Origin: Mucilaginibacter arboris
Lineage (GTDB): Bacteria > Bacteroidota > Bacteroidia > Sphingobacteriales > Sphingobacteriaceae
Length of the DNA: 64,000 nt
Direction of reading: 5' to 3'
Assembly: GCF_009754915.1 (NCBI RefSeq)
Contig: NZ_WPIK01000015.1
Location: 1-64,000 of the forward strand
Positions 1 through 64,000 of the stretch are shown one piece after another. The stretch's first letter is position 1. Each line of letters begins with the position of its first letter. Position numbers and translations under genes: made by a program. The notes under the pieces were generated by a model that saw only the letters and a list, made by a program, of their open reading frames with translations, ran no database searches and was not told the DNA's origin.

Positions 1-3
1 TAT

Positions 4-40
4 AAAGTTTAAAAGATTGGATTACAAATCATTACTATTA
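4..40. repeat. degenerate REP-like element
   Basis: This stretch resembles the double-hairpin repeat found at 434-487, 3685-3758, 4583-4683 and 4822-4871: a run like AAGTTTAAAAGA, then GATTACAAATC. It has lost most of the CCGG palindrome. It lies just downstream of the NTF2-like gene, so that gene has a REP-like sequence on each side. Confidence 0.4.
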
Positions 41-61
41 GATTCTGGGAAGAACTAATGT

Positions 62-415
62 CTATACAAGTTCGATGTCCATTGTATTTATTAAGCCATT
101 TTTAAAAGTGTAAACATGCTTCACCGTACCATCAAATATGGATTTTCCTTGTAAGTCTTTTACTTTTTGATGAACTTCAACTTCTAAACTTCCGTTCTGT
201 CTTTCATTAAATCCAACTGGTTCAACATTTGGATTTATCTCCTTCCATTGTCTTGTCCAATATTCTTTTATTTCATCGTGTCCACTTATGTAGCCACCTT
301 CCCAAGCTTTTGACCATTGCACATCTGGTTGCATGGTTGAAAGTGCTTCATCAATATCTCTTTTGTTGAAAGCAGCATAAGCTTTTTTAATTAAATCTTG
401 GAATTGAATTGTCAT
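62..415 (-). CDS. NTF2/SnoaL-like fold protein
   Basis: 117 aa, the full length of a small NTF2-like (SnoaL/ketosteroid-isomerase-type) cone-fold domain. The opening helix pattern (QDLIKKAYAAFNKRDIDEAL, then MQPDVQW) and the later strands (VEVHQKVKDLQGKSIFDGTV, HVYTFKNG) match that superfamily. There is no signal peptide, so it is probably cytoplasmic. Substrate and reaction cannot be told from sequence, because the fold serves many enzymes and binding proteins. A REP-like repeat precedes the start codon (434-487). The first ~40 codons are duplicated at 4685-4807 together with the upstream repeat. The fold call is firm; the function is unknown. Confidence 0.75.
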   Translation of the reverse strand: MTIQFQDLIKKAYAAFNKRDIDEALSTMQPDVQWSKAWEGGYISGHDEIKEYWTRQWKEINPNVEPVGFNERQNGSLEVEVHQKVKDLQGKSIFDGTVKHVYTFKNGLINTMDIELV

Positions 416-433
416 AATTTATTTTTTAGATGC

Positions 434-487
434 TGGATTGAAAATCTAAAGTTCAAAAGACCGGATTGCAAATCCGGACTGGTAGAG
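434..487. repeat. double-hairpin REP-like repeat, copy 1
   Basis: A ~50-bp unit with two small palindromes: GGATTGAAAATC first, then CCGGATTGCAAATCCGG at 461-477, followed by ACTGGTAG. Related units, all in the same orientation, lie at 3685-3758, 4583-4632, 4634-4683 and 4822-4871. It sits directly upstream of the NTF2-like gene. Confidence 0.8.
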
Positions 488-507
488 AGTTAGGACTAGT
501 AGTTATG

Positions 508-1176
508 CTATTTTTTACTTCTTTTATTTATTTTCCTTTTATTCTTTACATATTCTTCAAATTCATTTTGGACATAATTATTCAATTTATTATATCCCTG
601 CCAAAATGCGTCTGTTCGAGTTTCAAATAATTCATTTATTAAAAAGTTGTTTTTATTATCTGCTTTTATTTTTTCATTAAAGTCATTCAAAACTAAAAAT
701 CCTTTTTCATCGGTAGTTGCGATAACACCACATACAATGTTAATGTAATAGCTTCTTTCTTCTTTTTCGAAAAGCACTTTAATTCGAGGATTAACTTTTG
801 CGGCATCTATTTTTTTAGTTACTTTTTTTATTAAATAATACGTTTCATTGATTGGGTCTTCAATTGGCCTACCCCAACTATCTCTAGAATAAGGAAACTG
901 AACTCTTGATATTTGTATTCTTATTTCTTTTCTACCATTCCCTAAATCTTTGGTAAACTCATAATCGCAATAATTAATTAATATTTTTGACTCTAACTCA
1001 TAATACTCATATTCAGTGGTGAAAGTTATTTGAAAGGTATCATCTATCTGAATAATGTATATAGGCGAAAGAATATCTAAATCTTTTAATATATTTTCTA
1101 TATTTTCAATATCCTCTATTCTGTTTAAAATTATTGTTAGTGAAGTTTCAATCATTTTTAAATATTTTGTTAACAC
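508..1176 (-). CDS. uncharacterised protein
   Basis: 222 aa, not recognised. It is AT-rich, acidic in the first half, and ends in a lysine/arginine-rich tail (EEYVKNKRKINKRSKK). No signal peptide or membrane segment is visible, so it is probably cytoplasmic. A second in-frame ATG at residue 8 (MIETSLT) is an equally plausible start. It follows the putative nuclease at 1206-1880 by 29 bp in the same direction, so the two may be co-transcribed. The base composition is more AT-rich than the core genes downstream, which fits recent acquisition. Confidence 0.6.
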   Translation of the reverse strand: MLTKYLKMIETSLTIILNRIEDIENIENILKDLDILSPIYIIQIDDTFQITFTTEYEYYELESKILINYCDYEFTKDLGNGRKEIRIQISRVQFPYSRDSWGRPIEDPINETYYLIKKVTKKIDAAKVNPRIKVLFEKEERSYYINIVCGVIATTDEKGFLVLNDFNEKIKADNKNNFLINELFETRTDAFWQGYNKLNNYVQNEFEEYVKNKRKINKRSKK

Positions 1177-1205
1177 AATATAATAGAAGTATTATCACAA
1201 TTAAT

Positions 1206-1880
1206 TTATAGTTCGAAGATTTTTGATAAAACACGTGCTTCTGTTAAAGGTTCAGTATAATCTATTTTTATTAATCTTATATTAATCGCTAAACATAATT
1301 CTCTCTTTAGTTTATCTCTTTCTTGTAAATTTTCTAATGCTTGTTTTCCACCCCAAGTATCTACAGGATGAAAATGTTGTTGTCCCTGGTATTCAAATCC
1401 AATGGAAAGTTTTGGAATAAAAATATCTAATTCTAATCTTTCTAGCCACGAAGGTCTGTAGTGCCTAATTATGTCATTGTTAGGAAATAATTTCTTTATA
1501 ATGTTGTATAACATGCTTTCACTTATCCAACTTTCACCTATTTTTTTAAATCCAAATTCCTCCCTTGTAATATTTTCCACATATTTATTAATTGCTTTAT
1601 TTACCATTCCGTATTCAAAGCTGTCATAAAGATCATCATCTTCGTTATTTTTTACTTGGATTGTGCCTGAACCTGTTAGGCTTTTTATCAATTCAATCAA
1701 GTCTTGTGGGCATTTATCTTCTAAAATTTCAACACCTTGAATACCTAATTTAGATTTTGTTTGTTGTATATACCAACCAAAGTATTGTTTAAAGTTACCC
1801 CCATACATGTCATGACACCATCTTAGACTTGGTGTTGATAAGTTACATTTATGACACAAATTAGGTTTATACTTGAACAC
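1206..1880 (-). CDS. putative PD-(D/E)XK-type nuclease, C-terminal part
   Basis: 224 aa from a GTG start. Near the N-terminus is a zinc-knuckle-like stretch (NLCHKC, then RWCHDMYG). The C-terminal ~70 residues read LDIFIP, IGFEYQGQQHF, RDKLKRELC, LIKIDY. This order of Asp, Glu-x-Gln and Lys resembles the PD-(D/E)XK/Vsr-like nuclease core. The GTG start and the lack of a leader suggest this is not the true N-terminus. The ORF at 1823-2200 overlaps it in another frame and carries a further Cys cluster, so the two probably formed one ~335-aa protein split by a frameshift near 1880. The nuclease assignment is inferred from motif order only. Confidence 0.55.
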   Translation of the reverse strand: MFKYKPNLCHKCNLSTPSLRWCHDMYGGNFKQYFGWYIQQTKSKLGIQGVEILEDKCPQDLIELIKSLTGSGTIQVKNNEDDDLYDSFEYGMVNKAINKYVENITREEFGFKKIGESWISESMLYNIIKKLFPNNDIIRHYRPSWLERLELDIFIPKLSIGFEYQGQQHFHPVDTWGGKQALENLQERDKLKRELCLAINIRLIKIDYTEPLTEARVLSKIFEL

Positions 1881-2200
1881 TGAATCGTAAGAAATTCTAT
1901 TTTAGTTAGCTTGGTAATATAATTCGAAAAGGATTGTTCGAAATTCCAATTTGATTTAATAAAGCCATCATCTATAGTCTTATTTATAATTAAGAAATTA
2001 TCAATACTTATTTTGCAACAACTACAAAAGAAATGCTCTTTGTCCTTTATGTTAGAAAATGTAATAAATACTCCATAATGATTTGGATAATGAACTTTGG
2101 AATAGGGTAAGTTCTCTAAAGTAGTTGGCGAGTTTAAAGAAACGTCTGGTAATTCTAATATCTTTTGCGTAATTCGTCTTGTTGATTTAGATGTTTTCAT
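1823..2200 (-). CDS. putative N-terminal part of the split zinc-finger nuclease
   Basis: 125 aa. It contains a Cys cluster (FFCSCCKISIDNF) at about residues 57-69, followed by a helical segment (NYITKLTKIEF). The last ~18 residues are probably frameshift read-through of the next gene part, since the downstream frame carries the matching NLCHKC knuckle. If the frame is restored near 1880, the product would have two Cys knuckles and a C-terminal nuclease-like domain. It could be a pseudogene or a sequencing indel. A short overlapping pair of real genes is less likely, because the downstream part has only a GTG start inside this ORF. Confidence 0.5.
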   Translation of the reverse strand: MKTSKSTRRITQKILELPDVSLNSPTTLENLPYSKVHYPNHYGVFITFSNIKDKEHFFCSCCKISIDNFLIINKTIDDGFIKSNWNFEQSFSNYITKLTKIEFLTIQCSSINLICVINVTYQHQV

Positions 2201-2216
2201 TTTGATAATTTTTCCC

Positions 2217-2314
2217 TTACTTTTTCACTAAAACCCTCTTCATACTTCGATAAGCCAAAGCCGTACTCACCAAAATCAAAATAGCACCCACAAAAAACGG
2301 GGCGCCGGGAAACA
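2217..2314 (-). pseudogene. MFS transporter 3-prime-end remnant A
   Basis: About 98 bp with roughly 95% identity to the last part of the MFS gene at 10117-11352. The minus-strand frame is still open and encodes the same C-terminal peptide ([16 protein letters not shown], then [12 protein letters not shown]) and its own stop at 2217-2219. Homology ends abruptly at about 2314, the same codon where remnant B (6885-6985) ends. No start or upstream part is present, so it is a relic. Confidence 0.85.
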
Positions 2315-2332
2315 AAAAAAGTCAAGCAGTAT

Positions 2333-2677
2333 CTACCTAAAATTCCCCAAAATCCTTTCCCGATCTTCATTTTCCTTGTCGTTCTTGGGATAAATTTCAA
2401 TAAAAGTAATTTTTTCTTCTGTTTAAAAGTACGCGTAAACCAATCGTAGACCAGAGTTTACACCTCGGCCTTTCAAAGCTTTACAAGCTATCTTTTTTAC
2501 TTTAATGATACAAGTTTCCAAACCTAAATTATCAATACGGAAACTGAAAGGCGACCTTTCATCCGGCTTGAGTTCCAATACTGTTTTTACTATGGCTAAA
2601 TCATCGTGCAGCGTTCTGTATTTTTTTAAAAGAGTTTTCATGTCCTTTTGAAACTCGTCGAGTTCATTAAAGGTCAT
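2333..2677 (-). pseudogene. RelE-like toxin with in-frame stop
   Basis: The open part (2423-2677) gives 84 aa and stops at TAA (2423-2425) right after GLRLVYAYF. Reading on in the same frame gives TEEKITFIEIYPKNDKENED and a stop at 2333-2335, for a total of 114 codons. RelE-type toxins typically continue this way, with an ItFIEIY.K strand. The gene overlaps the antitoxin at 2674-3477 by 4 bp, the classic coupled arrangement. The nonsense codon removes the last ~30 residues, including the final strand, so the toxin is probably inactive. A one-base sequencing error or stop-codon read-through cannot be excluded from the sequence alone. Confidence 0.75.
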
Positions 2678-3477
2678 TGTTGTTCAAAGTCCTCTCCGTA
2701 ATTTCTTACTGTATAAGGAGTTTCTCTGTAAAAAGCCAGTTCGTAATTAATCTCTTCTCCTTCTTTGGAAGCCAGCCAGGGCAAATCCTGATGCGAATAA
2801 GCACTAATAGCTGCCGCCGACCAATCGCTCATTTGCTCAATTACACGGTCGATAACTTCCTTTTCACTTGCTTTCAGTTCTGTTAAATCCGCTTTTTCAA
2901 GTGGTAAATAACGCGTTTGCGGATAGCCGTGATAATCGGTTTTAACCCTTTGCAACTTCCGCTGATCGATCATCTGGTTGATGATCCAATCAAACTTTTG
3001 AGGAACAGGCCCGTAAGGTAATTTGCGATAACTGGCACCTGTTAAATGTTCCTCATACAACTCGTAATAATTAAAATCTGAAAAGTAAAGCAACTTATAA
3101 AGCACAGTTTCGCCAACGTTTGGTTTTCCGGCACAACGTTCCAAAATATATAAGATCACATTTTTGAACTTATTAATTTGTAAGGTAGGAACAGAAACAC
3201 GTTCCGAAGCTTTTTTTGACTTTGTTTCTATGTGGCCTGCAATATCCTGGTTAACCGTAAAATCTTCAGACATAAAATCATCCAAAGAAAAATTTAAAAT
3301 CATGGCTAACTGCTGCAATTCCAACACATCAACACTTCTGTTTCCTAATTCTATCTGCGCCAAAGACGGCCGCGATATTTTAACACTTTTAGCTAAATCT
3401 TCCTGCGACAAACCTTTTGTTTTACGGATTGCTGTTATCCGTTGTCCAATTTGCTTTTGTGATAATTTTGTGCTCAT
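2674..3477 (-). CDS. HTH plus Panacea (DUF4065) antitoxin
   Basis: 267 aa. Residues ~10-66 are a Cro/CI-type HTH (QIGQRITAIRKTKGLSQEDL, then ISRPSLAQIELGNRSVDV). Residues ~105-240 are a Panacea/SocA-like DUF4065 domain (VLYKLLYFSDFNYYELYEE, then YRKLPYGPVPQKFD). Panacea domains act as antitoxins against many unrelated toxin folds, and the HTH likely represses the operon. The antitoxin gene comes first and its stop overlaps the start of the RelE-like toxin gene by 4 bp. The antitoxin is intact although its partner carries a premature stop. The family assignment is confident; direct toxin neutralisation is inferred from arrangement. Confidence 0.85.
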   Translation of the reverse strand: MSTKLSQKQIGQRITAIRKTKGLSQEDLAKSVKISRPSLAQIELGNRSVDVLELQQLAMILNFSLDDFMSEDFTVNQDIAGHIETKSKKASERVSVPTLQINKFKNVILYILERCAGKPNVGETVLYKLLYFSDFNYYELYEEHLTGASYRKLPYGPVPQKFDWIINQMIDQRKLQRVKTDYHGYPQTRYLPLEKADLTELKASEKEVIDRVIEQMSDWSAAAISAYSHQDLPWLASKEGEEINYELAFYRETPYTVRNYGEDFEQQ

Positions 3478-3654
3478 TACTGTTTTGAAGTAGAATTTCT
3501 TTAAACAAAAATAACGATTGTTTTAAAATAGAACAATTATTTGTTTTATTTTTGGTGGAATTATGGAAGACCCTTGTTTGTGAAGACCGTTTTTATATTG
3601 AATAACTCAAAGAAGCGCTTACTCATATAAAATTGCATGACTAAAAAATTATGA

Positions 3655-3668
3655 ATGCTTCTTTTATC
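3655..3668 (-). repeat. interspersed 14-bp motif (exact)
   Basis: Exact complement of GATAAAAGAAGCAT. See the finding on the interspersed motif. Confidence 0.9.
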
Positions 3669-3684
3669 AAGGAAATTTTATAAT

Positions 3685-3758
3685 GGGATTAAAAATCCCA
3701 AGTTCAAAAGACCGGATTGCAAATCCGGACTATCAGAGTTACAAATCCGAACTAGCAG
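3685..3758. repeat. double-hairpin REP-like repeat, copy 2
   Basis: Full unit with GGGATTAAAAATCCC, then CCGGATTGCAAATCCGG at 3712-3728. A partial second unit (ACAAATCCGAACTAGCAG) follows to 3758. Same orientation as the other copies. Confidence 0.85.
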
Positions 3759-3773
3759 ATAAATTTAGATAGT

Positions 3774-3787
3774 ATGCTTCTTTTATC
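3774..3787 (-). repeat. interspersed 14-bp motif (exact)
   Basis: Exact complement of GATAAAAGAAGCAT, located 24 bp downstream of the HigA stop codon. Confidence 0.9.
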
Positions 3788-3810
3788 AGGTAAAACTTTA
3801 CTTTTTAAAA

Positions 3811-4116
3811 TCAAAGTTTAATAGAAAGTTGCACTTGTCCGCCTAAACCAATTTCAACTATCTTTTGAAGTGTTGAAATGCGTACTTCTTTCACATTGTT
3901 TTCAATTTTGGAGATGTAAGATTTTGTTGTACCAACTTTTGCTGCAAGTTCTTCCTGCGTTAAACCCTTTTCAAGTCTGGCTTCAAGCAGTAAAACACCA
4001 ATTTTAAAATTTTCATATCCTGAATCCAGTTCATCACGTTTTGGAGTTCCTGATTTACCATAGTGTTTATCTTTAAACTCCTCAAGCGTTGTCAGGTTAT
4101 CTTTTTTCGTTTTCAT
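3811..4116 (-). CDS. higA: HigA-type XRE antitoxin
   Basis: 101 aa. Residues ~37-90 form a Cro/CI-type HTH (FKIGVLLLEARLEKGLTQEE, then VGTTKSYISKIENNVKEVRI). HigA proteins bind HigB and repress their own operon. The start overlaps the end of the toxin gene by 20 bp (4097-4116), so translation is probably coupled, with toxin first and antitoxin second as is usual for HigBA. Both genes appear intact. An interspersed 14-bp motif follows 24 bp after the stop codon. Family assignment is firm; the toxin target is not shown here. Confidence 0.85.
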   Translation of the reverse strand: MKTKKDNLTTLEEFKDKHYGKSGTPKRDELDSGYENFKIGVLLLEARLEKGLTQEELAAKVGTTKSYISKIENNVKEVRISTLQKIVEIGLGGQVQLSIKL

Positions 4117-4447
4117 ATTCTTCCTTTATTTTTAAGGCTTTTTCAATTTCTTGTTTTGGTGTTTTTTGTGTTTTCTTTTGAAACCCGTTTGCTAAAACCA
4201 CTAATTGTCCATGATCGAAAAAGCAAAAGATGCGAAATATGTCGTTTCCTTGTTGAATACGTATTTCAAAAAGTCCTTCGGTATTTTCTATATGCTTTAA
4301 ATAAGTTTCAGGAACTCTTGAAACTTCCTCTATCAGCTCAAAAGTCCAGATAATTTTCGCCTTTACTTTTTCGCGTTGCTGCACAAAAAACTGCTCGAAA
4401 TAATTTTTATAGAAAATTATGGTTCGTTCTTTCTGTTTTTTGTCCAC
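4097..4447 (-). CDS. higB: HigB/RelE-family toxin
   Basis: 116 aa, the usual length for HigB-like (phage Gp49-like) toxins. Recognisable elements are KVKAKIIWTFELIEEVSRVP, YLKHIENTEGLFEIRIQQG and NDIFRIFCFFDHGQLVVLANGFQKKTQKTP. The conserved end has the Lys/Thr stretch typical of ribosome-dependent mRNA interferases. It is the first gene of a two-gene operon with HigA. No frameshift or stop is seen, so this is the only fully intact recognised toxin-antitoxin pair in the window. mRNA cleavage activity is inferred from family knowledge. Confidence 0.85.
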   Translation of the reverse strand: MDKKQKERTIIFYKNYFEQFFVQQREKVKAKIIWTFELIEEVSRVPETYLKHIENTEGLFEIRIQQGNDIFRIFCFFDHGQLVVLANGFQKKTQKTPKQEIEKALKIKEEYENEKR

Positions 4448-4552
4448 ATGTAAAGATATGAAAAGTGGCTCTAAAGTGAAACTTAATTTTGAAAAAATAT
4501 TAGTTTTTAATTGAAGCTGATTGGCTTATACAGATTTATAAATAATATACGA

Positions 4553-4566
4553 ATGCTTCTTTTATC
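4553..4566 (-). repeat. interspersed 14-bp motif (exact)
   Basis: Exact complement of GATAAAAGAAGCAT. It is the last copy before a stretch of about 6.8 kb with none (4567-11399). Confidence 0.9.
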
Positions 4567-4582
4567 AAGTAAATTTATGATT

Positions 4583-4683
4583 AGATTAAAAATCTAAAGC
4601 TCAAAAGTCCGAATTACAAATCCGGACTAGTAGAATTAAAAATCCCAAGTTCAAAAGACCGGATTGCAAATCCGGACTAGTGG
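4583..4683. repeat. two tandem REP-like units, copies 3a and 3b
   Basis: Two ~50-bp double-hairpin units in tandem (4583-4632, 4634-4683). The second carries the perfect CCGGATTGCAAATCCGG; the first is slightly degenerate. The array abuts the broken end of the NTF2-like copy, so the breakpoint is at a repeat. Confidence 0.85.
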
Positions 4684-4684
4684 A

Positions 4685-4807
4685 AAACCACCTTCCAAGC
4701 TTTGACCATTGTACGTTTGGTTGCATGGTTGAAAGTGCTTTGTCAATGTTTCTTTCTTTAAAAGCAGTATAAGCTTTTTTGATTAAATCTGTAAATTGAG
4801 TTGTCAT
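4685..4807 (-). pseudogene. truncated second copy of the NTF2-like gene
   Basis: The first ~37 codons match the gene at 62-415 closely (LIKKAY.AF..R.ID.ALSTMQP.VQWSK). Near 4690-4710 two single-base losses relative to the intact copy break the frame, and homology ends at the tandem REP units. The upstream REP unit at 4822-4871 corresponds to the one at 434-487, so gene and repeat were duplicated together. The remaining ORF runs into repeat sequence and is not functional. Confidence 0.8.
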
Positions 4808-4821
4808 GGTTTTTTTTAAAA

Positions 4822-4871
4822 GGATTGAAAATCCAAAGTTTAAGAGACAGATTACAAATCGGGACTAGTAG
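4822..4871. repeat. REP-like repeat, copy 4 (degenerate)
   Basis: GGATTGAAAATCC followed by a damaged palindrome (GATTACAAATCGGGACTAGTAG). It occupies the same place relative to the truncated NTF2-like copy as copy 1 does relative to the intact gene. Confidence 0.75.
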
Positions 4872-4919
4872 AATTTAAACATATAGCCAAGACTGCAGCA
4901 ATATTTCTATCGAACGAAG

Positions 4920-5726
4920 TCAGTTTGTATAATAAGTTGTCCAATTATCAAATAAGTTTCGATACGCTTTTGCTCTAGTAGTTTTATCCTCACAATGAAA
5001 GTATTCATAAAAATAATGAGGATCATCAACTAAATTTTTTTCAGACCAATGGGAAAATGAAATATACAGGCTTCCATCTCCAATTTTAAACCCGTGAATG
5101 GCAGGCAAATTGGAATACGGTTTTAATGTTAATTCAGTAGCAATATTTGCAAGCAAATCTTTTTTTTCTTCAATAAAATATTCAATTTGATCTTTAGCTG
5201 ATTCGGCCTCTTTAATCCACTTTGAAGGTATTGTCATGCTATTTTCTTTTATATAATCAGAATCAAGAATATATAGTCTAATTTTCCAGTCATGAGGATG
5301 TACAGAAAAAAGCCATGCTTGTATTTGAGGCCATGCAGAATAGAGCGTTAAACCAATAACATCTAATGTTTTTTCTCTTTTATTGTCTATTGAGGCAAGT
5401 ATGCTGTTCAAATTAGGATAAACTTGAAGAATGCCGTTTTCAATGATTTGTGAATTACTTTCTCTATTGAACTTATCTAATTTCTTCGATAATTCCTTAA
5501 TGGCATTTTTTAATTCACTTATAATTGATATTAACAATACTGTAGTAAGTGCAACAATATCATAAATCGTACTTTGATCAAAAATTCCATTACGTACAAG
5601 CCAATTTTTTACAGGGCTAATAGTCCAGCCAACTAAAACAAGTGCTGAAATGATAATCAATGTTATTTCACCATATCTCCAAACTTTTTTTATTATATCA
5701 GGTATATCAGGTTTTGGAAGTTTCAT
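4920..5726 (-). CDS. membrane-anchored protein paired with patatin
   Basis: 268 aa, no family recognised. Two membrane segments are visible at about residues 19-36 (ITLIIISALVLVGWTISP) and 53-68 (IYDIVALTTVLLISII). A charged, probably coiled-coil stretch follows (ELKNAIKELSKKLDKFNRES), then a ~170-residue soluble domain (TLDVIGLTLYSAWPQIQAWL, WKIRLYILDSDYI, GDGSLYISFSHWSEKN). The start codon lies 2 bp after the patatin stop, so the two genes form an operon. The layout suggests a membrane sensor or regulator for the phospholipase. A defence role is inference. The DNA is AT-rich and without interspersed motifs, as expected of acquired DNA. Confidence 0.6.
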   Translation of the reverse strand: MKLPKPDIPDIIKKVWRYGEITLIIISALVLVGWTISPVKNWLVRNGIFDQSTIYDIVALTTVLLISIISELKNAIKELSKKLDKFNRESNSQIIENGILQVYPNLNSILASIDNKREKTLDVIGLTLYSAWPQIQAWLFSVHPHDWKIRLYILDSDYIKENSMTIPSKWIKEAESAKDQIEYFIEEKKDLLANIATELTLKPYSNLPAIHGFKIGDGSLYISFSHWSEKNLVDDPHYFYEYFHCEDKTTRAKAYRNLFDNWTTYYTN

Positions 5727-5728
5727 GT

Positions 5729-6547
5729 TTAAGAATTAAAAAAGGTATTTAACTTTTTATAATCTATTTTATTAATTCGGTCTAATGCTTTATTATATAT
5801 ATTGTCAACAGTAAATAAATCTTTAAAATTTGGTTCTTCTGAAATTCTATAATAAAAAAAATTTTCCTTTTCTAAAAAATTAAGTATAAAATAATTATTC
5901 AAGAACTGATCATATATTATCGCATCGTACATTAAGTCAAAATAATTATCTCTATTTAATTGATTATTCATGTTTCTTATATATCCAGAGCCTATTGATA
6001 ATATATGAAACTTTAAATCTAATTTTTTTAAGCTTCTTATAAAGTACATAGTTGGGTCGTAAGCAAAAAAACCGGCATCAATAAATTGATCGGATAATTT
6101 ATGTATTTTATAAGCTTTCATTATTCTATAGTCAGAGCATATAGCTTTAATTATATCAGAGATAAGAATATTATCACAATTAAATGGTGAATTAATACCG
6201 AAATGAGATAATTCTCTTTCAGTTAAATCGTATACTGGCAAAGAAACTTTTGAAGAAATATCGCCGAAATATTTATTTTCTAATTTTATTGTTATCCAAT
6301 TAAAAAATTCATCAAATATTCGCCCAATATTGTTACTTGTCAATATTGGTTTGATAAACTCGGAGACTACATCAGAAATTTCTATTCCTAAGGCAAGGAA
6401 TATTGCGATTACTCCACCAATAGATGTTCCCGTGTAAACACCAAAGGTATCCCGAAAGCTGTAACTTTTTTCCTTTTCTAGTTCTGAAATAATAGCGATT
6501 TGATAAATACCTTTTATTCCACCAGCGTCAAGAGCTAGTATTTTCAT
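5729..6547 (-). CDS. patatin-like phospholipase
   Basis: 272 aa. It has the patatin hallmarks: a glycine-rich oxyanion loop (DAGGIKGIY, residues 7-15), the nucleophile elbow GTSIG (40-44, Ser42) and the catalytic Asp in DAG (157-159, usually DGG). Patatins hydrolyse acyl chains from membrane lipids. No signal peptide is present, so it would act on the inner face of the membrane. It is the first gene of a tight two-gene operon with the membrane protein at 4920-5726. Similar phospholipases serve as effectors in CBASS and other abortive-infection systems, but no CD-NTase or cyclase gene is nearby. AT-rich base composition suggests transfer. Confidence 0.85.
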   Translation of the reverse strand: MKILALDAGGIKGIYQIAIISELEKEKSYSFRDTFGVYTGTSIGGVIAIFLALGIEISDVVSEFIKPILTSNNIGRIFDEFFNWITIKLENKYFGDISSKVSLPVYDLTERELSHFGINSPFNCDNILISDIIKAICSDYRIMKAYKIHKLSDQFIDAGFFAYDPTMYFIRSLKKLDLKFHILSIGSGYIRNMNNQLNRDNYFDLMYDAIIYDQFLNNYFILNFLEKENFFYYRISEEPNFKDLFTVDNIYNKALDRINKIDYKKLNTFFNS

Positions 6548-6884
6548 TTATAATTTAATCTAATTTGTAGTTACTATAAATTAATTGGGATTATGGTCGT
6601 TTAATTGCTCCCAACTCACAAATACATGCACCGTTTAGCACATGTCTTAAAAGATTAATAAATTCTAGTAAACAAAATCTTAATAGTTGAAGATAGCATA
6701 ATTTACTATTAATCAATTAATGAAAAAACAATAATATCGTTTTGAAGCTAACAACAATACAAAAGGCGTACTTCATTTTTTGTAGGGTAAATTGGTAATG
6801 TAAAATATGTCTTTTTTGGTCAAAATATTTATCGATAAATATTTGATATTTAAAAATTATCAATTTAAAATTTCGCAGCGTTTC

Positions 6885-6985
6885 TCAAACCTCCTTCTTC
6901 ACCAAAACCCTTTTCATACTCCGATAAGCCAACTCAGTACTAACCAAAATCAAAATAGCACCAACAAAAAACGGCGCACCAGGAT
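6885..6985 (-). pseudogene. MFS transporter 3-prime-end remnant B
   Basis: About 100 bp, roughly 90% identical to the end of the MFS gene at 10117-11352. The minus-strand frame is open ([18 protein letters not shown], then [15 protein letters not shown]) and ends in its own stop at 6885-6887. Homology stops at about 6985, within a few bases of the breakpoint in remnant A. It is a relic without a start. Confidence 0.85.
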
Positions 6986-7009
6986 TAAAAAACGCTACCC
7001 GTGTGTAGG

Positions 7010-7080
7010 GCAAGGCAGGCTCTTGGACAGGTTAGCATTTGTGCGGTGGGTTTGTGTGCCTGCCCATGTGCCTGCCTTGC
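7010..7080. repeat. GC-rich inverted repeat
   Basis: GCAAGGCAGGC at 7010-7020 is perfectly complementary to GCCTGCCTTGC at 7070-7080, enclosing 49 bp rich in GTG and CCTGCC. Its GC content contrasts sharply with the AT-rich surroundings. It lies directly beside MFS remnant B. It could be a mobile-element end or a small structured RNA; no known family was recognised. Confidence 0.6.
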
Positions 7081-7143
7081 AGCCTTGCTTGTTAGGGTGG
7101 TCAAGTTAAAAGATTTGTCTATAGGTATCAATTTTACAAATTA

Positions 7144-7211
7144 AATGACTGCAAATGTTCGAAATCTAATCTGCACCCAATTCCTTAACTGTCAGGTTAG
7201 TGATTGACAAT
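7144..7211 (-). pseudogene. AraC-type HTH remnant
   Basis: About 68 bp matching the region encoding the second HTH of the AraC gene just upstream (7978-8050). Shared blocks include GACTGCAA.TGTTC and TAACTGTCAGGTTAGTG. Translated, it gives NLTVKELG, then after a frameshift DFEHLQSF, compared with NLTVSEIA and GFEHLQSF in the intact gene. It is a decayed relative or duplicate fragment. Confidence 0.7.
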
Positions 7212-7229
7212 CAATGTGAATGACATACA

Positions 7230-7883
7230 CTATTTGTCAGCAACCGTGTTTTTTATTTTTGATACACTTGATGTTAATGCCCAAAAAATCCACATGCAAA
7301 AATTTAAAATAAGGGCAGCTATTGGCGCAAAAAATGAAATCATAAATACAATAGCGTTTAACAAAGTTCCTACATATAGCCCTTGACTTATGCTCTTAAC
7401 TGTTTCCTCGGATATATTTTTTAAAAGCAGAATTCCGTTGCTACTTTTTACAGCATGCATGAACAAAATAGAGGTTAGCGTTACCAATAAACAATATCCT
7501 GTGTAAAATAGAATGGCTACTTTTTGTGCGTTTGTAAGTAAGAATTCGCCTACCGTTCTTGTGGGGAATGGAACAAAGGCTATAATTAGCAACAATAAGC
7601 CATTTATGATAATTAATTTGTTGTTTGTAGTGCGAAGCAGTTTAAATATTTGATGATGAGCCATCCACATAAGCAGTACAACAGCAAACGAGTTAACGTA
7701 TGCAAATACCTTTGTCCACGAACCCAACAAATAAACCAGAAGCTCCGAATTAGACGTTGTTAGTAATGGATGATGTGTTTCAATGGCTGAAACATCAATT
7801 CCTAATTCAATAGACAAAAGCGTAATGACTACGGCAAAGATGCCATCGCTAAAAGTCTCAATGCGTGCAGTATCTTTTTCCAT
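7230..7883 (-). CDS. TMEM175-family potassium channel (DUF1211)
   Basis: 217 aa with about six hydrophobic segments. The signature of TMEM175-type channels is at residues 7-21 (R then FSDGIFAVVIT). Bacterial TMEM175 proteins form tetrameric potassium-selective channels in the inner membrane. The length fits a single six-helix repeat. It is separated by only 31 bp from the AraC gene upstream on the same strand and may be the third gene of that operon. Channel function is inferred from the family signature. No regulatory domain is attached. Confidence 0.85.
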   Translation of the reverse strand: MEKDTARIETFSDGIFAVVITLLSIELGIDVSAIETHHPLLTTSNSELLVYLLGSWTKVFAYVNSFAVVLLMWMAHHQIFKLLRTTNNKLIIINGLLLLIIAFVPFPTRTVGEFLLTNAQKVAILFYTGYCLLVTLTSILFMHAVKSSNGILLLKNISEETVKSISQGLYVGTLLNAIVFMISFFAPIAALILNFCMWIFWALTSSVSKIKNTVADK

Positions 7884-7914
7884 TAATAGTTTTTAAACAC
7901 CCCTTCTCAGTTAA

Positions 7915-8823
7915 TCAGTTAAAGGACTGCCTAAACCCCAACGGCGAAAGAGCCGTTTTTGTCTTGAACAACTTGCTGAAGGACTGCAAGTGTTCAAAGC
8001 CTAACTCATAGGCAATTTCACTAACTGTCAGGTTAGTGGTTGATAATTTCTCTTTAGCTTTTTCTATCAGCTTATCATGAATGTGTTGCTGTGTGTTTTG
8101 TCCTGTCAACATCCGCAATAAATTGCTTAAATACTTAGGCGAAAGATGTAGCTGTGCGGCAATGTTTTGAACAGTCGGTAAACCTCTGTTAATTAAATTA
8201 TCGCTGTTGAAATAGTCAGTGAGTAAGCTTTCTAAAAGGGCAAGTATTTGGTGATTGCCCTTTTCCCGTGTGATGAATTGACGATTGTAAAAACGTTCAG
8301 CATAATTAAGCAAACTCTCAACTTGCGAAATGATAATTTGCTTGCTGAACTTGTCAATGTTGGAATTATATTCCTGCTGAATATTCAGGATGATGTTATT
8401 AATAATCGCTTCTTCCTTTGCAGAAAGGAACAGGGCTTCGTTTGCAGAATAATCCCAAAAATCATAACCCTTTATGGTTTTAGCTAACGATGTATTCCAT
8501 ATAAAATCAGGATGAATAAAAAGCACCCATCCTGATTGTTTCAATTCTACCTCTTTATTGTCAAGAGCAATGCTAAAAACCTGGTTCGGAGACATAAAAG
8601 ACATGATGCCGTCATCAAAATCAAAGGGCTGTTGCCCGTATTTTACTTTGGCATTGGACATTCTTTTTATAGCAATACAATAAAAATCCAGCATCAGACT
8701 TTCCGGCTCATCAATGTGTAAATGATTTACAGTCTCAACGTCAATTACGCTAATTAACGGATGCTCCGGTCTAGGAAGTTGCCTGAACTGGTGAAACTCA
8801 CTTATTGTTTTAAAACGCTTCAT
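7915..8823 (-). CDS. AraC-family transcriptional regulator
   Basis: 302 aa. The C-terminal ~100 residues carry two HTH motifs (VQNIAAQLHLSPKYLSNLLR, then LTVSEIAYELGFEHLQSFSK) and end in the typical PLGFRQ. The N-terminal ~180 residues look like a cupin-type effector-sensing domain. The start overlaps the oxidoreductase stop by 4 bp, so it is translated in one operon with it. A 15-bp direct repeat with 21-bp spacing upstream of the operon (9845-9880) is the likely binding site, implying autoregulation. The inducer is unknown. Confidence 0.88.
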   Translation of the reverse strand: MKRFKTISEFHQFRQLPRPEHPLISVIDVETVNHLHIDEPESLMLDFYCIAIKRMSNAKVKYGQQPFDFDDGIMSFMSPNQVFSIALDNKEVELKQSGWVLFIHPDFIWNTSLAKTIKGYDFWDYSANEALFLSAKEEAIINNIILNIQQEYNSNIDKFSKQIIISQVESLLNYAERFYNRQFITREKGNHQILALLESLLTDYFNSDNLINRGLPTVQNIAAQLHLSPKYLSNLLRMLTGQNTQQHIHDKLIEKAKEKLSTTNLTVSEIAYELGFEHLQSFSKLFKTKTALSPLGFRQSFN

Positions 8824-9800
8824 GCTTGCTTATCTTCTTTTCTTATTTCCAATATCAGCTTACCACGAACGTGCCACGTTTCACTTTCCCGATGCGCTTC
8901 AGCAACTTCTTCCAATGGATAAACCCTGCTGATAGTAACCTGTACCTTGCCTACATCAATTAATTGCGCAATTTGTTCCAGCCATTTCTGCTTCATTTGC
9001 GGTGCAACCAATTCACCTTTGGCGCCCTTTTTTGCAAGTGCTTTTGTAACGACATCGCTAAACGGAAAATCAATGTTCGTGCTTACCAAGATACCACCTT
9101 CCTTCAAAACCTTCAAAGACTTTAGCCGCTCATTGTCGTCGCGTAGGGGTGAGGCATCAAATACGACGTCTATGTCGTGCAACACTTCTTCAAACTGCTT
9201 ATTTTTATAGTCAATCACTTCATCTGCTCCAAGGTCTTTTAGGTGTTCATGATTTTGTGCGGAAGCCGTTCCGATTGCATACGCACCTTTGCTTTTTGCA
9301 AATTGCAAAGCGAAACTTCCAACACCGCCTGCCGCACCATGAATGAGAATGCGCTGACCGGATTGTAACTTTCCGAGTTCAACAGCACCTGTCCACGCTA
9401 CAAGTGCTGCCAAAGGCACACCGGCTGCTTGATTGAAACCAATGCTTTTAGGTTTGAGTGCGAATTGGCTTGCTTTAGCAGCAAGATATTCGGCATAGCT
9501 TCCATTGCTGCCTGGAAAGTTAGGAACGCCGTATACTTCATCGCCTTTTTTGAAGTCTTTTACATCGCTGCCAACTTTTTCTACGATGCCCGCTGCATCC
9601 CAGCCTAACGTCATAGGCAGTGTTAACAAGGGGCGCAGAAAGTCATTGCCGCCATTACGAATTACCCAATCTACAGGGTTCACGCCACTGGCATACACCT
9701 TCACCAAAATCTCATCAGGTGCGGGAACAGGGCGTTCTACCTGTTCTAATTTCAATACTTCCGGTCCGCCAAATTCATTAATTCTGATTGCTTTCATCAT
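8820..9800 (-). CDS. MDR-family NADP-dependent quinone oxidoreductase
   Basis: 326 aa, a medium-chain dehydrogenase/reductase of the zinc-free quinone oxidoreductase type. The N-terminal GroES-like part (KAIRINEFGGPEVLKLEQVE, SGVNPVDWVIRNG) is followed by a Rossmann NADP site (HGAAGGVGSFALQFAKSKGA) near residue 152. No structural zinc cysteines are seen. Family members reduce quinones or enones using NADPH. Its operon partner is the AraC regulator, whose gene overlaps by 4 bp. Start choice: two adjacent ATGs at 9800 and 9797 are equally possible. The substrate is not predictable. Confidence 0.88.
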   Translation of the reverse strand: MMKAIRINEFGGPEVLKLEQVERPVPAPDEILVKVYASGVNPVDWVIRNGGNDFLRPLLTLPMTLGWDAAGIVEKVGSDVKDFKKGDEVYGVPNFPGSNGSYAEYLAAKASQFALKPKSIGFNQAAGVPLAALVAWTGAVELGKLQSGQRILIHGAAGGVGSFALQFAKSKGAYAIGTASAQNHEHLKDLGADEVIDYKNKQFEEVLHDIDVVFDASPLRDDNERLKSLKVLKEGGILVSTNIDFPFSDVVTKALAKKGAKGELVAPQMKQKWLEQIAQLIDVGKVQVTISRVYPLEEVAEAHRESETWHVRGKLILEIRKEDKQA

Positions 9801-9816
9801 ATTTCTTTTAATGATA

Positions 9817-9824
9817 CAAAGTTC
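9817..9824 (-). promoter_or_regulatory. candidate -7 box of the oxidoreductase-araC operon
   Basis: On the minus strand GAACTTTG lies 17 bp upstream of the start codon and matches the Bacteroidota -7 box TAnnTTTG at all but the first base. It lies between the start and the direct-repeat operator at 9845-9880, in the position expected for an activator site upstream of the promoter. Confidence 0.4.
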
Positions 9825-9844
9825 AGCAACAGTTCATAAATAGA

Positions 9845-9880
9845 TTTAGTCAAAACGCCTTTTAGTTTAGTCAAAATGCC
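9845..9880. promoter_or_regulatory. direct-repeat operator, probably AraC-type
   Basis: TTTAGTCAAAACGCC (9845-9859) and TTTAGTCAAAATGCC (9866-9880) match at 14 of 15 positions and are spaced 21 bp start to start, two helical turns. This is the geometry used by AraC-family dimers. The pair lies 45-80 bp upstream of the oxidoreductase-araC operon. Confidence 0.65.
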
Positions 9881-10116
9881 GAAGTTCGTTTGCCGGTTGT
9901 AGGCTGTACCTCTGAATGATTGTTTGCCCGTGATATTTTCTAAAAGTTAATTGAGAACCCTCCAACGAAAGCGTGTTATCTACCAATATAAATCTGATGA
10001 ATAGAAATGATGTCCTGCACTTCCTGTTTAATTTGCTGATGACTTCTTTGTGCGTCGGCCCATCCAACTTGTAATTTATAAATTTTAGCTTAATTCAATA
10101 TGAGTTTTTTACCTAT
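9881..10116 (-). other. probable decayed coding stretch
   Basis: A 66-aa ORF (9867-10067) is present but its 3-prime end runs into the operator, and its sequence resembles no family. In a neighbouring frame a protein-like stretch (QQIKQEVQDIISIHQIYIG) is followed by stops. This looks like a decayed gene rather than a real small one. Confidence 0.3.
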
Positions 10117-11352
10117 CTATATTTCCTCGACCTTCCCCTTCACCAAAACCCTCTTCATACTCCGATAAGCCAAGCCCGTACTCACCAAAATCAAAATAGC
10201 ACCCACAAAAAACGGGGCACCGGGAAACAGGAATGGTGTTTTGGTACTGGTAAAATAAGCAAACAAACTGGTCATCATCACCGGTGCAAAAATGGTGGTG
10301 GCGCTCATTAAACTGGTTAAGGCGCCTTGCAATGCGCCTTGTTCGTTTGGCGGTATAAAGCCCGACATGATACTTTGTAAAGCCGGGCCGGCAATTCCGC
10401 CCAGCGAATAAGGAATGATAAAGACGAACATCTGCCATCCGCTTAAAGCAAACGCAAACAGGAACAAGCCTAAACTGTACAGGATAAAACCTACATACAA
10501 GCTTTTTTCGGTTCCCAGTTTGGGGATTGTCCAGCGGATCACAACTGTTTGTACCAATGCCGTCATCAACCCAACAAAACCCAGCGAATAGCCAACTATT
10601 GCTTCGTTCCACTTAAATTTTTCCATGCCGTAATAACTCCAGGTGCTTTGCATGCCGTTGTTGGCGGTATAAAGCAGGATCAGGGAAATGACCAATCCGC
10701 TGATGGCAGGATATTTTCTAAGCTGCAATAAAGCACCGATCGGATTAGCGCGCTTGATTTGGAACGGCCGCCTGTGATCGGGGGAAAGCGATTCGGGCAA
10801 AACAAAAAACCCATATAAGGCATTGAGCAAACTTAAACCGGCAGCAGCCATAAACGGAACTCGCGAACCATATTGCCCTAATAAACCGCCCAAAACGGGA
10901 CCGATAATAAAACCGAGCCCAAAGGCAGCGCCGATCATCCCAAAGTTTTGTGCGCGGTTTTCCGACGTACTGATATCGGCAATGTAAGCCGAAGCGGTTG
11001 TAAAACTGGCGCCGGTAATGCCGGCAATGGTACGGCCCACAAACAGCCAGCCAACGCTTGGAGCGAAAGCGAGGAAGAGGTAATCCAATCCGAAACCTAA
11101 AAGCGAAAACAGCAGTACCGGCCTTCGGCCAAAACGGTCGCTCAAATTGCCTAAAACCGGCGCAAACAGGAACTGCATAATGGCGTAAGCGAAAGTAAGC
11201 CAGCCGCCAATAACCGAAGCCTGACTTAAATTTCCGTGGATCAGTTCGGAAATGAGTTTGGGCAGCACCGGGATAATAATGCCAAAACCGGTTACATCAA
11301 TCAACAGGGTTACAAAAATAAAACCAAGTGCCGCTTTGCGCGAAGAAGCCAT
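10117..11352 (-). CDS. TetA-like MFS efflux transporter
   Basis: 411 aa, twelve predicted membrane helices, inner membrane. Features typical of the Tet(A)-class drug:proton antiporters are [17 protein letters not shown] in helix 1, motif A in the 2-3 loop ([14 protein letters not shown]) and [20 protein letters not shown] between helices 4 and 5. Substrate may be tetracyclines or another drug; this cannot be told from sequence. Its last ~35 codons are duplicated as remnants at 2217-2314 and 6885-6985, which suggests the 3-prime end was a repeated site of insertion or exchange. An interspersed motif lies 48 bp upstream of its start, the first after a long gap. Confidence 0.9.
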
Positions 11353-11399
11353 AGTAATTATCAGGTTGAGGTGGAAACCGAATATCGCAATTTTAGGCA

Positions 11400-11413
11400 G
11401 ATAAAAGAAGCAT
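11400..11413 (+). repeat. interspersed 14-bp motif (exact)
   Basis: Exact GATAAAAGAAGCAT preceded by TTTTAGGCA. Its last base is the final base of the proC stop codon. Confidence 0.9.
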
Positions 11414-12225
11414 CAGTCTTCCTTGTACAATTCACCGGCTTTAATTGCAGAAGTTTTAATGCCTTTGATCATGGCCGAACTAAAACCGTTATGTTCCATT
11501 TCGTTCAAACCGGCAATGGTACAGCCTTTTGGCGAAGTTACTTTATCAATTTCCTGTTCAGGATGAGAACTTAGTTGCAACAATAAGTCCGCCGCGCCTT
11601 TTGCCGTTTGTGCTGCCATTTTTAACGCATCATGCGCATGGAAACCAATTTCCGTTCCGCCTTGTGATGCTGCACGGATTGAACGTAAAAAGAAAGCGAT
11701 TCCGCAAGCGCATAAAGCGGTGGCCGAAGTCATCAGTTCTTCGTTAATTTCGATACTTGTGCCAACGGTATCAAACATAGATTGAACAAGATTAAGGTTT
11801 TCTGCGGAAGCATTATCCGTAGCCAAACAAGTCATGGATTGTCCGATGGCAATTGCAGTATTTGGCATGGCGCGCACAACCTGTACCTCAGCTTCCAATT
11901 GTTTGCGGATATCGGCACAACTTACACCGGAAATAACCGAAATGAAAAGTTGTTTTTCTACCTGAATACTTGCTTTGATTTCATCCAACAACTTGTTTAA
12001 TTGTTGCGGCAATACGGCAATGATAATAATAGATGCTTCTTTTACCGCATTAAAATTGTTATTGGAAGTTTGGAAACCAAGTTCAGCTTGCGGCTGCAAG
12101 GCAGCCAAATTGCGACGTGTTAAAGTGATGTTTGCCGGTTCGGAAATTTGTGCTTTTACCAAACCTTTTGCCAAAGATAATCCAATATTGCCGCTGCCAA
12201 GTATGGCTATTTTTTTGTTGATCAT
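11413..12225 (-). CDS. proC: pyrroline-5-carboxylate reductase
   Basis: 270 aa from the ATG at 12225. The upstream in-frame extension to 12285 is low-complexity repeat and is rejected. The N-terminal Rossmann motif (IAILGSGNIGLSLAKGLVKA) binds NAD(P)H. The C-terminal dimer domain has ALCACGIAFFLRSIRAAS and TSPKGCTIAGLNEMEHNGF, the family signature. It reduces 1-pyrroline-5-carboxylate to proline in the cytoplasm. It follows argB on the same strand, as is common in Bacteroidota arginine clusters. A near-match of the 14-bp motif (12033-12046) is inside the gene and encodes VKEAS. Confidence 0.93.
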   Translation of the reverse strand: MINKKIAILGSGNIGLSLAKGLVKAQISEPANITLTRRNLAALQPQAELGFQTSNNNFNAVKEASIIIIAVLPQQLNKLLDEIKASIQVEKQLFISVISGVSCADIRKQLEAEVQVVRAMPNTAIAIGQSMTCLATDNASAENLNLVQSMFDTVGTSIEINEELMTSATALCACGIAFFLRSIRAASQGGTEIGFHAHDALKMAAQTAKGAADLLLQLSSHPEQEIDKVTSPKGCTIAGLNEMEHNGFSSAMIKGIKTSAIKAGELYKED

Positions 12226-12227
12226 TT

Positions 12228-12315
12228 TTTGTAAGTTGTAAGTTGTAAGTTGTGAGTTGTATGTTTTTGGTTGACGGTTGTACATGAAGAACTGGAAACA
12301 GGCAACTCGAAACTG
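12228..12315. repeat. degenerate AGTTGTAAGTTG simple repeat
   Basis: Between argB and proC lie short imperfect repeats of GTAAGTTGTAAGTTGTGAG, ending in CAACTCGAAACTGTCAACTC. Similar repeats occur at 31680-31740 and 31820-32117. They are simple intergenic repeats with no coding function. They explain the false N-terminal extension of proC. Confidence 0.7.
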
Positions 12316-13104
12316 TCAACTCCTCAGCATTGTGCCGAAAGTTGCGTTTGTATTTAAATAATGCAGTTCATCGGCCTGGCCGATGATCACTTCTTTTACA
12401 CCACTTTTTATGGCAGCAAAAGCGTTATCTAATTTGGGGAGCATTCCTTCTGAAACTATTTTTTCCAGTTTTAAGGTTTCATAGCGCTGCGGGCCGATCT
12501 CCCGGATCAGTGAACCTTCATCATCAATATCCTGCAAAACGCCTTTTTTCTCGAAGCAGTAAATCAAAGTAGTTTCGTAAATTTCAGCTAAAGCAACCGC
12601 AAGGGCAGAAGCAATGGTATCAGCGTTTGTATTGAGCAACTGACCGTCGCCATCGTGTGTTAACGCGCAAAAAACAGGCGTAAAAGAAGCATCCAGCAAT
12701 TTGCCGATGCTTTCTGCCTGAATGGAGTTTTCATCCAGATCTCCCACAAAACCATAATCAATGGTTTTTACAGGACGTTTTTTTGCCCGGATAAAATTGC
12801 CATCGGCGCCGGTTAAACCAATGGCGTTATTGCCGTAACGCTGCAATTGCGCCACCATGTTTTTGTTGATCAACCCGGCATAAACCATGGTAACTACGCG
12901 CAGCGTTTCGATATCGGTAATGCGGCGGCCATCCACTAATTTAGCTTCGATACCCAGCGAAGAAGAAATTTGCGTGGCCACTTTTCCGCCTCCGTGAACT
13001 AATATTTTCAAGCCTTCCAGCTCAGCAAAGTCTTTTAAAAACTGGTGCAGCCTGGCAGAATTATCAATTACGTTACCGCCAATTTTAATTACGTAGAGCT
13101 TCAT
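12316..13104 (-). CDS. argB: acetylglutamate (or succinylglutamate) kinase
   Basis: 262 aa, full length for ArgB. The amino-acid-kinase motifs are KIGGNVID (residues 7-14), LVHGGGKVAT (35-44), GLTGADGN and LLNTNADTIASALAVAL. It phosphorylates the N-acylated glutamate in arginine synthesis. Some Bacteroidota use succinylated rather than acetylated intermediates, and sequence alone does not decide which applies here. The start codon is the ATG that ends an interspersed 14-bp motif (13103-13116 on the opposite strand). A further motif copy (12679-12692) lies inside the gene. It precedes proC on the same strand. Confidence 0.93.
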   Translation of the reverse strand: MKLYVIKIGGNVIDNSARLHQFLKDFAELEGLKILVHGGGKVATQISSSLGIEAKLVDGRRITDIETLRVVTMVYAGLINKNMVAQLQRYGNNAIGLTGADGNFIRAKKRPVKTIDYGFVGDLDENSIQAESIGKLLDASFTPVFCALTHDGDGQLLNTNADTIASALAVALAEIYETTLIYCFEKKGVLQDIDDEGSLIREIGPQRYETLKLEKIVSEGMLPKLDNAFAAIKSGVKEVIIGQADELHYLNTNATFGTMLRS

Positions 13105-13116
13105 GCTTCTTTTATC
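13103..13116 (-). repeat. interspersed 14-bp motif at argB start codon
   Basis: On the minus strand the motif is GATAAAAGAAGCAT and its final AT are the first two bases of the argB ATG. Confidence 0.9.
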
Positions 13117-13272
13117 AGTATAAATTATTTAATGCCGAAAATAAGCAATGATTTGTTTGGAGTAGGAGAGAATTATTAAGAAAATCAAAAATGCTTGCTG
13201 ATGCTGTTTTTATCACCTGAAAATCCTTGAAAACCAATTTCTGATTTTATTAGGGTAGCAACAGGAAAATGC

Positions 13273-13280
13273 TAACTTTG
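13273..13280 (+). promoter_or_regulatory. -7 promoter box of tRNA-Ser
   Basis: TAACTTTG, an exact match to the Bacteroidota -7 element TAnnTTTG. It ends 13 bp before the tRNA 5-prime end. No clear -33 element was found at the usual spacing. Confidence 0.65.
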
Positions 13281-13293
13281 CAATCGCAAAAAA

Positions 13294-13380
13294 GGAGAGG
13301 TGTCTGAGTGGTCGAAAGAGCAAGCCTGGAAAGTTTGTATACCCGCAAGGGTATCGTGGGTTCGAATCCCACCTTCTCCG
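13294..13380 (+). tRNA. tRNA-Ser(GGA)
   Basis: 87 nt. The 7-bp acceptor stem GGAGAGG pairs with CTTCTCC through one G-U pair. The anticodon loop CTGGAAA carries anticodon GGA and is closed by CAAGC/GTTTG. A long variable arm (TACCCGCAAGGGTA) marks it as class II, and the T arm contains GGTTCGAATCC. The discriminator is G, and the CCA end is not encoded. It decodes UCC/UCU serine codons. Confidence 0.96.
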
Positions 13381-13388
13381 CAAATATT

Positions 13389-13426
13389 AAACGCATTTTA
13401 TTGGATAAATTGAAGTGCGTTTTTTA
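13389..13426 (+). terminator. terminator after tRNA-Ser
   Basis: AAACGCA pairs with TGCGTTT across a ~20-nt loop and is followed by a T run. It lies 9 bp after the tRNA. Confidence 0.6.
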
Positions 13427-13486
13427 TTTTCTTTTGATTTTTGCTTTTTTTAAGTTAAAACAAATAAAAACCCTGGTATTTACGGC

Positions 13487-13900
13487 TTAATTTGTAACAA
13501 TAATTTTAGCAATTTCAGTAGAAGGATGTACTGCACAATGATAGGTGTAAGTGCCTGGGTTAGAAAACCGGTGCAAGTAGGTTTGGTTGACAGCTAAAAT
13601 TTTACTGTCGAAACCTCCTGCGGAGTCAGTAACAGAATGTGGAGCGGAATCCAGATTAGTCCAGGTAACACTTCCGCCGGCTTTTAGATAAACAATTGTA
13701 GGCACGAAAGCGAAATTTTGTATAATAGCGGCTGCTGCAACTACCGGTGTTTTAGCGCCTGTTTGAGGTGAAGGGGCCGGAGAAGGATTATCGTTAGGAC
13801 TTGATTTGTTGCAACGTATTAATAAAAAGATAGTTGTAATTGCAAGTATCAGGTTTATTAACTTGTTAATTTTTTTAGTAGTTATTTCAGTATATAGCAT
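13487..13900 (-). CDS. cupredoxin/plastocyanin-like exported protein
   Basis: 137 aa. An N-terminal hydrophobic segment ends in LLIRC, a poor lipobox, and is followed by a Pro/Ser-rich linker and a cupredoxin domain. Copper ligands are visible as His88 (APHSV), Cys122 and His125 (YHCAVHPST). The fourth ligand, normally Met three residues after the last His (HPSM), is Thr128 here. Such proteins carry electrons in the periplasm. The axial substitution would change the copper site, or it may mean copper is not bound. The gene stands alone between tRNA-Ser and a small unknown gene. Confidence 0.8.
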   Translation of the reverse strand: MLYTEITTKKINKLINLILAITTIFLLIRCNKSSPNDNPSPAPSPQTGAKTPVVAAAAIIQNFAFVPTIVYLKAGGSVTWTNLDSAPHSVTDSAGGFDSKILAVNQTYLHRFSNPGTYTYHCAVHPSTEIAKIIVTN

Positions 13901-13923
13901 TTTGCTGCAATTTGCGTTTTTGT

Positions 13924-14196
13924 TTAACTTACTCCGTTCAAAATTACGCCATCTTCAAAAAAATATATAAATTTAAGAATGCAGCTTTTGCGGATTGCAA
14001 GAGCTAAATCTGACCCTTTTGTAAAACCAAAATACGCTTTGCCGCATTCAACTTCAAAACAAATGTGATTTTTTAGCCGGTCCCTTATATCCTCCCTTAC
14101 AATAGGTTTTCGGAAAATAAAATATTCAATGTTTTGAAAATCTATATTATCCAACTCTGCCAAAAAACTTCTGACATTTTTTTCAAATGTATCCAT
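13924..14196 (-). CDS. small uncharacterised protein
   Basis: 90 aa, not recognised. The sequence is mixed and acidic at the start (MDTFEKNVRSFLAELDNIDF) and has no signal peptide or membrane segment. The residues around CFEVECGKAYFGFTKGSDLA suggest a small alpha/beta fold. It lies 23 bp upstream of the cupredoxin gene on the same strand, so the two may share a transcript. Confidence 0.5.
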   Translation of the reverse strand: MDTFEKNVRSFLAELDNIDFQNIEYFIFRKPIVREDIRDRLKNHICFEVECGKAYFGFTKGSDLALAIRKSCILKFIYFFEDGVILNGVS

Positions 14197-14244
14197 CTAA
14201 ATTTAAGGGTTTTAATATAAACAGAAAAACATTTTTATATTTTT

Positions 14245-14355
14245 TTATTTGAAACGCATGTTAGAAGTCCGGGCGTAATGTAAGTTGCTTGAGCAGGAAG
14301 AAAGTGAGCAAATTAAATTTAGGCCCAATGCAGCAAGAAGGATAATTTTTTTCAT
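14245..14355 (-). CDS. very short lipoprotein (36 aa)
   Basis: ATG at 14355 and TAA at 14245-14247 give a 36-aa product: a Lys-Lys start, a hydrophobic stretch (IILLAALGLNLICS), the lipobox LSSC (Cys21) and a 15-residue tail (SSNLHYARTSNMRFK). This is a near-ideal lipoprotein signal with a mature chain of only about 16 residues. Tiny lipoproteins of this sort are common and usually missed in Bacteroidota. Function is unknown. The surrounding 515-bp gap has no other gene. Confidence 0.55.
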   Translation of the reverse strand: MKKIILLAALGLNLICSLSSCSSNLHYARTSNMRFK

Positions 14356-14711
14356 GACCTTAAAAGTTAAAGTGTAACAAGCAGACTTTTACAAACCATG
14401 TTCCAATCAGCAAATACGCGCAAATGCTGCTTTTAATGCTAAAGCAAGCAGATAAACAAGGTAATATTTGCCCGTTTTAATTTTAGTTAGTGGAGATTTT
14501 TGCCCGTTTTAGAAGCAGGCGCCATTTTATTCTGTTTAGGGTTATTCTTTACCAGAAACTGATGGGTTTTTAATTTGAATAAAAAATACAAGCTTTTTAT
14601 AATTAATACGCTATTTTCAAAGTGAATATCGATTATATGTTATGCTTCGTTTAACCGATAATTATTCATGAAGCCGTTGAATCGAAAGTTAAATGATAAA
14701 CAATCTGAAAT
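14356..14711. other. intergenic region upstream of two divergent genes
   Basis: About 355 bp between the small lipoprotein (minus) and the SDR protein (plus). It is AT-rich and should contain two divergent promoters, but I could not pick out confident -7 boxes. There are no motifs or hairpins of note. Confidence 0.5.
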
Positions 14712-15392
14712 ATGATGAATACAACAGCAATAAGGGCAATTATTACGGGAACTACAGGAATGGTAGGCGAAGGCGTACTGCACGAATGTTTACAACACCC
14801 GCATGTAGGAGCCGTTTTGATAATTAACCGGAAACCATTAGGCTTGTCCCATCCTAAATTAACGGAAATTATTCATACAGATTTCTTTGATCTGTCTGCC
14901 ATCGAAAGTCGGCTTAAAGGTTATAATGCTTGTTTTTTCTGTCTCGGCGTTTCTTCCGTAGGCATGAAAAAGCAGGATTATTACCGCTTTACTTATACGC
15001 TGACCATGAATTTTGCAGAAACGCTAAGCAGGTTAAATACAGAAATGGATTTTTGTTATATTTCCGGAGCGGGGACAGACAGCAGCGAAAAAGGGCGGAG
15101 CAACTGGGCAAGGGTAAAAGGTAAAACCGAAAACGATTTGATGAAGCTGCCTTTCCGCCAGGCCTATGCTTTCCGGCCGGGCTTTATCAAACCCACCAAA
15201 GGATTAACCAAAACCCACAAGTTTTATAAATATATTTCCTGGCTGTTCCCGCTGGGCCGGGCTTTGTACCCCGATGGCTTTTGTACATTAAAGGAACTTG
15301 GATTGGCCATGATTGAAAGTGTAAGCAAAGGTTATCCAAAAAAAGTAATTTCAGGAAAAGACATTATTAAGCTGGCAAAAGAAGCATCATAA
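14712..15392 (+). CDS. atypical SDR / NAD(P)-binding epimerase-like protein
   Basis: 226 aa. The N-terminal glycine motif (AIITGTTGMVGEGVLHECLQ) is the NAD(P)-binding loop of extended or atypical short-chain dehydrogenases. CYISGAGTDSSEKG and WARVKGKTENDL occupy the place of the active-site Ser and YxxxK region; here the Tyr is replaced, which is usual in the atypical group. Cytoplasmic. The 14-bp motif core at the 3-prime end encodes AKEAS before the stop. The next gene, a molybdopterin enzyme, starts 14 bp later, so the two are likely co-transcribed. Substrate unknown. Confidence 0.8.
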   Translation: MMNTTAIRAIITGTTGMVGEGVLHECLQHPHVGAVLIINRKPLGLSHPKLTEIIHTDFFDLSAIESRLKGYNACFFCLGVSSVGMKKQDYYRFTYTLTMNFAETLSRLNTEMDFCYISGAGTDSSEKGRSNWARVKGKTENDLMKLPFRQAYAFRPGFIKPTKGLTKTHKFYKYISWLFPLGRALYPDGFCTLKELGLAMIESVSKGYPKKVISGKDIIKLAKEAS

Positions 15393-15406
15393 ATTGAATT
15401 GATACG

Positions 15407-16105
15407 ATGGAAGATCCAGAAGAAAAACTTAACCGGATTATTGAAGCGCGGATGAAACTGAAAGCGCGTTTTGAAGAAAAAATGAAGCAAACACCTTCTG
15501 TTGCAGATGATGTTCCCAAAGGCAGCGGAAAACCAAACCGGCATGGCATGCCAACCATCCCGATAGGGCAAACGGCAACTGTAAAATGGCCGGTTCTTGA
15601 TCTGGGTTATCAACCTACAATTCCGTTGGACCGCTGGCGTTTAACTATTGATGGCGCAGTTGAAAACCCCGTCCGTTTAACCTGGAAACAGTTTATGGAT
15701 TTGCCTCAAACAAAAGATGTTTCCGATTTTCATTGTGTTACTACCTGGTCTAAATTAAATATGCACTGGATAGGTGTAAGCCTGATAGACCTGGCAGCAC
15801 TGGTTCAGCCTAAAGAAACAGCAACGCACGTCATGTGCTACGGTTATGATACGTATTCTACAAATTTATCTTTAGAAGAAGCATTAAAACCTGATGTTTT
15901 ACTGGTTCATACTTTTGAAGGACAACCTTTACCAAAAGAACATGGTGGACCGGTACGAATGATTACGCCGCAATTATATGCTTGGAAAGGTTCAAAATGG
16001 ATAAAAAGAATAGAATTTTTAACAGCAGATAAATTAGGTTTTTGGGAAGACCGGGGTTATTCTAATACCGCTTATCCCTGGAGAAATGACCGTTACAGCG
16101 ATTAA
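15407..16105 (+). CDS. sulfite-oxidase-like molybdopterin oxidoreductase
   Basis: 232 aa, of the YedY/sulfite oxidase superfamily. The molybdopterin-binding signature is FHCVTTWSKLNMHWIGV, where Cys would bind molybdenum, followed by HGGPVRMITPQLYAWKGSKW. No Tat or Sec signal is seen, so unlike MsrP/YedY it should be cytoplasmic. It probably reduces or oxidises a small substrate; which one is not clear. It starts 14 bp after the SDR gene and is likely in the same operon. The N-terminal ~30 residues are a charged helix unique to this subgroup. Confidence 0.85.
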   Translation: MEDPEEKLNRIIEARMKLKARFEEKMKQTPSVADDVPKGSGKPNRHGMPTIPIGQTATVKWPVLDLGYQPTIPLDRWRLTIDGAVENPVRLTWKQFMDLPQTKDVSDFHCVTTWSKLNMHWIGVSLIDLAALVQPKETATHVMCYGYDTYSTNLSLEEALKPDVLLVHTFEGQPLPKEHGGPVRMITPQLYAWKGSKWIKRIEFLTADKLGFWEDRGYSNTAYPWRNDRYSD

Positions 16106-16191
16106 CAACTAATTTTCGTCTTCAAATTGTCAGGTGTGTGAATGTGAGGTCATTTATCGTTTCTCTTCCTAAACGTGAGCTTTAGAAACGC

Positions 16192-16199
16192 TAACTTTG
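16192..16199 (+). promoter_or_regulatory. -7 promoter box of the LLM oxidoreductase gene
   Basis: TAACTTTG matches TAnnTTTG exactly and lies 60 bp upstream of the ATG at 16260. Its position supports the downstream start over the longer ORF that begins at 16197, inside the box. Confidence 0.55.
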
Positions 16200-16259
16200 A
16201 TCAGATTAACACGGAATACTCTTTTTATCGGTGTTTTTTCGTGTAAAATCACATTCAAT

Positions 16260-17285
16260 ATGAATTCTAAAAAATTATCAGATATTTCTTTTTCTGTTCT
16301 CGATCTGGCAGCCGTAGCAGAAGGCCGTACACCGGCAGATACTTTCCGTAACAGTTTAGACTTGGCGAAAAATGTAGAAAAGGCCGGTTACACGCGTTAT
16401 TGGTTTGCCGAACATCATAACATGGTTAGTGTTGCCAGTTCTGCACCTGCTATCCTGATTGGTTATATTGCCGGAAACACAACTTCTATCCGTGTTGGTT
16501 CCGGCGGTGTAATGCTGCCCAACCACGCACCTTTAATTGTGGCCGAGCAATTTGGTACGCTGGCTTCTTTATATCCCGGGCGTATTGATCTGGGTTTAGG
16601 CAGAGCGCCAGGTTCCGATCAAATTACTGCTTATGCTATCCGCGGAGAAAACATGAATGCTTCTTATCATTTCCCGCAGGATGTAGAAAGTTTATTGACA
16701 TTTTTTTCGGATGAAAATGTAAACGGACAAGTTCGTGCTAATCCGGGAGAAGGTTTGGATATTCCAGTTTGGATTTTAGGTTCAAGTACAGACAGCGCTA
16801 TGCTGGCTGCAAAAATGGGTTTGCCTTATGCTTTTGCCAGTCATTTTGCCCCGGCCATGTTTTTAAAAGCCATTAATTTATACCGGCAGAATTTCCGTCC
16901 TTCCGGGCATGTAAAAGAGCCTTATGTAATGGCTTGTGTCAATGTGGTTGCTGCGGATACTGACCAGGAAGCAGCACGTTTGGCTACTTCTTTGTATCAG
17001 TTTTTTATTGGCGTGATTTCCGGAAGAAGAAAACTGCTACAGCCACCAGTAGAAAATATGGACGAACACTGGACGATTTATGAAAAAGAAGCTGTAAACC
17101 AAATGCTGGGTTATGCTTTTATTGGCGGGCCGGAAAAGATCAGGACTAAAATGGAAGATTTTATAGCAAAAACACAAATTGACGAAGTGATGGCAACTTC
17201 ACATATCTTTGATCATCAGGCAAGATTGCATTCTTACCAGCTTTTTGCAGAAGTATTAAAATCAGCAAACCCGGTTTTGTTATAA
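16260..17285 (+). CDS. LLM-class flavin-dependent oxidoreductase
   Basis: 341 aa from the ATG at 16260. The longer ORF from 16197 would start inside the promoter box. The luciferase-like fold is shown by AGYTRYWFAEHHNM near the start, SIRVGSGGVMLPNHAP, and LYPGRIDLGLGRAPGSD near residues 100-115. This resembles the MsnO8/YhbW subgroup of FMN-dependent monooxygenases. Cytoplasmic; the substrate is unknown. An interspersed 14-bp motif follows 15 bp after the stop codon. The gene is monocistronic as far as can be seen. Confidence 0.9.
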   Translation: MNSKKLSDISFSVLDLAAVAEGRTPADTFRNSLDLAKNVEKAGYTRYWFAEHHNMVSVASSAPAILIGYIAGNTTSIRVGSGGVMLPNHAPLIVAEQFGTLASLYPGRIDLGLGRAPGSDQITAYAIRGENMNASYHFPQDVESLLTFFSDENVNGQVRANPGEGLDIPVWILGSSTDSAMLAAKMGLPYAFASHFAPAMFLKAINLYRQNFRPSGHVKEPYVMACVNVVAADTDQEAARLATSLYQFFIGVISGRRKLLQPPVENMDEHWTIYEKEAVNQMLGYAFIGGPEKIRTKMEDFIAKTQIDEVMATSHIFDHQARLHSYQLFAEVLKSANPVLL

Positions 17286-17299
17286 CTGGTTTTTGTTTG

Positions 17300-17313
17300 A
17301 TGCTTCTTTTATC
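17300..17313 (-). repeat. interspersed 14-bp motif (exact)
   Basis: Exact complement, followed by GCCTAAAAATTGGTG, part of the extended consensus. It lies 15 bp after the LLM oxidoreductase stop codon. Confidence 0.9.
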
Positions 17314-17516
17314 GCCTAAAAATTGGTGTTTATTAAATTAAAGCAGAAAGTTTTATCGCTAAGACAGCAACTGCATCAAAACACAATTTAGAAACCATCA
17401 TCCCGGTATTACCAAACCTTGCATTATCCATTTACGTTTTTTATTTCAAAAACATACGCATCTGCAATAGGTTTCAGTAAAATTAAAGGAAGTTAAATTG
17501 ATTGTTAAAAAGCATT

Positions 17517-17530
17517 ATGCTTCTTTTACT
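17517..17530 (-). repeat. interspersed 14-bp motif (variant)
   Basis: The core is intact; the outer GAT is AGT. Followed by GCATAAAAATTAGTG. Confidence 0.85.
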
Positions 17531-17653
17531 GCATAAAAATTAGTGCTGATACTAAAACAATAGATTTATAGAAAGGTCTGTGCAGGCAAATTCAAAAAAA
17601 GAATACTGTTTTTATCAGTATAAAATCGGAACTTATATAGACTGATAATCAGC

Positions 17654-17935
17654 CTAAGCTAAAGCAAATTTTTGATAATCTTTTTCACTCAACTCAACTA
17701 TAACTTGTGCATCGGAAGTACCGGAAGCCATTTCCAAAGGTTCCCGTGTTATGGTAAAATAATTTTCGTAAGGTTTTGGCAGTTTTTGCAGCAGCGGATG
17801 TTTTTTGACAGGTTTTAGCATAATGCCAATATGAGGAGCATCCTGCTGATCAATAAAGGAAGTTTTAGATAAGCAATATTTGTATCCTTTCTTAATCAAA
17901 AACCCAAGTAAACGTTTGGTCAGTATCGTTTTCAT
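17654..17935 (-). CDS. small uncharacterised protein
   Basis: 93 aa, not recognised. Basic N-terminus (MKTILTKRLLGFLIKKGYKY), then a Pro/His-rich middle (APHIGIMLKPVKKHPLLQKL) and an acidic C-terminus. There is no clear signal peptide or membrane segment. The gene is isolated, with intergenic sequence on both sides. It reads like a real small ORF of average composition, but nothing in the context suggests a role. Confidence 0.5.
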   Translation of the reverse strand: MKTILTKRLLGFLIKKGYKYCLSKTSFIDQQDAPHIGIMLKPVKKHPLLQKLPKPYENYFTITREPLEMASGTSDAQVIVELSEKDYQKFALA

Positions 17936-18298
17936 CGTCTTTCAATTAACTTATATAAAAATAAGTAAAGTAATTTGTAGTTTAAGGAAATGTGGATAAA
18001 TATTCAATTTTTGTTAATAAATGATTTGATGTAGATAAAAGGCTGGTAAAAACAGCTATTTTTAGATCGTAAATTTTTTGTAGGGTTGAATTATTAAAAC
18101 CCGTTTAGTTAAAAAAAGTATTAGATTTAAACAAAAAGGCAGATAAATATTGATTTTACCAATAAAAAATTTTTGATTAACAGTGGTTCCAGAGGTATTT
18201 GAAAAGCATGTGCAAAAATGTTTGCAGAACCGAATGCAAATGTAATTATTACTTATAAAGGCATGTAAATATTTATGAGGTCGGGGATAGGTAATGCT
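17936..18298. other. gene-free AT-rich stretch
   Basis: No convincing gene between the small ORF and the terminator of the large plug protein. It probably holds the promoter of the small gene. A 102-aa minus-strand ORF here overlaps the terminator and lacks family similarity. Confidence 0.5.
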
Positions 18299-18335
18299 AA
18301 AAAGAGCATCGGCAGTTGCAGCCGATGCTCTTTTT
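18299..18335. terminator. strong rho-independent terminator
   Basis: AAAAAGAGCATCGGC pairs perfectly with GCCGATGCTCTTTTT (15 bp, 7-nt loop). T runs on both strands make it bidirectional. It lies 44 bp after the stop of the large minus-strand gene at 18379. Confidence 0.9.
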
Positions 18336-18378
18336 ACAGGGATAAAATTATAGTCAGAACAAAATAACAAGCGGTTGT

Positions 18379-21099
18379 TTACTGCACCTTGTAACGGTAA
18401 TTAAACCTGCCGATGTTTCCGTCTTTATCAATCCCTTCGGCAATAACGCGATAGGTGCCTGTGCCATCAGAATTATAGTATTCAAAAGAAGCATTGCCAT
18501 CTTTATCGGTTACAATGCGTGGGTTCCAGTAAATGGTACTTCGGTAATCAAATCCCTGCATTGTGCTTTTGGTTACTTCGTATTTAGGCGAATAAAAAAC
18601 GCGGCTGCTGGTGTATCCTTTTGGCACAAAAGTTACAACGCTTGGCTGCGGAAGCAAGTCCTGAATATCTTTTATCGAATATTTTTTCTTTTCTACTTTC
18701 TTCATGTTCACTTCCAAAACCCCGTTGGTGCCATAAGTACGGTTAATCCCGCTCAGTTCATCTTTCAAAAACACTTCAACAGATTCTACTTCCGTTGCAT
18801 TTAAACTGTTTAAATAGCTTACATCAACCGGCATCCCATCAACAAAAACCTGAACGGGTGTTTTATTTCCGGCCTGGTAATCCCGGCGCACATAAAAGTT
18901 ATTGTCCTGATACATCAAACCTAACAACGAGCCTTGCAGGCACATGGTAAACATATTGCAGGGCGATAGCTTGTCGCCGGTAATTAACTGATCGGGCCAC
19001 AAGGCTAAACCTGTTAACGCAGGATAATCTGCATGGCTTGGCTTTTTGGTAGCTGCAACACCCCTAATGGTTACTTCTTTTAAAGTGCGGGTATTAAAAT
19101 ATTGCCTTTTGCTATTTTGCAGGTACGTGTTCAGGCTACTGTCAATATTCATTATTTCATCCGGTAATTGCGGGTTTTTATTTACAGGCTGATTGGCCGT
19201 TCCGCTGAGCATGATCATCATATTATTGCTGCCGGAGTTTCCTTTGGCGCTTAAAACAACTTTAGACGAATCGCGCACCAATATCTTTGGAAAAATAAAA
19301 ACGCCGGAAGCATTGGTGACGGTTTGTGTAGTAAAACTATGATCTGGAACCTGAAGTTTAACTACGCCGCGTGCAATTGGCATGCCCGAAAGGTCCCTTA
19401 ACGTACCGGTAATATCAATGCCGCCTTCAGGATAGAAAGTAATTTCGGGATATTTTCCGGCTAAAATTGCTTCGTAAGAGAAACGGCGGTAACCCTGGGT
19501 CAGCATTAATATGTCCAGGTCAGCAGCAGTTTGCTCGTTTGGATTTTTGAAGTAATAATTCGGCTTTTCGATGTAGCCTTTTAGATCAGAAGTAAGCAGC
19601 AGATAGGTTAAAATAGTAGTTTCTGCATTTTCATCAAACGGAACCTTGCTTTCATCAATTACTGCTACCGATAAATTAGCTTCGGATGGCTGTGTTTTAT
19701 TTTTTGCAGTTACGTTGATCTTTACTTTTTCGCGGGTAACATAAGCTGTTTTTGCAGAGCTTAGCGTTATGCCTAACTGATCGTTGTGCTGGATAAAAGT
19801 AACCCGTTCATTGATCGGATGGCCATCCGAAGAAAATAAAGTAAGCTGTACCAAACCGCTTGGAAATTTAGTTTTAGGAATGGAAGCACTGTAAATTAAC
19901 GCTTGTAAAGTAGTTTGTGCGGCGTAACAGATGATGCCGCCACTGCGGCCAATGATGTAAAGGCTTTTGTTCTGGTTTTTTTGAAGGAAAGCATCATTTG
20001 AAGCAATCCGGATGAACAGGTTATTTGCGTCTGTATTGTTAACAGACATGCTGATACCTTCTGCAGAAACGCGCGGCAAGTTTACGGTACTTTTAGAACC
20101 ATCGGCAAAAACCACATTGGCACGGTAAGTTTTACCAGTTTCGGGCATTAAAGCAAAAGCGCCCATTCCTAAGTGGGTTGAAGCAAAATCAGCAACAGTT
20201 TTGCCATCATTATCGGTAATTGTACCTTTTACATTGATGCCTAATCCGTTTGGCCCTAATGCTTTTACAGCTACTTTTGTACGGACTCCGGTTATCAGTT
20301 CGCCGCCTTCCGGAAAAAACTGTAAATCGGGCGTTGCTGTTGCCGTTCTTAACGGAAAAGTATTGGTTACAGCTTTTTTATCACCAATGGCAATTACGGT
20401 AAATAAAGTTCCGGTATTTAAAGCCGTGCCTTGTTTACTGGCAATATTTATTGGCAGGAAGCCATTTTGATCTGTTGTGCCTTTGCCTTTTGCAACTACA
20501 TCATAATCTACTTCCACGCGCCAGCTTACTTTTTTATTAGCGTACGGTGTTCCATTTGCATCCTTATAATAGATGCCTGCATTGGCTTTGGCAGCATTAT
20601 CTTTAGTTGCACCCGAAAAAGAAACCTTAGTTAACACGTTGTTCTCCACTAAATCTCCAATGGTAAGCGCCTTATTGAAAAAATAGTCTGGACTATCATT
20701 GCGCATGTAATTGGTATAAGCGCGAAGGTGATAATTGCCTTGTTTGTAAGTTAAAGGCGCAAGTGTAACATCACCGGAAGCCACACTGTTAACTACCGGG
20801 AGTTTCAGGGTTTGTACCAGCGAATCGCTGTTGGTATAAATATCTACATAAACAATCTTGCTTAAAACAGAAGGTTCATGCAACCCGGCAGTTACATAAG
20901 CTTTAAACCAGATGGTATCGCCAACGGCATAATAAGGTTTATCAAAATGGAGATAAATTTTTTCTACCGGATGGCTTTCTGAAATTTTAGCCGTTTTGTT
21001 AAGAATAGTGTTTAAGCCGACTGTATCCTGAGCAAAAGCCGAAGAACAGGCAGCAGAAATTAGTATCGATAAAAGAAGTATCAGTTTTTTAAGTTGCAT
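18379..21099 (-). CDS. large exported protein with MG2-like and TonB-plug-like domains
   Basis: 906 aa. A signal peptide (MQLKKLILLLSILISAACSS, cleaved after AFAQ) is followed by a macroglobulin-like domain (VEKIYLHFDKPYYAVGDTIW, residues ~45-65). A carboxypeptidase-regulatory-like repeat sits near residue 555 (DITGTLRDLSGMPIARGVVK) and a TonB-plug-like segment near 755-800 (PVQVFVDGMPVDV, NATEVESVEVF). There is no beta-barrel, so it is not a full receptor. It likely acts at the cell surface or periplasm, perhaps in protein or polysaccharide handling. A strong terminator follows. Codons 7-11 of the signal sequence overlap a 14-bp motif (21068-21081). Confidence 0.75.
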   Translation of the reverse strand: MQLKKLILLLSILISAACSSAFAQDTVGLNTILNKTAKISESHPVEKIYLHFDKPYYAVGDTIWFKAYVTAGLHEPSVLSKIVYVDIYTNSDSLVQTLKLPVVNSVASGDVTLAPLTYKQGNYHLRAYTNYMRNDSPDYFFNKALTIGDLVENNVLTKVSFSGATKDNAAKANAGIYYKDANGTPYANKKVSWRVEVDYDVVAKGKGTTDQNGFLPINIASKQGTALNTGTLFTVIAIGDKKAVTNTFPLRTATATPDLQFFPEGGELITGVRTKVAVKALGPNGLGINVKGTITDNDGKTVADFASTHLGMGAFALMPETGKTYRANVVFADGSKSTVNLPRVSAEGISMSVNNTDANNLFIRIASNDAFLQKNQNKSLYIIGRSGGIICYAAQTTLQALIYSASIPKTKFPSGLVQLTLFSSDGHPINERVTFIQHNDQLGITLSSAKTAYVTREKVKINVTAKNKTQPSEANLSVAVIDESKVPFDENAETTILTYLLLTSDLKGYIEKPNYYFKNPNEQTAADLDILMLTQGYRRFSYEAILAGKYPEITFYPEGGIDITGTLRDLSGMPIARGVVKLQVPDHSFTTQTVTNASGVFIFPKILVRDSSKVVLSAKGNSGSNNMMIMLSGTANQPVNKNPQLPDEIMNIDSSLNTYLQNSKRQYFNTRTLKEVTIRGVAATKKPSHADYPALTGLALWPDQLITGDKLSPCNMFTMCLQGSLLGLMYQDNNFYVRRDYQAGNKTPVQVFVDGMPVDVSYLNSLNATEVESVEVFLKDELSGINRTYGTNGVLEVNMKKVEKKKYSIKDIQDLLPQPSVVTFVPKGYTSSRVFYSPKYEVTKSTMQGFDYRSTIYWNPRIVTDKDGNASFEYYNSDGTGTYRVIAEGIDKDGNIGRFNYRYKVQ
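21068..21081 (+). repeat. interspersed motif (GTAT variant) in signal sequence
   Basis: GATAAAAGAAGTAT in the 5-prime end of the large plug protein gene; on the coding strand it encodes ILLLS. Confidence 0.85.
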
Positions 21100-21205
21100 A
21101 AAATAATTTTGTAGCTAAACAGGGCTAATATAATTCTTTCCGTTTTGGCAAGTAATAAGCGGGCTAAGTTTAACATTTTTTTACAATTGCTGGTGGGTTA
21201 ATTGT

Positions 21206-22027
21206 TCAATCCATTTTTTGAAACGGGAGTGTAAACCAGAAAGTAGAACCTTTATTTTCCTGGCTGATGACACCAATTTCCCCTTCGTGCTGCACAATAA
21301 TTTCTTTGCTGATATATAAACCTAAACCGTTGCCTTTAAACCTGTTATCATCAGGATATGCCCGAAAGTAACAGTCGAACACATGCGGTAAAGCTGCTTC
21401 CGGCATTCCAATTCCAGAATCTGTTACCGAAACTTTTAGCAAATCTAAAGTGCTTTCAACATAAATTAGGATCCGGCCGGCATGCGGGGAATATTTAATA
21501 GCGTTGGAAATAAAATTGATCAGCACTTGTTCTATCCGCAAAGAATCCGCATAAATATCGATAATCGTATTTTCTTCAATTATCAGTTCAAATTCCGGGT
21601 TTTGTAATCTAAAAGTATCTGCACAACTTTTTACCAAAGCAGAAAAATTAAATATTTCTTTTCTGAGTTCTATTTTGCCATTTTGTAGTGCAGTCATATC
21701 CTGCAAATTATTTACCAGTTTTACAAGTCGGTTCACTTGTGTTTCTGTTTTCTGCACCAATTCCAGCACGCGCGGGTTTTCTTCTTTTTCGGTAAGTTTT
21801 TCAAGCAGGCTTAAAAACAGCATAATGGTAGTAATGGGCGTTTTAAGCTCATGACTGGTTATACTCAACAGCTCTTCCTGCTTTTTTAAAAGTTGATAGT
21901 TGGCATCATACTTCTGCTGCAGATTGATTAAGTTGTCGATATCAACATAATCATCTAAAGAAATTACATGAGCTGCTTTTGCAGTAAACTTATCGGCAGA
22001 AAAAGTTTTGCTGTTTTTGTTTTCCAT
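21206..22027 (-). CDS. sensor-type histidine kinase, cytoplasmic
   Basis: 273 aa from the ATG at 22027; a longer ORF to 22102 runs through a motif copy and is less likely. The HisKA phosphoacceptor is in SITSHELKTPITTIMLFLSL. The ATPase core has N (LINFISNAIKYSPHAG), D/G1 (VTDSGIGMPE) and G2 (RFKGNGLGLYISKEI). No membrane segment and no sensing domain beyond a short coiled N-terminus (NLINLQQKYDANYQLLKKQE) is present, so it must be driven by a partner. No response regulator gene is adjacent. Orphan kinases of this kind often feed a phosphorelay. Confidence 0.88.
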   Translation of the reverse strand: MENKNSKTFSADKFTAKAAHVISLDDYVDIDNLINLQQKYDANYQLLKKQEELLSITSHELKTPITTIMLFLSLLEKLTEKEENPRVLELVQKTETQVNRLVKLVNNLQDMTALQNGKIELRKEIFNFSALVKSCADTFRLQNPEFELIIEENTIIDIYADSLRIEQVLINFISNAIKYSPHAGRILIYVESTLDLLKVSVTDSGIGMPEAALPHVFDCYFRAYPDDNRFKGNGLGLYISKEIIVQHEGEIGVISQENKGSTFWFTLPFQKMD

Positions 22028-22069
22028 TGTGCTTGGTTTAAGCGTAAAATTCTCTGCATAATTTATGTT

Positions 22070-22083
22070 GATAAAAGAAGTAT
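22070..22083 (+). repeat. interspersed motif (GTAT variant)
   Basis: GATAAAAGAAGTAT just upstream of the preferred histidine-kinase start codon. Confidence 0.85.
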
Positions 22084-22209
22084 CTGTATTTCTTAAAAGC
22101 ATTTATTGCAATCTGAAAGCAGGATCGAAATCGCTCAAATTTATCGTCCTGTTTCTATTTTAAAGTATCTTAATCGATTGATTAACGTTTTTTAACAATT
22201 TTATTTTCT

Positions 22210-22409
22210 ACCGGTGGTTTAATCGGGATATTTTCTGGGTGAGTTTTGCGCTGCCCATCTCCAAGGTATTTCATTGGCCAACTGTAATTTCAGTGAGTTC
22301 CATCATTGTTTCCTTTTCGGTTTGTGCTTTAACAGGTATTTTCTTTGGATATTATCCGGCACAAAAATCTTCGAGATTAGACCCGATCGAAGCGCTGCGG
22401 TATGAGTAG
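22210..22409 (+). pseudogene. MacB-type ABC permease remnant
   Basis: About 200 bp on the plus strand encode the C-terminal end of a MacB-like permease. First [10 protein letters not shown], then a frameshift near 22240, then [20 protein letters not shown] and [20 protein letters not shown], and LRYE before the stop at 22407-22409. The ending DPIEALRYE is characteristic of MacB/FtsX-fold permeases. No upstream part is present, so this is a relic of a lost efflux or lipoprotein-type ABC transporter. It lies alone between two minus-strand genes. Confidence 0.85.
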
Positions 22410-22470
22410 GATTTAAGGCTGATGCTTTTTTTAAGACACAAAAAGCAATAATAATTTAATTATTTCCGCT

Positions 22471-22484
22471 GATAAAAGAAGTAT
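22471..22484 (+). repeat. interspersed motif (GTAT variant)
   Basis: GATAAAAGAAGTAT between the MacB remnant and the terminator of yceI. Confidence 0.85.
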
Positions 22485-22515
22485 CCGCCTACTTTTAAAA
22501 TTATTCCTTAACATA

Positions 22516-22543
22516 AAACGACGACCAGTCAGCCGTCGTTTTA
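22516..22543. terminator. terminator of yceI-like gene
   Basis: AAAACGACG pairs with CGTCGTTTT around a 10-nt loop. It lies 28 bp after the stop codon at 22571 on the minus strand. Confidence 0.8.
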
Positions 22544-22570
22544 ATTCAAAAAGTTTAGGTAATGGTAAAC

Positions 22571-23155
22571 TTACTTTGCCTGGGCAAATTCTAATCTCAG
22601 ATCAATAGTAACATCTTTGCCAACAGTTGCGCCGCCAGCTTCAGTTGCTGTATTCCATATTAAACCATAATCAAAACGGTTAACTACGGTAGAAGCTTTA
22701 AAACCAACTTTAGTGTTTCCATAAGCATCTTTAGCGCTTCCACCGTAAGTAACATCAAATTTTACAGGTTTAGTTACGCTGCGGATAGTCAGGTTGCCTA
22801 ATAATGCATATTTATTGCCAGCTAACTTTTGCATAGAAGTGCTTTTAAACGTCATGTTCGGGTATTTCCCTGCATTAAAAAAGTCATCGCTTTTCAAATG
22901 CTTGTCGCGCATATCGTTATCGGTATTGATGCTGTTTACATCAATGTTAAAATCGACTTTAGCATCAGTAAAATCAGGTTTGGTATTGGTTAAAGTACCG
23001 TTAAAAGTTTTAAAATTTCCTTCTACTTCAGAAATTACCAAATGGGTAACGGTAAATTTTGCAGAAGAATGCGCAGGGTCAACATTCCATTTAGTTTGGG
23101 CAAATAAAACAGACTGGCTTAAAACAAGTGCAGCGGCAATTATCAGTTTTTTCAT
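22571..23155 (-). CDS. YceI-family periplasmic lipid-binding protein
   Basis: 194 aa from the ATG at 23155; a longer ORF to 23212 is rejected because MKKLIIAAALVLSQSVLFAQ is a textbook signal peptide. The mature part is a YceI lipocalin-like barrel: WNVDPAHSSAKFTVTHLVIS, GTLTNTKPDFTDAKVDFNID, RDKHLKSDDFFNAGKYPNMT. YceI proteins bind isoprenoid or amphiphilic lipids in the periplasm. The gene has its own terminator (22516-22543). Exact function is not established for this subgroup. Confidence 0.92.
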   Translation of the reverse strand: MKKLIIAAALVLSQSVLFAQTKWNVDPAHSSAKFTVTHLVISEVEGNFKTFNGTLTNTKPDFTDAKVDFNIDVNSINTDNDMRDKHLKSDDFFNAGKYPNMTFKSTSMQKLAGNKYALLGNLTIRSVTKPVKFDVTYGGSAKDAYGNTKVGFKASTVVNRFDYGLIWNTATEAGGATVGKDVTIDLRLEFAQAK

Positions 23156-23302
23156 TTTGTCGGATAGATTTAAGTAATTTTTATTAATTATTATTTCCAA
23201 CAAAAGTAGCATTGTTAAAACTATGTTTAGTTGAGGCAGATCAAGAAATATGTTTGAACATTTAATTTAAAAACAAGATCATAAATGATCTAAAAATAAA
23301 AA

Positions 23303-23346
23303 ATGCTTCTTTTACCGCTAATAAATTTGTGCCATAAAAGAAGCAT
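23303..23346. terminator. inverted pair of 14-bp motifs, likely terminator
   Basis: AATGCTTCTTTTA (from 23302) pairs with TAAAAGAAGCATT (to 23347), giving a 13-bp stem with a ~20-nt loop. It starts 16 bp after the minus-strand stop at 23363. Two motif copies facing each other form the hairpin, as with paired uptake sequences in Neisseria. Confidence 0.75.
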
Positions 23347-23362
23347 TGCAAGTGATTATAAA

Positions 23363-24538
23363 TCAGGATAAATTATAAGCAGGATCTGTAACCGCAGCAA
23401 CAATTTGTGCCTGGCCGGCCAGTAATGCTTCGGCATATTCCTGGTGAAGTATACGTCGGGGCAACTCATTCGGAAAAAATTCAAGGTCCCACAATCCTGC
23501 CTGGTGCCAAACGGTTAAATGGTCCCAGTCTGGCCGGTCAATAATAGGGTAAATGCAAACTCCCCACAAAGGGATTTTCTTTTGCAGTAAAATTTCTATT
23601 TCATCTGCAATATACTTCATCCATTTCGGCCGGTCTTCTTTCGGGTGACTGGTTTCTGATAAAACTACAGGTCGCTGATAGCGTTGGTAAGCTTCTGCCA
23701 GTAAACTGTTGAACGGCCTGAAGCGGGGGTCGCGAGGCTCATCGATCCACTTCAAGAATTGATGTGTTGTGCTAACCCATTGATTATTATAATAATAGTT
23801 GAAACCGAGTATATCAAGGTAATTGGTAGAACCGCCAAGTTCCGGACAAATACGGCCCGAAAGAATATCGAGCACCTGATACTGGTTTTCGTGCAGGTTC
23901 TTTGCAGCTAAAAGTTCTTCTTCTGTGGCATTTAGCGGCGGTACAACCTGTATCAATGGCTCTGTTGTCATGATCCGGATAGAAGGATCTATTTCGCGCA
24001 TCGCTACAATAGCATCGATATAAGCACGCATCAGCGCATATTTTAAATCCCAACCCTGGTTGATGCTGTAAGGCGTAGTACCACGCACTTCACCGCCCAG
24101 CCAGGAAATGAAGCTTACTTCGTTTATAGGTGTAACAATCAGCACATCGTCTGGACTAACCGAACGATAAAAACGTACAAAAGCACGGCATAAAGCAGAA
24201 AAACGCGGTGTAAAATGGGGATGGGTTGGCGTTAAATCTGTTGCAAAACCAAAATGGCAAATATCCCACACTTGTTGTATGCCGTTGGCTTTGCCTCTTT
24301 CAATCATGTGGGCAACTGTAGTCCAATCGTATTCGTATGGTTTTTTTTCGACGTGGCTCCATTGGATACCTTCGCGCACAGTTTTAATATTAAACTGTTC
24401 CAGGTCCTTGTAATCCTGATCTATCAGTTCCAGATGTGCGGTTTCCTTCAGTAAGTCAACCCGGTTTCCATAATAATTCAGCTGGTCTGTGCATTCGTAA
24501 CCTGCCATCCAAAAAGACTGGAAAGGATTTTTGTTCAT
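23363..24538 (-). CDS. GH1-like (clan A) glycoside hydrolase
   Basis: 391 aa, a TIM-barrel glycosidase. The probable acid/base is Glu140 in TPINEVSF and the nucleophile Glu295 in VVLSETSHPK, at the ends of strands 4 and 7 as in clan GH-A. Other family-1-like features are REGIQWSHVEKKPYEYDW and LDILGFNYYYNNQW. It is shorter than classic GH1 enzymes (about 450 aa). No signal peptide, so it works in the cytoplasm on imported oligosaccharides. The gene is followed by the motif-pair hairpin. The sugar specificity cannot be read from sequence. Confidence 0.82.
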   Translation of the reverse strand: MNKNPFQSFWMAGYECTDQLNYYGNRVDLLKETAHLELIDQDYKDLEQFNIKTVREGIQWSHVEKKPYEYDWTTVAHMIERGKANGIQQVWDICHFGFATDLTPTHPHFTPRFSALCRAFVRFYRSVSPDDVLIVTPINEVSFISWLGGEVRGTTPYSINQGWDLKYALMRAYIDAIVAMREIDPSIRIMTTEPLIQVVPPLNATEEELLAAKNLHENQYQVLDILSGRICPELGGSTNYLDILGFNYYYNNQWVSTTHQFLKWIDEPRDPRFRPFNSLLAEAYQRYQRPVVLSETSHPKEDRPKWMKYIADEIEILLQKKIPLWGVCIYPIIDRPDWDHLTVWHQAGLWDLEFFPNELPRRILHQEYAEALLAGQAQIVAAVTDPAYNLS

Positions 24539-24652
24539 TTTATATTATTTATTTAATATCGTAAAAGACATTGTTAACAGGAAAAAGCTTTTTTTGTGAA
24601 GTAAAATATTTGTTTCTTTTAAAATATTTTATCCCTTTCAGGTTTGTGCTAT

Positions 24653-25444
24653 TTATGGCACTACAATTTCACCCCGCAGATAAGTTATCGCTTTACCTGA
24701 AATCAGTACCCGGCCGCCGTTATTTTCACACCAAAGTTCTCCTTTTCGAGCGGATAACTGGAAAGCGTGCATACTGTTTTTACCTAACCTTTTTGCCCAG
24801 TATGGAATTAAAGTACAATGTGCAGAACCGGTTACCGGATCTTCGGGAATACCGCTGCCGGGAGCGAAAAAGCGGGAAACAAAATCAACCTCTTTACCAG
24901 GAGCAGTAACAATAACGCCGATTGTATCAATCTTGCTTAGCAAATTAAAATCCGGGTTTAGGTTGATAATGTCTTCTTCCTTTTCGTAAACCATAAAATA
25001 GTCTCTCGATTTTTGTATGCTAAAAGGAGTACTGCCACCGCCCAAAGCCTCAAGCAAAATATTTGGTGTTTTACAAGTTTGAGGCGGACGTGAAGGAAAA
25101 TCTAAAGAATAAAGCTCATCTTTTTTGGAAACGACCAATGTTCCGGCAACTTTTGTTTTAAAATTGATGTGCTCTTTGGTATAATTTAACTCTGTACAAA
25201 GAATATGAGCGGAAGCTAAAGTAGCATGTCCGCACAGATCAATTTCCAGTTCCGGTGTAAACCAGCGAAGCATAAAACCATCTCCGTCAGGAACAAAAAA
25301 AGCAGTTTCGGCAAGATTGTTTTCTAAAGCAATTTGTTGCATCGTTTCATCCGGAAGCCATTCTTTTAATGGACAAACAGCAGCAGGGTTTCCACCAAAA
25401 AGCCGATTGGTAAAAGCATCAGCCTGATAAATAGGGATAGTCAT
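24653..25444 (-). CDS. PhzF-family isomerase/epimerase
   Basis: 263 aa, of the usual ~260-300-aa length. The signature is YQADAFTNRLFGGNPAAVCP at the start, the catalytic Glu46 in NNLAETAFF, and GHATLASAHILC near residue 72. The second lobe repeats the pattern with RFFAPGSGIPEDPVTGSAHC. Apart from phenazine synthesis in pseudomonads, members of this family are proline-racemase-like isomerases of unknown substrate. No phenazine genes are nearby, so a housekeeping role is more likely. Cytoplasmic. Confidence 0.9.
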   Translation of the reverse strand: MTIPIYQADAFTNRLFGGNPAAVCPLKEWLPDETMQQIALENNLAETAFFVPDGDGFMLRWFTPELEIDLCGHATLASAHILCTELNYTKEHINFKTKVAGTLVVSKKDELYSLDFPSRPPQTCKTPNILLEALGGGSTPFSIQKSRDYFMVYEKEEDIINLNPDFNLLSKIDTIGVIVTAPGKEVDFVSRFFAPGSGIPEDPVTGSAHCTLIPYWAKRLGKNSMHAFQLSARKGELWCENNGGRVLISGKAITYLRGEIVVP

Positions 25445-25490
25445 GATTATGATATGAGTTATAGGCTAAGATAAAATTTTACAACGAACC

Positions 25491-26909
25491 TTACTCTATC
25501 CATATAACAGAATTGCCCGTGCCATACTGATTTTGCTCCCATAGTTTGTTTCCGGGATCTAAAATCCAGTTTCCATCTACCAAAAACTTATAGAGATACT
25601 TGCCTGGTTTTAGGCGTATATTGATTATCCATACATCGCCTTTGTGCTCAAGCGTATAGCCTTGTTCATTCCAATTGTTAAAATTACCTGCAAGCCGTAC
25701 AGTATGTGCCGAACTATAACCTTTTAAAGTAAATGTATGATTTGGTTTTACTGCCAAAAATGAGTTGGTATTACCATCTATTGTTATTTGATTTGGATTA
25801 AGCGGATCAACTATCCACTGGCCGTCTGCAATAAATTTATATTGATAATTGCCGGCAGAGATAGTATAATGAAGTATCCAGCCAGTAGTAGTTTTTGTTA
25901 GTGGAAGCATATTAGTATCCCAATTGTTAAAGGTGCCTGCCACAAAAACTTTATGGGCATTAGTATAGCCGTTTAGCTTAAAGGTAACAGCTTCGCCGAG
26001 CAGAAGCACCGAGCTGAGAACACTATTCTGTACCTGAGTAAGCTTATTTGCCGGATCGGTTATCGAATAACCATCAACTATAAAACGGTATAAATAATTA
26101 CCGTCGTGCAGGTATAAAGGACATTCCCATCTGCCATTTTTTAAACGCATCGGTATTTCGTTCCATTTATTAAAACTGCCTGCAACAGTAATTTTACGGG
26201 CTGATGGATAACCAGCAAGCCTGAATGTATAATTATAGCGGAAGTAAATAGAATTGTTGTTGCCTACACCATCATCTTCACTTAGTTTGTTATTTACATC
26301 AGTTGTCCAGTTGCTGTTAATAATAAATTTGTATGCATATTTACCGGGTTCCAGCCTTACATCAAACACCCAGCCACTGTCGGTTTTGTTCATATTGCCT
26401 TTAATGGTGCTCCAGTTATTAAAACTTCCTGATACAAACACACGTCTTGCCTGTATATTGCCTGGTACAAAAAACCTGGTTAAACCAGATGAAAGTTCGT
26501 GTACGGTAACCCTCGAAAAATTATTAACACCATAAGCCACTTCTGACGGATAGCCCGGCCTCGAACTACTTTTATACACATTACTGCTAAGGAAATACGG
26601 GGTTATTTGTATGTTTTCCTTTCCGTCTGATAACGAGCGGTTCAATTCAATAATATTCTTTTTTGCTTTAACATCCCAACCATTTTTAATAGCAGGCAGG
26701 TAATTTCCCTGCAGCAGCATTTCTGCAGTTTGTCCAACTATACCACCAACCCGTAGCAAGCTATCTATCTCTGTTTTACTTGTATGAACATCTACTATTA
26801 ATATTAAATGATCACGAGACATAACAATACGATTACGCTTCTGTGCCCGTGCTTCCATTAAGCTGCAGAGCATCAGTAACATTGTAAATAAATGTTTAAG
26901 CGTTCTCAT
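25491..26909 (-). CDS. exported protein with four CBM48/AMPK-type modules
   Basis: 472 aa. A signal peptide (LFTMLLMLCSLMEARAQ) is followed by a ~130-residue leading domain and four tandem modules of ~80 residues. Each has the pattern V.VSGSFNNW, GWVFDVRLEPGKYAYKFIIN, then W..D..NKL. The four modules begin near residues 155, 235, 320 and 400. This is the AMPK-beta/CBM48 glycogen-binding fold, usually found singly. Four in tandem outside the cytoplasm suggests binding of a long alpha-glucan or a structural role. It follows a two-DTG protease by 5 bp on the same strand. Confidence 0.82.
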   Translation of the reverse strand: MRTLKHLFTMLLMLCSLMEARAQKRNRIVMSRDHLILIVDVHTSKTEIDSLLRVGGIVGQTAEMLLQGNYLPAIKNGWDVKAKKNIIELNRSLSDGKENIQITPYFLSSNVYKSSSRPGYPSEVAYGVNNFSRVTVHELSSGLTRFFVPGNIQARRVFVSGSFNNWSTIKGNMNKTDSGWVFDVRLEPGKYAYKFIINSNWTTDVNNKLSEDDGVGNNNSIYFRYNYTFRLAGYPSARKITVAGSFNKWNEIPMRLKNGRWECPLYLHDGNYLYRFIVDGYSITDPANKLTQVQNSVLSSVLLLGEAVTFKLNGYTNAHKVFVAGTFNNWDTNMLPLTKTTTGWILHYTISAGNYQYKFIADGQWIVDPLNPNQITIDGNTNSFLAVKPNHTFTLKGYSSAHTVRLAGNFNNWNEQGYTLEHKGDVWIINIRLKPGKYLYKFLVDGNWILDPGNKLWEQNQYGTGNSVIWIE

Positions 26910-26914
26910 TTTGG

Positions 26915-27895
26915 TTAATGATGAGTATAAATGTACATTTCAAATTCTTTTTTAGCGAAGTTTATGGTGAAGATGCCCCTTGCAAAAAAGTCGTAACCTA
27001 ATATACCATCAAACGTGTAACCATAAAATTTGCCTATGTTTTCAAGGTTAGAAACTAAAACACGGTTATTTGGAAAGGTATAACCGTCAATATTTAGCTT
27101 GTTAAAAGAAGCATAAATGATTTCGTAAGATTTTCCTCCAACACCCAATACATTATTACGATTAATAACCTGTAATGATTTGATGATTTTTTTAGAAACA
27201 TGAAGATCGAGCATGTTGGTTTCGGCGCCGGTATCAAACGCAAACCAAATACTTTTATCATTAACGTTGCCTTTAATAAACATTACATCGTTCATACATT
27301 TAAAAGTGGTTTTAACGTCAGGCTTGTCAAATACTTTTTCTCCCGGCAGTATATCTCCATTTTTATCAAGCTTATGAATATAAAGCAGGTTTTTAGAAAT
27401 ATCTACCGTTATGGCAAGCTTGGCAAACAGGCGGGTACCTAACAGGCCCAGAATTTTAATCTGTTTGCTGTTTTCAATGCCCGACAAATCGGTCACATCG
27501 GCTACAAGGCGGTCGTAATGTAAGTCAAATCCTAAAGATAAATTATGAACAATGGCTGTAAAAGTGTTTGAGGAACGGCCATTGATTCCGCCCGATTCCT
27601 GTTCCTTGATCTTAGGAAGGCCCCGAAAATAAGTAGAATTTAAAATGAGATAAGGAGCACCCGTATCCAATACAAAGTTGCCCCCTACAGAATCCAACTG
27701 TGCTTCTACAATAATCAGGTTTCCAGCTCGTTTAATAGGGATTGCTAAAACTTTAAAATCGCCGTAAGGGTCAGAATCGCTTTCAATTAATGATTTAAAA
27801 TTAATACCGCCAATAATAATATCCGGTTTGCCCATAGCTTTTACGCCACTTAAGGCCGATAGCAAAAGTACGATAAGCAAAATCCGTTTGAACAT
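26915..27895 (-). CDS. retropepsin-like aspartic protease, bilobal
   Basis: 326 aa with a signal peptide (RILLIVLLLSALSGVKA). Two Asp-Thr-Gly motifs are visible, Asp77 (FVLDTGAPY) and Asp221 (FAFDTGAETN), each followed by a hydrophobic-Gly pair (ILGLLGTRL, FDGILGYDFF). This is a pepsin-like bilobal arrangement in a retropepsin-like sequence. It should act in the periplasm or on the surface. The CBM48-repeat gene starts 5 bp downstream, so the two form an operon. The substrate may be its partner or another exported protein. One motif copy (27101-27114) lies inside. Confidence 0.85.
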   Translation of the reverse strand: MFKRILLIVLLLSALSGVKAMGKPDIIIGGINFKSLIESDSDPYGDFKVLAIPIKRAGNLIIVEAQLDSVGGNFVLDTGAPYLILNSTYFRGLPKIKEQESGGINGRSSNTFTAIVHNLSLGFDLHYDRLVADVTDLSGIENSKQIKILGLLGTRLFAKLAITVDISKNLLYIHKLDKNGDILPGEKVFDKPDVKTTFKCMNDVMFIKGNVNDKSIWFAFDTGAETNMLDLHVSKKIIKSLQVINRNNVLGVGGKSYEIIYASFNKLNIDGYTFPNNRVLVSNLENIGKFYGYTFDGILGYDFFARGIFTINFAKKEFEMYIYTHH

Positions 27896-27999
27896 GTGGC
27901 CAAGGTGTAGGAATAAGACGCCGGGTAGGTAAATAAAGTTACACAGCTAAGGCCATTTTAAATAAAACGTATTTGGAAGTTTTTAGAAAGAATGATTGA

Positions 28000-28713
28000 T
28001 TAAAACAAATCCAACTGCGTGCTTCTTTTATCACCCATATTTTGTGTTCGTACCAGGTTAACTAATAAATGAGCTTTACGGGTTGGATCGGGAATACGAT
28101 AACCGGAAATACATTGTTTAATAATAGCCAGACTTTGTTCTAAAGTAATGCGGTGGCCGGGAGAAATAAAAACCGGGTTAACTTTATTTTTAGTACGAAG
28201 CGCTGCGCCAATTACTTCTTCCTGATCGTAAATTAAACTTGCTGATCCGGCAGTTTCCGGCAAAGCTTCAAACTTCCCGGTTAATAAACTTTTGGCACAA
28301 CCCATTGCAGGCGTATCGGTAACTAAACCAAAGTGTGTTGCAATGCCCATTCGGCGCGGATGTGCAATTCCTTGCCCGTCTAAAACCATTAAATCGGGTT
28401 TTACTTCTAATTGGCCCCATGCTTTTAACAGAGAAGGGATTTCGCGGAAAGAGAGCAAACCTGGAATATATGGAAAGGAGGTTTTGCTGATAACCGTTGC
28501 TTTTGCAACTTCCTGTAAAGGCGGAAAACTTAAAACGATGATTCCGGCATAAACCGTTTCTTCGTATTTATTAAAAGAAATATCAGCTCCGGCAATGGTT
28601 TGGATGGGTTTTAAAAGTGGTTCAATCCTAATTTCTTTACGAAGCTGCTGTTGCAGTTCGATTGCCTGGACAGGGGTGAGGTTTTCGTATTCCTCCGGAG
28701 AAATTAGTGGCAT
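28000..28713 (-). CDS. nfi: endonuclease V (deoxyinosine 3-prime endonuclease)
   Basis: 237 aa, full length. Endonuclease V motifs are IAGADISFNKYEETVYAGII (catalytic Asp44), PYIPGLLSFREIP, DLMVLDGQGIAHPRRMGIA (second acidic centre) and GHRITLEQSLAI. It cuts the second bond 3-prime of deoxyinosine, starting repair of deaminated adenine. The start ATG (28711-28713) overlaps a 14-bp motif on the opposite strand, and another near-motif lies at the 3-prime end encoding DKRST (28019-28032). The gene is probably monocistronic. Confidence 0.93.
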   Translation of the reverse strand: MPLISPEEYENLTPVQAIELQQQLRKEIRIEPLLKPIQTIAGADISFNKYEETVYAGIIVLSFPPLQEVAKATVISKTSFPYIPGLLSFREIPSLLKAWGQLEVKPDLMVLDGQGIAHPRRMGIATHFGLVTDTPAMGCAKSLLTGKFEALPETAGSASLIYDQEEVIGAALRTKNKVNPVFISPGHRITLEQSLAIIKQCISGYRIPDPTRKAHLLVNLVRTQNMGDKRSTQLDLF

Positions 28714-28724
28714 AAAAGAAGCAT
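28711..28724 (+). repeat. interspersed motif overlapping the nfi start codon
   Basis: CATAAAAGAAGCAT; its first three bases are the complement of the nfi ATG. Confidence 0.88.
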
Positions 28725-28773
28725 TTTAACTTTAACCAATATTAGCAGAAAGCGTTTTCGCAAAGGCTGTAAA

Positions 28774-28807
28774 ACAAAAAAGCTTTCATTTCTGAAAGCT
28801 TTTTTGT
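28774..28807. terminator. terminator of the sigma factor gene
   Basis: ACAAAAAAGCTTTCA pairs with TGAAAGCTTTTTTGT (15 bp, 4-nt loop TTTC). It begins 3 bp after the rpoD stop codon and lies between nfi and rpoD. Confidence 0.9.
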
Positions 28808-28809
28808 GA

Positions 28810-29670
28810 TTATCCTAAATAGGATTTTAAAATTTTACTGCGTGAAGTATGCCGCAATCTTTGTAAAGCTTTATCTTTTATCTGGCGGACACGCTCGCGT
28901 GTCAGGCTGAATTTTTCTCCGATTTCTTCCAGAGAAAAAGGGCTGCTGCCCCCTAAACCAAAAAACAACATGATGATCTCACGCTCGCGTTCTGTTAACG
29001 AAGATAAAGAACGCCTGATTTCTTCTGCCAGCGATTCATCAATCAACATAGAATCTGTGTTTGGTTCTTTGTTTCCTAATACATCCAGCAGTGTATTTTC
29101 TTCTCCGGTAACAAATGGCGCATCCATAGAAACATGGCGGCCGGAATTGCTCAGCGTATCAGAAATTTTATCAACAGTGGTTTCCAATGTATCGGCAAGT
29201 TCTTCTGGAGATGGCTCGCGTTCGTATTCCTGCTCCAGCTTAGAAAAAGCTTTGCTGATTTTGCTTAAAGAACCAACTTGGTTTAGCGGTAAACGTACAA
29301 TACGGGACTGTTCTGCAATAGCTTGTAAAATGGATTGCCGGATCCACCAAACAGCGTAAGAAATAAATTTAAAGCCTTTGGTTTCATCAAAACGTTTGGC
29401 AGCTTTTATTAAACCCAGGTTTCCTTCATTAATTAAATCGCCTAACGTAAGCCCTTGGTTTTGATATTGTTTTGCCACAGAAACAACAAAGCGCAGGTTG
29501 GTTTTGGTCAGGCGTTCTAACGCTGCCTGGTCGCCTTCCCTGATTTTTTGTGCTAAAATAACCTCTTCTTCTGCTGTAATTAAATCAACCTTGCCAATTT
29601 CATGAAGATATTTATCTAATGATTGCGACTCACGGTTAGTAATAGATTGCGTTATTTTGAGTTGTCTCAT
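28810..29670 (-). CDS. rpoD: primary RNA polymerase sigma factor (RpoD/SigA)
   Basis: 286 aa, the short form typical of Bacteroidota primary sigma factors, lacking a long region 1.1. Region 1.2 is [20 protein letters not shown]; region 2 has [40 protein letters not shown] and [13 protein letters not shown]; region 4 ends with [20 protein letters not shown]-type HTH sequence (here [20 protein letters not shown]). It directs recognition of TTTG/TAnnTTTG promoters in this phylum. Followed directly by a strong terminator. Very confident. Confidence 0.96.
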
Positions 29671-29831
29671 TTATATTTTATACCTTGTTTCTTGTGTCTG
29701 ACCTAAAAACGTTCAAAAATAAAAAATATCTGCAAAAATTACCATCGCTTAAAACACTATTCGTATTTATTGGTTTCCAAAACTTTATTTTGAGGGCAAC
29801 AGTGTCAGAAATTGGAAATGTTTTTCACGGT

Positions 29832-30668
29832 TTAAATATCACTTAGGTTAAAAGTTTCATTTAGCCGGATACCTTTTTCTGTTCTTTTTACAGTACAGCA
29901 TTCGTTTTCCGGGTCGTGTTCTAAAAACAAAACATAGTTTTGATCGGCAGCTTCTTCCAAAAACACTTTCTTTTCGGTTAGCGTTTGCAACGGGAACATA
30001 TCATAAGCAGGAATATAAGCTAAAGGAATATGGCCGGCAGTGGGCAGCAAATCGGCTACATAAACCAATGTTTTATTTTTGTAGCTGATTTGCGGCAACA
30101 TCATGGCTTCGGTATGCCCGGAAGCAAAACGCACAGAAATTTTATCGGTAAAAGAAGCATTGGCCGGATTGATAAACTGAAGTTTTCCGCTTTCCTGTAT
30201 CGGTAAAATATTTTCTTTCAGGAAAGAAGCTTTTTCGCGTTCGTTTGGATAGATTGCCCAGTTCCAGTGTTTTTTGTTACTCCAATAATTGGCGTTTTTA
30301 AAAGCCATAACAGGTTTTTCGTTTTCCAGGTTCACGGCCCCGCCAACATGATCGAGGTGAAGATGCGTGAGGAAAACATCAGTTATATCATCCCGATGAA
30401 AGCCTAAATCATTTAAAGACTGATCGAGCGAAGCATCTCCATGTAAATAATAATGACTGAAAAATTTTTCACTCTGTTTTTTGCCAATACCCGTATCAAT
30501 CAATATTAGCTTTTCTTCATCTTCAACCAACAGGCAACGCATGGCAAACGTACACAAGTTATTTTCATCCGCAGGATTGGTTTTATTCCAGACGGTTTTG
30601 GGTACAACGCCAAACATGGCGCCGCCATCCAGTTTAAATAATCCGGTATTGATGGTATGGAGTTTCAT
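29832..30668 (-). CDS. metallo-beta-lactamase-fold hydrolase
   Basis: 278 aa. The zinc-binding signature HxHxDH is present in FLTHLHLDHVGGAV near residue 104. Further ligands are in FASGHTEAM (His) and VYVADLLPTAGH (Asp), and a final His in LFLEHDPENE. The domain architecture resembles the quorum-quenching lactonase and MBL hydrolase subgroup. No signal peptide. It is monocistronic as far as seen. A motif copy (30147-30160) lies within the gene, encoding ASFTD. Substrate unknown. Confidence 0.87.
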   Translation of the reverse strand: MKLHTINTGLFKLDGGAMFGVVPKTVWNKTNPADENNLCTFAMRCLLVEDEEKLILIDTGIGKKQSEKFFSHYYLHGDASLDQSLNDLGFHRDDITDVFLTHLHLDHVGGAVNLENEKPVMAFKNANYWSNKKHWNWAIYPNEREKASFLKENILPIQESGKLQFINPANASFTDKISVRFASGHTEAMMLPQISYKNKTLVYVADLLPTAGHIPLAYIPAYDMFPLQTLTEKKVFLEEAADQNYVLFLEHDPENECCTVKRTEKGIRLNETFNLSDI

Positions 30669-30728
30669 GAGAGGGTGGAAGGATCGAAACTAAAAATAGT
30701 CTAAATAATTGAAGATTTAGACTTAAAA

Positions 30729-31088
30729 CTATTCTGTAATTAAACTATTCTGTAATTGATGCAATACTTCGTTCAATGCTGATTCCTTAATTATTCCTTT
30801 TATAGATAGGTCTTCATCCAAAATATCCCATCTAAGGCCAATACCATCAGCAATTAGTTCCCATTGATCTAACTCTGCCTGGCTTGCTTTTTTCAATTTT
30901 GGATAGTTGCTTAAAGCAATTTTCACTTCCATATTATTGTTTAGTTGCACAACTAGCCTATCCAACTTTTTGTCGGCTAAAAGCACTTGTTTTGCACGTA
31001 AACCTTGTTCGAAAATTAGACGATCAAAGGGATCTTTAGCTTTTTTATTTATGATTTTATCAGGGTGATTAATTTTCGAAGTGCTCAT
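30729..31088 (-). CDS. DUF2442-domain protein
   Basis: 119 aa. The C-terminal ~80 residues match the DUF2442 pattern (RLVVQLNNNMEVKIALSNYP, LKKASQAELDQWELIADGIG, LRWDILDEDLSIKGII). The N-terminal ~40 residues are basic. Its start overlaps the upstream DUF4160 gene by 20 bp, so translation is coupled. DUF4160 and DUF2442 genes are often adjacent and have been proposed to form a toxin-antitoxin-like module; no activity is established. Cytoplasmic. Confidence 0.75.
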   Translation of the reverse strand: MSTSKINHPDKIINKKAKDPFDRLIFEQGLRAKQVLLADKKLDRLVVQLNNNMEVKIALSNYPKLKKASQAELDQWELIADGIGLRWDILDEDLSIKGIIKESALNEVLHQLQNSLITE

Positions 31089-31308
31089 GCCATTTTTTAA
31101 TTAGTGTATTATAATGCTCTCGAAGAATATTCTTAATTTTTCGCCTTTCAATAAGTTTAAAGCCATAAGAGTATTCTTCGAGTAATTCTGGTTCTAACCA
31201 ATATTTTGCATTTGAAGTGTTTTTAGTAATATGTATGTGTGCTGGTTCATCATTTTCATTGCTATAAAAACTGAATTTATAACCATTTATTTCTAAAACT
31301 TTTGGCAT
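31069..31308 (-). CDS. DUF4160-domain protein
   Basis: 79 aa, full length for DUF4160. Signature: YKFSFYSNENDEPAHIHI near residues 10-28, where the HIHI stretch is typical, then AKYWLEPELLEEYSYGFKL. It is the first gene of a coupled pair with DUF2442 (20-bp overlap). The pair is found widely as an accessory module. It may act as the toxin-like partner, but that is only inferred from arrangement. Confidence 0.8.
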   Translation of the reverse strand: MPKVLEINGYKFSFYSNENDEPAHIHITKNTSNAKYWLEPELLEEYSYGFKLIERRKIKNILREHYNTLIKKWHEHFEN

Positions 31309-31344
31309 CTAAACAAATATAATTAAATAATATTATATCAATAC

Positions 31345-31668
31345 TCAGGATTCCTTAGAGACCAGTTTCAAACCCAATATCGATGCAATCAATAGAAAAA
31401 TAAAAAATAAACGCCAAAAATCAGCTGGTTCTTTAAAAATAAAAATACCTATTAAAACAGAGCCGGCTGCGCCAATTCCAGTCCAAACAGCATAAGCGGT
31501 GCCGATAGGAAGTGTTTGAATGGCTTTATTCATCAGCAAAAAACTTAAAGTGATGCAGATAAAAAAGCCAATGCTCCATTTTAAATTGCTGAAGTTGTTG
31601 GAAAATTTAAGGCAGGTGGTAAATCCAACCTCAAATAAACCGCCAAGAATTAGGTAGAACCAAGCCAT
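31345..31668 (-). CDS. SMR-family efflux protein, Gdx/SugE type
   Basis: 107 aa from the ATG at 31668; the ORF to 31758 adds a repeat-derived tail and is rejected. Four membrane helices, with the conserved Glu13 in GGLFEVGFTTCLKFS and the C-terminal pattern LPIGTAYAVWTGIGAAGS. That pattern is characteristic of the SugE/Gdx branch, which exports guanidinium or quaternary ammonium compounds as a dual-topology dimer. No guanidine riboswitch is obvious upstream. Usually two SMR genes occur in pairs; here only one is present. Confidence 0.85.
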   Translation of the reverse strand: MAWFYLILGGLFEVGFTTCLKFSNNFSNLKWSIGFFICITLSFLLMNKAIQTLPIGTAYAVWTGIGAAGSVLIGIFIFKEPADFWRLFFIFLLIASILGLKLVSKES

Positions 31669-31772
31669 AGTTTTTTCAGTTATCGGTTGTAAGTTGCCAG
31701 TTTTGGGTTTTGATGTCTTGCTGCTGTATAAGTTGCAGGATTGTATTTCAACTTTCAAGCTGATTAAAAAAT

Positions 31773-31798
31773 AAAAACCTGTGTTACCACAGGTTTTT
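31773..31798. terminator. bidirectional terminator
   Basis: AAAAACCTGTG pairs with CACAGGTTTTT around TTAC (11-bp stem, 4-nt loop). It sits between lpd and the SMR gene, immediately before the tandem motif array. Confidence 0.85.
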
Positions 31799-31802
31799 AG
31801 GT

Positions 31803-32060
31803 GATAAAAGAAGCATGAGATCAGTTGCCGGACATCAGTTGCCAGTTGCGAGTTGTGAGTTGCCGGTTTTATGGTGATAAAAGAAGCATGGAGATCAGTT
31901 GCCGGAGATCAGTTGAAGTTACCAGTTGTGAGTTGCCAGTTTTATGGTGATAAAAGAAGCATGGAGATCAGTTGCCAGTTTTGAGTTGTGGGTTGCCAGT
32001 TTTTAAAACAGAACTTTGCAGTAAGCACTTAAGCCAATTTTATGGTGATAAAAGAAGCAT
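31803..32060. repeat. tandem array of motif-bearing repeats
   Basis: Four exact motifs GATAAAAGAAGCAT begin at 31803, 31876, 31949 and 32047 (spacings 73, 73, 98), all on the plus strand. Each is preceded by TTTTATGGT or TTTTTAGGT. Between them lie imperfect AGTTGCCAGTTGTGAGTTG-type repeats. The unit is about 73 bp. No coding function is seen. Confidence 0.85.
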
Positions 32061-32118
32061 CGTATATACTTACGTCTGAAAAGAACTGGCAACAGGCAAC
32101 TCCAAACCGACAACTCAT

Positions 32119-33507
32119 CTACAAGTGGATCACTTCTCCGTAAGCATCGGCCGCAGCTTCCATTACCGCTTCGCTCATGGTTGGGTGGGGATGTACGGTT
32201 TTAATAATTTCGTGCCCTGTTGCTTCCAGTTTTCGTGCAACAACAACTTCCGCAATCATTTCAGTTACGTTAAAACCAATCATGTGCGCGCCCAGGAATT
32301 CGCCATACTTGGCGTCAAAGATTACTTTTACAAAACCGTCTTTCGCTCCGGCAGCGCTTGCTTTTCCTGAAGCAGAGAATGGAAATTTACCAACCTTAAT
32401 ATCATAACCAGCTTCGCGGGCAGCTTTTTCGGTATAACCTACAGAAGCAATTTCCGGAGAGCAGTATGTACAGCCGGGAATATTATTATAGTTTAAAGGC
32501 TCCGGGTTTTGACCAGCAATTTTTTCAACACAAATTATACCTTCAGCAGAAGCAACATGCGCTAAAGCCTGGCCTTTTACAATATCGCCAATTGCAAAAA
32601 CGCCATCTACATTGGTTTTATAGAAATTATCTACCAGAACTTTGCCTTTATCCGTTTTAATACCTAATTCTTCCAAACCTAAGTTTTCAAGATTGGTAGT
32701 AACGCCTACGGCAGAAAGCACCACATCAGCTTCTATCACTTCGTTGCCTTTTGCTGTTTTGATATTTACTTTACATTTTTGGCCTGAAGTATCTACCGAT
32801 TCTACTGTAGAACCAGTCATGATATTGATACCGATCTTTTTGAAAGAACGTGCCAATTGTTTGGAAACCTCTTCGTCCTCAACAGGAACAATATTGTCCA
32901 AATATTCAACCACGGTAACTTTTGTGCCGATAGAATTATAAAAGTAAGCAAACTCCACACCGATAGCACCAGAACCAACAACTACCATGCTTTCAGGTTG
33001 TTTGGGCAGGTTCATGGCCTGGCGGTAGCCAATTACTTTTACACCATCCTGTTTCAGGTTGGGTAACTCGCGCGAACGGCTTCCTGTTGCCAGGATGATA
33101 TTTTTAGCTGTATATTCTTTTGCTGCGCCATCTGCACCTTTAACTTCAACGGTCCCTTTGCCTTTTAATTTGCCGGTCCCCATAATTACATCGATCTTGT
33201 TCTTTTTCATCAGGAACTGGATGCCTTTGCTCATGCCATCGGCAACGCCACGGCTTCTTTTGATAATGCTTCCGAAGTCAACTTCGCTGCCATTAACCTT
33301 TAAGCCATATTCTTCTGCATGATTAATATATTCAAAAACCTGGGCACTTTTTAATAATGCTTTGGTTGGGATACAACCCCAGTTAAGGCAAATGCCGCCT
33401 AAAGATTCTTTTTCGATGACCGCGGTTTTTAAACCCAACTGCGCCGCACGGATAGCAGCTACATAACCACCGGGACCAGTGCCAATAACAATGACATCGT
33501 AATTCAT
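32119..33507 (-). CDS. lpd: dihydrolipoyl dehydrogenase (E3)
   Basis: 462 aa, full length. FAD-binding motif at the N-terminus (VIVIGTGPGGYVAAIRAAQL), the redox disulfide in GGICLNWGCIPTKALL (near residues 38-53), NAD motif VVGSGAIGVEFAYFYNSIG and the C-terminal catalytic HPHPTMSEAVMEA. It reoxidises lipoamide in pyruvate and 2-oxoglutarate dehydrogenase complexes and the glycine cleavage system. The complex partners are not in this window. The gene appears monocistronic; downstream lies a repeat array rather than a gene. Confidence 0.95.
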   Translation of the reverse strand: MNYDVIVIGTGPGGYVAAIRAAQLGLKTAVIEKESLGGICLNWGCIPTKALLKSAQVFEYINHAEEYGLKVNGSEVDFGSIIKRSRGVADGMSKGIQFLMKKNKIDVIMGTGKLKGKGTVEVKGADGAAKEYTAKNIILATGSRSRELPNLKQDGVKVIGYRQAMNLPKQPESMVVVGSGAIGVEFAYFYNSIGTKVTVVEYLDNIVPVEDEEVSKQLARSFKKIGINIMTGSTVESVDTSGQKCKVNIKTAKGNEVIEADVVLSAVGVTTNLENLGLEELGIKTDKGKVLVDNFYKTNVDGVFAIGDIVKGQALAHVASAEGIICVEKIAGQNPEPLNYNNIPGCTYCSPEIASVGYTEKAAREAGYDIKVGKFPFSASGKASAAGAKDGFVKVIFDAKYGEFLGAHMIGFNVTEMIAEVVVARKLEATGHEIIKTVHPHPTMSEAVMEAAADAYGEVIHL

Positions 33508-33934
33508 ATATATCCTTTTTAAAATTTTATGCTGATGCCAAAGCTAAAAAAAAATGAGGTGTGTTTGTAAGGAAAAAATGTTTAAAGGGGCAAGTTGGAT
33601 TTTGGTTGATAAAAAAACATCTTTAACAACGATTATTTTGATGGATTACTATACCTTTTCTATCTAAAAGTAGGATAATAGTTGAGAGCCCTATTGAAAT
33701 TTATATACCAGATGCTTAGATATTCTCAGGATCGATGCTCATACTTCTTTTATGCTTGTAAATGTTGTTTTCGTAATACATGCTGATAAAAAAAGCATAG
33801 AAAATTTCTGTTTTTTAGGTGATAAAAGAAGTATAGAAAATAAATTGTATAAAAATTTAAACCGGTTTTAACCAAATGTGGAAATTAATATAAAATTGTT
33901 AACATTAATTTAATATAAAAATTTTTTGAACGCC
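33508..33934. other. intergenic region with motif cluster
   Basis: About 430 bp between divergently transcribed lpd and the Oar-like receptor. It contains motif copies at 33741-33754, 33784-33797 (variant) and 33821-33834. The ~120-bp block 33741-33860 is repeated at 39118-39240. No coding potential seen. Confidence 0.6.
33741..33860. repeat. composite motif repeat, copy 1
   Basis: A ~120-bp block with three motif-like words (ATACTTCTTTTATG, GATAAAAAAAGCAT, GATAAAAGAAGTAT) and flanks TGTAAAT and TAGAAAATAA. The same order and spacing recur at 39118-39240. Confidence 0.75.
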
Positions 33935-33942
33935 TATCTTTG
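33935..33942 (+). promoter_or_regulatory. -7 promoter box of the Oar-like receptor
   Basis: TATCTTTG matches TAnnTTTG exactly; the start codon follows at 34006, leaving a ~60-nt leader. Confidence 0.6.
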
Positions 33943-34005
33943 CTGAAAAATAATAATTTAAAGTCTCTACACTTAATTTCGGCAGCAAACATTAAAAAAA
34001 CATCT

Positions 34006-37000
34006 ATGAAGAAGTATTTACTATTAATTAGTTTTTTATTTATCCTGAAATTCGCAAATGCGCAGCTTACCACGGGTAGTGTAACCGGAACTATTAGGGA
34101 TTCTAAAGGAGAATCTTTAATAGGGGCAAGTGTTAGGGCAACACATGTACCATCAGGTTCTGTTTACGGGGCCTCAACTAATGCAAATGGCCAGTTTACT
34201 ATTCCAAACATGCGTGTAGGCAGTCCATACACTATTGTAGTATCTTACATAGGTTATAATTCACGCACATTTAATGATATAGTTATAAGCTTGGGTAACC
34301 CTTTAAAATTGGATGTTGCATTACAAAGCCAAACAGGAACATTGGCTGAAGTGTCGGTTACCGCTACAAAAAATACGGTAATCAGTTCCGAAAGAAACGG
34401 AACATCGACCCGGGTTGGCATTACAGAATTACAGCAATTGCCAACTATAACCCGTAACATTCAGGATTTTGCCCGTTTAACACCACAGGCAACCGTTACC
34501 AGCAGTAATACAAACGGAGCGCCATTGGGAATTAGCTTTGGTGGAATGAATAGTAAATACAATAGGTTTACAATTGATGGTGCAACAGCAAGTGATGTTT
34601 TCGGATTATCCAGCACCGGAACAAATGGCGGACAAGCAAGTGCAAACCCAATTCCTTTAGATGCTATTCAAGAGATGCAAATTGTAGTAGCACCATATGA
34701 TGTTACTTATGTAGGTTTTGCCGGTGGCGGAATTAATGCGGTAACTAAAAGCGGAACTAACTCTTTCCACGGTTCGGCTTATACTTATTTACAAAACCAA
34801 AATGGAATTGGTAAAAGTGTAACTACTGATTTGAAATATGCTGATTTTACTAAAACAATTTATGGAGCAAGCTTAGGTGGGCCGATTGTAAAGGATAAAT
34901 TATTTTTCTTTGCTGATTTTGAGCGTTCAAAAAATTCAACGCCTCTTGCTTATGATCCAACACAATCTGGATCCGGATCAAAATTTAACCCCTCTGTATT
35001 AGAGGATTTAAGAAATTACGTTATCAAAACATATAGTTTTGATCCTGGAAGTTATTCTGCAATTAATAAAGTTACGCCATCTACTACTGTTTTTGGTCGT
35101 TTAGACTGGAATATCAACGAAAAAAATAAGTTAACTATTCGGCACAGTTATGTAGATGCAAGTGATTTAGTAATCAGCAGATCTGTAGGAACAATAACTT
35201 TTGCAAACAGTGCTTATACTTTTGCCAGCAAAACAAATTCATCCGTGTTAGAGTTAAACAGTTCTTTTTCTAATAATGCTTCCAATGTATTCCGCTTAAC
35301 TTATAACCGTGTTCGTGACGCCCGGGTTACAGCAGATTTTCCTTCTATATTTATTCAAGATAAAACAAACTCGCTTAACTATAATATAGGTTCAGATTAC
35401 TCTTCCCCAAGAAATAGCCTTAATCAGGATAACTTTAGCGTTACAGATAATTTTAATTTGTATAAAGGTATTCATACCATCACCTTAGGTACTAATAATG
35501 ATTTTTATAACACTAATAACGTGTTTCTGCAATACTATTACGGGTATTATACTTATGCCAGTATCGATGCTTTTAAAAACAATGCTACTGTTGCCCCAAT
35601 AAGTTACCAGGTAGGTTATTCAACTGCCGGCGGTGCAGATAATGCGGCATCAATTATTCATGCAGCACAATTCAGGGTGTATGCACAAGATGCCATGCAA
35701 GTAAACGAAAAGTTTAAATTTACTTATGGCATTGGTTTAGAATTGCCAGTGTTTTTTAACAAGCCACTTGCCAACACTGCATTTAACAACTCTGCATTAG
35801 CCCAAAGATATAATGTAGCTACTGATAGAACTGTTACCCCAGCTGTTTATGTTACTCCAAGAATGGCCTTTAACTGGGATATTAATGGTGATGGTACTTC
35901 TCAGTTACGTGGAGGGGGCGGCGTATTTACAGGGCCTGCACCTTTCGTTTGGTTGTCTAACCAGTATGGCGGTACAGGGGTCAACTCTATCAGATATAGT
36001 CCAACCGGAACAGCGCTAAATGCAATACGTTTTAATTATAACCCGAATGATACACACTTGGGTGCACCTTTACCAACAACCACCGTTGCAACAACAGCAA
36101 CAGAAATTGATGTAACCGATCATAACTTTAAATTTCCGACCATTTTCAGGACTAATTTAGCTTTAGACCAAAAATTACCTTTCTGGGGATTAATCGGTAC
36201 CGTTGAGGGGTTATATTCTAAAACCTTTAATAACATCCTTTACCAAAACTTAAATGTTGGCCCTCAAAGTGGTGTTACTACCATTGGAAATACAACACGC
36301 CCTTATTATAATTTTACCCGTGCAGATGCTAACTATACAGATGTTATTTATTTAACTAACACAAACCAAGGTTATACATATAACGTTACTGCCCAAATAC
36401 AAAAACCATTAACCAGAGGTTGGACAGGCAGTATTGCTTATACTTATGGGGATGCTTTTTCTGTATCAGACGGAACCAGCTCAACAGCGCTTTCTAACTG
36501 GAGATTTGTTTATAATGTAAACGGATTAAACAGTCCTGATCTGTCCCGTGCTAACTTTTCACCAGGTTCCCGTATAGTTGGTTATATTTCCAAATCCTTC
36601 AAATATGCCAGCAACAAGTTGGCTACCAATGTTGGAGTAGTATATATCGGGCAGTCTGGCCAAACATTCTCTTATCTTTATGGCAGCGGCAATATCAATG
36701 GTGATGATATAACCAGCAAAACTCAATCTCAGGATTTAGCTTACATTCCGGCTAACATTCAACAGGCCCAATTTGTAGATTTTGTACGTACAAATGCTGA
36801 TAATTCTAAAACTACCGTTACTGCTGCACAACAATGGACAGATTTTCAAAATTTCATTAAGGACAATAGTTATTTAAGAGATCACCAGGGTCAGAACACT
36901 ACCCGTAACGGAGACAGAATGCCATGGGAAAATCACATAGATTTAAAACTTTCACAGGATTTTTATTTTGTAAAACAACATAAACTGGAAATATCTGTTG

Positions 37001-37224
37001 ACATTCAAAACATAGGAAATTTATTGAATAGCAAATGGGGCAGAGGTTATTACTTAGGCAACCAAAGCTATAACCTTTTTACACCTATCAGCCAAACCAG
37101 AACCCCAACCTTTACTTTTGATGCCACAAAACTAACTAACGTTGACGGAACTTTAAGGCCATATACTATTAACGATTTTTCTTCCCGCTGGAGAGGACAG
37201 ATCAGTGCACGTTACTCTTTCTAA
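34006..37224 (+). CDS. Oar-like TonB-dependent outer-membrane receptor
   Basis: 1072 aa from the ATG at 34006; the ORF from 33940 begins just after the promoter box. Signal peptide (MKKYLLLISFLFILKFANAQ), then a carboxypeptidase-regulatory-like domain (SVTGTIRDSKGESLIGASVR, residues ~27-110), a TonB plug (LPTITRNIQDFARLTP, AGGINAVTKSGTNSFHG) and a long beta-barrel ending in the aromatic SARYSF. It belongs to the OmpA-related Oar group, outer membrane. The ligand is unknown, and no SusD partner lies next to it. A terminator follows at 37251. Confidence 0.88.
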   Translation: MKKYLLLISFLFILKFANAQLTTGSVTGTIRDSKGESLIGASVRATHVPSGSVYGASTNANGQFTIPNMRVGSPYTIVVSYIGYNSRTFNDIVISLGNPLKLDVALQSQTGTLAEVSVTATKNTVISSERNGTSTRVGITELQQLPTITRNIQDFARLTPQATVTSSNTNGAPLGISFGGMNSKYNRFTIDGATASDVFGLSSTGTNGGQASANPIPLDAIQEMQIVVAPYDVTYVGFAGGGINAVTKSGTNSFHGSAYTYLQNQNGIGKSVTTDLKYADFTKTIYGASLGGPIVKDKLFFFADFERSKNSTPLAYDPTQSGSGSKFNPSVLEDLRNYVIKTYSFDPGSYSAINKVTPSTTVFGRLDWNINEKNKLTIRHSYVDASDLVISRSVGTITFANSAYTFASKTNSSVLELNSSFSNNASNVFRLTYNRVRDARVTADFPSIFIQDKTNSLNYNIGSDYSSPRNSLNQDNFSVTDNFNLYKGIHTITLGTNNDFYNTNNVFLQYYYGYYTYASIDAFKNNATVAPISYQVGYSTAGGADNAASIIHAAQFRVYAQDAMQVNEKFKFTYGIGLELPVFFNKPLANTAFNNSALAQRYNVATDRTVTPAVYVTPRMAFNWDINGDGTSQLRGGGGVFTGPAPFVWLSNQYGGTGVNSIRYSPTGTALNAIRFNYNPNDTHLGAPLPTTTVATTATEIDVTDHNFKFPTIFRTNLALDQKLPFWGLIGTVEGLYSKTFNNILYQNLNVGPQSGVTTIGNTTRPYYNFTRADANYTDVIYLTNTNQGYTYNVTAQIQKPLTRGWTGSIAYTYGDAFSVSDGTSSTALSNWRFVYNVNGLNSPDLSRANFSPGSRIVGYISKSFKYASNKLATNVGVVYIGQSGQTFSYLYGSGNINGDDITSKTQSQDLAYIPANIQQAQFVDFVRTNADNSKTTVTAAQQWTDFQNFIKDNSYLRDHQGQNTTRNGDRMPWENHIDLKLSQDFYFVKQHKLEISVDIQNIGNLLNSKWGRGYYLGNQSYNLFTPISQTRTPTFTFDATKLTNVDGTLRPYTINDFSSRWRGQISARYSF

Positions 37225-37250
37225 CAAACAAAAAACATAAAACTTAATGC

Positions 37251-37283
37251 AAGCCGTTCCTGTAAAAAGGGACGGCTTTTTTG
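37251..37283 (+). terminator. terminator of the Oar-like receptor gene
   Basis: AAGCCGTTCC pairs with GGGACGGCTT (one G-T pair) around an 8-nt loop, then a T run. It lies 27 bp after the stop codon. Confidence 0.85.
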
Positions 37284-37345
37284 TTAGCTGCTGTTTTTAC
37301 CCATATTTTTTTATTATTTATAAATTGAACCCGAATTATTGCTTA

Positions 37346-37894
37346 ATGAGATTGAAAAAACTGAACCGGATTGCTGTTGCAATGCTTCTTTTACCCATCC
37401 TTTTCTCATCGTGCAAATCCCGCAAGTATGCTTTAAAAGGTCATCCAGGCCAAATCGTACAACCAGCTGCATCTATCAGCAATAAGTACTCGGAGTTGAT
37501 GGGTGTTGAGGAAAGCAACATCACTAACGGCCGTTTATATACTTTTATTGATAATTGGATGGGTACGCCTTATCGTTTTGGCGGTTTGGATAAAGATGGT
37601 ATTGATTGTTCTGGTTTTACTTTTTTGCTGGAACAGCAGGTTTATGGTATCAATTTACCAAGAATGACGGGCCAGCAGGTAACGGTGATCAAACGGAAAT
37701 ATGAGGAACAGTTGCAGGAGGGCGATCTTGTTTTCTTTGATTTCGACGGAAAGAAATTCAGCCATGTTGGCGTTTATCTGCAAAACGATTATGTTGTTCA
37801 TGCCAGCACCAAAAAAGGGATTATACTGGTTAAATTGCACGATCCGGCCATGTATAAATACTTTTCGCGCTGCGGATCTGTTATTACAGAATGA
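37346..37894 (+). CDS. NlpC/P60 lipoprotein peptidase
   Basis: 182 aa from the ATG at 37346. The lipobox FSSC gives a mature N-terminal Cys23. The C40 catalytic residues are Cys88 (DGIDCSGFTF), His140 (KKFSHVGVY) and His152 (DYVVHASTKKG). These enzymes cut gamma-D-glutamyl-diamino-acid bonds in peptidoglycan peptides. A 14-bp motif lies in the signal peptide coding for MLLLP (37382-37395), and another follows the stop by 11 bp (37906-37919). A plausible role is cell-wall remodelling at the outer membrane. Confidence 0.9.
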   Translation: MRLKKLNRIAVAMLLLPILFSSCKSRKYALKGHPGQIVQPAASISNKYSELMGVEESNITNGRLYTFIDNWMGTPYRFGGLDKDGIDCSGFTFLLEQQVYGINLPRMTGQQVTVIKRKYEEQLQEGDLVFFDFDGKKFSHVGVYLQNDYVVHASTKKGIILVKLHDPAMYKYFSRCGSVITE

Positions 37895-37905
37895 TATTTT
37901 TAGGT

Positions 37906-37919
37906 GGTAAAAGAAGCAT
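37906..37919 (+). repeat. interspersed 14-bp motif (variant)
   Basis: GGTAAAAGAAGCAT, preceded by TTTTTAGGT. Confidence 0.9.
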
Positions 37920-37942
37920 CCAATTGTTCCGTTAATTGAACT

Positions 37943-38431
37943 ATGACACAAATCCGTTTATTTCTGCTGCTATTGATGGTTGTATTTGTTTTTCAGGCAA
38001 AAGCACAGCAAAAAGCAGTCAGATTACTTACAATCGATCAACTTGAAAAAAGGGTTAGCCATCAAGATACTGTTTTTATCGTTAATTTTTGGGCAACATG
38101 GTGCGGCCCTTGCGTTAAAGAACTGCCGGTTTTTGATCAGTTGCAAAAGACGTACAAAAACCAGCCTTTAAAAGTGTTGTTGATTAGCATGGATTTTAAA
38201 TCGAAATTGAATACTGCTGTTGTTCCTTTCGTACAAAACCATCATTTCACATCCGAAGTTTTTTTAGCAGATAAAAGCAGCGAACAGGAATTTATTGACC
38301 GGATTGATAAGAACTGGAGCGGCGCTTTACCCGGAACATTGGTTATCAACACAAAAAAGAACTTACATAAATTTTATGAGCAGGAATTTACTTATCCGGA
38401 ATTGAATAAATTATATCAAAACTCAAAATAA
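37943..38431 (+). CDS. TlpA/ResA-like thioredoxin-fold protein
   Basis: 162 aa. A signal peptide (LFLLLLMVVFVFQAKAQ) directs it to the periplasm. The active site is WCGPC (Cys54, Cys57) in VNFWATWCGPCVKELPV, and a cis-Pro is in GALPGTLVIN. TlpA/ResA proteins reduce disulfides of exported proteins or of apocytochrome c. The next gene, another thioredoxin-fold protein, starts 2 bp after the stop, so they form an operon. Electron donor and target are unknown here. Confidence 0.9.
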   Translation: MTQIRLFLLLLMVVFVFQAKAQQKAVRLLTIDQLEKRVSHQDTVFIVNFWATWCGPCVKELPVFDQLQKTYKNQPLKVLLISMDFKSKLNTAVVPFVQNHHFTSEVFLADKSSEQEFIDRIDKNWSGALPGTLVINTKKNLHKFYEQEFTYPELNKLYQNSK

Positions 38432-38433
38432 CT

Positions 38434-39039
38434 ATGAAAAGATTGTTTGTTTTATTACTGATTGCTGCTTCCAGTATTGCAGCAAAAGTAGCAGGTCCGG
38501 GTTACAAAGTAGGAGACATTGCAACCGATTTTAAACTAAAAAATGTAGATGGAAAAACAGTTTCCTTAACTGATTATCCTGCTGCAAAAGGCTATATTGT
38601 TATTTTCACTTGTAACCATTGTCCGTATGCCAGAGCTTACGAATCCCGGATTATGGCTTTAGATAAAATGTATGCTTCTAAAGGTTATCCCGTAATTGCT
38701 ATCAGTCCGAATGATCCGGCTGCCATTCCGGAGGATTCTCCTGAAAATATGAAGAAGCGGGCAACCGAAAAAAAATATTCTTTTCCTTATTTATTTGATG
38801 ATACCGGCTTAACTACCAGAACTTATGGCGCTAAAGCAACGCCGCATGTGTATGTATTAAAGAAAACAGCAAAGGGAAACGTTGTACAATATATTGGCGC
38901 CATTGATGATGATACAGAAGGTACAAACATCAAAAATAAATATGTAGAAAATGCAGTAAATGCTTTGCTTTCGGGTAAAAACCCGACTATAACCAGCACT
39001 AAAGCTATTGGTTGTTCTATTAAATTAAAAGCTATCTGA
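38434..39039 (+). CDS. exported redoxin (AhpC/TSA-like)
   Basis: 201 aa with a signal peptide (RLFVLLLIAASSIAAKVAG). The redoxin fold has VGDIATDFKLKNVDGKTVSL and a CxxC active site in FTCNHCPYARAYESR, where Cys-Asn-His-Cys resembles a thiol-disulfide exchange site rather than a peroxidase. PHVYVL contains the cis-Pro position. It is co-transcribed with the upstream TlpA-like gene (2-bp gap), so the pair may act as donor and acceptor in periplasmic thiol chemistry. Confidence 0.85.
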   Translation: MKRLFVLLLIAASSIAAKVAGPGYKVGDIATDFKLKNVDGKTVSLTDYPAAKGYIVIFTCNHCPYARAYESRIMALDKMYASKGYPVIAISPNDPAAIPEDSPENMKKRATEKKYSFPYLFDDTGLTTRTYGAKATPHVYVLKKTAKGNVVQYIGAIDDDTEGTNIKNKYVENAVNALLSGKNPTITSTKAIGCSIKLKAI

Positions 39040-39260
39040 TTAAAATATTCCTGTTAATTTTGGTCCCGGTTTATGAAAAGTAAGGGTCAGTTTAAATTTC
39101 GATCATAAAAATTTATAGTGCTTCTTTTATGCCTGTAAATTCTGTTCTTAGGTGTTATACTGATACAAAAAGCACAATAAGCCAAAGGATTTTATGTGGT
39201 AAAAGAAGCATAGAAAATAAGCTGAACAAAATTTAAACAGGTGCTAAACCGGGATTTTTT
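39040..39260. other. intergenic region with composite repeat
   Basis: Contains the second copy of the ~120-bp composite motif block. No gene is seen before the small ORF at 39261. Confidence 0.6.
39118..39240. repeat. composite motif repeat, copy 2
   Basis: Corresponds to 33741-33860: GTGCTTCTTTTATG (39118-39131), a damaged central word, GGTAAAAGAAGCAT (39198-39211) and the TAGAAAATAA flank. Confidence 0.75.
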
Positions 39261-39383
39261 ATGCAAAAACCAAAAGAAGATTACTCTTTCTGGACCAAAT
39301 ACAAACGTTTTGCCAGTACAGAAATACTGCTTTATGTAATTATGGTAATCGGGATTATTGTTGGTTTACTGGTTTTTGGATGA
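39261..39383 (+). CDS. very short membrane protein (40 aa)
   Basis: ATG at 39261 and TGA at 39381-39383 give 40 residues: a polar start (MQKPKEDYSFWTKYKRFAST) and one membrane helix (ILLYVIMVIGIIVGLLVF). The opening charge pattern and the single helix look like a genuine small membrane protein, with the polar end probably in the cytoplasm. It ends 2 bp before the 3-prime end of the convergent DUF3857 gene. Function unknown. Confidence 0.6.
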   Translation: MQKPKEDYSFWTKYKRFASTEILLYVIMVIGIIVGLLVFG

Positions 39384-39385
39384 TG

Positions 39386-41290
39386 CTACTTTTTAATTAG
39401 TGTAAAATGGGCATTATCCGATTCGTAAATAGTTTCATAAAAATCGGTTAACTCTTGATAAGTTTCGGGTGGATAAGTCCCGGCGTTTATCTGTATTTTT
39501 CTGTTGTAAAAAAGCTTTCCCTCCTTAACTTCAATTTTAACATTAAAGCTTCCAAAAGGAGTAGAAGATTCTACATTTCGCGGACGTTGCTCTATTTTAT
39601 AATCGTCCGGCAATTGATAAACAATTTCATCTTTATCTACATAACCATGGTTAATGCAAACTGGTAAAACCCGGTTGCGTACTTCTTTTAAAGGATGTTT
39701 TATAAAATTAACGCGGTTAACCGGCACTACAAACCTACCGTCGTTAAGCGTGCAATAGTTTGGTGCATCGAGGTCAATCGTTTCATAAGCAACAGGTTGT
39801 TGTGTTTTTTCCTGTTTCAGGTTGAATGATTTAATATTCAAATTTTCGATCAGGTAAACCTGCTGCAAATTTTTGATCTGTTCCTGGTAAGGCTCGCCGG
39901 CTAATTCGTCGCGGTTATCGTATTGTTCGCCTTCAAAACGGGTTTCCATTTTACCGTTCAGCATACCATCTTTATCGATAGAAAAAGTACATTTTCTAAT
40001 TTGCAGGTTTGATGAAGTTTTATATTCTGTCGTACGCATCAGTTTTCCGCCTTGCTCGTTGCAGGCAACTACATTTCTTCCGTCTGTAAAATCTCCCAAA
40101 AAACCGAATGGAATTTCTTTACTGGTACATTCAAGCCACGTTGTATCATTTTTAAAAGGCACACACAAAATGATATGATTGCCTTGTAAGCTTGCAAATG
40201 TTGGATCGATGCTTCTTTTACGGTAATGGTCTCCGTAAACAATACAATAATAAGAATCTATTCCTGCAACTTTCAGCAAGCCTCTTGTATAGTTTACCAA
40301 ACCTTTGCAATCACCGTAACTTAACTGATCTACTTCACTTGCTAATGTAGGCTGATAACCACCAACACCTATTTGCACGCTGATGTAGCGTGTTTTCTGC
40401 TGCATGTATTCGTAAATCTTTTTTGCTTTTTGCTTCGGGTCAGGAATATCTTTTACCAGATCACGGATGTAAACAGCCGTTTGAGCCGGAATTTCATCGC
40501 GTCCTTTTAATAAAGTGCTGGCCATCCATTTGCTAAACTCGTCCCAATTGGTAAAAGAACCAGGCTTGCCACCGAAAGAAAATTTTTCCGGAACTACTTC
40601 TACAGAAGTTAAAAAAGTATGCGGATCTGGCAGGTAAGGTTCATTTCGAAGCGCTTTAATATTACTGATCTGCCAGCTATAAATTTTCTGATCTTTAATT
40701 GTCTCCGTTTGCATTTTGCCCTGAAAGTTGTTTTCCTTGATACGAAGGTTAAGATCTGGTTTGCAAATCACTTTAAAAGAACTTTTTTCTACAGCAATTT
40801 CCGGTGCTGATTCTGGTTGCCATTGAGGTAATGCCAAACTTTGGTGCTGCTTAATTTCGTACTCAAATTCTACCGTGTAAGGATAACTGTTAACCGACGG
40901 CTTAAAATGCTTCACGCGGTCATCTTCATACAAAGAAAAATTGCTGATTACACTTACATCATTAAAATCACGTTCAGAAAATTTTCCTGTTGGCAATCCG
41001 AATTCGTTATAAACTACTCCTTTTACCGATTTAATTTGACGGCTTTTATCGTAGCCAATTGCAATCCTGGCATAATCATCACCGTTTTTATTTAAAATAG
41101 TAATTGCTTCTTTTAGGTGGTAAATTACGTTGTCGGGTTCTTTAATTTCTATTGTCTCTTCCAGGTTCCTTACCACCGCAGTGGCATAAGGTTTCAGGTT
41201 TTGAGGAATAGCAGCTACATCATAAGGATTTTGTGCAAAGCCAAAAAACGATATGCAGAGCAGCAGAAGGATAGCTAAAGTTGCTTTCAT
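39386..41290 (-). CDS. DUF3857/transglutaminase exported protein, active-type
   Basis: 634 aa with a signal peptide (LAILLLLCISFFGFAQ). The N-terminal half is DUF3857 (VVRNLEETIEIKEPDNVIYH, EFEYEIKQHQSLALPQWQPE). The middle carries a transglutaminase-like core with Cys in SYGDCKGLVNY, His in QGNHIILCVPF, and an acidic position in TWLECTSKEIPFG. The full triad suggests an active cysteine peptidase or transglutaminase-type enzyme. Its start overlaps the upstream paralogue by 4 bp, so both are translated from one mRNA. Substrate unknown; the DUF3857 pair is common in this phylum. Confidence 0.85.
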   Translation of the reverse strand: MKATLAILLLLCISFFGFAQNPYDVAAIPQNLKPYATAVVRNLEETIEIKEPDNVIYHLKEAITILNKNGDDYARIAIGYDKSRQIKSVKGVVYNEFGLPTGKFSERDFNDVSVISNFSLYEDDRVKHFKPSVNSYPYTVEFEYEIKQHQSLALPQWQPESAPEIAVEKSSFKVICKPDLNLRIKENNFQGKMQTETIKDQKIYSWQISNIKALRNEPYLPDPHTFLTSVEVVPEKFSFGGKPGSFTNWDEFSKWMASTLLKGRDEIPAQTAVYIRDLVKDIPDPKQKAKKIYEYMQQKTRYISVQIGVGGYQPTLASEVDQLSYGDCKGLVNYTRGLLKVAGIDSYYCIVYGDHYRKRSIDPTFASLQGNHIILCVPFKNDTTWLECTSKEIPFGFLGDFTDGRNVVACNEQGGKLMRTTEYKTSSNLQIRKCTFSIDKDGMLNGKMETRFEGEQYDNRDELAGEPYQEQIKNLQQVYLIENLNIKSFNLKQEKTQQPVAYETIDLDAPNYCTLNDGRFVVPVNRVNFIKHPLKEVRNRVLPVCINHGYVDKDEIVYQLPDDYKIEQRPRNVESSTPFGSFNVKIEVKEGKLFYNRKIQINAGTYPPETYQELTDFYETIYESDNAHFTLIKK

Positions 41291-43257
41291 TTTTTCTTTT
41301 TAAAGATGATTTCTGCTCGTTCTGATTGCACAATTTTGTTAAACAGCTCTTTTAAATAAGGATATTCTTCCGGTTCATAAACTGATTTATTAAGCTGTTT
41401 CACTTCAGAAAAACTAAACGCGCTGCCATCAACATCAATTTGGGTTTGATACTGGCCGCCATGTGCAGGAAGCGCAATGCCAATATCTGCTGGTTTACTT
41501 ACAATTTCATACTGTTCCGGAAAAATTACACGGATCATGGTTTTTGTTTCAGAAGGCGCCCCCCAGTTAACCGGATAAGTCCTTTCCTGAAGTTTAAACG
41601 GGTTTTCGGTAGTTCTGTCCATAAAAAACGGATTGAAAGAAAACTGTTCTTTGCCTAATTTTTCATAAGCATTAATTTCTATTTCGTAAACTTCGCTTAA
41701 TGGTTTTTCGTTATCATCTAAATTCTGGATTTCTGATTTAAGTATTTTAATTTTTGGCATACTTTCATCCAGGTTTTCTACATATTCATCAACGCTGTTA
41801 AATTTTTTTATCTTGTTACGTTTGTTATAAGCTTCATAACCAAATGAGTAATGGCTCATGGTGCCTTTCAACTTTCCGTTTTCATCCAAAGCCAAATTTA
41901 AATTGTAAACAGAGCTTTCTTTTTGCGATGCTTTTAAATCGGTCCAGTAAGAGGGTTTATCCAGGCTGATCACTCTTCCCTGGTCGTTAATGCAACGGAT
42001 CGGCAGCAAACCAAAAGGCAGCAGCGGGTCGGTTGCATCCAGTAAATACTTCTGATCGCCAATATCTACTTGTGCAATTACATAATTAAACTCGCTTACT
42101 ACCGGAAAAAGTTTGTTGATCAAACCATTATTTCTGGTAGAAAGTATGACCGCTTCGGATTGTAAACCAGCCGCAGATAAAGCAGAAACCAAAGCCAGGT
42201 TAATATCGGCCGAACTACCTGAACGCTTGTCTAATGCTTTTTTTATGCCATCAACACTGTATTTTTCAACATCGTTATCCCATTTAAACCATTTTTGCAG
42301 GTAACTGTAAACTGCTTTTGCTTTGGCGAGGTCATCAGTGGCACCGGCTGTAATTGCTGGAATTTTATCTTTAAACAAATCCTTCCGTTTCATCTGTTTG
42401 CCAAACATTTCGTCCCGCTTCAATTCATCGTCAACATCTGTCCATTGTTTGGTAATTTTATGTTTGATGCCGTGATAATCTGTAAATTCCGACAATTCAA
42501 AATATATGGCCGAAATAAAGTTGGAAGGTGCAGTCATGTATTTTTCTTCTACAAAAGCCGGAATATCTGTCATTGCATAAGTAATTACAGAACAATCTGC
42601 TTTAAAGCCGCCGCCTGGCGTAAAACACTCGCGTTCTAAAACTGCTGCATTTTTGGTCAGTTTCCTGCCTCCGCGAAGCGAAACATTGTAATTATAAACG
42701 GCTGGAATATGTGCAATGTATTCGCTGTAAACTTTAGGAATATCGGTTTGAAAATCCCAGCTTTTAAAGTTAAAAACAAAAGGGGAAACCAGCGTATATT
42801 TATATTCGATAATACAGCCGTCTTTTAAATTGGGCATGGCAAACCTTACCTGGTTGAGGTATTTCGATTTATTTTCCTTGTAAATCTTCGATTTATCAAG
42901 CGCATACGACTGGGCAATACCGTTTTCATCATTATAAAAAGTAATGCCTTCAACGCCTTCAACCGTTTCTTCCCGTTCTTCCTGCTTGTGCAAGCGTATA
43001 ATTACATCGCCGTGTTTAAAACCTTTACTATTGAAAATTTTAATTCTGACATGATATTCAAATACAAGTGGCGAACCTTCGCGATTGCTTATCTGTGCTG
43101 TGCCAAACTCTCTTAAAACTACTGCATTTGCAGCCGAATCTTTGCTGTAAGTTTTCATATTAAGCTCATCCGCAGCATATTTTCCATAATCAAAGTCCTG
43201 GGCATAAGCTTTTATTCCTGCTAACAGCAGTAAATAAATAAGTAAATGTTTTTTCAA
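41287..43257 (-). CDS. DUF3857/transglutaminase-like exported protein, degenerate site
   Basis: 656 aa with a signal peptide (LLIYLLLLAGIKAYAQ). Same layout as its downstream paralogue. At the position of the catalytic Cys the sequence reads RSGSSADINLALVSAL with no Cys, and the His position is FNYVIAQV with Asn; Asp remains in LLDATDP. The transglutaminase site is therefore probably inactive. It may form a complex with the active paralogue, whose gene it overlaps by 4 bp. Promoter not identified. Confidence 0.85.
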   Translation of the reverse strand: MKKHLLIYLLLLAGIKAYAQDFDYGKYAADELNMKTYSKDSAANAVVLREFGTAQISNREGSPLVFEYHVRIKIFNSKGFKHGDVIIRLHKQEEREETVEGVEGITFYNDENGIAQSYALDKSKIYKENKSKYLNQVRFAMPNLKDGCIIEYKYTLVSPFVFNFKSWDFQTDIPKVYSEYIAHIPAVYNYNVSLRGGRKLTKNAAVLERECFTPGGGFKADCSVITYAMTDIPAFVEEKYMTAPSNFISAIYFELSEFTDYHGIKHKITKQWTDVDDELKRDEMFGKQMKRKDLFKDKIPAITAGATDDLAKAKAVYSYLQKWFKWDNDVEKYSVDGIKKALDKRSGSSADINLALVSALSAAGLQSEAVILSTRNNGLINKLFPVVSEFNYVIAQVDIGDQKYLLDATDPLLPFGLLPIRCINDQGRVISLDKPSYWTDLKASQKESSVYNLNLALDENGKLKGTMSHYSFGYEAYNKRNKIKKFNSVDEYVENLDESMPKIKILKSEIQNLDDNEKPLSEVYEIEINAYEKLGKEQFSFNPFFMDRTTENPFKLQERTYPVNWGAPSETKTMIRVIFPEQYEIVSKPADIGIALPAHGGQYQTQIDVDGSAFSFSEVKQLNKSVYEPEEYPYLKELFNKIVQSERAEIIFKKKK

Positions 43258-43331
43258 GTGATGAAGGTTTTGGTAGTCAATATTAAAATACTTTTACGAC
43301 AATTCAAATGCCTTGTTAATAAAAAAACAGG

Positions 43332-43345
43332 CATAAAAGAAGCAT
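43332..43345 (+). repeat. interspersed motif between divergent genes
   Basis: CATAAAAGAAGCAT between the DUF3857 operon and the exonuclease gene. Confidence 0.88.
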
Positions 43346-43407
43346 GCTAATACAAGTAATTTTTTGGGTTCTGATGGTTTTTACGACCTTAGCGCTTTAT
43401 TTACACC

Positions 43408-44487
43408 ATGAAATTAAATTTAAAACGTCCGCTTGCATTTTTTGACCTGGAAACAACAGGCGTACATATTGGCAACGACCGGATTGTAGAGATGTCCATC
43501 ATTAAAATGAACGAAGATGGAAGTGAAGAAGTAAAGACCTGGCGTTTTAATCCCGGCATGCCAATTCCGCTCGAATCATCCTTAGTTCATGGCATTTATG
43601 ATGAACATGTTAAAGATGAACCAGCTTTTAAAGAAGTTGGGGCAGAGATAGCAGCATTTTTAACAAACAGCGACCTTGCAGGATACAATTCTAACAAGTT
43701 TGATATCCCAATGCTGATGGAAGAATTTTTAAGGGCTGAAGTTGACTTCGACCTGGAAAACCGTCATTTTGTAGATGTGCAAAATATTTTCCACCAGATG
43801 GAGCAGCGTACTTTACGTGCGGCTTACCAGTTTTACTGCGGAAAAGACATTATCAACGCGCATTCTGCAGAAGCTGATACCCGCGCAACGATGGAAGTTT
43901 TGTTAGCGCAAATTATGAAATACGAAGGCGTGGAATGGGAAAATAAAAAGGGTGTAAAAACAGTACCGGTGGTAAATGATGTAGAAGCTTTACATCAATT
44001 TACCAATCTTTCTAAGCCGGTTGATTTTGCCGGGAGAATGGTTTTTAACGAAAGCGGCGAAGAGCTGTTTAACTTTGGAAAACACAAAGGCAAAAGGGTA
44101 GAAGATGTGTTCCAGTTGGAGCCGAGCTATTACGCCTGGATGATGCAGGGCGATTTTCCGTTATATACCAAACGCCGTTTGGAAGCAATTTACAAACGCT
44201 GGACTGCCAAAAAGAACCAGTCAAAACCGCAGCAGCCAAAACCGGAAACGCAAAACAGGCCGCCGCAGCCAAAGCAAGATCAGGCTGTACCCGAAAATCA
44301 GAATCAAAATCAGCCGAAGCCTTATGTAAAACCGGCACAGCCTGGTAATCAAAGTCAAAGGCCGCAGCAACAGCAAAGGCCTCAGCATAAACCAAATTAT
44401 CAGCAACAGCCGCGAAAGGAACAAAAACCAGCAGAACCAATTAATGATGACATGCTGAACCAGTTGAAAATGAAGTTTGGCAAATAA
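43408..44487 (+). CDS. DnaQ-like 3-prime-5-prime exonuclease with P/Q-rich tail
   Basis: 359 aa. The DEDDh exonuclease domain has ExoI LAFFDLETTGVHIGNDRIVE (residues ~9-28), ExoII GYNSNKFDIPML (~92-103) and ExoIII with His in AHSAEADTRATMEVLLAQI (~151-169). A second domain near 210-255 (FGKHKGKRVEDVF, PSYYAWMMQGDFP) resembles DUF3820. The last ~90 residues are rich in Pro and Gln, a likely flexible tail. Cytoplasmic, repair or proofreading-like nuclease. A terminator and motif pair follow. Confidence 0.9.
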   Translation: MKLNLKRPLAFFDLETTGVHIGNDRIVEMSIIKMNEDGSEEVKTWRFNPGMPIPLESSLVHGIYDEHVKDEPAFKEVGAEIAAFLTNSDLAGYNSNKFDIPMLMEEFLRAEVDFDLENRHFVDVQNIFHQMEQRTLRAAYQFYCGKDIINAHSAEADTRATMEVLLAQIMKYEGVEWENKKGVKTVPVVNDVEALHQFTNLSKPVDFAGRMVFNESGEELFNFGKHKGKRVEDVFQLEPSYYAWMMQGDFPLYTKRRLEAIYKRWTAKKNQSKPQQPKPETQNRPPQPKQDQAVPENQNQNQPKPYVKPAQPGNQSQRPQQQQRPQHKPNYQQQPRKEQKPAEPINDDMLNQLKMKFGK

Positions 44488-44491
44488 AATA

Positions 44492-44505
44492 ATACTTCTT
44501 TTACC
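44492..44505 (-). repeat. interspersed motif, left arm of pair
   Basis: ATACTTCTTTTACC, 4 bp after the exonuclease stop codon. It faces the copy at 44551-44564. Confidence 0.85.
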
Positions 44506-44516
44506 GATTAATAATT

Positions 44517-44547
44517 GGTGTTACTAAACCTGTAACACCTTTTTTTA
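44517..44547 (+). terminator. terminator of the exonuclease gene
   Basis: GGTGTTAC pairs with GTAACACC around a 7-nt loop, followed by eight Ts. It is enclosed by two facing motif copies (44492, 44551). Confidence 0.85.
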
Positions 44548-44550
44548 TGC

Positions 44551-44564
44551 CTTAAAAGAAGCAT
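44551..44564 (+). repeat. interspersed motif, right arm of pair
   Basis: CTTAAAAGAAGCAT, in inverse orientation to 44492-44505. Confidence 0.85.
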
Positions 44565-44606
44565 TGCTTTCTTATTTTTTTCACCAAAAAAGAAAAAATA
44601 TAAAAG

Positions 44607-44637
44607 TTTGAGGTTATGGAAAAAAAAGTTTTCTTTG
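44607..44637 (+). promoter_or_regulatory. promoter of the iron-uptake genes
   Basis: TTTG at 44607-44610, 19-bp spacer, TTTCTTTG at 44630-44637 (one mismatch to TAnnTTTG). This is the Bacteroidota promoter layout. The predicted transcription start falls at or near the operator that begins at 44644. Confidence 0.65.
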
Positions 44638-44643
44638 CAAAAC

Positions 44644-44666
44644 TTATTTAGACTTAATCCAAATAA
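44644..44666. promoter_or_regulatory. 23-bp palindromic operator, probably iron-responsive
   Basis: An imperfect palindrome with half-sites TTATTT.GA.T and A.TC.AAATAA, 2 bp before the ATG of the siderophore receptor and just after the -7 box. Repressor binding would cover the transcription start. Its position before a siderophore receptor gene suggests Fur or a similar metal-responsive repressor. Confidence 0.6.
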
Positions 44667-44668
44667 AA

Positions 44669-47041
44669 ATGAATAAAAGTAGCCTTAACTTTATTACCTT
44701 ACTTATCTCCCTGCTTTTTTACAAACAAAGCTTTGCACAGCAACAGAATGCAAGCATCAAAGGGCACATTACAACTTCTGATAATAAACCGGCAGAATAT
44801 GTTTCTGTTATTTTAAATGATAAAGGTGCTGGAACATTAACCAATGCTAATGGCGATTATGTATTTCATAAATTAAGGGCAGGAAATTATTTAATCAGGG
44901 TTTCTGCAGTTGGTTTATCTTCACAAAGCAAAACAATCGATTTGAAAAACGGCGAGGCCAGAACAGCAGATTTTATGCTTAATGAAAACGCCAGGCAGCT
45001 AAAAGAAGTAAATATCAACGCCAGTAAAAACAATAAGTTTATTGTTAAACAAAGCGAAACAGTAGGAAAAATTCCGTTAACGCAGTTGGAAAACCCACAG
45101 GTTTATACTTCCATCAGTAAAGATTTAATGACTGAGCAATTGGTTTTTTCGGTTGATGATGCCATTCGTAATGCGCCTGGTATCCAAATGATGTGGCAGG
45201 CAACAAGCCGCAGCGGCGATGGCGGCAGCTATTATAATTCACGCGGTTTCATTGTTCAAAGTCAGTTTAGAAATGGTTTGGCAGGTATTATAACTTCCAC
45301 CAACGATGCGGCTAATATTGATAAAGTAGAAGTGGTTAAAGGCCCATCTGCCACACTGTTTGGCAGCGCTTTTACATCATACGGCGGTTTAATCAATCGT
45401 ACAACCAAAAAGCCTTTTGATACTTTTGGTGGCGAAGTAGCTTATTCTGCAGGAAGTTATGGTTTTAACCGTTTAAGTGTTGATATAAATACACCGCTTG
45501 ATCCGGCAAAAAAAGTATTATTCCGTTTAAATGCTGCCGGAAATTACAAAGGCAGTTTTCAGGATGCGGGCTTTAAACAAAGCATTTTTATTGCACCAAG
45601 CTTATCTTATCAGGCTACAAAACGTTTATCGTTTTCGTTTGATGCAGAACTTTCTTATGGTAAGGGTACCGGCGATCAATTTATTTTCTTTGATCAATCT
45701 GTAGCGGCTTTAGGTGTGAACAGTGCAGAAAAAGTAAACATCGATTATAAAAAAGCTTATTTCTCCAATGATCTGATCCAAAATTCGCAAAGCAATAACT
45801 TTTACGGGCAAGCTGTTTATAAGATTTCTGATCAATGGATATCACAAACCAACTTTTCTGCCTCTAACAGTTACTCTAACGGACACGGGCCTTATTTTTA
45901 TTTGGTGCCAAAAGATTCGCTATCCAGAAATGATCAGGCTACCAGAAATAGTAAAGCAGCTTATATAGAAGCCCAGCAAAATTTTAATGGAGATTTTAAA
46001 ATCGGTGGCCTGCGCAATCGTTTTGTTGGTGGTTTAGACTTTACGCGCATCAATTCGCAACAGTTTTTTTACGGCGCAACACTTCCTAAAAATATTTCAA
46101 CCATTGGCCAGCCTTCCAACTATTATGATTTTAACAGGGCAAATTTAGATGCTGAATATGCTAAAGCAAATCCATACGGTTATAACACTTATCCTTACGG
46201 CTTCAGAAATAATACTTATAGTGCTTATGTATCTGATGTATTGAACATTACTGATAATTTATTAGCTTCGGCAGGTGTACGCATCGATCGTTTTGATAAC
46301 CAAACCAGTGCTTACAAACAAACTGCTTATTCGCCAAAATTTGGCTTGGTTTATCAGCCAATAAAAGATGTAGTTTCTTTGTTTGCCAATTATCAAAATG
46401 GTTTTGTTAATCAAAACGGCACAGATTTTAACGGCAAATCCTTCAAACCAGAACAAGCCAATCAAACCGAAGGCGGCGTAAAATTGGATGCATTTGGCGG
46501 CAAATTGAGCAGCACTTTGAGTTATTATTATATCGAAGTAAAAGATATTTTGAGAGCTGATCCGGCACATGCAAATTTTTCCATCCAAAACGGAACACAG
46601 TTGAGCAAAGGTTTGGAAGCCGAAGTAATTGCCAATCCGTTTGAAGGTTTTAATGTTGTTGCAGGCTTTGGTTACAATGATTCAAGATATATCAACGCCA
46701 ATGCAGATGTGGATGGCCGCCGCCCTTCAACAGCTTCTTCGCCTTATAATACTAATTTGTGGTTAAGCTATCGTATCATGCATGGTTATGTAAAAGGTTT
46801 GGGTTTTGGCGTAGGCGGAAATTATGCTAGCGAAAATCACATTGTCAACAGTGCAAGCCTTGGTGTTTTCAGCTTGCCGTCTTATACCGTTTTGAATGCT
46901 TCTACTTTTTATGACCTCAAAAAATACAGGTTTGGGTTGAAGTGTGACAATTTCACCAACAAAAAATACTGGATCGGATACACTACCATGAACCCGCAAC
47001 AATTAATAAGCGTTGTTGGAAGCATAGCGTATAAATTCTAA
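44669..47041 (+). CDS. TonB-dependent siderophore receptor
   Basis: 790 aa, outer membrane. Signal peptide (LITLLISLLFYKQSFAQ) is followed by a CarboxypepD-reg domain (SIKGHITTSDNKPAEYVSVI, residues ~29-110), the plug (LVFSVDDAIRNAPGIQMMW, IDKVEVVKGPSATLFGS near 200-230) and a 22-strand barrel ending in GSIAYKF. The order matches siderophore receptors of the FhuA/FpvA type. The PepSY membrane protein gene follows by 29 bp, an arrangement common for ferric-siderophore uptake. A palindromic operator overlaps the leader, consistent with iron control. Confidence 0.9.
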   Translation: MNKSSLNFITLLISLLFYKQSFAQQQNASIKGHITTSDNKPAEYVSVILNDKGAGTLTNANGDYVFHKLRAGNYLIRVSAVGLSSQSKTIDLKNGEARTADFMLNENARQLKEVNINASKNNKFIVKQSETVGKIPLTQLENPQVYTSISKDLMTEQLVFSVDDAIRNAPGIQMMWQATSRSGDGGSYYNSRGFIVQSQFRNGLAGIITSTNDAANIDKVEVVKGPSATLFGSAFTSYGGLINRTTKKPFDTFGGEVAYSAGSYGFNRLSVDINTPLDPAKKVLFRLNAAGNYKGSFQDAGFKQSIFIAPSLSYQATKRLSFSFDAELSYGKGTGDQFIFFDQSVAALGVNSAEKVNIDYKKAYFSNDLIQNSQSNNFYGQAVYKISDQWISQTNFSASNSYSNGHGPYFYLVPKDSLSRNDQATRNSKAAYIEAQQNFNGDFKIGGLRNRFVGGLDFTRINSQQFFYGATLPKNISTIGQPSNYYDFNRANLDAEYAKANPYGYNTYPYGFRNNTYSAYVSDVLNITDNLLASAGVRIDRFDNQTSAYKQTAYSPKFGLVYQPIKDVVSLFANYQNGFVNQNGTDFNGKSFKPEQANQTEGGVKLDAFGGKLSSTLSYYYIEVKDILRADPAHANFSIQNGTQLSKGLEAEVIANPFEGFNVVAGFGYNDSRYINANADVDGRRPSTASSPYNTNLWLSYRIMHGYVKGLGFGVGGNYASENHIVNSASLGVFSLPSYTVLNASTFYDLKKYRFGLKCDNFTNKKYWIGYTTMNPQQLISVVGSIAYKF

Positions 47042-47070
47042 TTTTCAATAGATTTTAATCGGATGAAAGC

Positions 47071-48297
47071 TTGAAAAAGAAAAACAATACATCCTTATTT
47101 AAAAAAGTAAATGCCTTTTTACACCTCTGGCTCGGATTAATTTCCGGGCTGGTGGTGTTTATTGTTTCTATAACGGGTTGCTTGTTCTCTTTTCAAAAGG
47201 AAATTAGCGATGTAGTTTATCGAAAAGAATTTTTTATAACGCCACAGGCATCAGGCAAAACTTTGCCAATTACAAGGCTTAAACAAATTGCTGACCATTC
47301 CTTAGGTATTCCGTCTAATTTTATTACTACTTACCAAAAAGATAAAACGCACACCTGGGAATTTATGTGTTATAAACCGGGCGATCAAAAATCGTTTTTC
47401 TGGTTTGGAACGATTGATAGTTATAAATCAGTTTTTATTAATCCTTATTCCGGCAAAATAACAGGCGTTATGGATTATAAGAACAATTTTTTTGTGATTG
47501 TAAAATCCATCCATTGGAGCTTATTACTGAACGATAAATACGGACAGCCAATTGTTGGATATTCTACCTTGATATTTGTAATCCTGCTCATTTCCGGCTT
47601 GATTTTATGGTGGCCAAAAAACCTGAAAAAAGCAAACTTTGATAAAAGCTTTAAAATAAAATGGAAAGCCGGATTTAAAAGATTGAATTACGATCTGCAT
47701 AATGTTCCAGGTTTTTATGCTTTGTTTATCGGTATAATTTTAGGTCTTACCGGGATGGTTTTCGCGATGAAATGGTTTGAAACTTCGGTTTATATACTTA
47801 CAAATCAATCTTTAAAACCACCTGTATTTAAAAGTATCAATTCTGATACAACGCAAAAAGCTTTAAACAATCCCCTGGATATTGCTTTTTTTACTGCTAA
47901 AAGAAGCATGCCCGAAGCACAGCGAATTGGATTGAGCCCGGCAACAGGTACAAAAGGTGCAATTTATATTTTAGGTTATCGTGGTAAAGAAATTTATTAC
48001 GATTACGACCAATTGCAGTTTGACCAGTACACCGGAAAGCTGCTGAACCGGCAGAATTTTCGAGACAAAAACAGTGGTGAGAAAATTATCGGCATGAACT
48101 ATGACATTCATGTTGGCGCTATTCTGGGTTTGCCAGGAAAAATATTGGCTTTTTTAGCCAGTTTAATTTGTGCCAGTTTACCGGTTACCGGTTTTATTAT
48201 TTGGTTAGGGAAGAAGAAAAAATCGAAGCAAAAAGTTCGACGAAGTTTACAGCACTTAAAAAGCTTTAAAAAACGAAATATAGTTTTGAACAGGTAA
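47071..48297 (+). CDS. PepSY-type iron-uptake membrane protein (PiuB-like)
   Basis: 408 aa starting with TTG at 47071; no in-frame ATG exists before residue ~94, and an ATG at 47063 is out of frame. Four membrane segments are visible (FLHLWLGLISGLVVFIVSI, IFVILLISGLILWW, FYALFIGIILGLTGMVFAM, FLASLICASLPVTGFIIWL). HLWLGL and DLHNVPGFYALF carry conserved His residues typical of this family, which accepts electrons for reduction of imported ferric siderophores. The same-strand siderophore receptor lies 29 bp upstream. A motif copy (47896-47909) inside codes for KRSM. Confidence 0.85.
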   Translation: MKKKNNTSLFKKVNAFLHLWLGLISGLVVFIVSITGCLFSFQKEISDVVYRKEFFITPQASGKTLPITRLKQIADHSLGIPSNFITTYQKDKTHTWEFMCYKPGDQKSFFWFGTIDSYKSVFINPYSGKITGVMDYKNNFFVIVKSIHWSLLLNDKYGQPIVGYSTLIFVILLISGLILWWPKNLKKANFDKSFKIKWKAGFKRLNYDLHNVPGFYALFIGIILGLTGMVFAMKWFETSVYILTNQSLKPPVFKSINSDTTQKALNNPLDIAFFTAKRSMPEAQRIGLSPATGTKGAIYILGYRGKEIYYDYDQLQFDQYTGKLLNRQNFRDKNSGEKIIGMNYDIHVGAILGLPGKILAFLASLICASLPVTGFIIWLGKKKKSKQKVRRSLQHLKSFKKRNIVLNR

Positions 48298-48322
48298 AAA
48301 TTCTATTTGTACATTTTTATAT

Positions 48323-48336
48323 GATAAAAGAAGCAT
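48323..48336 (+). repeat. interspersed 14-bp motif (exact)
   Basis: Exact GATAAAAGAAGCAT between two convergent genes. Confidence 0.9.
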
Positions 48337-48345
48337 TTTGAACTT

Positions 48346-49284
48346 TTAACTATTCTTTAAAAATGAAATATTCCTCGTCAAACCCGAAAATTTCGTTCTT
48401 TTTACTGCGGAGTTTTTAAAAACCTTTTTAAAGGTATCTTCTGTAATTTCTTCCCAGTCAGCTTTGGTCATCGCCATTAATTCTGGCGGCGGTTGAAAAG
48501 CAGGTTCGTTATGCAGCACAGAAAAACGGTTCCAGGGACAAACTTCCTGACAAATATCACAGCCAAACATCCAATTGTCGGTTTTTCCTTTAAACTCTTG
48601 TGGGATTTCGTTTTTCAGCTCAATAGTTAAATACGAAATGCAGCGGCTGCCATCTACAACAGCGGGCGCAACAATAGCTTCGGTAGGGCAGGCATCCATG
48701 CAACGGGTACAGGTTCCGCAATGGTCCTGAGTTGGTTCAACATCATATTCTAATTCTAAGTCAATAATCAATTCAGCCAAAAAAAAGAAAGAACCTTTTT
48801 GCTTGCTTATCAAATTTCCGTTTTTGCCAATCCAGCCTAAGCCTGCTTTTTTTGCCCAGGCACGATCTAAAACCGGGGCAGAATCTACAAAAGCGCGTCC
48901 GTTCACTTCACCGGTTTGTTCCCGTATAAAATTTAACAGTAAAAAAAGCTTTTGCTTGATCACGTCATGATAATCGGCACCAAAAGCATAACGTGAAATT
49001 TTTGGCGCTTCGGGATCGAGCTGCTGCTGCTCAGAATAATAATTCAGCCCTAAAGAAATAACAGATTTGGCGCCATCAACCAATAAACGCGGGTCGAGCC
49101 GTTTATCAAAATGGTTTTCCATATAAGTCAGTTCTCCATGAAAACCTTTTTGAAGCCAGCTTTCTAACCGCGGCGCTTCTTCTTCTAAAAAACCGGCTTT
49201 GGCAATGCCGCAGAATAAAAATCCGAGCTTTTCTGCTTCGGCTTTAATCAATTGGCTGTAAACTGGTTTTTGCAGAGACGACAT
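48346..49284 (-). CDS. queG: epoxyqueuosine reductase
   Basis: 312 aa. N-terminal cobalamin-binding part ([38 protein letters not shown]) and a C-terminal double [4Fe-4S] ferredoxin-type part: [12 protein letters not shown] and [10 protein letters not shown]. It reduces epoxyqueuosine to queuosine in tRNA, the final modification step. Family length is about 310-380 aa. Cytoplasmic. Monocistronic, with a convergent PepSY gene downstream. Confidence 0.93.
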
Positions 49285-49629
49285 TACTTACAAAGATAAA
49301 GCTTTAACGGGTTTAATTACGAAAGTCAGTTTGAACACAATTACTTGTTGATAAAAAATGACTATTAATAGCTATTGATGATAGCAATAAGGAAATGGAG
49401 ATTAGGATACCATTTAACCTAAAAAGCAAACTTTATTATGGCACAACTAACCTATAACAGTAAAAGCGGAAAAGATTATTTAAACATTCTTTTTTGAATG
49501 CATCTTATATTTATAAAAGAAAGCAGTCTATGTTGTAAAATCTTCTTCTTATTTTGCAGTTACAAGTCTTTTAATATAAACTGAGTTTTTGCTGTTAAGG
49601 TATTTTATAGAAACAAAATCTAATTTTAC
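49285..49629. other. intergenic region, no confident feature
   Basis: 345 bp between divergent queG and a lipoprotein gene. A 19-codon reading frame begins at 49438 (MAQLTYNSKSGKDYLNILF), but it has no signal of being expressed. It likely holds two divergent promoters. Confidence 0.4.
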
Positions 49630-50541
49630 ATGAAAAATCAATACCTCATTTATTTTTTACTTTTTATTTTTTTAAGCAGTTGCAGCGTTCTGTCTGATAG
49701 TCAGCTTAAAAACATCAACGTTTATGCAACTGCGGCTAAAGCTTATTCCGATTATCCGGGCGAAGTGATAAGGCATTATGCTTTGTTAAACCAGGATAAC
49801 CGGATTTTAAAAGCAAGCAGTCTAAAAGATCTGCCCCTTGTACTTTCAGCTTTAAATAGTGCTACTGAAAATTATCAATTCAGAATAAACCAAGCAGATC
49901 AGTTCGACCTGTCATTAAAATTGTTTCAGCAATATGTGAGTTTGATGGCCACATTAAGTGCAGAAGATTATGTAAATGATTTAACCAGCAGTAGCAAAGC
50001 ATTGGGCGAAAGCAGTACCGATCTGGTAAAACAGTATAATGCTAAAGCCTCCAAAAAGTTGCCGGATGAAATAGGAGAGAAGCTTTCTTCTGCTGTTTTT
50101 ATTGTTGGAAAAAGGTGGGTTAAAAACAGGCAGGCAAAAGCTTTAAAAGAATTTATTCCGGCAGGAAACGTGCTGGTAGCTACAATGGTAGATAACCTGG
50201 TTGCCGGATTGGAAGGTAAAGACGCGGGTTCTTTTAAAGATTTAATTAGTTTAAGCAGAAGTGATTTTAAAGATAAATATGAAATAATTGTTCTATCAGA
50301 AAAAAACGGTATTAACTATCCCAATTTAAAAGTTTATTACGAAACCTTAAATCGCTATGATTCTTTAGAAGTTTTACGGGCACAATGCGTATTGTCGGCA
50401 AATAAGGTTAAAAGCTGTCACGAAAAATTAACTCAGGATATTCAAAATAAAAAGAAACTAAAAACAATTTTTACTGAAAGTAGCGATTTGATTGCTGATA
50501 TCAGAAAGCTTAAAGATGCATATCAAACCTTTGCGGATTAA
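49630..50541 (+). CDS. uncharacterised helical lipoprotein
   Basis: 303 aa. A hydrophobic segment (LIYFLLFIFLSSC) gives the lipobox LSSC (Cys18). The rest is mostly helical and charged, without a recognised family: repeated Leu/Lys patterns such as LPLVLSALNSATENYQF and KKLKTIFTESSDLIADIRKL. Cell-envelope location inferred from the lipobox. It is followed 31 bp later by a coiled-coil protein, probably in the same operon. No known function. Confidence 0.65.
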   Translation: MKNQYLIYFLLFIFLSSCSVLSDSQLKNINVYATAAKAYSDYPGEVIRHYALLNQDNRILKASSLKDLPLVLSALNSATENYQFRINQADQFDLSLKLFQQYVSLMATLSAEDYVNDLTSSSKALGESSTDLVKQYNAKASKKLPDEIGEKLSSAVFIVGKRWVKNRQAKALKEFIPAGNVLVATMVDNLVAGLEGKDAGSFKDLISLSRSDFKDKYEIIVLSEKNGINYPNLKVYYETLNRYDSLEVLRAQCVLSANKVKSCHEKLTQDIQNKKKLKTIFTESSDLIADIRKLKDAYQTFAD

Positions 50542-50572
50542 AATAAAAATTGAACCTCTAATATAAACGGCC

Positions 50573-50920
50573 ATGAATACAGAAGCAATGAACGTATTAA
50601 AGCAAATCAGGGAAACTACAAACCAATTGCAAGAGGAATTAGACGATCCGTATTATCAAAATCATACCGACGACCGGATACTTTTAGAATCGATGCTGAA
50701 TAACCTATATGATCAGGAAGATTTAATTATCAATAACACGATCCAAAATATTGTTCAGCAATTAAATGAAGGGAACAACAAGTTGCAGTTGCTAATTGAT
50801 AAGATGTCTGCTTCCAGCAATCAGATTGCAAAATTAAATGTTGTAGTTAAAAAAGTTTCGGATATTATTGCAGCGCTTGTGAAGATAACAACGGTAGCAG
50901 TTTCGGCAGGTTTACTTTAA
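50573..50920 (+). CDS. small coiled-coil protein
   Basis: 115 aa, not recognised. Long amphipathic helices: ETTNQLQEELDDPYYQN, then NIVQQLNEGNNKLQLLIDKM and a hydrophobic end (IIAALVKITTVAVSAGLL) that could insert in a membrane. It lies directly after the helical lipoprotein gene and is probably its operon partner. Possibly a small membrane-associated adaptor; this is inference. Confidence 0.55.
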   Translation: MNTEAMNVLKQIRETTNQLQEELDDPYYQNHTDDRILLESMLNNLYDQEDLIINNTIQNIVQQLNEGNNKLQLLIDKMSASSNQIAKLNVVVKKVSDIIAALVKITTVAVSAGLL

Positions 50921-51026
50921 CCAATTTACCTTCTAATTTTAATAATGGTTTTTCTAAAGAAACAACCTGCAGCAAAAACAATGAAGTTGTTTAAACTTTT
51001 TTTCTGGCCTTCTTTTTTGGGAGCCG

Positions 51027-51095
51027 ATGCTTCTTTTATCACCTAAAAATGTTGGTCGTTAGGTTTTGTTTTTAGGGGTTGATGCTTCTTTTATC
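51027..51095 (-). repeat. two direct exact motifs with extended consensus
   Basis: Exact complements at 51027-51040 and 51082-51095, each followed by ACCTAAAAA and then TGTTG. These show the extended consensus beyond the 14-bp core. Confidence 0.9.
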
Positions 51096-51115
51096 ACCTA
51101 AAAAATGTTGACCTT

Positions 51116-51160
51116 CACTAAAGACCTATAAGGTTTTCAAAACCTTATAGGTCTTTAGTG
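51116..51160. repeat. perfect 22-bp inverted repeat with 1-nt centre
   Basis: CACTAAAGACCTATAAGG and the next four T's are perfectly mirrored after a single central C at 51138. No matching terminator T run follows. It lies among four motif copies. It may be a cruciform or a repeat common in this phylum. Confidence 0.85.
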
Positions 51161-51187
51161 GATTAAATGTAAACACCAATTTTACCC

Positions 51188-51201
51188 GGTAAAAGAAGCA
51201 T
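51188..51201 (+). repeat. interspersed 14-bp motif (variant)
   Basis: GGTAAAAGAAGCAT, pointing the opposite way from the copies at 51027 and 51082. Confidence 0.88.
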
Positions 51202-51273
51202 GGGCACCAAACCTGGGCCTGCCGAAGGACCAAATTTAAATGGGTGCCAAAAAGTTTAAACAACCTCAATGTT

Positions 51274-51287
51274 ATACTTCTTTTATC
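51274..51287 (-). repeat. interspersed motif (GTAT variant)
   Basis: ATACTTCTTTTATC, 43 bp downstream of the LuxR regulator stop codon. Confidence 0.85.
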
Positions 51288-51330
51288 AATGCTTTTATGG
51301 AATTAACATTTCATACTTCCGTTTTAAGTT

Positions 51331-52056
51331 TTAAATCAGATCAAAAGAAATAGCAAAACGGATAAGTTTTGATAAACAGTTAATTTCTAACTTTCTTAAA
51401 ATACTTTTCCGGTGGTTGTTGACTGTGTGCTTGCTGATAAAAAGTGAATCAGAAATTTCCTGGCTGTTGCTTCCCAGTGCAATCAGCCGGACCAACTCTT
51501 TTTCTCGTTTGGTAAGTAAATTAAACTTGCGGTAGTTCTGGCTGATAAACATGTTTTCTTCAAAAACCCGGTTTAACTTGTTGCCCAGGTTGTTTAAAGT
51601 ATTGGCCTCGATAGCCAGGTGCATAATCATATTTGTTTCGCCAGGCTCATCGGCGCAGCAAAGCCTTGAACTTGTAAAATACCATTTGTACTCGCTGCGG
51701 TCATTCGGCCGTACACGTTGCAAAAAAGAATGGACCGCATTATGGTCGTTTTGTGCTATAAACTTTTGCAAACCTATGTTTAAAAACTGTATTTCTTCTT
51801 TCGGGAAAAACTTATTAAAGTATTCCGGCCCTAAAGCTTGTAATTCTTCCCGGCTGTGTTTTAAAATATTACAGCCGCTTTTGTTCATGTAGATATTGGT
51901 ATTGGTAGCTAAATCATGTACCATCAGGTTTCCGGGAACATAATCACCCACATCCTGAATGGTAAATAAACCTTTTTTAAACTGGTTCCCAATACTAAAA
52001 AACTGGGCTTTGCAATTGTTCTCCAACTGCTGGTGGTAAAGTGCGGTTGTGACCAT
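51331..52056 (-). CDS. LuxR-type regulator with N-terminal sensing domain
   Basis: 241 aa. The C-terminal GerE/LuxR HTH is clear: LLTKREKELVRLIALGSNSQ, EISDSLFISKHTVNNHRKSI, LRKLEINCLSKLIRFA. The N-terminal ~160 residues look PAS-like (GNLMVHDLATNTNIYMNKSG), a candidate ligand- or redox-sensing domain. No receiver domain is seen, so it is not a classical response regulator. No partner gene is adjacent. Targets unknown. Confidence 0.85.
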   Translation of the reverse strand: MVTTALYHQQLENNCKAQFFSIGNQFKKGLFTIQDVGDYVPGNLMVHDLATNTNIYMNKSGCNILKHSREELQALGPEYFNKFFPKEEIQFLNIGLQKFIAQNDHNAVHSFLQRVRPNDRSEYKWYFTSSRLCCADEPGETNMIMHLAIEANTLNNLGNKLNRVFEENMFISQNYRKFNLLTKREKELVRLIALGSNSQEISDSLFISKHTVNNHRKSILRKLEINCLSKLIRFAISFDLI

Positions 52057-52355
52057 ATTAGTTTGGATTATAAACGATTAGCAACCAAAACTATAAAAAA
52101 TGGTATTTTTTAACTAAGAAACTTTATGTCGTGAAAGTAAATAAAGGTTTTGATAAATACTATTATTTGCAACTATTTTGTTACATTTTTTAATGGGAAT
52201 AATCCTTCCTCAAATTCAAATGCTCTTTTTATCGAAGCTTTTTATTGAACCTAACCATTTATTTGCTTAGCTGGTTACTAAAAATTATTTTTCGTTCACT
52301 ACAAGCAAACAATAAAGGCAGCAGTTTCTTTTTACGTTAATCAATCAACCACAAT
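52057..52355. other. intergenic region, nothing identified
   Basis: About 300 bp between divergent genes; AT-rich. The sequence ATGCTCTTTTTATC at 52219 resembles the motif but has two changes. Promoters were not identified. Confidence 0.4.
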
Positions 52356-52724
52356 ATGGCAACTACAAATAATTTAAATGACACAGCGGAAGAACAGCCG
52401 TTAACTACAACAGGAGGACCTACAGACCAGTTAGCACCGGAAGGCGATGCTAAAGATAATCAGGACTTTGAAGATGATGATGATGCACCCTTAGATGATG
52501 AACTGGCTGCGAACAGTTCTGATTTTGATGATGAACCTATTGAGGATGAAGACGAAGACCTGGATGATGACGAAGTAAAGCGTTTATTTCCGGGAGAAGA
52601 CAGTTATACAGAAGATGAAGATGATGACGAACCTTACGAAGGCATCCGTCACGGCGATCAGGAAGATGAGGGGTTGGTAGATGATAACATGACCGGTATG
52701 CCAGTCATTCCGTCGCCATCTTAA
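52356..52724 (+). CDS. small highly acidic protein
   Basis: 122 aa with about 40% Asp or Glu, including DFEDDDDAPLDDELA and EDEDEDLDDDEVKRLFPGED. Few hydrophobic residues and no signal peptide; probably disordered and cytoplasmic. Proteins like this may bind cations, basic proteins or ribosomes, but none is shown. The gene has ordinary codon use for the region. Not recognised. Confidence 0.6.
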   Translation: MATTNNLNDTAEEQPLTTTGGPTDQLAPEGDAKDNQDFEDDDDAPLDDELAANSSDFDDEPIEDEDEDLDDDEVKRLFPGEDSYTEDEDDDEPYEGIRHGDQEDEGLVDDNMTGMPVIPSPS

Positions 52725-52857
52725 TAAATACAAGTATTTTATATTTTGTACAACCTTTTCGGGCAAGTTTAAATAAGCTTGCTTTTTTTATGCCATAAAA
52801 ACAGTATGGCCAGGATTTATTAAGCGGAAAACCAATTTCTTTTGACCTGAAAAGCTT

Positions 52858-52865
52858 TAACTTTG
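52858..52865 (+). promoter_or_regulatory. -7 promoter box of the M16 peptidase operon
   Basis: TAACTTTG matches TAnnTTTG exactly, 32 bp before the start codon at 52898. Confidence 0.6.
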
Positions 52866-52897
52866 CCAGCTACTTATAATGTAGGTTTTAGATAACT

Positions 52898-54157
52898 ATG
52901 GTCAGATTTAACAGATTTACACTTGCTAACGGCTTAAAAGTTTTAGTACATGAAGATAAAACTACACCAATGGCCGTGGTTAATGTTTTATATGATGTTG
53001 GCGCGAGGGATGAAAACCCTAACCAAACCGGGTTTGCACATTTGTTTGAGCATTTAATGTTCGGTGGATCTGAAAACATTCCTGCTTATGATGAACCATT
53101 GCAAAGGGTTGGTGGCGAAAACAATGCTTTCACCAGCAACGATATTACCAATTATTACATTACCCTGCCTGCTGTAAACATAGAAACTGCTTTTTGGCTG
53201 GAAAGCGACCGGATGCTTAACCTGGCTTTTAGCGAAAAAAGCCTCGATGTACAAAGGCAGGTTGTTTCCGAAGAATTTAAACAGCGCTATTTAAACCAGC
53301 CTTACGGCGATGTGTGGTTAAAACTGCGGCCTTTGGTTTATAAAAAACATCCATACCAATGGGCAACAATTGGCAAAGAACTTTCGCACATTGAAAACGC
53401 AAAAATTGAAGATGTAAAAGCCTTCTTTAAAAAACATTATAACCCGCAAAACGCTATTTTAGTGGTTGGCGGCGATGTAGATACTGCACAGGTAAAAGTT
53501 TTGGCCGAAAAATGGTTTGAACCGGTTCCGTCCGGAGAAAAATACCATCGAAACCTGCCCAAAGAACCGGAACAAGTAGAAGAACGCCGGGAAGTTGTTG
53601 TTGGAAAAGTACCTTTAAACAGCTTGTACATGGCTTTTCATGCACCCGGCCGTATGGAAAAAGCAAGTTACCCGGTAGAGTTACTGGCAGATATTCTTTC
53701 TCGCGGAAACTCTTCCCGCTTGTACCAAACGTTGTTGAAAGAAAAGCAGTTGTTTAGCGAAATACATGCTTATTTAAGCGGCAGCCTGGATGAAGGCATG
53801 TTGGTAATTGAAGGAAAACCACTGGAAACAGTGAGCATAGAACAGGCAGAAGCGGCGGTTTGGGAAGAATTGGAAAAACTGAAAACCGAGCTGGTGCAAG
53901 AAAATGAGCTGATGAAGGTAAAGAACAAAACAGAATCGACACTGATTTTTACAGAAATGTCTTTATTGGAAAAAGGGATGAACCTTGCTTATTTTGAACT
54001 CATGGGCGATGCAGATAATTTAAACCACGAAACCGAAAAATACCTTGCTGTAACCGCAGAAGAAATACGGGAACAATCCCGAAAAATCTTCCGCAGGGAA
54101 AACCTGTCCACACTGGTTTACCTGGCAGAAGAAGTTGCAGAAACTTTAGTTGCATAA
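52898..54157 (+). CDS. M16 zinc peptidase, catalytic subunit
   Basis: 419 aa. The inverted zinc motif HxxEH is present in AHLFEHLMFGGSEN (His48, Glu51, His52), with the third ligand Glu in a helix about 70-80 residues later. Length fits a one-half M16B peptidase. It acts on oligopeptides, probably in the cytoplasm since no signal peptide is seen. The partner gene starts 21 bp downstream and lacks the zinc motif, giving an active/inactive heterodimer as in other M16B pairs. Confidence 0.9.
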   Translation: MVRFNRFTLANGLKVLVHEDKTTPMAVVNVLYDVGARDENPNQTGFAHLFEHLMFGGSENIPAYDEPLQRVGGENNAFTSNDITNYYITLPAVNIETAFWLESDRMLNLAFSEKSLDVQRQVVSEEFKQRYLNQPYGDVWLKLRPLVYKKHPYQWATIGKELSHIENAKIEDVKAFFKKHYNPQNAILVVGGDVDTAQVKVLAEKWFEPVPSGEKYHRNLPKEPEQVEERREVVVGKVPLNSLYMAFHAPGRMEKASYPVELLADILSRGNSSRLYQTLLKEKQLFSEIHAYLSGSLDEGMLVIEGKPLETVSIEQAEAAVWEELEKLKTELVQENELMKVKNKTESTLIFTEMSLLEKGMNLAYFELMGDADNLNHETEKYLAVTAEEIREQSRKIFRRENLSTLVYLAEEVAETLVA

Positions 54158-54166
54158 TTTTAGATA

Positions 54167-54180
54167 GATAAAAGAAGTAT
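54167..54180 (+). repeat. interspersed motif ending in the start codon
   Basis: GATAAAAGAAGTAT; the final AT are the first two bases of the ATG of the second M16 gene (54179-54181). Confidence 0.9.
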
Positions 54181-55450
54181 GTTGAACAGAACTTTGGCGC
54201 CCAAATTTCATGCAATTGAAGAATTTACGTTAATCAGGCCACAGGAAATACAATTAGATAACGGCTGTAAAATATTTTACTTCAACTCCGGTGAGCAGGA
54301 ACTGGTACGGCTGGAATGGATTTTTAATAACTTAAATTTTATTACTTCCAGGCCATTATCCAACATTGCAGTAAACACTTTATTGGCAGAAGGGACTACT
54401 TCGCGCACGGCTGCACAAATTGCTTCCGAGATTGATTTTTACGGTGCTTTTTTACAGGTGGAATATGGTGCCGACCATTCTCAGGTTACACTTTATACTT
54501 TAAACAAACACCTTAAAGCCACGCTGGCTGTTATAAAAGATATTCTGATCAACGCAACTTTTCCCGAAAAAGAATTGCAAACCTATATCAGAAACCAGCA
54601 GCAAAAGTTACAAGTTAGCTTGCAAAAAAACGATGTAGTTGGCCGGCGTACTTTTAACAAAGCATTGTATGAAGGCACTATTTACGGTTTTGCACCCGAA
54701 GCCGAAGATTATGCGCAATTAAAGCAAGACGATTTATTGCTGCATTATGAGCAGCAATACCAGCCTGCTAACTGTACGCTGGTAATTGCCGGAAAGGTAG
54801 ACGAAAATGTAATGGAAACCATTTCAGATTTTTTTTCCGACTGGCAAAACCGGATTACGGCTGATTTTACCCGTCCGGATGTTAATAAAATAGCAGGAAA
54901 ACTTATTTACATCGAAAAACCAAACGCGCTGCAATCGGCCGTACGCTTGGGCACTTCCACCATTAATAGCAAACATCCTGATTTTCCCGGTCTGCAAGTG
55001 TTAAATACCGTTCTTGGCGGCTATTTCGGTTCTCGTTTAATGGCCAATATCCGCGAAGATAAAGGTTATACTTATGGCATTGGTTCGGCAATTGTTTCGA
55101 TGAAAAAAACCGGGACATTTTTTATTGCTACCGAAGTTGGTGCAGAAGTTTGCCGCGAAGCGATACAGGAAATTGAGAAAGAAATTAACTTGTTAAAAAC
55201 AGTATTGATACCGGAAGAAGAACTTTCTTTGGTCCGGAATTATATGTTGGGCTCTTTATTGGGCAGCCTGGAAAATGTTTTTTCTCATGCTGATAAATTT
55301 AAAAACCTTTATTTCTCCAACGTAGATTATTCTTATTACGACCGTTATGCCGAAACAGTTAAAAATATCACTTCCGAAGAATTAAAAGCATTAGCTAACC
55401 AATACTTTGATTTTGACGGATTTGTAAAAGTTATAGTCGGTAAATATTGA
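54179..55450 (+). CDS. M16 peptidase-like protein, non-catalytic subunit
   Basis: 423 aa, same fold as the upstream M16 peptidase but with no HxxEH; the equivalent region reads LLAEGTTSRTAAQIASEIDF. The later half (GGYFGSRLMANIREDKGYTY) preserves the RxxxxxxY substrate-binding pattern of M16 C-terminal domains. It is likely the inactive half of a heterodimer with the upstream subunit. The ATG start is the end of a 14-bp motif, which may tie motif and start region together. Confidence 0.88.
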   Translation: MLNRTLAPKFHAIEEFTLIRPQEIQLDNGCKIFYFNSGEQELVRLEWIFNNLNFITSRPLSNIAVNTLLAEGTTSRTAAQIASEIDFYGAFLQVEYGADHSQVTLYTLNKHLKATLAVIKDILINATFPEKELQTYIRNQQQKLQVSLQKNDVVGRRTFNKALYEGTIYGFAPEAEDYAQLKQDDLLLHYEQQYQPANCTLVIAGKVDENVMETISDFFSDWQNRITADFTRPDVNKIAGKLIYIEKPNALQSAVRLGTSTINSKHPDFPGLQVLNTVLGGYFGSRLMANIREDKGYTYGIGSAIVSMKKTGTFFIATEVGAEVCREAIQEIEKEINLLKTVLIPEEELSLVRNYMLGSLLGSLENVFSHADKFKNLYFSNVDYSYYDRYAETVKNITSEELKALANQYFDFDGFVKVIVGKY

Positions 55451-55468
55451 TCTTATGTTGAAAATTGC

Positions 55469-55482
55469 ATGCTTCTTTTACC
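55469..55482 (-). repeat. interspersed 14-bp motif (variant)
   Basis: ATGCTTCTTTTACC between the convergent M16 and ccmB genes. Confidence 0.88.
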
Positions 55483-55498
55483 AGGCATTTTTTCAGCA

Positions 55499-56182
55499 TT
55501 AATCCCGCCACAAATAAGGAAACAAAATTAAAGAAGTTGCTACCACAATAGCATTAATGGCGGCCAGCACAATGATATCGTGCTGGCTTGCATTGCGCTC
55601 GATACCGTCCATTGCATTTTTTGAAAACCGGATCAGCAACAAAATAACCGGAATAATAATGGGAAAACACAAAATCGCCATCAGCGTTCCGTTATTTCCA
55701 GCTTTTGCAGCAATTGCCGAAAGCATCGTAAAAACCATCGAAAAACTAATGCTTCCGCTTAAAACTGCCAGAAAGTAATAAAGCGGATCGCCTAAATTAT
55801 TCTTAAAAAACAAAAGGTAAATTAAAAGGGCAAGTGTACTTAAAAGGATCATTAACAAACAATTGTAAATAATTTTTGCCAGGATAATTGCCCTTGCACT
55901 TGCTATCGTATAGTAATATAGCAAGCGGTTGCTGCTTTCCTGCATAAAACTTTTTGCAATAGCATTTACTGATGCAAAAAGCAAAATAATCCAAAACAGC
56001 ACATTCCAAACTATCGGATAACCGGCATTATTGCTAAACCCAGGTGTTAGATTAAAAGAAATATAACACACAAAAACGGTAGAAACCACGTAAAGCAGTA
56101 CGCCGTTAAAAGCATATTTAGAGCGCCACTCCAGTAATATTTCCTTTTTTAATAAAAATTTTACCTGGTTAAATAAATTCAT
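55499..56182 (-). CDS. ccmB: cytochrome c maturation protein CcmB (heme exporter)
   Basis: 227 aa from the ATG at 56182. Six membrane helices with the CcmB start pattern (QVKFLLKKEILLEWRSKYAF, near residues 5-24) and GNNGTLMAILCFPIIIPVIL. It is the membrane subunit of the CcmAB ABC transporter involved in haem delivery for cytochrome c. ccmA and ccmC are not in this window. The divergent ogt gene lies 50 bp upstream. Confidence 0.88.
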   Translation of the reverse strand: MNLFNQVKFLLKKEILLEWRSKYAFNGVLLYVVSTVFVCYISFNLTPGFSNNAGYPIVWNVLFWIILLFASVNAIAKSFMQESSNRLLYYYTIASARAIILAKIIYNCLLMILLSTLALLIYLLFFKNNLGDPLYYFLAVLSGSISFSMVFTMLSAIAAKAGNNGTLMAILCFPIIIPVILLLIRFSKNAMDGIERNASQHDIIVLAAINAIVVATSLILFPYLWRD

Positions 56183-56224
56183 CAACCGCAAATATAACAA
56201 GGGAAAACCAGTTTAAATTTATTT

Positions 56225-56232
56225 TATCTTTG
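56225..56232 (+). promoter_or_regulatory. -7 box abutting the ogt start
   Basis: TATCTTTG matches TAnnTTTG exactly, and ATGATG follows at once. Transcripts would start at or after the start codon, so translation may be leaderless. Confidence 0.5.
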
Positions 56233-56718
56233 ATGATGCCTATTGCCCATTACCGTTCGCCGATTGGAGTTGTCAGGATTGAAGAAACCGAAGGAATCAT
56301 CAGCGCAATTTCTGTTTTAGACGAAGAAACAGAACTTGTAGGGCCACAAACCGAAGTAACCAAACTGGCTGGGCAACAACTGCACGAATATTTTGCCGGT
56401 AAAAGAAGCATGTTCGATTTTCCTTATCAGCAACCCGGAACGCCTTTTCAACAACAGGTTTGGCAGGAACTGTGCAAGGTTGAGTTTGGCAAAACAAAAA
56501 GCTATCTGCAGTTAGCTGAACAGTTTGGCAATCCGCTTGCTATCCGCGCTATTGCATCTGCCAACGGCAAAAACAAATTGTGGATTGTTGTTCCCTGCCA
56601 TCGCATCATCGGAAAAAATGGAGAATTAACAGGTTATGCAGGTGGTTTATGGCGAAAAAAGTGGCTTTTGCAACATGAAGCAATTGTTGCAGGCAAAGCG
56701 CAAACAGAATTATTTTAA
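56233..56718 (+). CDS. ogt: methylated-DNA--protein-cysteine methyltransferase
   Basis: 161 aa. The acceptor cysteine is in VVPCHRIIGKNGELTGYAGG, and the helix-turn-helix region has GKTKSYLQLAEQFGNPLAIR. It moves methyl groups from O6-methylguanine to its own Cys, a suicide reaction. Two adjacent ATGs (56233, 56236) may start it; a -7 box directly in front suggests a leaderless mRNA. A motif copy (56398-56411) lies in frame encoding GKRSM. The YciI gene follows by 9 bp. Confidence 0.92.
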   Translation: MMPIAHYRSPIGVVRIEETEGIISAISVLDEETELVGPQTEVTKLAGQQLHEYFAGKRSMFDFPYQQPGTPFQQQVWQELCKVEFGKTKSYLQLAEQFGNPLAIRAIASANGKNKLWIVVPCHRIIGKNGELTGYAGGLWRKKWLLQHEAIVAGKAQTELF

Positions 56719-56727
56719 GCCTAATAT

Positions 56728-57018
56728 ATGAAACAATACATAATTAATGCACTGGATTTTACAGATGAAAAAGCATTAGAAAGACGAATGGCTGTCCGTC
56801 AGGCACATTTGGAAAATGTAAAAGAAGCCAAAAATAAAGGCCATTATTTAATTGGTGGCGCATTGTTAAATGATCATGGAAAAATGATCGGTTCGGCAAT
56901 GATCGTTCAGTTTGAAACACCAGAAACTTTGCAGGAATGGTTAAATAACGATCCCTACATTAAAGGTGAAGTTTGGGACCAGATCGAGATCAAACCTTTT
57001 AAAGTTGCAGAATTTTAG
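56728..57018 (+). CDS. YciI-family protein
   Basis: 96 aa, full length for YciI-like proteins. Signature: RQAHLENVKEAKNKGHYLIG, then GSAMIVQFETPETLQEWLNN and DPYIKGEVWDQIEIKPF. YciI proteins are small dimeric ferredoxin-like folds with a conserved His-Asp pair, some acting as peroxidase- or hydrolase-like enzymes. It is likely co-transcribed with ogt (9-bp gap). Specific function unknown. Confidence 0.88.
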   Translation: MKQYIINALDFTDEKALERRMAVRQAHLENVKEAKNKGHYLIGGALLNDHGKMIGSAMIVQFETPETLQEWLNNDPYIKGEVWDQIEIKPFKVAEF

Positions 57019-57020
57019 GT

Positions 57021-57034
57021 GATAAAAGAAGCAT
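57021..57034 (+). repeat. interspersed 14-bp motif (exact)
   Basis: Exact GATAAAAGAAGCAT, 2 bp after the YciI stop codon, preceded by TTTTAGGT. Confidence 0.92.
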
Positions 57035-57049
57035 TCGTACTTGCAGCAA

Positions 57050-57463
57050 TTACTTGTTGGAAGGATGAATGCTTTTTCTGTTTACCGAGCCAAGCAAAGC
57101 CAGGATCGGGCCAAAAAATAATAAATACCAACCCCAGCGATAATGGATGAAACCAGACAAAGTTTGTGAAAGCTTAGGAAACGGAATAAAACTAAAAGTG
57201 GTTTTTACTTTCATTACTGCCGCAATATATACTAATACTACCAGGGCAAGAGAAATCCAGGCGGTAATTTTGGCCAGCTGATTGTTTTTTATCAGAGTTC
57301 CTGCCAGGCCAATTATTGCAATTACCAAAACTACAATTGCAAAAACCCGGTTAAGATCAAACAAGCTCCATTTTATCAAGCCTAACGGACTAATCAGCGG
57401 ACTAAAAATTCCGGCAATGAGTAAAATAAAGCCAGCAAATGTTACAAAAGCGCGTGGTTTCAT
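57050..57463 (-). CDS. small membrane protein downstream of gldC
   Basis: 137 aa from the ATG at 57463 (the ORF to 57502 overlaps gldC). Four membrane segments: FVTFAGFILLIAGIFSPLI, FAIVVLVIAIIGLAGTLI, WISLALVVLVYIAAVM and WGWYLLFFGPILALLG. Not assigned to a family. It starts 7 bp after the gldC stop and is probably translated from the same mRNA. Confidence 0.6.
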   Translation of the reverse strand: MKPRAFVTFAGFILLIAGIFSPLISPLGLIKWSLFDLNRVFAIVVLVIAIIGLAGTLIKNNQLAKITAWISLALVVLVYIAAVMKVKTTFSFIPFPKLSQTLSGFIHYRWGWYLLFFGPILALLGSVNRKSIHPSNK

Positions 57464-57470
57464 ACTGTTT

Positions 57471-57803
57471 TTATCCTTGTTTAATTTCCATTTTATCTGC
57501 AAAATGTGCGCAGTAATCGCGCAAATCTTCTACAATATTTTTCTCGCCGGTTGCCCTTAAAAAGCTGTCGCCCATGGTTTGCAGCGTTTCATAGAAAAAA
57601 CGTTTCATTTCATCTACCGGCATTTCCTTCGTCCACAAATCAATTTTCAAAGTATTTTTATAATGATGGTCCCATAAAGCTAAAGTAAATGCAGTTACCG
57701 GAAGTGCTTCTTTGGTTGCGGCATCGGTAGACTCCCAGGTAATTTTTTCAGGCACATTCTGGTCGTCCAGTTCAATTGTCAGTTTAATCTCTGCTTTTTT
57801 CAT
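57471..57803 (-). CDS. gldC: gliding motility protein GldC
   Basis: 110 aa, full length. Diagnostic pattern: IKLTIELDDQNVPEKITWES, DHHYKNTLKIDLWTKEMPVD, MKRFFYETLQTMGDSFLRAT. GldC is a small protein found in Bacteroidota that is needed for full gliding in Flavobacterium, and it also occurs in non-gliding members. No signal peptide. It is the second of three closely spaced minus-strand genes. gldB is not next to it. Confidence 0.9.
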   Translation of the reverse strand: MKKAEIKLTIELDDQNVPEKITWESTDAATKEALPVTAFTLALWDHHYKNTLKIDLWTKEMPVDEMKRFFYETLQTMGDSFLRATGEKNIVEDLRDYCAHFADKMEIKQG

Positions 57804-57831
57804 TCATCAAAAATAGTATTAGAAAGTAGTA

Positions 57832-58098
57832 TTAGCTAACCAGTAAATACATTACAGTTGCCAAAGTTATAAAGCTCAGTTCTATGATCCACAACTTTTT
57901 AGTTTCGGGGAAAAAATTACGAAAGGTAATATCGAGGAACGAAACAGCCACAGCAAACAACAAAAACATCCAGCTGATGGCACTGCCAAAATGTTCGTAC
58001 TTGCCCCCCGAAAGTTTTGCGCCATTTATCCAGATATCAACAGCAAGCACGATAAAAGCAGCTGTTGCCATATTAAGCGGGGTAATCCTGAATTTCAT
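57832..58098 (-). CDS. small membrane protein
   Basis: 88 aa with three membrane segments (MATAAFIVLAVDIWI, AISWMFLLFAVAVSFLDI, LWIIELSFITLATVMYLLV). Not recognised. It lies between the helicase and gldC, on the same strand, 12 bp after the helicase stop, so co-transcription is likely. Confidence 0.55.
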   Translation of the reverse strand: MKFRITPLNMATAAFIVLAVDIWINGAKLSGGKYEHFGSAISWMFLLFAVAVSFLDITFRNFFPETKKLWIIELSFITLATVMYLLVS

Positions 58099-58110
58099 TG
58101 TGCAAATGAA

Positions 58111-59448
58111 CTATTTATTCCGCAATTTTTTGCCTCTTGCTGCTTTTGGCGATTTAAACTTGCGTTCATCTTTTTTCTTCGGAACATTGCTTTTCTGGTT
58201 GGAAATTTTCTTTTCGTGAAAAGCACCCTTAAAATCCGGGTTTTCTTTCCGGATCTGCAAATCAATTTCCTTGTTTTGTTCCTGCCGCTCGTCGTAACCG
58301 GTTTCTTCCACAAAAACACCTTCAGGAATAGGCAAGATTTCTATTTTTTGACGGATTAGTTTCTCAATTTTTTTCAAATAATACTCTTCAGAAGGCGCGC
58401 AAAAAGTAATGGCTTCTCCGGATTGTAAAGCACGGCCGGTCCTTCCGATCCGATGAACATAATCTTCAATCACAACCGGAACATCAAAGTTAATCACGTG
58501 GCTAACAGCACTAACATCAATTCCGCGGGAAGCAACATCCGTAGCAACCAGTATTTTTACTTCATCATTTTTAAATGAATTGATGGAATTGATGCGTGTA
58601 TTTTGGCCTTTGTTCGCGTGTAAAACTTTCACCTGTTCGTGTCCGAATTTTCGTTCCAGAAACTTAAAAACATCTTCTGCGGATTGCCGCGTTTTACAAA
58701 AAACAATCAGCTTGGTAATGCTTTCCGGGTCTTCCAGTAGTTTTTTTAGCAGGTTGATCTTGGTTTTCATGTTTGGTACAAAATAAAGTTTTTGTACAAC
58801 TGTTTGTGCCGGAGTTGCTTGTGGCGTAACTTCAATTACCGTTGGAAACTCTAAAAAATTACCTGCTAAAAGATGTATCTTATCGCTCATGGTAGCCGAA
58901 AAAAGCAGGTTTTGACGTTTTCTCGGTACAACTTCCAATATTCGGTTAATTTGTGGCATGAAGCCCATATCCATCATTTTGTCAGCTTCATCCAAAACCA
59001 AAACCTGTAAAGCTTTAGTAACAATGTGGCCGGCAATATATAAATCCAGAAACCTTCCAGGCGAAGCAACAATAATATCGACTCCTTTTTGTAACTGTTC
59101 AATCTGCGTTTTCGGGCCTAATCCTCCGTATAAAACTACTGTCCGTAAATCTGTATTAATGGCATAAGCTTTAATGTTTTCTTCAATTTGCATCGCTAAT
59201 TCGCGTGTAGGCGAAATAATCAAAGCACGAGGTGCTTCGCCTTGCGCATATTTTAACTTCATCAGTAAAGGCAAAACGTAAGCAGCAGTTTTACCGGTTC
59301 CGGTTTGTGCAATGCCCATCACATCTTGTCCATTTGAAATTGGTGGAATAGCTTTTTGCTGAATAGGAGTAGGTTCGGTATAACCTGCAGCGGCAACGGC
59401 ATCCAGAATTTGCCGGTTAAAATTAAAGTCCTCAAAAGTTACAGGCAT
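58111..59448 (-). CDS. DEAD-box RNA helicase
   Basis: 445 aa. Motifs in order: Q-motif (AGYTEPTPIQQKAIP), I (AQTGTGKTAAYVLPLL), Ia (SPTRELAMQIEE), II (DEAD in LVLDEADKMMD), III (SATMSDK), V (ATDVASRGIDV) and VI (HRIGRTGRALQSG). The basic C-terminal tail (KKKDERKFKSPKAARGKKLRNK) helps RNA binding. Cytoplasmic, unwinds RNA in ribosome assembly, mRNA turnover or cold adaptation. The exact paralogue cannot be named. Confidence 0.95.
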   Translation of the reverse strand: MPVTFEDFNFNRQILDAVAAAGYTEPTPIQQKAIPPISNGQDVMGIAQTGTGKTAAYVLPLLMKLKYAQGEAPRALIISPTRELAMQIEENIKAYAINTDLRTVVLYGGLGPKTQIEQLQKGVDIIVASPGRFLDLYIAGHIVTKALQVLVLDEADKMMDMGFMPQINRILEVVPRKRQNLLFSATMSDKIHLLAGNFLEFPTVIEVTPQATPAQTVVQKLYFVPNMKTKINLLKKLLEDPESITKLIVFCKTRQSAEDVFKFLERKFGHEQVKVLHANKGQNTRINSINSFKNDEVKILVATDVASRGIDVSAVSHVINFDVPVVIEDYVHRIGRTGRALQSGEAITFCAPSEEYYLKKIEKLIRQKIEILPIPEGVFVEETGYDERQEQNKEIDLQIRKENPDFKGAFHEKKISNQKSNVPKKKDERKFKSPKAARGKKLRNK

Positions 59449-59533
59449 GCCGCAAAGATAAGGTTTTATTAGGATCGAGGAGCGAAAGTGCCAGGGAGAA
59501 AGGCAGAAACCAACTTCAACTAAATTTTATGCC

Positions 59534-59547
59534 GATAAAAGAAGCAT
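59534..59547 (+). repeat. interspersed 14-bp motif (exact)
   Basis: Exact GATAAAAGAAGCAT between the helicase and the LEA14-like lipoprotein genes. Confidence 0.9.
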
Positions 59548-59593
59548 TTGTAGCAACTGGTTCTAAGCTAACATAAAACCAGTTGTTAAAAAT

Positions 59594-60193
59594 TTACCTG
59601 CCAATCTCTTTATCAAACGTAATATAACCCGGATAACTAATGGCTTTATTTCCTAAATCTAAAGTTGGTTTTATTTTTATTGTGATGACAGACCTGTGTG
59701 CATTTTTTGCGCCGGAAAGGTTTTGGACTAAATTTGCAAAAGCTTCGCGGGTTTGATCATCCGTAATTAAATGATAAGCGTTGGTTGTGATGTTGATAGG
59801 AACGCGCGTTTGTCCGCCAACCGGTGCAACTTCAACCCGCTGGTTCACGTAACCGGTAAATACCTCGCTGTTCCTTAACAAAACTTTGTATTCAAACTGG
59901 TTAATAGCCGCTGTTTCGGCAGTTGGATTGGTGATTTTTAAAACCAAACGGGCATCTAAAGGAACATTATGGCTTAAAAGCCCCATGGCCAAACGCGGTA
60001 AACTGCCGATATTAACGTTGTCCATATCTTTAAACTGGTTCATGTTGATGCCGGAAAGATAAACGCTATCCGCAGAAACCAACTCGAAACGGCATTTGCC
60101 TAAAGCTTTGGCTTGCTCAATTTGTTTGTTAACGCCGCATCGGCTTAATAGAAATGTTAAGGGTAAAAGGAGTAACAGCTTGTAATTTTTCAT
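59594..60193 (-). CDS. LEA14-like (WHy domain) lipoprotein
   Basis: 199 aa. The lipobox LLSRC gives Cys19 (the Arg at the -1 position is unusual). The rest fits a WHy/LEA14-like immunoglobulin fold (PLDARLVLKITNPTAETAAI, NQFEYKVLLRNSEVFTGYVN). Such proteins are often linked to stress or outer-membrane lipoprotein functions. Its start codon (60191-60193) is part of a 14-bp motif, GCATG. No clear operon partner. Confidence 0.75.
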   Translation of the reverse strand: MKNYKLLLLLPLTFLLSRCGVNKQIEQAKALGKCRFELVSADSVYLSGINMNQFKDMDNVNIGSLPRLAMGLLSHNVPLDARLVLKITNPTAETAAINQFEYKVLLRNSEVFTGYVNQRVEVAPVGGQTRVPINITTNAYHLITDDQTREAFANLVQNLSGAKNAHRSVITIKIKPTLDLGNKAISYPGYITFDKEIGR

Positions 60194-60205
60194 GCTTCTT
60201 TTATG
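60192..60205 (-). repeat. interspersed motif at a lipoprotein start codon
   Basis: ATGCTTCTTTTATG; on the minus strand the motif CATAAAAGAAGCAT runs into the ATG of the LEA14-like lipoprotein. Confidence 0.9.
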
Positions 60206-60407
60206 AGGTAAAAATGAGTAACAATGTTTAGGTGATGTTTTGTTTGAGTTGGCAGGTGCAGAGATGGTTTAGCAGGGAACTGTTTTTATTTTATATCAAC
60301 TTAGAATAGCTATTCTAAAGTAACTGTATTATTTGCAGATCGTTACATTAATCAGCCCGAATAACTTTAATTATGAAGTTACTATCTTCTTTTTTGATTC
60401 CAGCTTC

Positions 60408-60415
60408 TATCTTTG
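60408..60415 (+). promoter_or_regulatory. -7 box next to the dihydroorotase start
   Basis: TATCTTTG matches TAnnTTTG exactly; the ATG follows 4 bp later at 60420, suggesting little or no leader. No clear -33 element. Confidence 0.5.
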
Positions 60416-60419
60416 AAGC

Positions 60420-61754
60420 ATGGGCACTATTCTCATCAAATCAGCAACGATTGTAAATGAAGGAAAACAATATATTGCTGATCTTTTTATTCAAAACGGG
60501 CTTATTGTGCAAATTGCGCCTTCGCTCAATGTTGCTGCTGATCGGGAAATTAATGCTGAGGGCTTGCATTTGCTTCCGGGTTGTATTGATGACCAAGTGC
60601 ATTTCCGGGAACCAGGCTTGACTTATAAAGGTGATATTGCTTCCGAATCTCGTGCGGCTGTTGCTGGCGGTATCACTTCTTTTATGGAGATGCCAAACAC
60701 GGTCCCCAATACGCTAACACAGGAATTGCTGGAGAATAAATATCAGCTTGCGTCTCAAAAATCTTTGGCCAACTACTCTTTTTACATGGGTGTTTCTAAT
60801 GATAATCTGGACGAAGTGTTGCAAACTGATCAGAAAAATGTATGTGGCGTAAAAGTTTTTATGGGATCATCAACCGGGAACATGCTCGTTGATGACCCAA
60901 AAACACTGGAACGTTTATTCAACGAATCGCCGATGCTGATTGCCGCTCATTGCGAAGACGAAGCAACCATCAAAAGCAACCTCAATCATTACAAACAGTT
61001 GTTAGGCAACAATATTCCGTTAAGGCTGCACCCAAGAATCAGGAGTACGGAAGCTTGCTATTTATCATCATCAATGGCTGTTGAACTGGCCAAAAAGAAC
61101 GGAACACGTTTACATGTGCTGCACATTTCTACCGCAAAAGAAGTATCGCTGTTTAAGTCGGAGCTTCTTTTAGCAGATAAAAAAATTACTGCCGAAGCCT
61201 GTGTACATCATTTGTGGTTTTTGGAGGAAGATTATCAAACTAAAGGGAACCTGATTAAATGGAACCCGGCCATAAAAAAAGCAGAAGACCGGGATGCCAT
61301 TTTACAAGCAGTTTTAGATGGAACGATTGATGTAATTGCGACCGACCACGCGCCGCATACATCCGAAGAAAAAGCAAAACCTTATTTGGAAGCACCTTCC
61401 GGCGGGCCATTAGTTCAGCATGCTTTACCAGCGATGCTGGAATTAGTGCATCAAAAAAAACTAACTATAGAACAGGTTGCAGAAAAAATGGCGCACAATC
61501 CGGCAATATGTTTTCAGGTTGAAAAAAGAGGTTTTATACGTGAAGGTTTTTGGGCAGACCTGGTTTTGGTAGATTTGGATTCGCCTTGGAAAGTATCGAA
61601 AGAAAATATTTTATATAAATGCGGCTGGAGCCCATTTGAAGGAGAAACCTTTCAAGCTAAAATTACCCACACCATAGTTTCCGGCAATTTGATTTGGGCA
61701 GATGGAAAGATCCAAAGCAATCAAACCGGGAAACGTTTAAGCTTTGAACGGTAG
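60420..61754 (+). CDS. pyrC: dihydroorotase
   Basis: 444 aa, class I type by length. Zinc ligands HFREPG (in DDQVHFREPGLTYKGDI, residues ~60-76), the probable carboxylated Lys in GVKVFMGSSTGNMLVDD, HVLHIST and the catalytic Asp in VIATDHAPHT. It closes the dihydroorotate ring in pyrimidine synthesis. A near-motif at 61133-61146 encodes AKEVS, and another follows the stop by 4 bp. Other pyr genes are not in the window. Confidence 0.92.
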   Translation: MGTILIKSATIVNEGKQYIADLFIQNGLIVQIAPSLNVAADREINAEGLHLLPGCIDDQVHFREPGLTYKGDIASESRAAVAGGITSFMEMPNTVPNTLTQELLENKYQLASQKSLANYSFYMGVSNDNLDEVLQTDQKNVCGVKVFMGSSTGNMLVDDPKTLERLFNESPMLIAAHCEDEATIKSNLNHYKQLLGNNIPLRLHPRIRSTEACYLSSSMAVELAKKNGTRLHVLHISTAKEVSLFKSELLLADKKITAEACVHHLWFLEEDYQTKGNLIKWNPAIKKAEDRDAILQAVLDGTIDVIATDHAPHTSEEKAKPYLEAPSGGPLVQHALPAMLELVHQKKLTIEQVAEKMAHNPAICFQVEKRGFIREGFWADLVLVDLDSPWKVSKENILYKCGWSPFEGETFQAKITHTIVSGNLIWADGKIQSNQTGKRLSFER

Positions 61755-61758
61755 AACA

Positions 61759-61772
61759 ATACTTCTTTTATC
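61759..61772 (-). repeat. interspersed motif (GTAT variant)
   Basis: ATACTTCTTTTATC, 4 bp after the dihydroorotase stop codon. Confidence 0.88.
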
Positions 61773-61827
61773 GATAAAAAACTTACTGTAAATTAGTAGT
61801 TACAAGTTAACATGATAATAAAATAGC

Positions 61828-62067
61828 ATGATGAAAGCACCTGGTTTTAAACATACAAATGAAGCATTGGCTTTTATAACTCTATATAAAGCAATGTCCC
61901 CAGAAATAAAAGAAGAAGTGAAGGCAATGATTGTTGATGAAACTAATGAAGCAGAAGCTTTAATGTTTACCACACTTTCTTTACAATCATGGGATTTAGA
62001 AAATGAAGCTTTAGAAGAAAGTGAGCTATGGGAAAATTTTTATAATCAATCTAAAGATGTTGTATAA
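61828..62067 (+). CDS. small antitoxin-like protein, partner of MazF-type toxin
   Basis: 79 aa, acidic and mostly helical (HTNEALAFITLYKAMSPEIK, VDETNEAEALMFTTLSLQSW). Not assigned to a named antitoxin family. It sits directly upstream of the PemK/MazF-like gene and overlaps it by 11 bp, the arrangement of toxin-antitoxin pairs. An antitoxin role is inferred from position. The toxin is interrupted by a stop codon, while this gene is intact. Confidence 0.6.
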   Translation: MMKAPGFKHTNEALAFITLYKAMSPEIKEEVKAMIVDETNEAEALMFTTLSLQSWDLENEALEESELWENFYNQSKDVV

Positions 62068-62398
62068 CCAGGGCGATATTATAATCGTTCGTTATCCCTT
62101 ATCTGATAATCCGGAAAAGAGTATTATCCGTCCTGTCATTATCGTATCAAATTAATATTCCAACAGTCAAGATAAAGATATTTTAGTCTGTCAGATTACT
62201 ACAAGACTAAGAAAAAACCGCTTTTCTTATCTACTTACTGCTGATATTTTAACTGTTGCTATGCCTGAACTATGTGAAGTACGATGCAATAAAATTGCAA
62301 CAGTAAGGATTTGGGACAAAATTATATTAGATAAAATCAGTGAAATAAAGCCACAATCTTTGCTTGCACTTATTGATAAAGTAAAGCTAAGTTTTTGA
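62057..62398 (+). pseudogene. PemK/MazF-family toxin with in-frame stop
   Basis: 113 codons read MLYNQGDIIIVRYPLSDNPE, then KSIIRPVIIVSN, then TAA at codon 33 (62153-62155). The frame continues with NSQDKDILVCQITTRLRKNR and ends KISEIKPQSLLALIDKVKLS before a stop at 62396. The N-terminal GDIIIVRYP and RPVIIVS strands and the later MazF-like core identify the family (ribonucleases of the CcdB/PemK fold). Without suppression the product would be a 32-aa fragment, so the toxin is probably dead. One base change could restore it. Confidence 0.8.
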
Positions 62399-62429
62399 TA
62401 TTGACTATGTCATATCAACTTAAAATTAA

Positions 62430-62458
62430 ATGCTTCTTTTACGGCATAAAAAAAGCAT
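62430..62458. repeat. facing pair of motif copies
   Basis: ATGCTTCTTTTACG (62430-62443) faces CATAAAAAAAGCAT (62445-62458). A short stem can form, directly before a terminator. Confidence 0.8.
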
Positions 62459-62488
62459 CAGTAATGAGTTTTGCTACTGATGTTTTTT
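62456..62488. terminator. bidirectional terminator
   Basis: CATCAGTA pairs with TACTGATG around an 11-nt loop, with T runs. It ends 20 bp downstream of the transglutaminase stop (62509). Confidence 0.8.
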
Positions 62489-62508
62489 GTAGATATTTCA
62501 TCTAAATA

Positions 62509-63471
62509 TTATTGCTGTTGTTGCTGCTGCTGTTCCATGTATAAGCGGTAAGAATTGGTTGGCTCGGTATTAAAAGGTGTAAAAACAGGTGTTGGTGGCA
62601 TTTGCGTTTCTTCCTGCGGGTTTTGCCCTTCATAACCTACGGTAACGCTAACATCCAGCTTATGCCTGGCATTGCCTTTATATGTGCCTTTAACCGGACT
62701 ACAATCCGAAAAATTACGGCCAACAGCTAATCGTACATGTTTGTCATTTACCGAAATATTATTAGTCGGGTCTAAACCGAGCCAGCCGTAAAACGGAATG
62801 TAAGCTTCTACCCAGGCATGTGTAGCGCCCTCGCCGCGCATACCGTTTTTATTGGGGCAAATATAGCCACTAACATAACGCGCCGGGATATTGGCCATTC
62901 GAACCATAACCAACAGTAAATGTGCAAAGTCCTGGCAAACGCCTGATTTTAGTTCCCAAACTTCATCAAGGGTTGTTTCTACCGTGGTTACGCCAGCTTT
63001 GTACTCAAAGTTCTGATAAATATAATTGCTTAAAGCTTTTGCTACCTGTAATGGCGTTTGTTCCCGGTTTAGTTCTGATTGGGCAACCTGCAAAACTTCT
63101 GGCAAAAATTTAAATTGCTGTGGTATTAAAAAATTAATGTATGGCAACTGATAGCGTATCTGCTGCAATAAATCCCACTGCTCTTTTTGCTGGGTAAAAT
63201 CTTCCGGCATTTTTCGGCTATGGGTAACAACGGTAAGTTCAGAATCAATAACCAGGGCAGCGTGTATGCCGGGGTTTGTAAAGGAGCCAACGGTATTATC
63301 ATAATAATCTTTATATGTTTCTACCAGTGGGTTATCCGTAATTTTTAAACGGTGGTTAATTACCTGCTGGTTTTCATCGTCTATCGGATAAAGCATAATC
63401 TGGTTTGCGCTATCATTAATAGGCTCTTCATACAAGTAACTTGTAATATGGGTGATGTGAAATTCTGGCAT
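62509..63471 (-). CDS. transglutaminase-family protein
   Basis: 320 aa. N-terminal all-beta domain (HITHITSYLYEEPINDSANQ) followed by the transglutaminase core: catalytic Cys in GVCQDFAHLLLVM (near residue 181), His in GATHAWVEAYIPF and Asp in LGLDPTNNISV. The final residues are a run of Gln (poly-Q). No signal peptide, so probably cytoplasmic. It lies next to an alpha-E domain gene, and this pair is a common cluster with a circularly permuted ATP-grasp protein. Function unknown; peptide-bond chemistry inferred. Confidence 0.9.
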   Translation of the reverse strand: MPEFHITHITSYLYEEPINDSANQIMLYPIDDENQQVINHRLKITDNPLVETYKDYYDNTVGSFTNPGIHAALVIDSELTVVTHSRKMPEDFTQQKEQWDLLQQIRYQLPYINFLIPQQFKFLPEVLQVAQSELNREQTPLQVAKALSNYIYQNFEYKAGVTTVETTLDEVWELKSGVCQDFAHLLLVMVRMANIPARYVSGYICPNKNGMRGEGATHAWVEAYIPFYGWLGLDPTNNISVNDKHVRLAVGRNFSDCSPVKGTYKGNARHKLDVSVTVGYEGQNPQEETQMPPTPVFTPFNTEPTNSYRLYMEQQQQQQQ

Positions 63472-63534
63472 GAAATAGTTAGATTAAAGCTGGATCAAAA
63501 TTTTGATTGGTTAATGTTTTTTGTAAGATAAAAA

Positions 63535-64000
63535 TTAATCGTAAGCAAAATAATAGTGGTTAAAAGCAGTACCAATGTGAAACAACTCATTTTTAAGGTT
63601 CTGGAGATAATTGTGCAAACCTTCTGTTTCCAGGGTTTGCATATCCGAGAACTGTACGTGGCTTTTTAACTTCCCGATCAAAAAAGTTAACTTCTGGAAA
63701 CTTTCCAACTGTGGGTCCATGTCCAGCTTTTCAAAGGCACGCTGCAAACGTATGACAGCATAAAGGATAGAACGAGGAAAATTTTCATTCCAAATAATCT
63801 GATCGATAATATTCCTGGGTTCTAAAGTGGAACGATAGCTTCGTAAAAAAAGTTCATATCCTGATATAGAAAGGAGCAGGTAACGCCAGTAAATCGGATC
63901 ATGCGTGCCGTCTAAATTATAATCCTGCTCACTAAATTTCACATCCAAAATATTGACTGCCTGCATAGCGCGTTCCAGGTATTTTCCTACATTCATGTAA
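63535..64000 (-). CDS. alpha-E domain protein (partial, C-terminal part)
   Basis: At least 155 codons, cut by the window end. The frame stays open through 64000. The visible part, NVGKYLERAMQAVNILDVKF, DPIYWRYLLLSISGYELFLR and WNENFPRSILYAVIRLQRAF, matches the C-terminal half of alpha-E (DUF403) proteins, which are ~310 aa. The internal Met at 63996 is probably not the start. It usually sits with a transglutaminase-like partner, here 63 bp downstream. Function unknown. Confidence 0.8.
   Translation of the reverse strand, partial: YMNVGKYLERAMQAVNILDVKFSEQDYNLDGTHDPIYWRYLLLSISGYELFLRSYRSTLEPRNIIDQIIWNENFPRSILYAVIRLQRAFEKLDMDPQLESFQKLTFLIGKLKSHVQFSDMQTLETEGLHNYLQNLKNELFHIGTAFNHYYFAYD

Follow-up and report, generated by a model that had tools for sequence, protein, structure and literature searches.

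The genomes of Mucilaginibacter carry, in many copies and across the genus, a recognition word about 24 bp long, which is most likely a DNA uptake sequence, with some of its inverted pairs apparently recruited as intrinsic terminators. We put the probability of this reading, which is drawn from sequence, at roughly 0.55. A surface protein would prefer DNA bearing the word, natural transformation would favour word-containing alleles, and the word would accumulate through substitution and recombination. With thousands of copies at hand in either orientation, some inverted pairs could then be recruited as terminators. The sequence itself shows the word, how abundant it is, its longer form, its conservation, that its pairs are spaced non-randomly, and a hairpin followed by a T-tract; uptake, biased transformation and actual termination are what we infer. 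A hairpin at 23303-23346 in the window (the whole 64-kb stretch of Mucilaginibacter arboris DNA analysed here) is built from two copies of the word; on its own this hairpin is ordinary, and the notable thing is the word behind it.

An abundant word confined to one genus

The 12-mer ATGCTTCTTTTA occurs 1,947 times as an exact match genome-wide (982 forward, 965 reverse), compared with once for its reversed control, and the window holds 71 matches with one mismatch allowed, where 4.1 are expected. Copies number 2,114 in the congener G001 and 1,118 in G002, but 0-9 in each of 57 further genomes drawn from the family and class. A variant core with GT in place of TC, ATRCTGTTTTTA, shows the same restriction to the genus (714, 856 and 786 copies in the three genus genomes vs 0-25 elsewhere), and cores that mix the TC and GT forms are less common than either by several-fold. 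The share of the GT core varies among the three genomes and is relatively high in G002, as if the preferred form were shifting. No comparable word of their own was seen in 19 relatives from other genera, with ~20 kb sampled from each. When species-level genome contigs were scanned for facing pairs, almost all of the matches listed came from two MAGs ('uncultured Mucilaginibacter' and a lichen-associated Sphingobacteriaceae), and viral contigs gave 12 single, scattered motif matches and no motif-rich virus.

In aligned copies, ATGCTTCTTTTA leads into Y C R S C; one free base comes next, and positions +17 to +22 hold an A/T tract. The full signal is thus about 24 bp long, ATRCT(TC/GT)TTTTA-YCRSC-N-WWWWW-T, with the A/T tract one helical turn downstream. 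Three other cores, TGCTGTTTTTA, TACTTCTTTTA and TACTGTTTTTA, have this extension too, making four core variants in all that share it, and the 24-bp form also holds for 170 intragenic solo copies, whose tract mixes A and T. The word occurs in genes and in gaps, with about 30-40% of copies intragenic, and is strand-neutral: neighbours more than 200 bp apart have the same orientation in 166 cases and opposite orientations in 158. Motif clusters show no clear tendency to be spaced more evenly than random (P 0.07 and 0.28).

The word is conserved between species. Across 122 kb of alignment to G001 and G002, where identity is 79%, 42 of 64 motif sites keep an identical core, compared with 11% of background 11-mers. 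Motif sites that differ do so nearly always by substitution, mostly by 1-3 changes, repeatedly from TC to GT or from G to A, with few gaps. For a solo motif, the best facing partner either matches perfectly or does no better than chance, a bimodal distribution by which solos are not decayed pairs. The stretches of the genome that we sampled comprise 760 kb not chosen for pairs and 489 kb around pairs, and the longest motif-free tract in this sample is an integrase and Type III restriction-modification island, followed by a CRISPR array; these are two observations, with no statistic attached. The island (C12:148235-160513; L025:9257-18740) encodes a phage integrase, an HTH protein, Type III restriction-modification genes and an OLD-like AAA ATPase, and the array, from the same genome (C67:136447-144989; L069:11447-19989), consists of 113 copies of the repeat GTTGTGATTTGCTTTCATTCTTTGAATTACTGATATTTAACCCAAC.

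Conserved by substitution, intact when solo and randomly oriented, the word behaves as an uptake sequence, unlike mobile repeats or strand-biased sites; its lack in the island and the array may reflect the depletion in recently acquired DNA that is typical of uptake sequences. Over-representation by hundreds-fold on both strands, coding copies kept by substitution and lineage-specific dialects are features of uptake sequences, and all three are found here.

Word pairs and transcription termination

The plus strand at 23303-23346 reads AATGCTTCTTTTACCGCTAATAAATTTGTGCCATAAAAGAAGCATT, and its arms are two facing copies of the word that pair over 13 bp around a loop of ~18 nt. The plus-strand copy (core TGCTTCTTTTA, 23304-23314) continues into CCGCT and an A/T tract, and the minus-strand copy (core TGCTTCTTTTA, 23335-23345) into TGGCA and the A/T tract that is common to both. 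The initial annotation had described a 13-bp stem made solely of two opposite motif copies, lying 16 bp after a stop codon, and both the sequence and the 391-aa ORF at 23363-24538 on the minus strand confirm this. Minus-strand RNA is predicted to fold at -20.1 kcal/mol and then runs into the T-rich tract TTTTTTATTTTT (23292-23303, minus strand), so that a stable stem close behind a stop codon is followed by a T-tract, as in intrinsic terminators. Downstream of the hairpin is a gene with a YceI-like domain (22571-23212, minus strand). An Rfam search of the window returned one tRNA and nothing else. The upstream ORF had been called a GH gene; the ORF exists, but its identity as a glycosidase is uncertain, with a sole, weak GH35-family match (E 2.5e-5, far under the family cut-off) and no Pfam or PDB sequence match.

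At the 3' end of the orthologous gene, G002 has an ordinary GC-rich hairpin, AAGCCTGCTGCC..GGTAGCAGGCTTTTTTT, with T7, and G001 has another inverted repeat. Because congeners carry other hairpins after the same gene, a terminator role for the hairpin at 23303-23346 is likely, and the best evidence for that role is that the motif pair occupies the place of a relative's conventional terminator. The strength of this putative terminator is uncertain, since the stem is AT-rich and the loop is long. Together with the predicted stability and the T-rich tract, the hairpins of the congeners make the original description as terminator-like plausible, and we consider that the hairpin exists as described and probably ends transcription. 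The minus-strand transcript of the 391-aa gene would fold into the 13-bp stem and be released at the U-rich tract.

Pairs were compared with a null model in which positions and strands were shuffled within each gene or gap (2000 shuffles). As a raw count, facing pairs at <=50 bp do not exceed chance expectation (11 observed vs 8.2 shuffled), so the proposed excess over random placement fails for the raw count and stands for preferred spacings: 7 facing pairs vs 0.83 expected at 29-32 bp, a number reached in 0 of 2000 shuffles, and 34 vs 4.2 expected at 65-90 bp. Back-to-back pairs are concentrated at 25-28 bp (7 vs 0.83 expected), and hardly any same-direction (tandem) pairs occur within 50 bp (1 vs 16.7 expected). 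Counted genome-wide, exact facing pairs number 32 at gaps of 2-32 and 148 at gaps of 54-84; in 27 of the 32 the start-to-start spacing is 29-32, at which both extended words use one central A/T tract in common. T-content is 5.0/10 after short facing pairs and 3.96/10 after solos (P 0.0016). In the sample not chosen for pairs, short facing pairs have a density of 0.238/kb in tail-to-tail, 0.052 in codirectional and 0 in head-to-head gaps, with 4 of 7 pairs, a small count, lying tail-to-tail. Over all fetched sequence, 13 are tail-to-tail, 16 codirectional and 2 head-to-head, and 6 are in ORFs.

The stress first put on the facing orientation is not borne out as stated: the canonical succession of A-tract, stem and T-tract is built by the words alone when they stand back-to-back. 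There are 52 such pairs genome-wide, reading AAAAGAAGC..GCTTCTTTT. Complementarity in their loops exceeds chance (1.29 vs 0.49 bp; 0 of 5000 shuffles), and their median distance behind a stop codon is 14 bp, not significantly shorter than that of solos. The facing class at 29-32 bp looks terminator-like, and back-to-back pairs are predicted to be the stronger terminators genome-wide.

A simple hairpin detector found 77 terminator-like hairpins (4 in shuffled sequence), of which 9 contain the motif, mostly back-to-back. By these predictions the motif does serve in terminators, though in a minority of cases, and the main role of the word should lie elsewhere. It is very improbable that the motif is simply the genus's favoured terminator building block, devoid of uptake or any other DNA-level role. 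Such a block would fit the good terminators predicted from back-to-back pairs and the higher motif density in tail-to-tail than in head-to-head gaps (3.7/kb vs 1.6/kb), but it does not fit a motif that is present in just 9 of the 77 hairpins, whose copies are mostly solo, in both orientations and often intragenic, and whose 24-bp form holds where no hairpin is formed. The coding copies rule it out as a complete account.

Two further facing pairs in the window had been cited alongside the hairpin. The one placed at 44492/44551, flanking a terminator after the exonuclease gene, is present, with TACTTCTTTTA at 44493-44503 (plus strand) and TGCTTCTTTTA at 44553-44563 (minus strand), but the predicted terminator is another hairpin, enclosed by the pair (44493-44563). 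This inner element is an independent GC hairpin at 44517-44539 with T7 at 44540-44546, and the T7 also serves the minus-strand word as its A-tract. In G001 the pair is conserved, with ATACTGTTTTTA as its left copy. Directly after the exonuclease gene, 44669-47041 encodes a TonB-dependent receptor with a carboxypeptidase-regulatory domain, which is also found in a Riemerella transformation protein and is very common in Bacteroidota. The other pair, given as 62430/62445, is found at 62431/62447 (62431-62457) and is a weak example: its second copy, TGCTTTTTTTA, has one mismatch, and folding prefers a separate terminator-like hairpin at 62456-62488, CATCAGTA..TACTGATG-TTTTTT, which is predicted to be the better terminator.

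A family of facing elements of about 92 bp

Facing pairs at 65-110 bp belong to a family of ~92-bp repeats. Its members have inverted ends of 24 bp and a conserved right arm, ATTTTTAGGTGATAAAAGAAGCAT, and fall into several subfamilies; similarity links 63 of 64 elements. The window contains one element with facing TACTTCTTTTA ends (33741-33834), one with facing TGCTTCTTTTA ends (39118-39211), and a long facing pair at a spacing of 107 with the inner hairpin ACTAAAGACCTATAAGGT..ACCTTATAGGTCTTTAGT (51083-51200). Copies with exact ends number 148 in this genome (the pairs at gaps of 54-84), 241 in G001 and 35 in G002, making the family the commonest class of facing pair, with a third of all exact facing pairs. 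The elements lie mostly between codirectional genes and have no T-tails; the general claim that facing pairs act as terminators may hold for the 29-32-bp class but not for this most common one.

A second palindromic repeat, CCCTCTCC..GGAGAGGG..GGGGTGAGG, lies inside long facing elements in 6 of 10 cases (e.g. C12:173694 and C12:215293). At C12:129000-280000, genes are mostly codirectional and of sizes typical of SusC/SusD-type loci, and ~92-bp elements are unusually dense in the gaps. An attC-like integron array was considered for the dense long hairpins of C12 and rejected in favour of carbohydrate-utilisation clusters with long, non-cassette genes, the SusC/SusD naming coming from gene sizes only. 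A REPIN linked to Y1 transposases was also rejected, as the flanks of these genes hold few motif copies and the arrangement is not REPIN-like.

The family bears on whether the motif as a whole is the terminal repeat of a REPIN- or MITE-like miniature element, with the ~92-bp facing form replicating and the solos as its remnants. The ~92-bp elements resemble REP/REPIN sequences associated with RAYT transposases in size, inverted-doublet form and intergenic placement, and REPs too occur as singlets and inverted doublets (PMC3116915). Homologous copies with facing, inverted motif ends are found at many unrelated sites, Y1 transposase genes are present, and such an origin does explain the ~92-bp family itself. 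As an account of the word it is quite unlikely. The single motif is non-palindromic, unlike a REP; it is frequent in genes, and the 30-40% of copies that are intragenic align to orthologues mainly by substitution, with few indels. Solos are as intact as pairs and their partners bimodal, whereas REP singlets decay, and G002 has 1,118 motifs yet just 35 long elements. Remnant status is largely contradicted for the solos by the coding-region alignments. The ~92-bp elements look like miniature mobile elements ended by the word, which they may have captured or else spread early on.

Possible uptake machinery and known systems

The type IV pilus is the machine behind all known uptake sequences. ComEC (with DUF4131) and DprA are present; both are widespread and non-discriminating for uptake sequences. 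A search for PF00437, the motor ATPase family of the type IV pilus and T2SS, gave no match above cut-off in any of the three genus genomes and did find the family in several relatives and controls, so that by this search the genus lacks the pilus machine with a minor-pilin receptor that is a feature of uptake-sequence systems. DUF5689 was not detected in the genus, and no outer-membrane receptor candidate was found beside comEC or dprA. A missing pilus motor does not exclude transformation, since Riemerella anatipestifer transforms without pilus homologues (PMC8459023). That species resembles Mucilaginibacter as a member of the Bacteroidota with ComEC and DprA; it differs in that no uptake sequence is mentioned for it (PMC8459023), and its DUF5689 protein, not detected in Mucilaginibacter, is linked to pilus-free transformation. 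The initial annotation had taken terminator pairs as support for uptake. They are compatible with it, and the motif is uptake-like on the sequence criteria tested, but they are no proof of it, and the pilus motor was not detected.

The absence of the motor also favours another reading, in which the word is the target of a chromosomal DNA-binding protein particular to the genus and unrelated to uptake, acting in the nucleoid, at recombination hotspots, in segregation or in methylation, with terminator pairs as a secondary use. The form of the signal, 24 bp long, like a protein site and conserved across species, favours it too. We regard this as possible but unlikely. Chi- and KOPS-like sites are strand-biased, whereas the motif is strand-neutral; known sites of this kind are seldom maintained at a density of ~0.6 exact cores per kb, genes included; and discrete TC/GT states with few intermediates, together with the copy-free island, fit exchange by recombination better.

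An uptake sequence, the reading we prefer, has close parallels. The Pasteurellaceae USS (AAGTGCGGT with phased RWWWWW tracts) is similar in length and likewise combines a non-palindromic core with A/T tracts one turn downstream, and it has about 1,000-2,000 copies on both strands, in genes and gaps, some of them in terminators (PMC1852404). Its inverted pairs lie at about 30 bp when facing and about 25 bp when back-to-back (PMC1852404), matching the spacings of the Mucilaginibacter word (29-32 and 25-28). The Mucilaginibacter core, in contrast, is unrelated and AT-rich, has one clear tract rather than two and belongs to another phylum; the pilus motor is not found in the Mucilaginibacter genomes, where the word is a putative uptake sequence. 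The Neisseriaceae DUS (ATGCCGTCTGAA and relatives) is also a 12-mer with thousands of copies and discrete dialects, its inverted pairs serve as terminators, mostly tail-to-tail, and islands are depleted of it, as may be so in Mucilaginibacter (PMC1852404, PMC3630211, PMC2397512, PMC7371117). Unlike the Mucilaginibacter word, the DUS has no downstream A/T tract, whereas two core variants coexist in each Mucilaginibacter genome. T-tailed terminators come from facing pairs in Neisseria (PMC1852404) and, by prediction, from back-to-back pairs in Mucilaginibacter; the orientation is reversed, in keeping with a T-run at the opposite end of the word.

According to a 2025 paper, recognition of self DNA via a genomic word is known from no groups other than Neisseriaceae and Pasteurellaceae (PMC12616744). 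To our knowledge the word described here is unreported, and the literature we searched describes no motif of this sort from Bacteroidota; it would be the first such system in the phylum if uptake holds. We see about an even chance that it is the first uptake-sequence system outside those two families, in a Bacteroidota genus lacking a pilus motor, with a 24-bp word, two interchangeable cores, a predicted outer-membrane receptor and pairs that independently became terminators. If so, it would be a third, unrelated case, in another phylum and apparently pilus-free, and self-recognition by abundant words would be something that evolves repeatedly. The orientation of its terminators, opposite to that in Neisseria as the position of the T-run predicts, would be an independent test of the co-option of uptake words as terminators. 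The word would also offer a handle on the outer-membrane DNA importer of Bacteroidota and a practical key to transforming them.

Follow-up and report, generated by a model that had tools for sequence, protein, structure and literature searches.

A conserved gene pair in Bacteroidia encodes a four-module CBM48 protein and a two-motif aspartic protease, both of exported type

Why should a protein built of AMPK-type glycogen-binding modules be encoded next to an aspartic protease, and what could the two do together outside the cytoplasm? The question arises from a stretch of 64,000 nucleotides from Mucilaginibacter arboris (contig NZ_WPIK01000015.1, positions 1 to 64,000), which I call the window. 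Its minus strand holds the following features.

26915..27895, minus strand: aspartic protease, 326 aa, exported type, two retropepsin-like lobes (open reading frame and Pfam)
26910..26914: intergenic gap of 5 bases between the CBM gene and the protease gene
25491..26909, minus strand: CBM protein, 472 aa, exported type (open reading frame and Pfam; borders by eye on the alignment)
About residues 1-23, minus strand: signal peptide of the CBM protein (by eye on the alignment)
26475..26840, minus strand: N-terminal domain, residues about 24-145, poorly conserved (borders by eye)
26232..26474, minus strand: CBM48 module 1 (M1), residues about 146-226, with W166, K194, W201 and N219
25989..26231, minus strand: CBM48 module 2 (M2), residues 227-307, W249 kept; R275, S282 and S299 at the K, W and N positions
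25743..25988, minus strand: CBM48 module 3 (M3), residues 308-389, W330, K358, W365 and N382 kept
25491..25742, minus strand: CBM48 module 4 (M4), residues 390-472, including the stop codon, W413, K441, W448 and N466 kept

The initial annotation saw four CBM48/AMPK modules behind a signal peptide, and this is borne out: Pfam finds four stretches each of AMPK1_CBM (E 1.7e-53) and CBM_48 (E 1.4e-26), both above the curated cut-offs (179.2 vs 26.8 and 93 vs 22.4 bits), and the N-terminus is hydrophobic, as it is in all 39 aligned CBM proteins. Its remark that CBM48 modules are usually single and intracellular was too strong, as publications on the periplasmic MalS and on Dysgonomonas esterases mention CBM48. 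The nearest relatives in the PDB are the glycogen-binding domains of AMPK beta (E 6.9e-12 with the sequence, 3.9e-15 with a profile), the best match being that of module 3 to AMPK beta-2, and no enzyme domain was recognised in the protein. The CBM partners in the families f54 and f63 are shorter (314-339 aa), with two Pfam modules in the four of five that were scanned. AlphaFold, run on two-row alignments, gave models with mean pLDDT values of 46.8 and 34.8, too low to be of use.

Between its signal peptide and M1 the CBM protein has a further domain of about 120 residues, absent from the initial annotation. No Pfam family has its best stretch there, and its profile has no PDB match at E up to 1. 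Most of this domain is missing in two of 24 relatives from the same family, L083 (7334-8521) and L085 (7284-8555), which retain the protease and the modules (four by Pfam in L083, by alignment in L085). Judging from the match range, the proteins of G294 and G370 resemble these two. A domain from family f54 matches both the N-terminal domain and CBM48 (95.0 and 93.4, respectively), and in f54 itself the N-terminal domain resembles CBM48; possibly, the domain is a decayed CBM48-like one. This stays a suggestion, because direct comparison of its profile with CBM48 fails (probability 1.3) and the link runs only via the f54 intermediate.

Have the modules kept the residues that bind an alpha-glucan? 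In rat AMPK beta1 these are W100, K126, W133, L146 and T148 (PMC2642990). The count covered 39 proteins with four modules, 25 from the family and 14 from outside it; the five shorter ones were omitted. The positions counted are the equivalents of W100, K126, W133 and N150, the last of which I take to be a further contact position of AMPK beta. The W/K/W/N quartet of M1 is present in 39 of 39 proteins at each position, that of M3 in 38, 34, 36 and 38, and that of M4 in 37, 38, 37 and 39; when 20000 quartets of module positions were drawn at random, 12 (M1), 71 (M3) and 108 (M4) were equally conserved. The quartet of M2 is unremarkable (38, 12, 36 and 23 of 39), 1201 of 20000 random draws being as conserved. 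Outside the family, M2 has both tryptophans and the asparagine in 14 of 14 proteins, with lysine in 11 and arginine in 3; inside it, lysine occurs in 1 of 25 and asparagine in 9 of 25. The W100, K126 and W133 equivalents are together present in M1, M3 and M4 of the window protein and not in its M2, and the contact residues are decayed in M2 of this protein and of much of its family. M2 and its sibling modules thus offer a view of a carbohydrate site decaying in one module while nearly fixed in the others. The conservation fits glucan binding, as support and not as proof, because tryptophans may also be conserved for folding.

The equivalents of L146 and T148 are variable, with a threonine in M4 only (31 of 39). 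CBM48 modules of amylases may be without these two contacts, which are features of AMPK. Their loss would also suit modules that bind something else, be it a different envelope glycan or proteins via the beta-sandwich surface, in a unit that serves envelope maintenance, and no gene for an alpha-glucan was recognised nearby. I regard such another ligand as unlikely, as the quartet ranks with the most conserved positions in M1, M3 and M4 and matches that of AMPK beta.

The upstream gene was initially annotated as a retropepsin-like protease with both aspartate motifs, and this stands. Pfam places Asp_protease_2 in two stretches (E 2.1e-14, 54.4 vs a cut-off of 24.3 bits) and gag-asp_proteas above its cut-off as well (E 4.7e-08, 33.9 vs 28.2 bits), and the DTG motifs lie at residues 77-79 and 221-223, one per lobe. 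D77 and the whole first DTG are found in 43 of 43 covering rows, and D221 in 44 of 44. Alanine replaces the glycine of the second motif in 6 of 44 proteases; L071, L073, L076, L079, L086 and L102 have DTA or DSA in the second lobe and DTG in the first. Each lobe has a later hydrophobic-hydrophobic-Gly motif (residues 148-153 and 297-300, within ILGLLG and GILGYD), and G150, G153 and G300 are invariant in the covering rows. Of the 44 proteases, 43 have a hydrophobic N-terminus and the remaining one is truncated; the export of both proteins is judged from such N-terminal sequences. The profile matches PDB entry 9iy9, an 'Exported protein' (E 1.4e-08), and weakly 2hah, a 'Protease' (E 0.015), and entries of FIV retropepsin (E 0.059-0.077). 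At E 1e-10 the protease has no match on a plasmid.

The protease would thus be an active single-chain enzyme, predicted to be bilobal, in which each retropepsin-type lobe gives one catalytic aspartate. Its two Asp_protease_2 stretches and the match to 9iy9 place it with the clan AA peptidases (PF13650, PF13975), from other members of which it differs by being found with a CBM48 partner. Unlike the viral-type retropepsins (A2), which have one lobe per chain and work as homodimers, it has two DTG lobes in one chain; the layout is analogous to that of pepsin (A1), whereas the Pfam pepsin family is not among the three families that match the protease at E up to 1. By description it may also be likened to Rlo of Pseudomonas aeruginosa, as both are exported bacterial retropepsin-like proteases. 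Rlo proteins are secreted and related to RimB, their operon also codes for a transglutaminase-like membrane protein and for a protein of the ATP-grasp type, and the accessible part of the paper gives them a role in osmotic tolerance and cell shape and names no CBM48 partner (PMC12239564). Such a role would agree with envelope maintenance through another ligand; however, no Rlo protein is found by name among the seven PDB matches of the protease profile.

How firmly are the two genes tied to each other? The 5-bp link of the initial annotation holds, the protease gene being upstream. In 43 relatives the gap ranges from -19 to +14 bases, measured from the in-frame start nearest to the protease stop, and 16 of the 43 show a 4-base overlap. 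The initial annotation staked its case on the pair being conserved, and conserved it is: the CBM gene adjoins the protease gene on the same strand in 86 of 88 protease-bearing genomes (its own; 24/24 of the family; 17/17 of the class; 2/2 of the phylum sample; 42/44 further Mucilaginibacter). The pairing is therefore not due to chance. Both non-adjacent cases are contig ends: the protease of G365 starts at base 286 with the partner side at the edge, and in G318 the two genes are on separate contigs. Accordingly, 43 of the 44 further protease-bearing Mucilaginibacter also have the CBM protein; in G066 the start of the contig cuts the protease and the genes still adjoin. Promoter-like and terminator-like sites at the pair are within about one standard deviation of shuffled sequences.

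Neighbours in an operon need not interact, and the two could be independent proteins that merely share one. This is very improbable in view of their adjacency over ten families and their joint absence; furthermore, over 20 genomes the distances of the CBM protein correlate with those of the protease at 0.71, which exceeds the neighbour control (0.54 and 0.56 with PhzF), and the partial correlation is 0.58.

The same joint pattern is seen in the distribution of the pair. A long CBM protein occurs in 25 of 251 genomes of the family, including its own, and the same 25 have a close protease, the two lists having been compared by eye; weaker relatives of the protease (22-28% identity) in 7 of the 251, and single-module CBM matches in further family genomes, were left out of the pair counts. 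Within Mucilaginibacter the protease is present in 67 of 149 genomes, and at E 1e-30 no CBM protein is found in any of the 20 tested among the 82 without it. In the class sample the CBM profile matches 18 of 345 genomes (own included), representing nine further families, and the protease is directly upstream in all 17 other relatives; as these were found via the CBM protein, a lone protease there would escape that search. The protease search of the phylum sample finds 8 of 326 genomes (own included), all in the class Bacteroidia, without a lone protease, as the two carriers that are new also have the CBM partner. Within the samples, the pair is confined to Bacteroidia, where it is patchy and spans ten families.

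A genome of the window's genus, G001, gives an example of this patchiness. Here PhzF and endonuclease V are 31 bases apart, and in the window they are separated by 2555 bases that hold just the two genes; the flanks of both are 78.6% and 79.7% identical. As the stretch missing from G001 comprises exactly two genes, the pair was lost or gained together. Since it occupies the same site in the window and in many Mucilaginibacter, a loss in G001 would be the simpler explanation. G002 has no match to the endonuclease, and in the pair-less Mucilaginibacter G168 and G084 an open reading frame that resembles an ABC-type ATPase (named by eye) stands beside endonuclease V. No phyletic link to glycogen synthesis is seen, because all 80 genomes examined, some with the pair and some lacking it, have the glycogen-synthase family (PF08323), which so does not discriminate; some pair-bearing genomes, such as G466, G474 and G631, have only a short form of about 280 aa.

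Where do the two proteins act? The initial annotation proposed a surface glucan-binding or processing unit. Its core fared well, as the two-gene unit is conserved and the contact residues fit glucan binding; the surface location did not, since the window CBM protein has neither a T9SS domain (Pfam and NCBIfam list none at E up to 1) nor a lipobox pattern, and its neighbours are unrelated. Clear lipoprotein-type cysteines are seen by eye only in the relatives L099 and L100. A lipobox pattern scan flagged L077, L080, L084 and L099 and missed L100; in L077, L080 and L084 the cysteine precedes the likely cleavage site. The near neighbours of the pair encode PhzF, endonuclease V and a sigma factor, and no glucan gene, SusC, SusD or amylase was recognised among those examined, so the surroundings do not suggest a polysaccharide-utilisation locus. 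Capture and processing of starch at the surface is thus improbable, even though the two lipoprotein-like relatives speak for it, as does the general likeness of several CBMs on one exported protein to multi-site starch-binding proteins. Most likely, the pair is located in the periplasm. As a separate observation, the product of window positions 23363-24538 (minus strand, 391 aa) has no Pfam match and a weak one to NCBIfam GH35 (E 2.5e-05, 23 bits vs a cut-off of 500), and is perhaps a divergent protein of glycosidase fold.

The evidence fixes the partnership and the export route, not the mechanism. The reading that I prefer, with a probability of about 0.4, is that the two proteins form an extracytoplasmic unit, with a multivalent binder of alpha-glucan positioning or gating the protease dedicated to it. 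This reading draws on the module content, the catalytic motifs, the export-type N-termini, the pairing, the joint presence and absence, and the conserved contact residues. The CBM protein would bind an alpha-1,4-glucan multivalently, be it a maltodextrin, a starch fragment or an endogenous alpha-glucan; in its glucan-bound form it would contact the protease and position or gate it, and proteolysis outside the cytoplasm would come to depend on glucan.

The gating may be likened to the CBM48 of AMPK beta, which makes the kinase respond to glycogen (PMC2642990). Common to both are the family match (PF16561, PF02922) and the W100, K126 and W133 equivalents in M1, M3 and M4. In contrast to AMPK beta, the CBM protein of the pair has four tandem modules, is of exported type, contains neither a kinase nor an amylase and has not retained L146 and T148, and the partner enzyme is a protease from the next gene. 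A bolder form of the analogy, in which a multivalent CBM48 receptor would turn a dedicated bilobal retropepsin on or off in response to periplasmic alpha-glucan, as an extracytoplasmic counterpart of glycogen sensing by AMPK, is doubtful. PTST of plants, a protein with a single CBM48 and a coiled coil, offers another likeness. It is reported to bring granule-bound starch synthase to starch (PMC4339375) and is likewise a non-catalytic CBM48 protein that serves a separate enzyme; however, it belongs to the plant plastid, and its enzyme is a synthase rather than a protease.

Alternatively, the protease may have the CBM protein as its substrate, guard or inhibitor, and would trim or remove it while glucan binding protects or exposes it. 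Strict pairing, close coupling and the protease gene in first place are what one expects of an enzyme with its substrate or inhibitor, and the N-terminal domain, variable and missing in L083 and L085, resembles a dispensable region that is processed. However, an inhibitor role alone leaves the conserved glucan residues unexplained, and inspection of the alignment by eye showed neither a motif resembling an inhibitor nor a conserved cleavage motif; I consider this alternative improbable as well.

Apart from the pair, exported-type S41 peptidases with a single C-terminal CBM48 occur in Mucilaginibacter (L030:424-1737 (+), L002:1474-2808 (-), L120:858-2171 (+) and G300:C6:129006-130328; Pfam was checked on L030 only). 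The full-length fusion is found in 4 of the 149 genomes, and none of the 67 that carry the paired protease has it; as functional replacements of the pair, four genomes are too few to count. CBM48 and exported peptidases have thus come together on more than one occasion, which lends mild support to the preferred reading. In two further genera of the family, Ntn-hydrolase-like proteins of exported type combine TPR with a CBM48-like module at the C-terminus (L032:391-1776 and L033:379-1758; Pfam on L032 only). M. agri has a protein of 294 aa with one C-terminal AMPK-type CBM48, no other family and, by eye, no signal peptide (L119:1697-2581 (-)).

Both the CBM48 and the protease domains are known, while no description of their pairing turned up in the literature searched; among the matches listed, no title or abstract start describes it. 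The routes of glycan signalling known in Bacteroidota are mostly SusCD, hybrid two-component and sigma/anti-sigma systems. The fixed pair suggests a so far undescribed connection of sugar polymers with proteolysis outside the cytoplasm, and a glucan-binding protein strictly paired with a protease would add sugar-dependent proteolysis as a different logic. In Mucilaginibacter the pair makes a two-gene target. If the bolder, AMPK-like reading is true, part of the Bacteroidia would possess, as a two-gene cassette, a previously undescribed sugar-gated protease system.
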